From Alphaproteobacteria bacterium (GTDB taxonomy: Bacteria > Pseudomonadota > Alphaproteobacteria > Sphingomonadales > Sphingomonadaceae), in the NCBI GenBank assembly GCA_028293055.1, contig JAQGLD010000104.1, positions 1-11,201 of the forward strand: a DNA stretch of 11,201 nucleotides, read 5' to 3'. Every line of letters begins with the position of its first letter. The stretch's first letter is position 1. The position numbers and the translations under genes are program-made. The notes below the pieces were generated by a model. It searched no databases, was not told where the DNA came from, and saw only the letters and a list, made by a program, of their open reading frames with translations. Shown one piece after another: positions 1 to 11,201 of the stretch.

Positions 1-30
1 GTTGGTGTAGAAGGTGAGTGAGTCTGTCAT
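1..30 (-). CDS. Glutathione S-transferase, N-terminal fragment (cut by window edge)
   Basis: Only the first ten codons are present, reading MTDSLTFYTN on the minus strand; the rest lies beyond position 1. The SLTFYTN opening matches the first beta-strand of the thioredoxin-like domain in many proteobacterial GSTs, which usually continue with a PMSRGR-type segment. A very good Shine-Dalgarno (GGGAGG, positions 37-42 on the complement) sits 6 nt before the ATG, so the start is well supported. It lies downstream of clpA on the same strand, but a strong terminator separates them, so it probably has its own promoter. The start is firm. The family assignment is an inference from a ten-residue peptide. 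Confidence 0.6.
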   Translation of the reverse strand, partial: MTDSLTFYTN

Positions 31-54
31 GGCGAGCCTCCCTGATCCTAGGAG

Positions 55-84
55 AACATAACAGAAACGGGAGGGGCGGCGCAA
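55..84 (-). promoter_or_regulatory. Candidate promoter for the partial GST gene
   Basis: On the minus strand a TTGCGC hexamer (79-84) is followed after 18 nt by TATGTT (55-60). It lies just after the clpA terminator and 25 nt before the start codon. The boxes are only moderate matches, and the -35 overlaps the terminator U-tract. Confidence 0.3.
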
Positions 85-118
85 AGAAAAATCCTCCCCC
101 GCCGCAGCGGGGGAGGAT
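82..118 (-). terminator. Rho-independent terminator of clpA
   Basis: A perfect 12-bp G/C-rich stem (arms 91-102 and 107-118, loop CGCA) begins 10 nt after the clpA stop codon. Read on the minus strand, it is followed at once by a U-rich run (TTTTTCTTTG). There is no U-tract on the plus-strand side, so it works for clpA only. Confidence 0.92.
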
Positions 119-127
119 CTGAATGGC

Positions 128-2464
128 TCAGGCCTGCTCTTCGGGCTGGCCCTGCTCGCCCTCGGGCTCGCGCGCCTTTTTCGCCTTCTTCTTGCTGGCC
201 TTGGGCGGAGCGGCGACGATCTCGAACGAAGGCGCGTTGTCCTTGATCGTGACCTTGACCTCGCCGCCGTGGATCAGCTTGCCGAACAGCAATTCCTCGG
301 CGAGCGGCTGCTTGATCTTCTCCTGGACGAGCCGGGCCATCGGCCGGGCGCCGTACAGCTTGTCGTAGCCGCGCGCGGTCAGCCACTTCTTCGATTCCTC
401 GTCGAGGCTGATATGCACGTTGCGGTCCGCCAGCTGCAGCTCGAGCTGGAGGATGAACTTCTCCACCACCCGGGCGACGACCTCGGTCGTCAAATAAGAG
501 AAGGGCACGATCGCATCGAGACGGTTGCGGAATTCCGGAGTGAACATCCGCTTGATCGCCTCCTCGTCCTCGCCTTCCCGGCTATTGTCGCCGAAGCCAA
601 CACCCTCTCGCGCCATGTCCGAGGCGCCGGCATTGGTGGTCATGATCAGGATCACATTCCTGAAATCGACCGTCTTGCCGTGGTGGTCGGTGAGCTTGCC
701 GTTGTCCATCACCTGGAGGAGGATGTTGAACAGATCGGGATGCGCCTTCTCGATCTCGTCGAGCAGCAGCACTGAGTGCGGATGCTGGTCGACAGCGTCG
801 GTGAGCAGGCCGCCCTGGTCGTAGCCGACATAGCCCGGAGGCGCGCCGATCAGCCGGCTGACCGAGTGACGCTCCATATATTCGGACATGTCGAAGCGCT
901 GAAGCGGGATGCCCATGATCGAGGCGAGCTGGCGCGCGACCTCGGTCTTCCCCACTCCGGTCGGCCCGGAGAAGAGGTAGTTGCCGATCGGCTTGTCCGG
1001 ATCGCGAAGGCCGGCACGCGACAGCTTGATCGCCGAGGCGAGCACTGCGATCGCCGCATCCTGGCCGAACACGACCCGTTTCAGGTCGCGGTCGAGATGC
1101 TCCAGCGTCTTCTTGTCGTCGGCCGAGACGCTCTTCGCAGGGATCCTCGCCATGGTCGAGATGACCTGCTCGATCTCCTTGGTCGTGATCGTCTTCTTGC
1201 GCTTGTTCGGCGGCACCAGCATCTGCATCGCGCCGACCTCGTCGATCACATCGATCGCCTTGTCGGGCAACTTGCGGTCGTTGATGTAGCGCGCCGATAG
1301 CTCGACCGCCGCCTTGATCGCGTCGGGCGTGTATTTGACGTGGTGGTGGTCCTCGAAGGCCGTGCGCAGTCCCGCCAGGATCTTGATCGTATCCTCCACC
1401 GTCGGCTCGTTCACGTCGATCTTCTGGAAGCGCCGGAGCAGCGCCCGGTCCTTCTCGAAATGATTGCGGAACTCCTTGTAGGTGGTCGATCCGATGCAGC
1501 GGATCGTGCCGCCCGAAAGCGCAGGCTTCAGCAGGTTCGAAGCGTCCATCGCTCCGCCCGAAGTGGCACCCGCGCCGATCACCGTGTGAATCTCGTCGAT
1601 GAACAGGACCGCGTGCGGCATCTTCTCGAGCTCGGTGACGACCGCCTTGAGCCTCTCTTCGAAATCGCCACGATAGCGGGTGCCGGCGAGCAGCGCGCCC
1701 ATGTCGAGCGCATAGATCACCGCTTCGAGGAGGACGTCGGGAACGTCTTTCTCGATGATCTTGCGGGCGAGCCCTTCCGCTATCGCGGTCTTGCCGACGC
1801 CGGGATCGCCGACATAGAGCGGGTTGTTCTTGGAGCGCCGGCAGAGGATCTGGATGGTCCGATCGACCTCCGGGCCGCGGCCGATCAGCGGATCGACCCG
1901 GCCGCTCTGCGCTTTCTCGTTGAGGTTGACGGTGAACTGCTTGAGAGCAGATTCGTTCTTCTTCTTGCCCTCTTCCGGCTTGGCCTCCTCGGCGCCCTTG
2001 ACCTCGGCCGGCTCGGCCGCGGTCTCGCCCTTGCCGACGCCGTGGCTGATGTAGCTCACCGCATCGAGCCGGCTCATGTCCTGCTGCTGCAGGAAATAGA
2101 CCGCATAGCTCTCGCGCTCCGAGAACAAAGCGACCAGCACATTCGCGCCAGTGACCTCGTCACGTCCGGAGGATTGGACGTGGAGGATGGCGCGCTGGAC
2201 CACGCGCTGGAAGCCGCTGGTCGGCGAGGGGTCGGTCTGACCCTCGACTTTCAGCGCCTCGAGCTCGTTGTCGAGATAGGACCTGACCGATTCGCGCAGC
2301 TCGGCAAGATCGACGCCGCAGGCGCGCATCACCTTGGAGGCGTGGGCGTCCTCGATGAGCGCGAGCAGAAGGTGCTCGAGAGTGGCATATTCATGCTTGC
2401 GGCCGCTCGCTTCGGCGAGGGCGGTGTGGAGCGTCTGCTCCAATTCGCGGGCAAAAGACGGCAC
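128..2464 (-). CDS. clpA: ATP-dependent Clp protease ATP-binding subunit ClpA
   Basis: ClpA is the cytosolic AAA+ unfoldase that feeds substrates, including N-degron proteins delivered by ClpS, to the ClpP peptidase. Residues are numbered here from the upstream ATG at 2470. A Clp_N double repeat covers about 4-145. The first ATPase domain has Walker A GDPGVGKT (221-228) and Walker B VLFIDEIH (288-295). The second has GPTGVGKT (502-509) and LLLDEIE (568-574). There is no long middle domain, which separates ClpA from ClpB and ClpC. The ClpP-docking loop reads VGF (624-626) where E. coli has IGL. A Lys/Glu-rich tail (about 757-780) ends the protein. I prefer the GTG at 2464: AGGAG lies 7 nt upstream and the product then opens PSFARELEQTL, the usual ClpA N-terminus. 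The ATG at 2470 is only 1 nt from AGGAG. No clpS is adjacent; upstream is DUF1192. Confidence 0.96.
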   Translation of the reverse strand: MPSFARELEQTLHTALAEASGRKHEYATLEHLLLALIEDAHASKVMRACGVDLAELRESVRSYLDNELEALKVEGQTDPSPTSGFQRVVQRAILHVQSSGRDEVTGANVLVALFSERESYAVYFLQQQDMSRLDAVSYISHGVGKGETAAEPAEVKGAEEAKPEEGKKKNESALKQFTVNLNEKAQSGRVDPLIGRGPEVDRTIQILCRRSKNNPLYVGDPGVGKTAIAEGLARKIIEKDVPDVLLEAVIYALDMGALLAGTRYRGDFEERLKAVVTELEKMPHAVLFIDEIHTVIGAGATSGGAMDASNLLKPALSGGTIRCIGSTTYKEFRNHFEKDRALLRRFQKIDVNEPTVEDTIKILAGLRTAFEDHHHVKYTPDAIKAAVELSARYINDRKLPDKAIDVIDEVGAMQMLVPPNKRKKTITTKEIEQVISTMARIPAKSVSADDKKTLEHLDRDLKRVVFGQDAAIAVLASAIKLSRAGLRDPDKPIGNYLFSGPTGVGKTEVARQLASIMGIPLQRFDMSEYMERHSVSRLIGAPPGYVGYDQGGLLTDAVDQHPHSVLLLDEIEKAHPDLFNILLQVMDNGKLTDHHGKTVDFRNVILIMTTNAGASDMAREGVGFGDNSREGEDEEAIKRMFTPEFRNRLDAIVPFSYLTTEVVARVVEKFILQLELQLADRNVHISLDEESKKWLTARGYDKLYGARPMARLVQEKIKQPLAEELLFGKLIHGGEVKVTIKDNAPSFEIVAAPPKASKKKAKKAREPEGEQGQPEEQA

Positions 2465-2550
2465 TGACATACTCCTGTGAGCCCGCGATGATCACGGGCC
2501 GCTTGCCCCTAATGTCGGTCTTCGGGCGGCCTCCATCAAGCACATGTCCG

Positions 2551-2580
2551 AAAAAGGTGGGGGACAGCGCATTGTTCCCC
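2551..2580 (-). terminator. Candidate terminator after the DUF1192 gene
   Basis: Eight nt beyond the DUF1192 stop codon, arms 2573-2580 and 2560-2566 (GGGGAACA/TGTCCCC, one bulged base) form a hairpin on the minus strand. CACC and then TTTTT (2551-2555) follow. The 4-nt gap before the U-run weakens it. It would separate DUF1192 from clpA transcription. It could instead be a dispersed palindromic repeat. Confidence 0.5.
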
Positions 2581-2588
2581 GACCGCTT

Positions 2589-2786
2589 TCATTTCTTGAA
2601 TAACGCTTCGGCGCTTGCGCGATGGTTAACGGATTCGTCGATCTTTGCGCGAACCCTGGCAATCTCGGATTCCAGTGTGGCAATGCGGGCGTGGAGCTCG
2701 TCGACAGAGAGGGGATCGAGGTCCTGCCGGGTGAGCAGGGTCAGGGGATCGTCGGGCTTGTTCGGGAAGAGCTCGTCCAGGTCCAT
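2589..2786 (-). CDS. DUF1192 domain-containing small protein
   Basis: The protein is 65 residues and acidic at the N-terminus, opening MDLDELFPNKPDDPL. An SVDELHARIATLESEIARVR segment (about 27-46) has the heptad pattern of a short coiled coil. This arrangement (DLDELFP..., then S.DEL..RI..LE.EI.R) is the signature of the alphaproteobacterial DUF1192 family, usually about 60 residues and of unknown function. The start is fixed by the family N-terminus: a longer reading frame continues upstream but would overlap the divergent oxidoreductase gene. No Shine-Dalgarno is visible, and a consensus -35 box places the likely transcript start at or next to the ATG, suggesting a leaderless mRNA. It is divergent from the quinone oxidoreductase, 82 nt start to start, and runs toward clpA. 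Coiled-coil-mediated self-association is an inference only. Confidence 0.9.
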   Translation of the reverse strand: MDLDELFPNKPDDPLTLLTRQDLDPLSVDELHARIATLESEIARVRAKIDESVNHRASAEALFKK

Positions 2787-2792
2787 GTCGGC

Positions 2793-2822
2793 AGAATCCA
2801 CCTGGAGGGCGGGGGGTGTCAA
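2793..2822 (-). promoter_or_regulatory. Promoter of the DUF1192 gene, probably leaderless
   Basis: On the minus strand a perfect TTGACA (2817-2822) is followed after 18 nt by GATTCT (2793-2798). The start codon follows after only 6 more nt. A transcript starting 6-8 nt after the -10 would therefore begin at the ATG itself. Confidence 0.6.
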
Positions 2823-2868
2823 CCGCTCAGGCTTGCCTTGCGCGTATTTCCGCAACAAGCGTGGCTTC

Positions 2869-3882
2869 ATGACCACCCTGCCCGAGACGATGATCGCGAT
2901 CGACCCCTCCGAAGCCGGTGGCCCCGAGGTGCTCCAGCCGGTCGAGCGGCCGGTACCGGCGCCCGCCGAAGGGGAGGTGCTCATTCGAGTCGCGGCGGCC
3001 GGGGTGAATCGCCCCGATGTCATGCAGCGGCGCGGGCTTTACCCGCCGCCGCCGGGGGCTCCTTCGATTCCCGGCCTCGAGGTCGCCGGGACGATCGTCG
3101 CCGTGGGCGATGGCGTCGACTCGGCAACGCTCGGCCGCGAGGTCTGCGCGCTGGTCGCGGGGGGCGGTTATGCCGAATATTGCGTGGCGACGGAATCGCT
3201 CTGCCTTCCGGTCCCGAACGCATTGTCGCTGAGCGAGGCGGCGGCGCTTCCGGAGACCTTCTTCACCGTCTGGACCAATCTGTTCGATCGCGGCGGCGCC
3301 CGGCGCGGCGCCCGAGTGCTCGTCCACGGCGGGACCAGCGGGATCGGCACCACCGCGATCCTGCTCGGCAGGGCCTTCGGGCTCGAGATCATCGTCACTG
3401 CCGGCTCGGCCGACAAATGCGCGCGAGCGATCGAGATCGGAGCGGCGCATGCGATCGACTATCGCGAGCAGGATTTTGTCGAGGAGGTGAAAAGAATCAC
3501 CGGAGGCCGCGGAGTCGATGTCGTGCTCGACATGGTCGGCGGCGACTATGTCCCGCGCAACATCGCCTCCCTGGCCGCGGACGGCAGGCATGTTTCGATC
3601 GCCGTCCAGCGCGGCGCCAAGGCCGAGATTTCGATCTGGGATGTCATGCGCAAGCGGCTGGTGCTGACCGGATCGACGCTGCGGCCGCAGCCGGTGGCGA
3701 TCAAGGCGCAGATCGCCGGTTCCCTGCGCCGCGAGGTCTGGCCGCACCTCGATGCGGGCGAAATCCGGCCGGTGATCCACGCCACCTTCCCGCTCGCGCA
3801 GGCGGCCGAAGCCCACGCCCTGATGGATTCGGGGGAGCATGTCGGGAAGATTGTCCTGGAGGTGAGGGAGGGGCGGGCATGA
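2869..3882 (+). CDS. NAD(P)H-quinone oxidoreductase (zinc-free MDR superfamily)
   Basis: The 337-residue cytosolic protein belongs to the QOR/PIG3 branch of the medium-chain dehydrogenase/reductases, which reduce quinones or other electrophilic carbonyls with NADPH. The GroES-like catalytic half carries GVNRPD (45-50) and YPPPPGAPSIPGLEVAG (58-74). The Rossmann half carries HGGTSGIGTTA (153-163) for nucleotide binding. The cysteine and histidine ligands of zinc-dependent alcohol dehydrogenases are absent. The ATG at 2869 gives the family N-terminus (MTTLPETMIAIDP). A second ATG at 2890 is possible but would trim the first strand. No strong Shine-Dalgarno is visible. It is divergent from DUF1192, a pairing I recall as recurrent in alphaproteobacteria. 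Downstream, a repeat-bounded GIY-YIG unit starts 19 nt after the stop. The true physiological substrate cannot be read from the sequence. Confidence 0.93.
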   Translation: MTTLPETMIAIDPSEAGGPEVLQPVERPVPAPAEGEVLIRVAAAGVNRPDVMQRRGLYPPPPGAPSIPGLEVAGTIVAVGDGVDSATLGREVCALVAGGGYAEYCVATESLCLPVPNALSLSEAAALPETFFTVWTNLFDRGGARRGARVLVHGGTSGIGTTAILLGRAFGLEIIVTAGSADKCARAIEIGAAHAIDYREQDFVEEVKRITGGRGVDVVLDMVGGDYVPRNIASLAADGRHVSIAVQRGAKAEISIWDVMRKRLVLTGSTLRPQPVAIKAQIAGSLRREVWPHLDAGEIRPVIHATFPLAQAAEAHALMDSGEHVGKIVLEVREGRA

Positions 3883-3901
3883 GTGCCCAGCCTCTTTACC
3901 T

Positions 3902-3935
3902 CGTCATTCCCGCGAAAGCGGGAATCCCGCTTCTT
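3902..3935 (+). repeat. Left inverted repeat of the GIY-YIG unit
   Basis: The core attcccgcgaaagcgggaat (3907-3926) is a perfect 8-bp stem closed by a GAAA tetraloop. It is preceded by cgtc and followed by a cccgcttctt tail. The whole 34 bp recurs inverted at 4235-4268. Confidence 0.9.
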
Positions 3936-3940
3936 TCTTA

Positions 3941-4231
3941 GTGGGAGGCTGGGTCTACATCATGGCTGACCGCTATCGCGGGACGATGTATACCGGTGTG
4001 ACCGCTGACATTGCTCGCCGAGCCTTTCAGCATAGCTCTGGAAGCGGATCGCGATTCGTCCGGAAATACGCACTCCTGCGGCTCGTTTATGCGGAGCCGT
4101 ACGAGCGGATCGACGAAGCGATTGCGCGCGAGAAAGCGATCAAGAAATGGCGGCGTCAGTGGAAGACCGAGCTGGTAGAAGCTGCCAATCCGAACTGGCT
4201 CGACTTGTTCGAGCATGTGATTGGCGTTTGA
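3941..4231 (+). CDS. GIY-YIG nuclease family protein (URI/YhbQ-like)
   Basis: The product is a 96-residue single-domain GIY-YIG protein, a fold that cuts DNA using one metal ion. The paired motifs are VYI (5-7) and YTG (17-19). They are followed by GVTADIARRAFQH (19-31) with the likely catalytic arginine at 26 or 27. EAIAREKAIKKW (59-70) supplies the metal-binding glutamate E64. An NPNW element (83-86) near the C-terminus is typical of small stand-alone members. Length is normal (about 85-100 residues) and the key residues are intact, so it looks functional. The GTG start is chosen because the next ATG (3962) would remove the VYI strand. No Shine-Dalgarno is present; the region upstream is the left inverted repeat. 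A/T-ending codons are commoner than in neighbours. DNA target and role are unknown. Repeat flanking suggests a nuclease that acts on, or moves with, its repeats. Confidence 0.9.
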   Translation: MGGWVYIMADRYRGTMYTGVTADIARRAFQHSSGSGSRFVRKYALLRLVYAEPYERIDEAIAREKAIKKWRRQWKTELVEAANPNWLDLFEHVIGV

Positions 4232-4234
4232 AAG

Positions 4235-4268
4235 AAGAAGCGGGATTCCCGCGTTCGCGGGAATGACG
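4235..4268 (-). repeat. Right inverted repeat of the GIY-YIG unit
   Basis: This is the inverted copy of 3902-3935 with one mismatch, in the hairpin loop (GAAA becomes GAAC on the complement). The core attcccgcgttcgcgggaat (4244-4263) forms a stem of 8-9 bp. The copy ends 8 nt before the ATG of the GST gene. Confidence 0.9.
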
Positions 4269-4276
4269 GAGTGGCC

Positions 4277-4894
4277 ATGCAAAATCTGATCCTTCACGAA
4301 TATTCGCCGTCCGGGAATTGCTACAAGATCCGGCTGACCGCAGCCTTCATTGGGCAGCCGATCGAGCGGCGCGAATATGACATCCTCAAGGGCGAGACGC
4401 GGACTCCCCAATTCCTCGCCGATGTGAATGCCAATGGGCGCATTCCCGTGCTCCAGATCGGCGATCGCTTCCTCCCCGAGAGCAACGCGGCCTGCTTCTA
4501 TCTCGCTGCGGGCACGCCGCTGGTGCCTGGGGAGAGGTTCGAACAGGCCGACATGCTGCGCTGGATGTTCTTCGAGCAATATAATCACGAGCCCAATATC
4601 GCCACCCTGCGATTCTGGCTCGCTTATGTCGGCGCGGACAATCTGAACGACGCGCAACGCGGACAGATCGAGGCCAAGAAGGCCGGCGGCGACGCGGCGC
4701 TCAAGCTGATGGACGAGCATCTGGCGGGCCGCGACTATCTGGTCGGCGGCCGACTCAGCCTCGCTGACATCGCGCTCTATGCCTACACCCATGTCGCCGA
4801 AGAGGGCGGCTTCGACCTGGCGCTATACCCAGGGGTTCAAGCCTGGCTGGCGCGGGTGGAGGCGCAGCCCGGCTATGTCGCGATGGCCGCCTGA
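4277..4894 (+). CDS. Glutathione S-transferase family protein
   Basis: This 205-residue cytosolic GST would conjugate or reduce substrates with glutathione. The thioredoxin-like N-domain opens with LILHEYSPSGNCYKIRL; the S-G-N-C stretch (12-15) is where the catalytic Ser or Cys lies in bacterial classes. It continues with the cis-proline segment RIPVL (55-59) and the glutathione-binding ES pair (68-69). The helical C-domain includes FEQYNHEPNIATLRFW (99-114) and the N-capping segment GRLSLADIALYAY (158-170). Length is typical. I start at the ATG (4277), with GGAG 5 nt upstream at 4268-4271; an in-frame GTG at 4271 overlaps that ribosome site and is less likely. The gene begins 8 nt after the right repeat of the GIY-YIG unit, so its ribosome site abuts or overlaps the repeat edge. 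Substrate unknown. Confidence 0.93.
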   Translation: MQNLILHEYSPSGNCYKIRLTAAFIGQPIERREYDILKGETRTPQFLADVNANGRIPVLQIGDRFLPESNAACFYLAAGTPLVPGERFEQADMLRWMFFEQYNHEPNIATLRFWLAYVGADNLNDAQRGQIEAKKAGGDAALKLMDEHLAGRDYLVGGRLSLADIALYAYTHVAEEGGFDLALYPGVQAWLARVEAQPGYVAMAA

Positions 4895-4903
4895 CTTGCC
4901 CGC

Positions 4904-4925
4904 CATCCCGGCGCAGGCCGGGATG
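4904..4925. repeat. REP-like hairpin after the GST gene
   Basis: A perfect 9-bp inverted repeat, catcccggc/gccgggatg with loop gcag, lies 9 nt after the GST stop codon and is followed by AC. It shares the YATYCCSG...CGGRATGAC pattern with the ends of the GIY-YIG unit. No T-tract follows on either side, so it is unlikely to be an intrinsic terminator. It could stabilise the GST mRNA 3' end. Confidence 0.7.
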
Positions 4926-4973
4926 ACTCGTGGGGCCAGATGCAAGAATCCCGTCGTGAGGCAACGACTCGCC

Positions 4974-5002
4974 TTGCCCTTCGGCCTGGGCTCCACTAAG
5001 TC
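4974..5002 (+). promoter_or_regulatory. Candidate promoter of trcR
   Basis: TTGCCC (4974-4979), a 17-nt spacer and TAAGTC (4997-5002) sit 55 nt before the trcR start. The surrounding ACTAAGTC resembles the GCTANAWC -10 reported for Caulobacter housekeeping promoters. A small inverted repeat (GTCGT 4953-4957, ACGAC 4964-4968) just upstream could be an operator; I have no family to assign it to. Confidence 0.4.
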
Positions 5003-5013
5003 TTACTCTGCAA

Positions 5014-5045
5014 GGCCGTTCCGCGAGGGACGGCCCTTATTGTTT
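5014..5045 (+). other. Leader hairpin upstream of trcR (attenuator- or terminator-like)
   Basis: Arms 5014-5022 and 5027-5035 pair over 9 bp (one G-T wobble) and are closed by a GCGA GNRA tetraloop. CTTATTGTTT follows. It ends 22 nt before the trcR start and lies inside the leader predicted from the 4974-5002 promoter. It could terminate readthrough from the GST side, attenuate trcR, or stabilise its mRNA. Confidence 0.5.
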
Positions 5046-5057
5046 CTGGAGAGAAAA

Positions 5058-5750
5058 GTGGCCCAGCCGCTCATGCCGCACGCGACCGCTTCCTGGATGG
5101 TCGACAACACATCGCTTACCTTCGAGCAGATCGCCGATTTTTGCGGTCTTCATATCCTAGAGGTCCAGGCGATCGCCGACGATACCGCAGCCACCAAGCT
5201 GACCGGACGCGATCCGATCCGCGCCGGCGAGCTGACTCAGGAGGAGATCGAGCGCGGCCAGGCCGATCCCGAAGTCCGGCTGCACATGCACAAGGAGCCG
5301 GACCAGACCCGCCGCACCAAGGGCCCGCGCTACACGCCGGTCTCCAAGCGCCAGGACAAGCCGGACGGCATTGCCTGGATCATCCGCAACCACCCCGAGA
5401 TCACCGACGGCGCGATCGGCAAGCTGATCGGCACTACCCGCTCGACGATCGCGGCGATCCGCGACCGCAGCCACTGGAACATCGCCAACATCCAGCCCAA
5501 GGATCCGGTGACCCTCGGCCTGTGCTCGCAGCGCGAGCTCGACGCCATAGTCGCCAAGGCGGCGAAGCTGGCCGGAATCGAGGCGCCGCTTCACGACACC
5601 CGCCTTGATGGAGACCGCGAGGCCCTGCTCGAGCAGCTGCGCGCCGAACGCGTCGCGCACGCGCGGGAAGCGGCAGCCGCCCTTGCGGCGGGGGAAGAAG
5701 GCCCGGTCACGGTCGGCGACACGGGCTTTGTCGACCCCTTCAAGCGCTGA
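5058..5750 (+). CDS. trcR: Cell cycle transcriptional regulator TrcR (DUF1013)
   Basis: The 230-residue protein is highly typical of DUF1013, named TrcR from work in Caulobacter and restricted to Alphaproteobacteria. Recognisable blocks are QPLMPHATASWMVDNTSL (3-20), FEQIADFCGLHILEVQAIAD (22-41), RRTKGPRYTPVSKRQDKPDG (85-104) and GAIGKLIGTTRSTIAAIRDR (118-137). The second and last blocks look like helix-turn-helix elements; RSHWNIANI and TLGLCSQREL follow. The C-terminus (about 182-230) is less conserved and Ala/Glu-rich. The start is the GTG at 5058: GGAGAG lies 4 nt upstream and the product then begins MAQPLMPHATASW as in the family. An open frame continues upstream through the intergenic region and GST but is not used. 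The gene has its own candidate promoter and leader hairpin and overlaps the following hydrolase gene if that uses a TTG start. Confidence 0.95.
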   Translation: MAQPLMPHATASWMVDNTSLTFEQIADFCGLHILEVQAIADDTAATKLTGRDPIRAGELTQEEIERGQADPEVRLHMHKEPDQTRRTKGPRYTPVSKRQDKPDGIAWIIRNHPEITDGAIGKLIGTTRSTIAAIRDRSHWNIANIQPKDPVTLGLCSQRELDAIVAKAAKLAGIEAPLHDTRLDGDREALLEQLRAERVAHAREAAAALAAGEEGPVTVGDTGFVDPFKR

Positions 5751-6819
5751 CGCGCCCGACGTCTCCCTCGCCGCGGAAGATCCCTACAGCCATAGGGGTC
5801 TGACCTATCCGCTCGGCCGTCGCGGGCCCGGGCATGGCGAGCTGATCTCGCTCGCCCCTGGGGTCGGCTGGGCGCGGATACCGATGCCGGGCTCGCTCAA
5901 ACATATCAATGTCTGGCTGCTCGACGACGGGGATGGAGTCGCGATCGTCGACACTGGCCTCGATCTCGCCGGTTCGCGCGAGGCGTGGGAGGCCCTGTTC
6001 GGCGGGCTGCTGGCCGGCCGCAGAATCACCAGGATAATCGTCACCCATTTCCATCCCGACCATATCGGCCTCGCCGGCTGGCTGACCCGCCGCTTCGGCG
6101 TGAAGCTGTGGATGACTCGCGAGGAATGGCTGTTCGCGCGGATGCTGAGCTCGGATGTCCGCGACGCTCCGCCGGAGGCAGCGCTCGCCCATTGGCGCTC
6201 CGCGGGCTGGGCGGAGGAGTGGATCGAGGCGGCCGCGGCCAAGGGCTGGGGATTGTTCGCCTCGGCGGTGAGTGAGGTCCCCCAAAGCTTCATCCGGATT
6301 CGCGACGGTGATGTCCTTCGGATCGGCGACCGCGACTGGCGGATCGTTACCGGCAACGGTCATTGCCCCGAACATGCCTGCCTGGTCGACGAAGCGGGCG
6401 GCCTGATGATCGCCGGCGACCAGGTGCTGCCGCGGATCACGTCGAATGTCTCCGTCTTCCTGAGCGAGCCGGAGGGCGATCCGCTCGGCGACTGGCTCGC
6501 CTCGATCGCGAAGCTGCGCCGGCTCCTGTCTCCGGACCTGCTCGTCCTACCCTCCCACGGAGAGCCGTTCACCGGTCTCCACGAGCGGCTCGACGCGCTC
6601 GAACATGGCCATCGCGACCGGCTGGAGGCCCTGCACCTCTATTTGGCGGAGCCGCGGCGCGCGATCGACTGCTTCCGGATCCTGTTCGGACGCAAGATCG
6701 ACGGCAGCGTGATCGGGCTCGCCACGGGCGAGGCGATCGCCCACCTGCGCAGGCTCGAGGTCGAGGGCAAGGCGGTGCGCGAGGATCGCGACGGCGTCCG
6801 CTGGTACAGCGCCGTCTGA
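5728..6819 (+). CDS. MBL-fold metallo-hydrolase with C-terminal winged helix
   Basis: The 363-residue protein is a metallo-beta-lactamase-fold hydrolase with an intact dinuclear metal site: HFHPDH (H107, H109, D111, H112), H212 in GHCPEH, D231 in AGDQVLPR and H277 in LPSHGEP. The C-terminal portion (about 285-363), ending in GEAIAHLRRLEVEGKAVREDRDGVRWY, fits the winged-helix domain associated with this subfamily (glyoxalase II/LACTB2-like). It probably hydrolyses a thioester or related ester; the substrate is unknown. The start is uncertain. There is no ATG or GTG between 5608 and the first conserved strand, and TTG at 5728 fits family length but overlaps trcR by 23 nt with no clear Shine-Dalgarno. 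The ATG at 5605/5608 would add about 40 residues that look like out-of-frame trcR. It is followed after 19 nt by the acyl-CoA ligase, so the two are probably co-transcribed. Confidence 0.9.
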   Translation: MSTPSSADAPDVSLAAEDPYSHRGLTYPLGRRGPGHGELISLAPGVGWARIPMPGSLKHINVWLLDDGDGVAIVDTGLDLAGSREAWEALFGGLLAGRRITRIIVTHFHPDHIGLAGWLTRRFGVKLWMTREEWLFARMLSSDVRDAPPEAALAHWRSAGWAEEWIEAAAAKGWGLFASAVSEVPQSFIRIRDGDVLRIGDRDWRIVTGNGHCPEHACLVDEAGGLMIAGDQVLPRITSNVSVFLSEPEGDPLGDWLASIAKLRRLLSPDLLVLPSHGEPFTGLHERLDALEHGHRDRLEALHLYLAEPRRAIDCFRILFGRKIDGSVIGLATGEAIAHLRRLEVEGKAVREDRDGVRWYSAV

Positions 6820-6838
6820 TCGGTTACCGCTCTGCCGG

Positions 6839-8518
6839 ATGACCGACCCGGTGCAAATCTGGCGGACCGCCTACCGGCATGCGGGGGCATGGCAGCGGGA
6901 TTTTGCGCCGCTCTCGCTTTCGGACATGTTCGCGGAGAGCGTGGCGCGGGCGCCGAGCGCGCCGCTGATCGAGTTTCTTGGCCGCTCCTATCCCTATTCC
7001 GAAGTCGCCGACGGCGCGCGCCGGGTCGCCGCCGGCCTTCAGCGGCTCGGAATCGCCAAGGGGGATCGGGTCGGCCTCTTCCTCCCCAACGTGCCCCACT
7101 ATGTCGCGGCTTATTACGGCGCGCTTGCGCTCGGCGCGGTGGTGGTCAATTTCTCGCCGCTCTACACGCCGGCGGAGCTCGAGCAGCAGGTCGAGGATAG
7201 CGGGACCAGGCTGCTCTTCACACTTTCGGCCAAGGCGCTGCTTCCGACCGCGCTCGAAGTGCTCGGCGGCAGCTCGCTCGAGCGGCTGGTGGTCGGCTCG
7301 GTCGCCGGGGCGCTGCCGGCCGGCAAGGGGCTGCTCTACCGGCTGTTCAAGCGCGGCGAGATCGCGGAGCGTCCCCACGACCCGCAGATCATGGCTTTCT
7401 CCGCCCTGATCCACAATGACGGCGCGTTCGATCCGCCGGCGATCGATCCGATGGAGGATCTGGCGCTGATCCAATATACCGGAGGGACCACCGGCACGCC
7501 CAAGGGAGCGATGCTCACCCACCAGAATCTCTCGGCCAATGCCCGCCAGATCTCGGTGATCGATCCGCGACCCGACCTGCCGGACCGGGTGATGGGCGCG
7601 CTGCCCCTCTTCCACGTGTTCGCCAATGCCTGCGTGCTCAACCGGACCGTCTTTCGCGGCGGTGAGATGGTGCTGGTTCCACGCTTCGACGCGGGCCAGG
7701 TGCTTCGCGAGATCGAGCGGACCCGCGCGACCGCCTTTCCCGGCGTGCCGACCATGTACCAGGCCCTGCTTGCCCATCCAGCGCTCGAAGCCGCCGATCT
7801 TTCGAGCCTGCGGGTCTGCATATCGGGCGGAGCGCCGATGCCGGTCGAGGTCAAGGAACGGTTCGAGGCGCGGACCGGTGCCCGCCTGGTCGAGGGCTAT
7901 GGGCTCACCGAAACCGCAGGCGTGGTGTCGACCAATCCCTATGAGGGTCCCAACAAGATCGGCACGATCGGCCAGCCGATCCCGGGCACGATCGTCACCC
8001 TGGTCGACAAGGACGATCCGTCCCGCCCCGCGCCGCTTGGCGAGCCGGGCGAGATCGTGGTCGAAGGCCCGCAGGTGATGAAGGGCTATTGGCGCCGCCC
8101 CGAAGCCGACGCCAAGGTCTTCCTCGGCCGGCGGCTGCGCACCGGAGATGTCGGGACGATCGACGAGGATGGCTACATCAAGGTCGTTGACCGGCTGAAG
8201 GACATGGTCGTCGTTTCCGGCTTCAAGGTTTTCCCAAGCCAGGTCGAGGCGGTGCTCTACAAACATCCGGCAGTGCGCGAGGCCCTGGTGATCGGAATCC
8301 CCGATTCCTATTCGGGCGAGCGCCCCAAGGCCTTTGTCACCCTCCAGCCCGGCGTCGGCGCAACCGGCGCGGAGCTGGCCGAATGGCTCAACTTCCGTGT
8401 CGGCAAGCATGAAAGGGTTGTGGCGGTCGAGATACGCGACCAGCTGCCCAAGACGTTGATCGGCAAGCTGAGCCGCAAGGAACTGCAGGCCGAGGAAAAA
8501 GCAAAGGCGACGCCTTAG
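6839..8518 (+). CDS. Long-chain fatty acid-CoA ligase (AMP-forming)
   Basis: The 559-residue member of the ANL superfamily activates a carboxylic acid with ATP to an acyl-adenylate and transfers it to CoA. Core motifs are complete: the P-loop YTGGTTGTPKG (213-223), GYGLTET (353-359), the TGD aspartate (435-437), the hinge region KDMVVVSGFKVFP, and the catalytic lysine K543 in PKTLIGKLSRKEL. Length and PHY...GAVVVNFSPLYTP-type features fit the FadD/long-chain group better than acetyl-CoA synthetase. No signal peptide is present; the enzyme is expected in the cytosol or loosely membrane-associated. ATG 6839 lies 19 nt after the MBL hydrolase stop, with no strong Shine-Dalgarno, suggesting an operon with that hydrolase. 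Chain-length preference cannot be read from the sequence. A dicarboxylate or aromatic acid substrate remains possible. Confidence 0.93.
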   Translation: MTDPVQIWRTAYRHAGAWQRDFAPLSLSDMFAESVARAPSAPLIEFLGRSYPYSEVADGARRVAAGLQRLGIAKGDRVGLFLPNVPHYVAAYYGALALGAVVVNFSPLYTPAELEQQVEDSGTRLLFTLSAKALLPTALEVLGGSSLERLVVGSVAGALPAGKGLLYRLFKRGEIAERPHDPQIMAFSALIHNDGAFDPPAIDPMEDLALIQYTGGTTGTPKGAMLTHQNLSANARQISVIDPRPDLPDRVMGALPLFHVFANACVLNRTVFRGGEMVLVPRFDAGQVLREIERTRATAFPGVPTMYQALLAHPALEAADLSSLRVCISGGAPMPVEVKERFEARTGARLVEGYGLTETAGVVSTNPYEGPNKIGTIGQPIPGTIVTLVDKDDPSRPAPLGEPGEIVVEGPQVMKGYWRRPEADAKVFLGRRLRTGDVGTIDEDGYIKVVDRLKDMVVVSGFKVFPSQVEAVLYKHPAVREALVIGIPDSYSGERPKAFVTLQPGVGATGAELAEWLNFRVGKHERVVAVEIRDQLPKTLIGKLSRKELQAEEKAKATP

Positions 8519-8529
8519 GCATCGCCCTC

Positions 8530-8590
8530 GCGCAGGCCAGGATCTCGTCACGCGAAGTCACGGCGCGCGAGCCGAGATGCCGGCCTGCGC
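8530..8590. repeat. Inverted REP-like pair between the ligase and xseB
   Basis: Two 18-bp segments, 8530-8547 and 8573-8590, are inverted copies matching at 16 of 18 positions and separated by 25 nt. The right one is inside cgagatgccggcctgcgccg followed by GGTGACG. That resembles the 4904-4925 hairpin, with the same gcgcaggcc centre on the complement. No T-tract is present. It looks like a decayed BIME-type pair in the gap between two operons. Confidence 0.6.
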
Positions 8591-8604
8591 CGGGTGACGT
8601 AAGC

Positions 8605-8633
8605 TTGACCCTGTTTCGCGGCGGGGCCATTGC
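8605..8633 (+). promoter_or_regulatory. Promoter of xseB, possibly leaderless
   Basis: TTGACC (8605-8610), a 17-nt spacer and CATTGC (8628-8633) are followed after 6 nt by the xseB ATG. Spacing to the start codon is the same as in the DUF1192 promoter, implying a transcript that begins at or near the ATG. The -10 box is a weak match. Confidence 0.4.
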
Positions 8634-8639
8634 CCGCTC

Positions 8640-8888
8640 ATGCCCGACCAGGATGACGCCATCTCCCAGCTCTCCTTCGAGGCCGCGTTGAAGCGGCTCG
8701 AGGAGATCGTTCGCCGGCTCGAGAGCGGCGAGGAATCGCTCGACGAGTCGATCCGGCTCTATGGCGAGGGCGATGCGCTCAAGAAGCAGTGCGAGGCCCG
8801 GCTCGAGGCGGCGCAGGCGCGGATCGAGAAAATCCAGTTCGGCCGCGACGGCCAGCCCAGCGGCACCGCATTGTTCGATCCCGCCTGA
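8640..8888 (+). CDS. xseB: Exodeoxyribonuclease VII small subunit
   Basis: XseB binds several-fold to the XseA catalytic subunit to make exonuclease VII, which degrades single-stranded DNA to oligonucleotides in repair. The 82-residue product has the family signature: [20 protein letters not shown] (12-31), [32 protein letters not shown] (34-65), then a short tail. The two segments are the expected antiparallel helices; family members are usually 70-90 residues. No Shine-Dalgarno precedes the ATG, and a promoter placed directly upstream suggests leaderless translation. The ispA start follows the stop by 8 nt, the common xseB-ispA pair, so they are co-transcribed and probably translationally coupled. 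xseA is not in the window. Confidence 0.95.
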
Positions 8889-8896
8889 GCCGCCGC

Positions 8897-9796
8897 ATGG
8901 CGGATTCCTCCCTCAGCCTCGCGCCTGCGCTCGAGCGGATTCGGGCCGAGATCGACGTCCTGCTCGGCGAGCTGCTTACCGTGCCGCAAGATCCACGCGC
9001 GCAGCTCTACGAAGCGATGCGCCACGCCGCGATCGGCGGCGGCAAGAGGCTGCGGCCTTTGCTCGTCGTCGCCGCCTGCGGCCTCTTCCACACCGCCCGT
9101 GAGCGGGCGCTGCGGGTCGGGGCAGCGGTCGAATGCGTCCACGTCTATTCGCTGATCCACGACGATCTGCCGGCGATGGACGATGACGATCTCCGCCGCG
9201 GCAAGCCGACAGTCCACAAGGCGTATGACGAAGCGACCGCGATCCTCGCCGGCGATTCGCTCCATGCGCTCGCCTTCGAGATTCTCGCCGACGAGAAGAC
9301 CCACGAGGATCCCTTCGTTCGCGCAGAGCTCGTCGGCGAGCTTGCCCGCGCCGCCGGGCCGGCCGGCATGGCGGGGGGACAGATGATGGATCTCGCCGCC
9401 GCCGAGGCCGATCTCGATCTCTCGGCGGTGACTCGCCTGCAGCAGCTCAAGACGGGGGCGCTGATCGGCTTCTGCCTCGAGGCCGGAGCGATCATGGGCC
9501 GGGTCCCGATCGAGGGCCGGACCCGGCTTCGCGGCTATGCCCGCGATGTCGGCCTGGCCTTCCAGATAGCCGACGACCTGCTCGACGAGGAAGGCGAGGA
9601 GGAAAAGATCGGCAAGAAGGTCGGCAAGGACCGGGCGAGGGGCAAGGAGACATTCGTCTCGCTGCTTGGCCGCGAGCGGGCACGGCGCCAGGCCGAACTC
9701 CTGGTCGAGCAGGCCGTCTTCTATCTGCAGAGCTACGGCGCCGAAGCCGACCTGCTTCGGGCGATCGCCCGATTTGCGGTCGAGCGCGATCATTGA
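8897..9796 (+). CDS. ispA: Polyprenyl synthetase, farnesyl diphosphate synthase
   Basis: The enzyme condenses dimethylallyl/geranyl diphosphate with isopentenyl diphosphate to farnesyl diphosphate, the precursor for undecaprenyl phosphate, quinones, carotenoids and hopanoids. In 299 residues it shows GGKRLRP (48-54), the first aspartate-rich motif DDLPAMD (89-95) in its bacterial six-residue-spaced form, RRGKPTVHKAYDEATAILAGD (100-120), GQMMDL (161-166) and the second aspartate-rich motif DDLLD (226-230). The conserved GKKVGKDRARGKETFVSLLG block follows (239-258). These features and the length fit the short-chain FPP synthase class. ATG 8897 has no clear Shine-Dalgarno and lies 8 nt after the xseB stop, suggesting coupling. 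In many proteobacteria dxs follows; here coaD follows after a 105-nt gap holding an inverted REP-like pair. Confidence 0.95.
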   Translation: MADSSLSLAPALERIRAEIDVLLGELLTVPQDPRAQLYEAMRHAAIGGGKRLRPLLVVAACGLFHTARERALRVGAAVECVHVYSLIHDDLPAMDDDDLRRGKPTVHKAYDEATAILAGDSLHALAFEILADEKTHEDPFVRAELVGELARAAGPAGMAGGQMMDLAAAEADLDLSAVTRLQQLKTGALIGFCLEAGAIMGRVPIEGRTRLRGYARDVGLAFQIADDLLDEEGEEEKIGKKVGKDRARGKETFVSLLGRERARRQAELLVEQAVFYLQSYGAEADLLRAIARFAVERDH

Positions 9797-9804
9797 CCCC
9801 GGTC

Positions 9805-9883
9805 GTCATTCCGGCGAAAGCCGAAATCTCCTCGGGCGGAGGCTGGCTTGTGGGCTGGTCGTTGCGGCAGTGGCCGGAATGAC
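9805..9883. repeat. Inverted REP-like pair between ispA and coaD
   Basis: gtcattccggc (9805-9815) recurs as a perfect 11-bp inverted copy at 9873-9883. The left copy continues as its own hairpin (cggcgaaagccg, with a GAAA loop like the GIY-YIG unit's left end). The right copy is more decayed. The pair spans 79 nt of the ispA-coaD gap and has no U-tract. Confidence 0.7.
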
Positions 9884-9901
9884 TGCGGAAGGGACGGGCG
9901 A

Positions 9902-10405
9902 GTGACAAGGACTGGCGTCTATCCGGGCACGTTCGATCCCGTGACCCTCGGCCATATGGACATCATCCGCCGCGGCGCGAAGCTGGTCGATCGCCTCGTC
10001 ATCGGAGTCACCACCAACCCGTCCAAGAATCCGCTCTTCTCGGTCGAGGAGAGGGTAAGGATGGTCAAGCGCGAGATAGAGGGCCTGCCCGGGGATGTCA
10101 GCGTGGTCACCTTCGATTCGCTGCTGATGGATTTCGCGGAGCGCGAGGGCGCCTCGATGATCCTGCGCGGCCTGCGCGCCGTCGCCGATTTCGAATATGA
10201 GTATCAGATGGCCGGGATGAACCAGCAGCTCAACTGCCGTATCGAGACCGTCTTCCTGATGGCCGACGTCTCGCTCCAGCCGATCGCCTCTCGCCTGGTA
10301 AAGGAAATCGCATTCTACGGCGGCGATATATCGAAATTCGTCGGACCGCGGGTCACTGCGGATGTCGCCCGCAGGGTCGATGCGATCGGCCGCAAAGGCT
10401 CTTGA
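9902..10405 (+). CDS. coaD: Pantetheine-phosphate adenylyltransferase
   Basis: CoaD transfers AMP from ATP to 4'-phosphopantetheine, giving dephospho-CoA in the penultimate step of coenzyme A synthesis; it normally works as a cytosolic hexamer. The 167-residue product opens GVYPGTFDPVTLGHMD (5-20) with the TxGH nucleotidyltransferase motif (15-18). It continues with NPSKNPLFSVEER (39-51), LRGLRAVADFEYEYQMAGMN (88-107), ETVFLM and IASRLVKEIAFYGGDISKFV (128-147). The start is the GTG at 9902, set by the family N-terminus; a purine-rich GGAAGGGA lies upstream. The open frame extends further upstream into the REP-like pair but without family similarity. It precedes the prolyl isomerase gene by 54 nt on the same strand. 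Confidence 0.96.
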   Translation: MTRTGVYPGTFDPVTLGHMDIIRRGAKLVDRLVIGVTTNPSKNPLFSVEERVRMVKREIEGLPGDVSVVTFDSLLMDFAEREGASMILRGLRAVADFEYEYQMAGMNQQLNCRIETVFLMADVSLQPIASRLVKEIAFYGGDISKFVGPRVTADVARRVDAIGRKGS

Positions 10406-10459
10406 TCCGGCGCCTGCCGCCCCGCACTATCCCAGTCTCATCTTCAGGAATTTCAGATC

Positions 10460-11125
10460 ATGCGTTTCAAGGCCATCGCCGCCCTGTTCACGGGGATTTT
10501 GTTCGCGGGCTCGCTCGCGGCGCAATCCTTCCAGTCGCCTCCGCCGCCGCCGCCGCTCACCCCGGAGAATACGTGGCTTCTCGACCTTTCGACCGGAGGC
10601 CGGGTCACGATCCAGCTCCGCCCCGACATCGCACCCAAGAGCGTCGAGCGGATCAAGGCGCTGACCGCGCGCGGCTTCTATAACGGCCTCACCTTCCATC
10701 GCGTGATCGACGGGTTCATGGCGCAGGGCGGCGATCCCAAGGGCGACGGTACCGGCGGCTCAGACCTCCCCAATGTACCGGCAGAGTTCAGCGGAGTTCC
10801 GCATATGCGCGGCACCGTCTCGATGGCCCGCGCGGACGACGTGAATTCGGCCAACAGCCAATTCTTCATCATGCTGCTGCCCAAGCTATCGCTCGATACC
10901 CATTATACCGCTTTCGGCCGGGTGATCAGCGGCATGAACTATGTCGACGCGATCGAGAAAGGCGAGCCGCCGGCGAACCCCTCGCGAATCGTCCATGCCT
11001 CGCTCGGCTCCGACAATTTCCCGCTTCCACCGCCCGGCGCGCTCGCTCCCACCCCGCCCGCAACCAGGCCGGCGCCGCCGGCGCGGCCGATGCTGCCGCC
11101 GGGCACCACGACTCCGCCGAAATAA
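10460..11125 (+). CDS. Exported cyclophilin-type peptidyl-prolyl cis-trans isomerase
   Basis: The 221-residue protein is a cyclophilin that catalyses prolyl cis-trans isomerisation, probably in the periplasm. Residues 1-22 form a signal peptide (MRFKAI, hydrophobic AALFTGILFAGSLA, likely cleavage after LAA). A short proline run (27-32) follows. The catalytic domain carries FHRVIDGFMAQGGD (79-92) with catalytic R81 and Q89, RGTVSMARADDVNSANSQFFI (117-137), and H149 then FGRV (152-155). The C-terminus (about 187-221) is a proline-rich low-complexity tail that is dispensable for the fold. ATG 10460 has AGGAA 9 nt upstream. In sphingomonads this gene is often followed by a second isomerase; here queA follows directly after 58 nt. 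It resembles PpiA-type enzymes, but the symbol is not certain. Confidence 0.93.
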   Translation: MRFKAIAALFTGILFAGSLAAQSFQSPPPPPPLTPENTWLLDLSTGGRVTIQLRPDIAPKSVERIKALTARGFYNGLTFHRVIDGFMAQGGDPKGDGTGGSDLPNVPAEFSGVPHMRGTVSMARADDVNSANSQFFIMLLPKLSLDTHYTAFGRVISGMNYVDAIEKGEPPANPSRIVHASLGSDNFPLPPPGALAPTPPATRPAPPARPMLPPGTTTPPK

Positions 11126-11183
11126 ACATCGACCGATACCGAGCGGATTTGACGAACCGCAACGACCGGTCGAAGGGCCGTCC

Positions 11184-11201
11184 ATGCGCGTCGACCTGTT
11201 C
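11184..11201 (+). CDS. queA: tRNA preQ1(34) S-adenosylmethionine ribosyltransferase-isomerase, N-terminal fragment
   Basis: Six codons (MRVDLF) remain before the window ends. MRVDLFDFDLP is the typical QueA opening in sphingomonads, and queA commonly follows the prolyl isomerase genes there. A GAAGG lies upstream of the ATG (11172-11176). QueA transfers the ribosyl group of SAM to preQ1 in tRNA during queuosine synthesis. The call is mostly from context. Confidence 0.65.

Follow-up and report, generated by a model that had tools for sequence, protein, structure and literature searches.

A gene for a small GIY-YIG nuclease lies in a sphingomonad contig as the only gene between two head-to-head hairpins. 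The question raised by this locus is whether the nuclease and the hairpins together form a mobile element or became neighbors for another reason. A sequence-only reading of the same DNA had proposed that the nuclease recognizes or mobilizes its own hairpins, in a layout resembling that of REP-associated tyrosine transposases (RAYTs). The present study followed up this proposal in the window (the whole 11,201-nucleotide stretch of DNA that was analyzed) and in related genomes.

Structure of the unit

The unit is 367 bp long and ends 2 nt ahead of the GTG start of a glutathione S-transferase-like gene (Table 1). Its arms, each of 34 nt, are complementary at 33 of 34 positions (97%) and form the top-ranked inverted repeat of the window. 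The left arm stands 5 nt before the GTG at 3941 and the right arm 3 nt after the TGA at 4229-4231, exactly as the sequence-only reading had placed them. Its statement that each repeat is itself a hairpin was also correct: both arms form hairpins that have a stem of 8 bp and a loop of 4 nt, with CGTC on the outer side and CCCGCTTCTT on the inner side. One enzyme gene inside terminal inverted repeats is the layout of an insertion sequence (IS), and the unit has this layout.

Table 1. Coordinates of the unit, its parts, and its neighbors in the window
Feature	Position	Strand	Basis
Whole unit, REP - GIY-YIG nuclease gene - REP	3902..4268	+	Inverted-repeat arms; edges of copies elsewhere, within 1 nt
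Left CGTC-tagged REP	3902..3935	+	Tag 3902-3905, stem 3906-3913/3918-3925, loop 3914-3917, tail 3926-3935
GIY-YIG nuclease gene, 96 aa, GTG start	3941..4231	+	ORF, Pfam, conservation, fold model
Right CGTC-tagged REP, head-to-head with the left	4235..4268	-	Stem/loop 4245-4264, tag GACG 4265-4268
Zinc-type alcohol/quinone dehydrogenase gene (start approximate), left neighbor	2869..3882	+	Pfam; orthologues
Glutathione S-transferase-like gene, right neighbor	4271..4894	+	Pfam; orthologues

A loose REP pattern matched the window five times against 0.2 expected, and none of 200 shuffles reached five matches. A strict hairpin pattern matched 18 places in the window's genome, a fragmented sphingomonad assembly (82% complete, 644 contigs), and the reversed-pattern control matched none. 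Two other hairpins were noted in the window: a lone hairpin of another class (ATCCCGGCGCAGGCCGGGAT then GAC) at 4904-4927, directly after the glutathione S-transferase-like gene, and a decayed CGTC-type hairpin (CGTCATTCCGGCGAAAGCCGAAATC) between two genes at 9804-9828.

Of four further nuclease matches in the window's genome, one is weak and another is truncated at the end of a contig. The other two (L002 and L003) lie in near-identical loci, the flanking hairpin of which is also of the CGTC type but differs from that of the unit. Their nucleases are sisters and their right flanks differ; they may represent two strains within one binned genome.

Affiliation of the hairpins with CGTC REPs

According to the available parts of the paper by Di Nocera and colleagues (PMC3733652), REPs comprise GTAG-tagged and CGTC-tagged superfamilies. 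The same parts state that GTAG REPs pair with RAYT transposases and that CGTC REPs, including dRS3 of Neisseria and RPE-6 of Rickettsia, were in 2013 apparently without a dedicated transposase (PMC3733652). CGTC palindromes are described there as occurring mostly in alphaproteobacteria, and in Neisseria and Rickettsia too. The tag on the window's REPs is CGTC and not the GTAG of RAYT-type REPs. Their arms fit the available description of CGTC-1 in the CGTC tag, the 8-bp stem starting with AT, and the 4-nt loop (PMC3733652); the tail reads CCC rather than the usual CCA, which is a majority feature in that description.

The association with this tag was also obtained when no tag was specified. 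For the nuclease gene and its relatives, the best perfect hairpin within 150 nt was taken on either side, and GTC preceded 161 and CGTC 145 of the 225 hairpins found. The next most common context was TGG (22), which the same repeat read from its tail end would give. When GTC was specified, inward hairpins were present on both sides of 120/204 nucleases and of 1/330 control ORFs. These ORFs were called with a simple script and came from twenty 20-kb stretches taken from related genomes.

Excinuclease ABC proteins are listed among REP-decorated genes in the accessible text of PMC3733652, and some records annotate relatives of the nuclease as 'excinuclease ABC subunit C'. The link between the nuclease and REPs may, therefore, have been seen earlier but misread.

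Characteristics of the nuclease

The ORF matches the Pfam GIY-YIG family (PF01541) with an E value of 1e-12. Y6, Y17, R27, H31, and E64, which we take to be the catalytic columns, are all present, and each is conserved in 98-100% of 198 relatives, a set in which one gene was counted twice, in agreement with the earlier claim that the catalytic residues are intact. The 198 relatives have the signature KxWxRxWK and a C-terminal NPxWxDL with an invariant Asn. Fifteen lower-scoring relatives, to which we assign the label YhbQ-like, mostly lack the NPxWxDL tail and the tryptophans of KxWxRxWK; the first tryptophan is present in about a quarter of them.

The nearest solved structures by sequence are the UPF0213 proteins 1zg2 and 1ywl. 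A fold model of the nuclease (pLDDT 89.9) is also closest to UPF0213 1zg2 (E 3e-4), and Slx1 structures are weaker fold neighbors (E 0.09 and up). Slx1 cuts branched DNA, as stated in the available part of PMC6902002. Since a weak fold neighbor has this activity, it is plausible that the nuclease cuts a hairpin or a cruciform.

Known transposase chemistry (DDE, HUH, tyrosine, or serine) was not found in the window's protein, in which Pfam detected GIY-YIG alone and NCBIfam nothing. Pfam also detected GIY-YIG alone in five relatives, an HUH/Y1 domain thus being absent from these as well as from the window's protein. Pfam detected no NUMOD or other DNA-binding domain in the 96 aa, and the gene is intergenic, outside any intron or intein. 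NCBIfam had no family for the window's protein, and two of three relatives matched far under the cut-off. PADLOC had no family for either of the two proteins tried.

Association of the nuclease with inverted repeats in other genomes

At a threshold of 1e-5, a nuclease match was found in 140/199 genomes of the window's family, with 0 to 14 matches per genome, and in 158/299 genomes across the phylum. Flanks were scored by aligning the 200 nt upstream of a gene locally with the reverse complement of its downstream 200 nt and taking the best score. Relatives of at least 50 bits reached a score of 16 or more in 99/123 cases and of 20 or more in 89/123, and the control ORFs did so in 4/330 and 0/330, respectively. 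These 123 relatives are mostly the best hits of each search together with hand-picked places, and not a random draw. In a scan of named genomes, limited to the best 80 of 108 loci, 63 of the 79 that were measured reached at least 16. Homologs are thus mostly flanked by inverted repeats, the outcome on which the sequence-only reading had staked its proposal. An earlier control with shifted windows (12/343 at score 16) was dropped in favor of the 330 ORFs because the shifted windows were mostly coding.

These figures bear on two alternative explanations. Palindromes may lie beside a small ORF by chance or through an assembly artefact, the genome of the window being fragmented into 644 contigs. 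However, the layout recurs in complete named plasmids and in named genomes and is not produced by shuffles or control ORFs, and we attach a negligible probability to this explanation. The second is a role of the nuclease in the host, in which it would restrain REPs, trim them, or terminate its own transcription at them, the nearness of gene and REPs serving regulation. A terminator-like site in each arm fits this explanation, as does the location of REPs mainly downstream of coding regions reported in the available part of PMC3733652. Against it, the inverted-repeat score reached by 89 of the 123 nucleases is reached by none of the control ORFs, the number of nuclease matches per genome ranges from 0 to 14, and similar copies lie at different places, the sites not being conserved. 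We consider a host enzyme of this type highly improbable.

The pairing of the nuclease with matching hairpins is widespread in Pseudomonadota. Beyond alphaproteobacteria, inverted flanks were found in Dyella and in single MAG contigs of Calditrichota and Planctomycetota. The inverted-flank measure failed for further single MAG contigs, namely, Desulforapulum, one Anaerolineales contig, and one Planctomycetota contig. In a gonococcal record, a relative of the nuclease sits among dRS3-type repeats. Thirteen phage records match the nuclease, 11 of them over less than 80% of the query. In a Sinorhizobium meliloti record (L317), the end of a second nuclease copy was seen by eye just upstream of the nuclease (within the upstream 300 nt), and tandem units are, therefore, possible.

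Inverted flanks were absent from 40 of the 202 relatives measured, which counts against a mobile element. A tagged hairpin lies within 400 nt of 29 of these 40, which gives little support because the same is true of 80/320 controls. One of the loci without inverted flanks (L314, one copy read) is listed on eight Rhizobium plasmids and has only a hairpin 183 nt downstream; its nuclease may belong to a settled, non-mobile branch.

Among 17 genes below 50 bits, six reached a score of 16 and five reached 20. Two of the 17 (L078 and L136) belong to the main group but are broken; the remaining 15 are the YhbQ-like genes, four of which reached 16 and three 20. Three YhbQ-like nucleases (L153, L156, and L157) are flanked by inverted repeats of another kind, around CCTGAGCTTGTCGAAGG or CCTGAGGTGCC. 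Because these repeats differ, a second pairing of nuclease and repeat may exist among YhbQ-like proteins.

Relationship between hairpin class and nuclease lineage

The left and right hairpins of one gene had a median likeness of 94%, versus 58% for random pairs (n=120 doubly tagged genes). Hairpin similarity was correlated with protein similarity (Mantel r = 0.42; 999 permutations gave at most 0.12). When 12 hairpin classes were placed on a tree of 95 nucleases, 26 changes of class were enough, versus 62-75 in 200 shuffles; within the window's family alone (31 rows), the numbers were 13 versus at least 18. Some genomes contain nucleases that carry different hairpins. When each of these nucleases was compared with its nearest relative elsewhere, the hairpin of that relative was the more similar one in 12/12 comparisons (12-0), all from only two genomes.

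Mobility of the unit

In three genomes (G507, G497, and G186) of the 26 sampled from the window's genus, copies elsewhere are similar to the window only between 3901/3902 and 4268/4269. The sequence-only reading had called for a search for empty sites, and these were found at three loci. Neither of the two outcomes named there as a refutation was, therefore, obtained, and its reading is supported.

At the window's own site, the dehydrogenase gene and the glutathione S-transferase-like gene were taken as the left and right sides. Both neighbors were present in 11 of 19 other loci fetched, and the nuclease was present in none of these 11. In L178, the two genes nearly touch and the nuclease is absent; in five of the 11 nuclease-free loci, the gap measures 556-699 nt and apparently contains another gene. 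A lone CGTC hairpin lies behind the dehydrogenase gene in L176, one of the window-site loci, and a lone nuclease-free CGTC hairpin lies just behind this gene in L161 and L177, the right neighbors of which differ. In G508, the unit itself lies behind the same dehydrogenase gene, and the transferase gene was not found alongside.

On Sphingobium plasmids, the unit is located between fnrL and a response-regulator gene in seven records, and the nuclease is absent from the fnrL site of five related plasmids (78-91% identical there). At two of these five nuclease-free sites, a single symmetric hairpin occupies the exact position, corresponding to the outer halves of both REPs. The nuclease and a hairpin cluster are present in three Shinella plasmids and absent from the other four read. 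In Sphingobium sp. TomTYG73 (L227), the plasmid nuclease gene is one base short relative to its sisters, and is frameshifted and unannotated.

Nine similar copies lie at different places in G071, their similarity being limited to approximately 380-560 nt of loci of 3.2-4.9 kb. Two copies have a 47-nt deletion in common and two others a 137-nt deletion, both of which break the frame. Since the copies sharing a deletion lie at different places, these nuclease-broken copies most likely spread after breaking. In the G071 copies, the similarity also extends beyond the hairpins into sequence that is part of a second dispersed repeat, and the moving unit may, therefore, be larger in this genome. In G071 and G139 (L179, L201, L203, L184, and L198), some hairpins abut this second repeat of approximately 135 nt with GCGGAC/GTCCGC ends. 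Across 119 elements, target duplications were not in excess, and a pyrimidine directly preceded the left tag in 99 cases. Judged from these sequence comparisons, the unit is mobile.

Mobility may also arise in a different manner. A homing-type selfish nuclease gene may invade hairpins that are spread by something else, making the REPs its target and not its product. A resident REP would be cut and repair would copy the gene in, converting a hairpin or a pair into hairpin-gene-hairpin. This explanation is suggested by the symmetric hairpin at the exact place in two of the five nuclease-free Sphingobium sites, by the nuclease-free CGTC hairpins behind the dehydrogenase gene in L161, L176, and L177 of the window's genus, by the absence of target duplication, and by the fact that GIY-YIG domains belong to classic homing enzymes (available part of PMC1564403). 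Homing would account equally well for the lone hairpins behind the dehydrogenase gene, and our preference for an autonomous mobile element is slightly lowered because of them. However, a solo hairpin would also result from a deletion between REPs, no CGTC hairpin is visible at the other three Sphingobium sites or at 10 of the 11 window-type sites with both genes, and nuclease-broken copies spread with the same ends. REPs are also scarce in genomes without the nuclease, as described below. Homing is unlikely on these grounds, and we prefer a mobile element that carries its own enzyme because of the hairpin-less nuclease-free sites, the spreading of broken copies, and the small number of REPs where the nuclease is lacking.

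Short derivatives and REP numbers

Twenty regions of the genus were read. Two were nuclease units, and 12 of the other 18 contained head-to-head hairpin pairs, as judged by pattern, with a spacer of 34-121 nt. Most of these 12 pairs resemble the nuclease unit at their inner ends, which read CCCGCTT ... AAGCGGG or nearly so. Matches to the window's arms had served to select the regions, some of them for pairing, and the shared inner tail was thus partly selected as well; therefore, the pairs are known to exist, and their frequency is not given by this sample. Beside an intact unit in G507 (L338), a hairpin is followed by what was read by eye as the C-terminal part of another nuclease gene; tblastn did not report the nuclease remnant at this locus. 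The L338 remnant and the deletions in G071 suggest a series from an autonomous unit through a deleted unit to a REPIN-like pair.

REPs were counted with two strict patterns, the control counts of which were 0 in the rows shown. The median in the family was 14 in 126 genomes with a strong nuclease hit (best E value of 1e-15 or lower), versus 1 in the 73 others. No REP match was present in 9/126 genomes with such a hit and in 36/73 without it. REP number was correlated with the nuclease by a Spearman coefficient of 0.63, a statistic that ignores phylogeny. At least ten REPs were nevertheless counted in 10/73 genomes lacking a strong hit; five of these ten genomes have a weaker one.

These counts also bear on a further alternative, in which movement of the REPs depends on a different enzyme, for instance, a Y1 (RAYT/IS200-like) transposase, with the nuclease gene carried along between two REPs as a passenger. 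The window's genome has one Y1 (IS200-like) transposase ORF (G000:C136:376-699), broken nuclease copies spread as well, and REPs are somewhat more numerous in genomes with a Y1 ORF (median of 13.5 versus 5 without). However, a Y1 ORF was detected at 1e-5 in only 28/199 genomes. In the 171 genomes without it, the median number of REPs was still 12 with the nuclease (n=106) versus 0 without (n=65); in the 28 genomes with it, the corresponding medians were 25 and 2. Among nuclease-bearing genomes, the medians with and without a Y1 ORF were 25 versus 12. The nuclease, thus, makes a larger difference to REP number than the Y1 ORF. Furthermore, no CGTC or GTAG hairpin was present on the 1.5 kb around the Y1 ORF of the window's genome, and published work, according to the available part of PMC3733652, contains no tyrosine transposase flanked by CGTC repeats. 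We regard movement by a Y1 transposase as very unlikely.

Proposed mechanism

The unit is probably a minimal autonomous element of the CGTC REP superfamily, the hairpins being its ends and the GIY-YIG nuclease its sole gene, that moves itself and its short derivatives; this reading draws on the flanks, hairpin classes, copies, empty sites, and REP numbers compared above. We infer that the nuclease recognizes and cuts its own hairpin. It would recognize the hairpin of its own class, either as a single-strand hairpin or as a cruciform, and nick it at or near the CGTC tag. The freed or broken end would then allow the unit to be copied to, or joined at, another location, and host repair would complete the process. 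Short derivatives with the ends of the unit would be carried along in the same movement, and a deletion between the hairpins would reduce the unit to a single one.

We lean, with some reserve, towards a broader proposal: a stand-alone GIY-YIG nuclease of approximately 95 residues may be the sole enzyme of a widespread class of bacterial mobile elements that has no known transposase chemistry, and may be the missing dedicated enzyme of CGTC REPs, dRS3 included.

Comparison with known systems

The earlier comparison with RAYTs was partly upheld. The unit resembles the RAYT/TnpA-REP systems (REPINs, REPtrons) in its layout, with an enzyme gene flanked by hairpins linked to the enzyme, in the head-to-head hairpin pairs with the same inner ends in the genome, and in the association between enzyme lineage and hairpin class. 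The likeness did not extend to the enzyme fold, the tag, or self-copying: the RAYT enzyme is HUH/Y1 and its tag is GTAG, whereas the present unit has GIY-YIG and CGTC. RAYT genes do not copy themselves and have not been seen on plasmids, according to the available part of PMC8049555. In contrast, the present elements copy themselves (up to 14 nuclease matches per genome and nine units in G071) and occur on plasmids.

CGTC REPs, which include dRS3 and RPE-6, share with the unit the CGTC tag and, as described for CGTC-1, the 8-bp stem starting with AT, the 4-nt loop, and head-to-head pairing. They differ in that the published ones are without a dedicated transposase (available part of PMC3733652), whereas a dedicated nuclease is proposed here and the tail is CCC. 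GIY-YIG homing endonucleases of the I-TevI type have the same catalytic domain and a gene that is present or absent at orthologous sites; unlike them, the present nuclease has no extra DNA-binding domain by Pfam, is intergenic, and is flanked by its own inverted hairpins. UPF0213 and YhbQ-like proteins are single-domain GIY-YIG proteins and include the nearest structures by sequence and fold, but mostly lack the signature of the nuclease and have inverted flanks in 4/15 cases. Slx1 is a structure-selective endonuclease and a weaker fold neighbor (E 0.09 and up); however, it is a eukaryotic repair enzyme with a partner protein and is not mobile. Penelope-like elements are mobile elements with a GIY-YIG domain (available part of PMC1564403), but are large, contain a reverse transcriptase, and are eukaryotic. 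The unit differs from insertion sequences in having neither known transposase chemistry nor target site duplication (119 elements).

Among the matches listed in the open literature, preprints and most subscription journals being outside this search, we found none that links a GIY-YIG nuclease to REPs. A search for GIY-YIG together with REPIN, dRS3, or repetitive extragenic palindromes yielded no relevant open literature. As judged from sequence and from open literature with preprints outside, the REP-bounded GIY-YIG system appears to be a new category, RAYT-REPIN-like in its probable working and outside RAYT. We call it new because it departs from RAYTs in enzyme and tag, copies itself, occurs on plasmids, and is not linked to REPs in the literature found.

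The nuclease is bounded by CGTC REPs, follows their sequence, and predicts their abundance, which makes the question of how these REPs spread directly testable. If the proposed mechanism is true, it would add to the known ways in which DNA is moved, and the lifestyle in which a REP has its own enzyme would have arisen a second time, independently.
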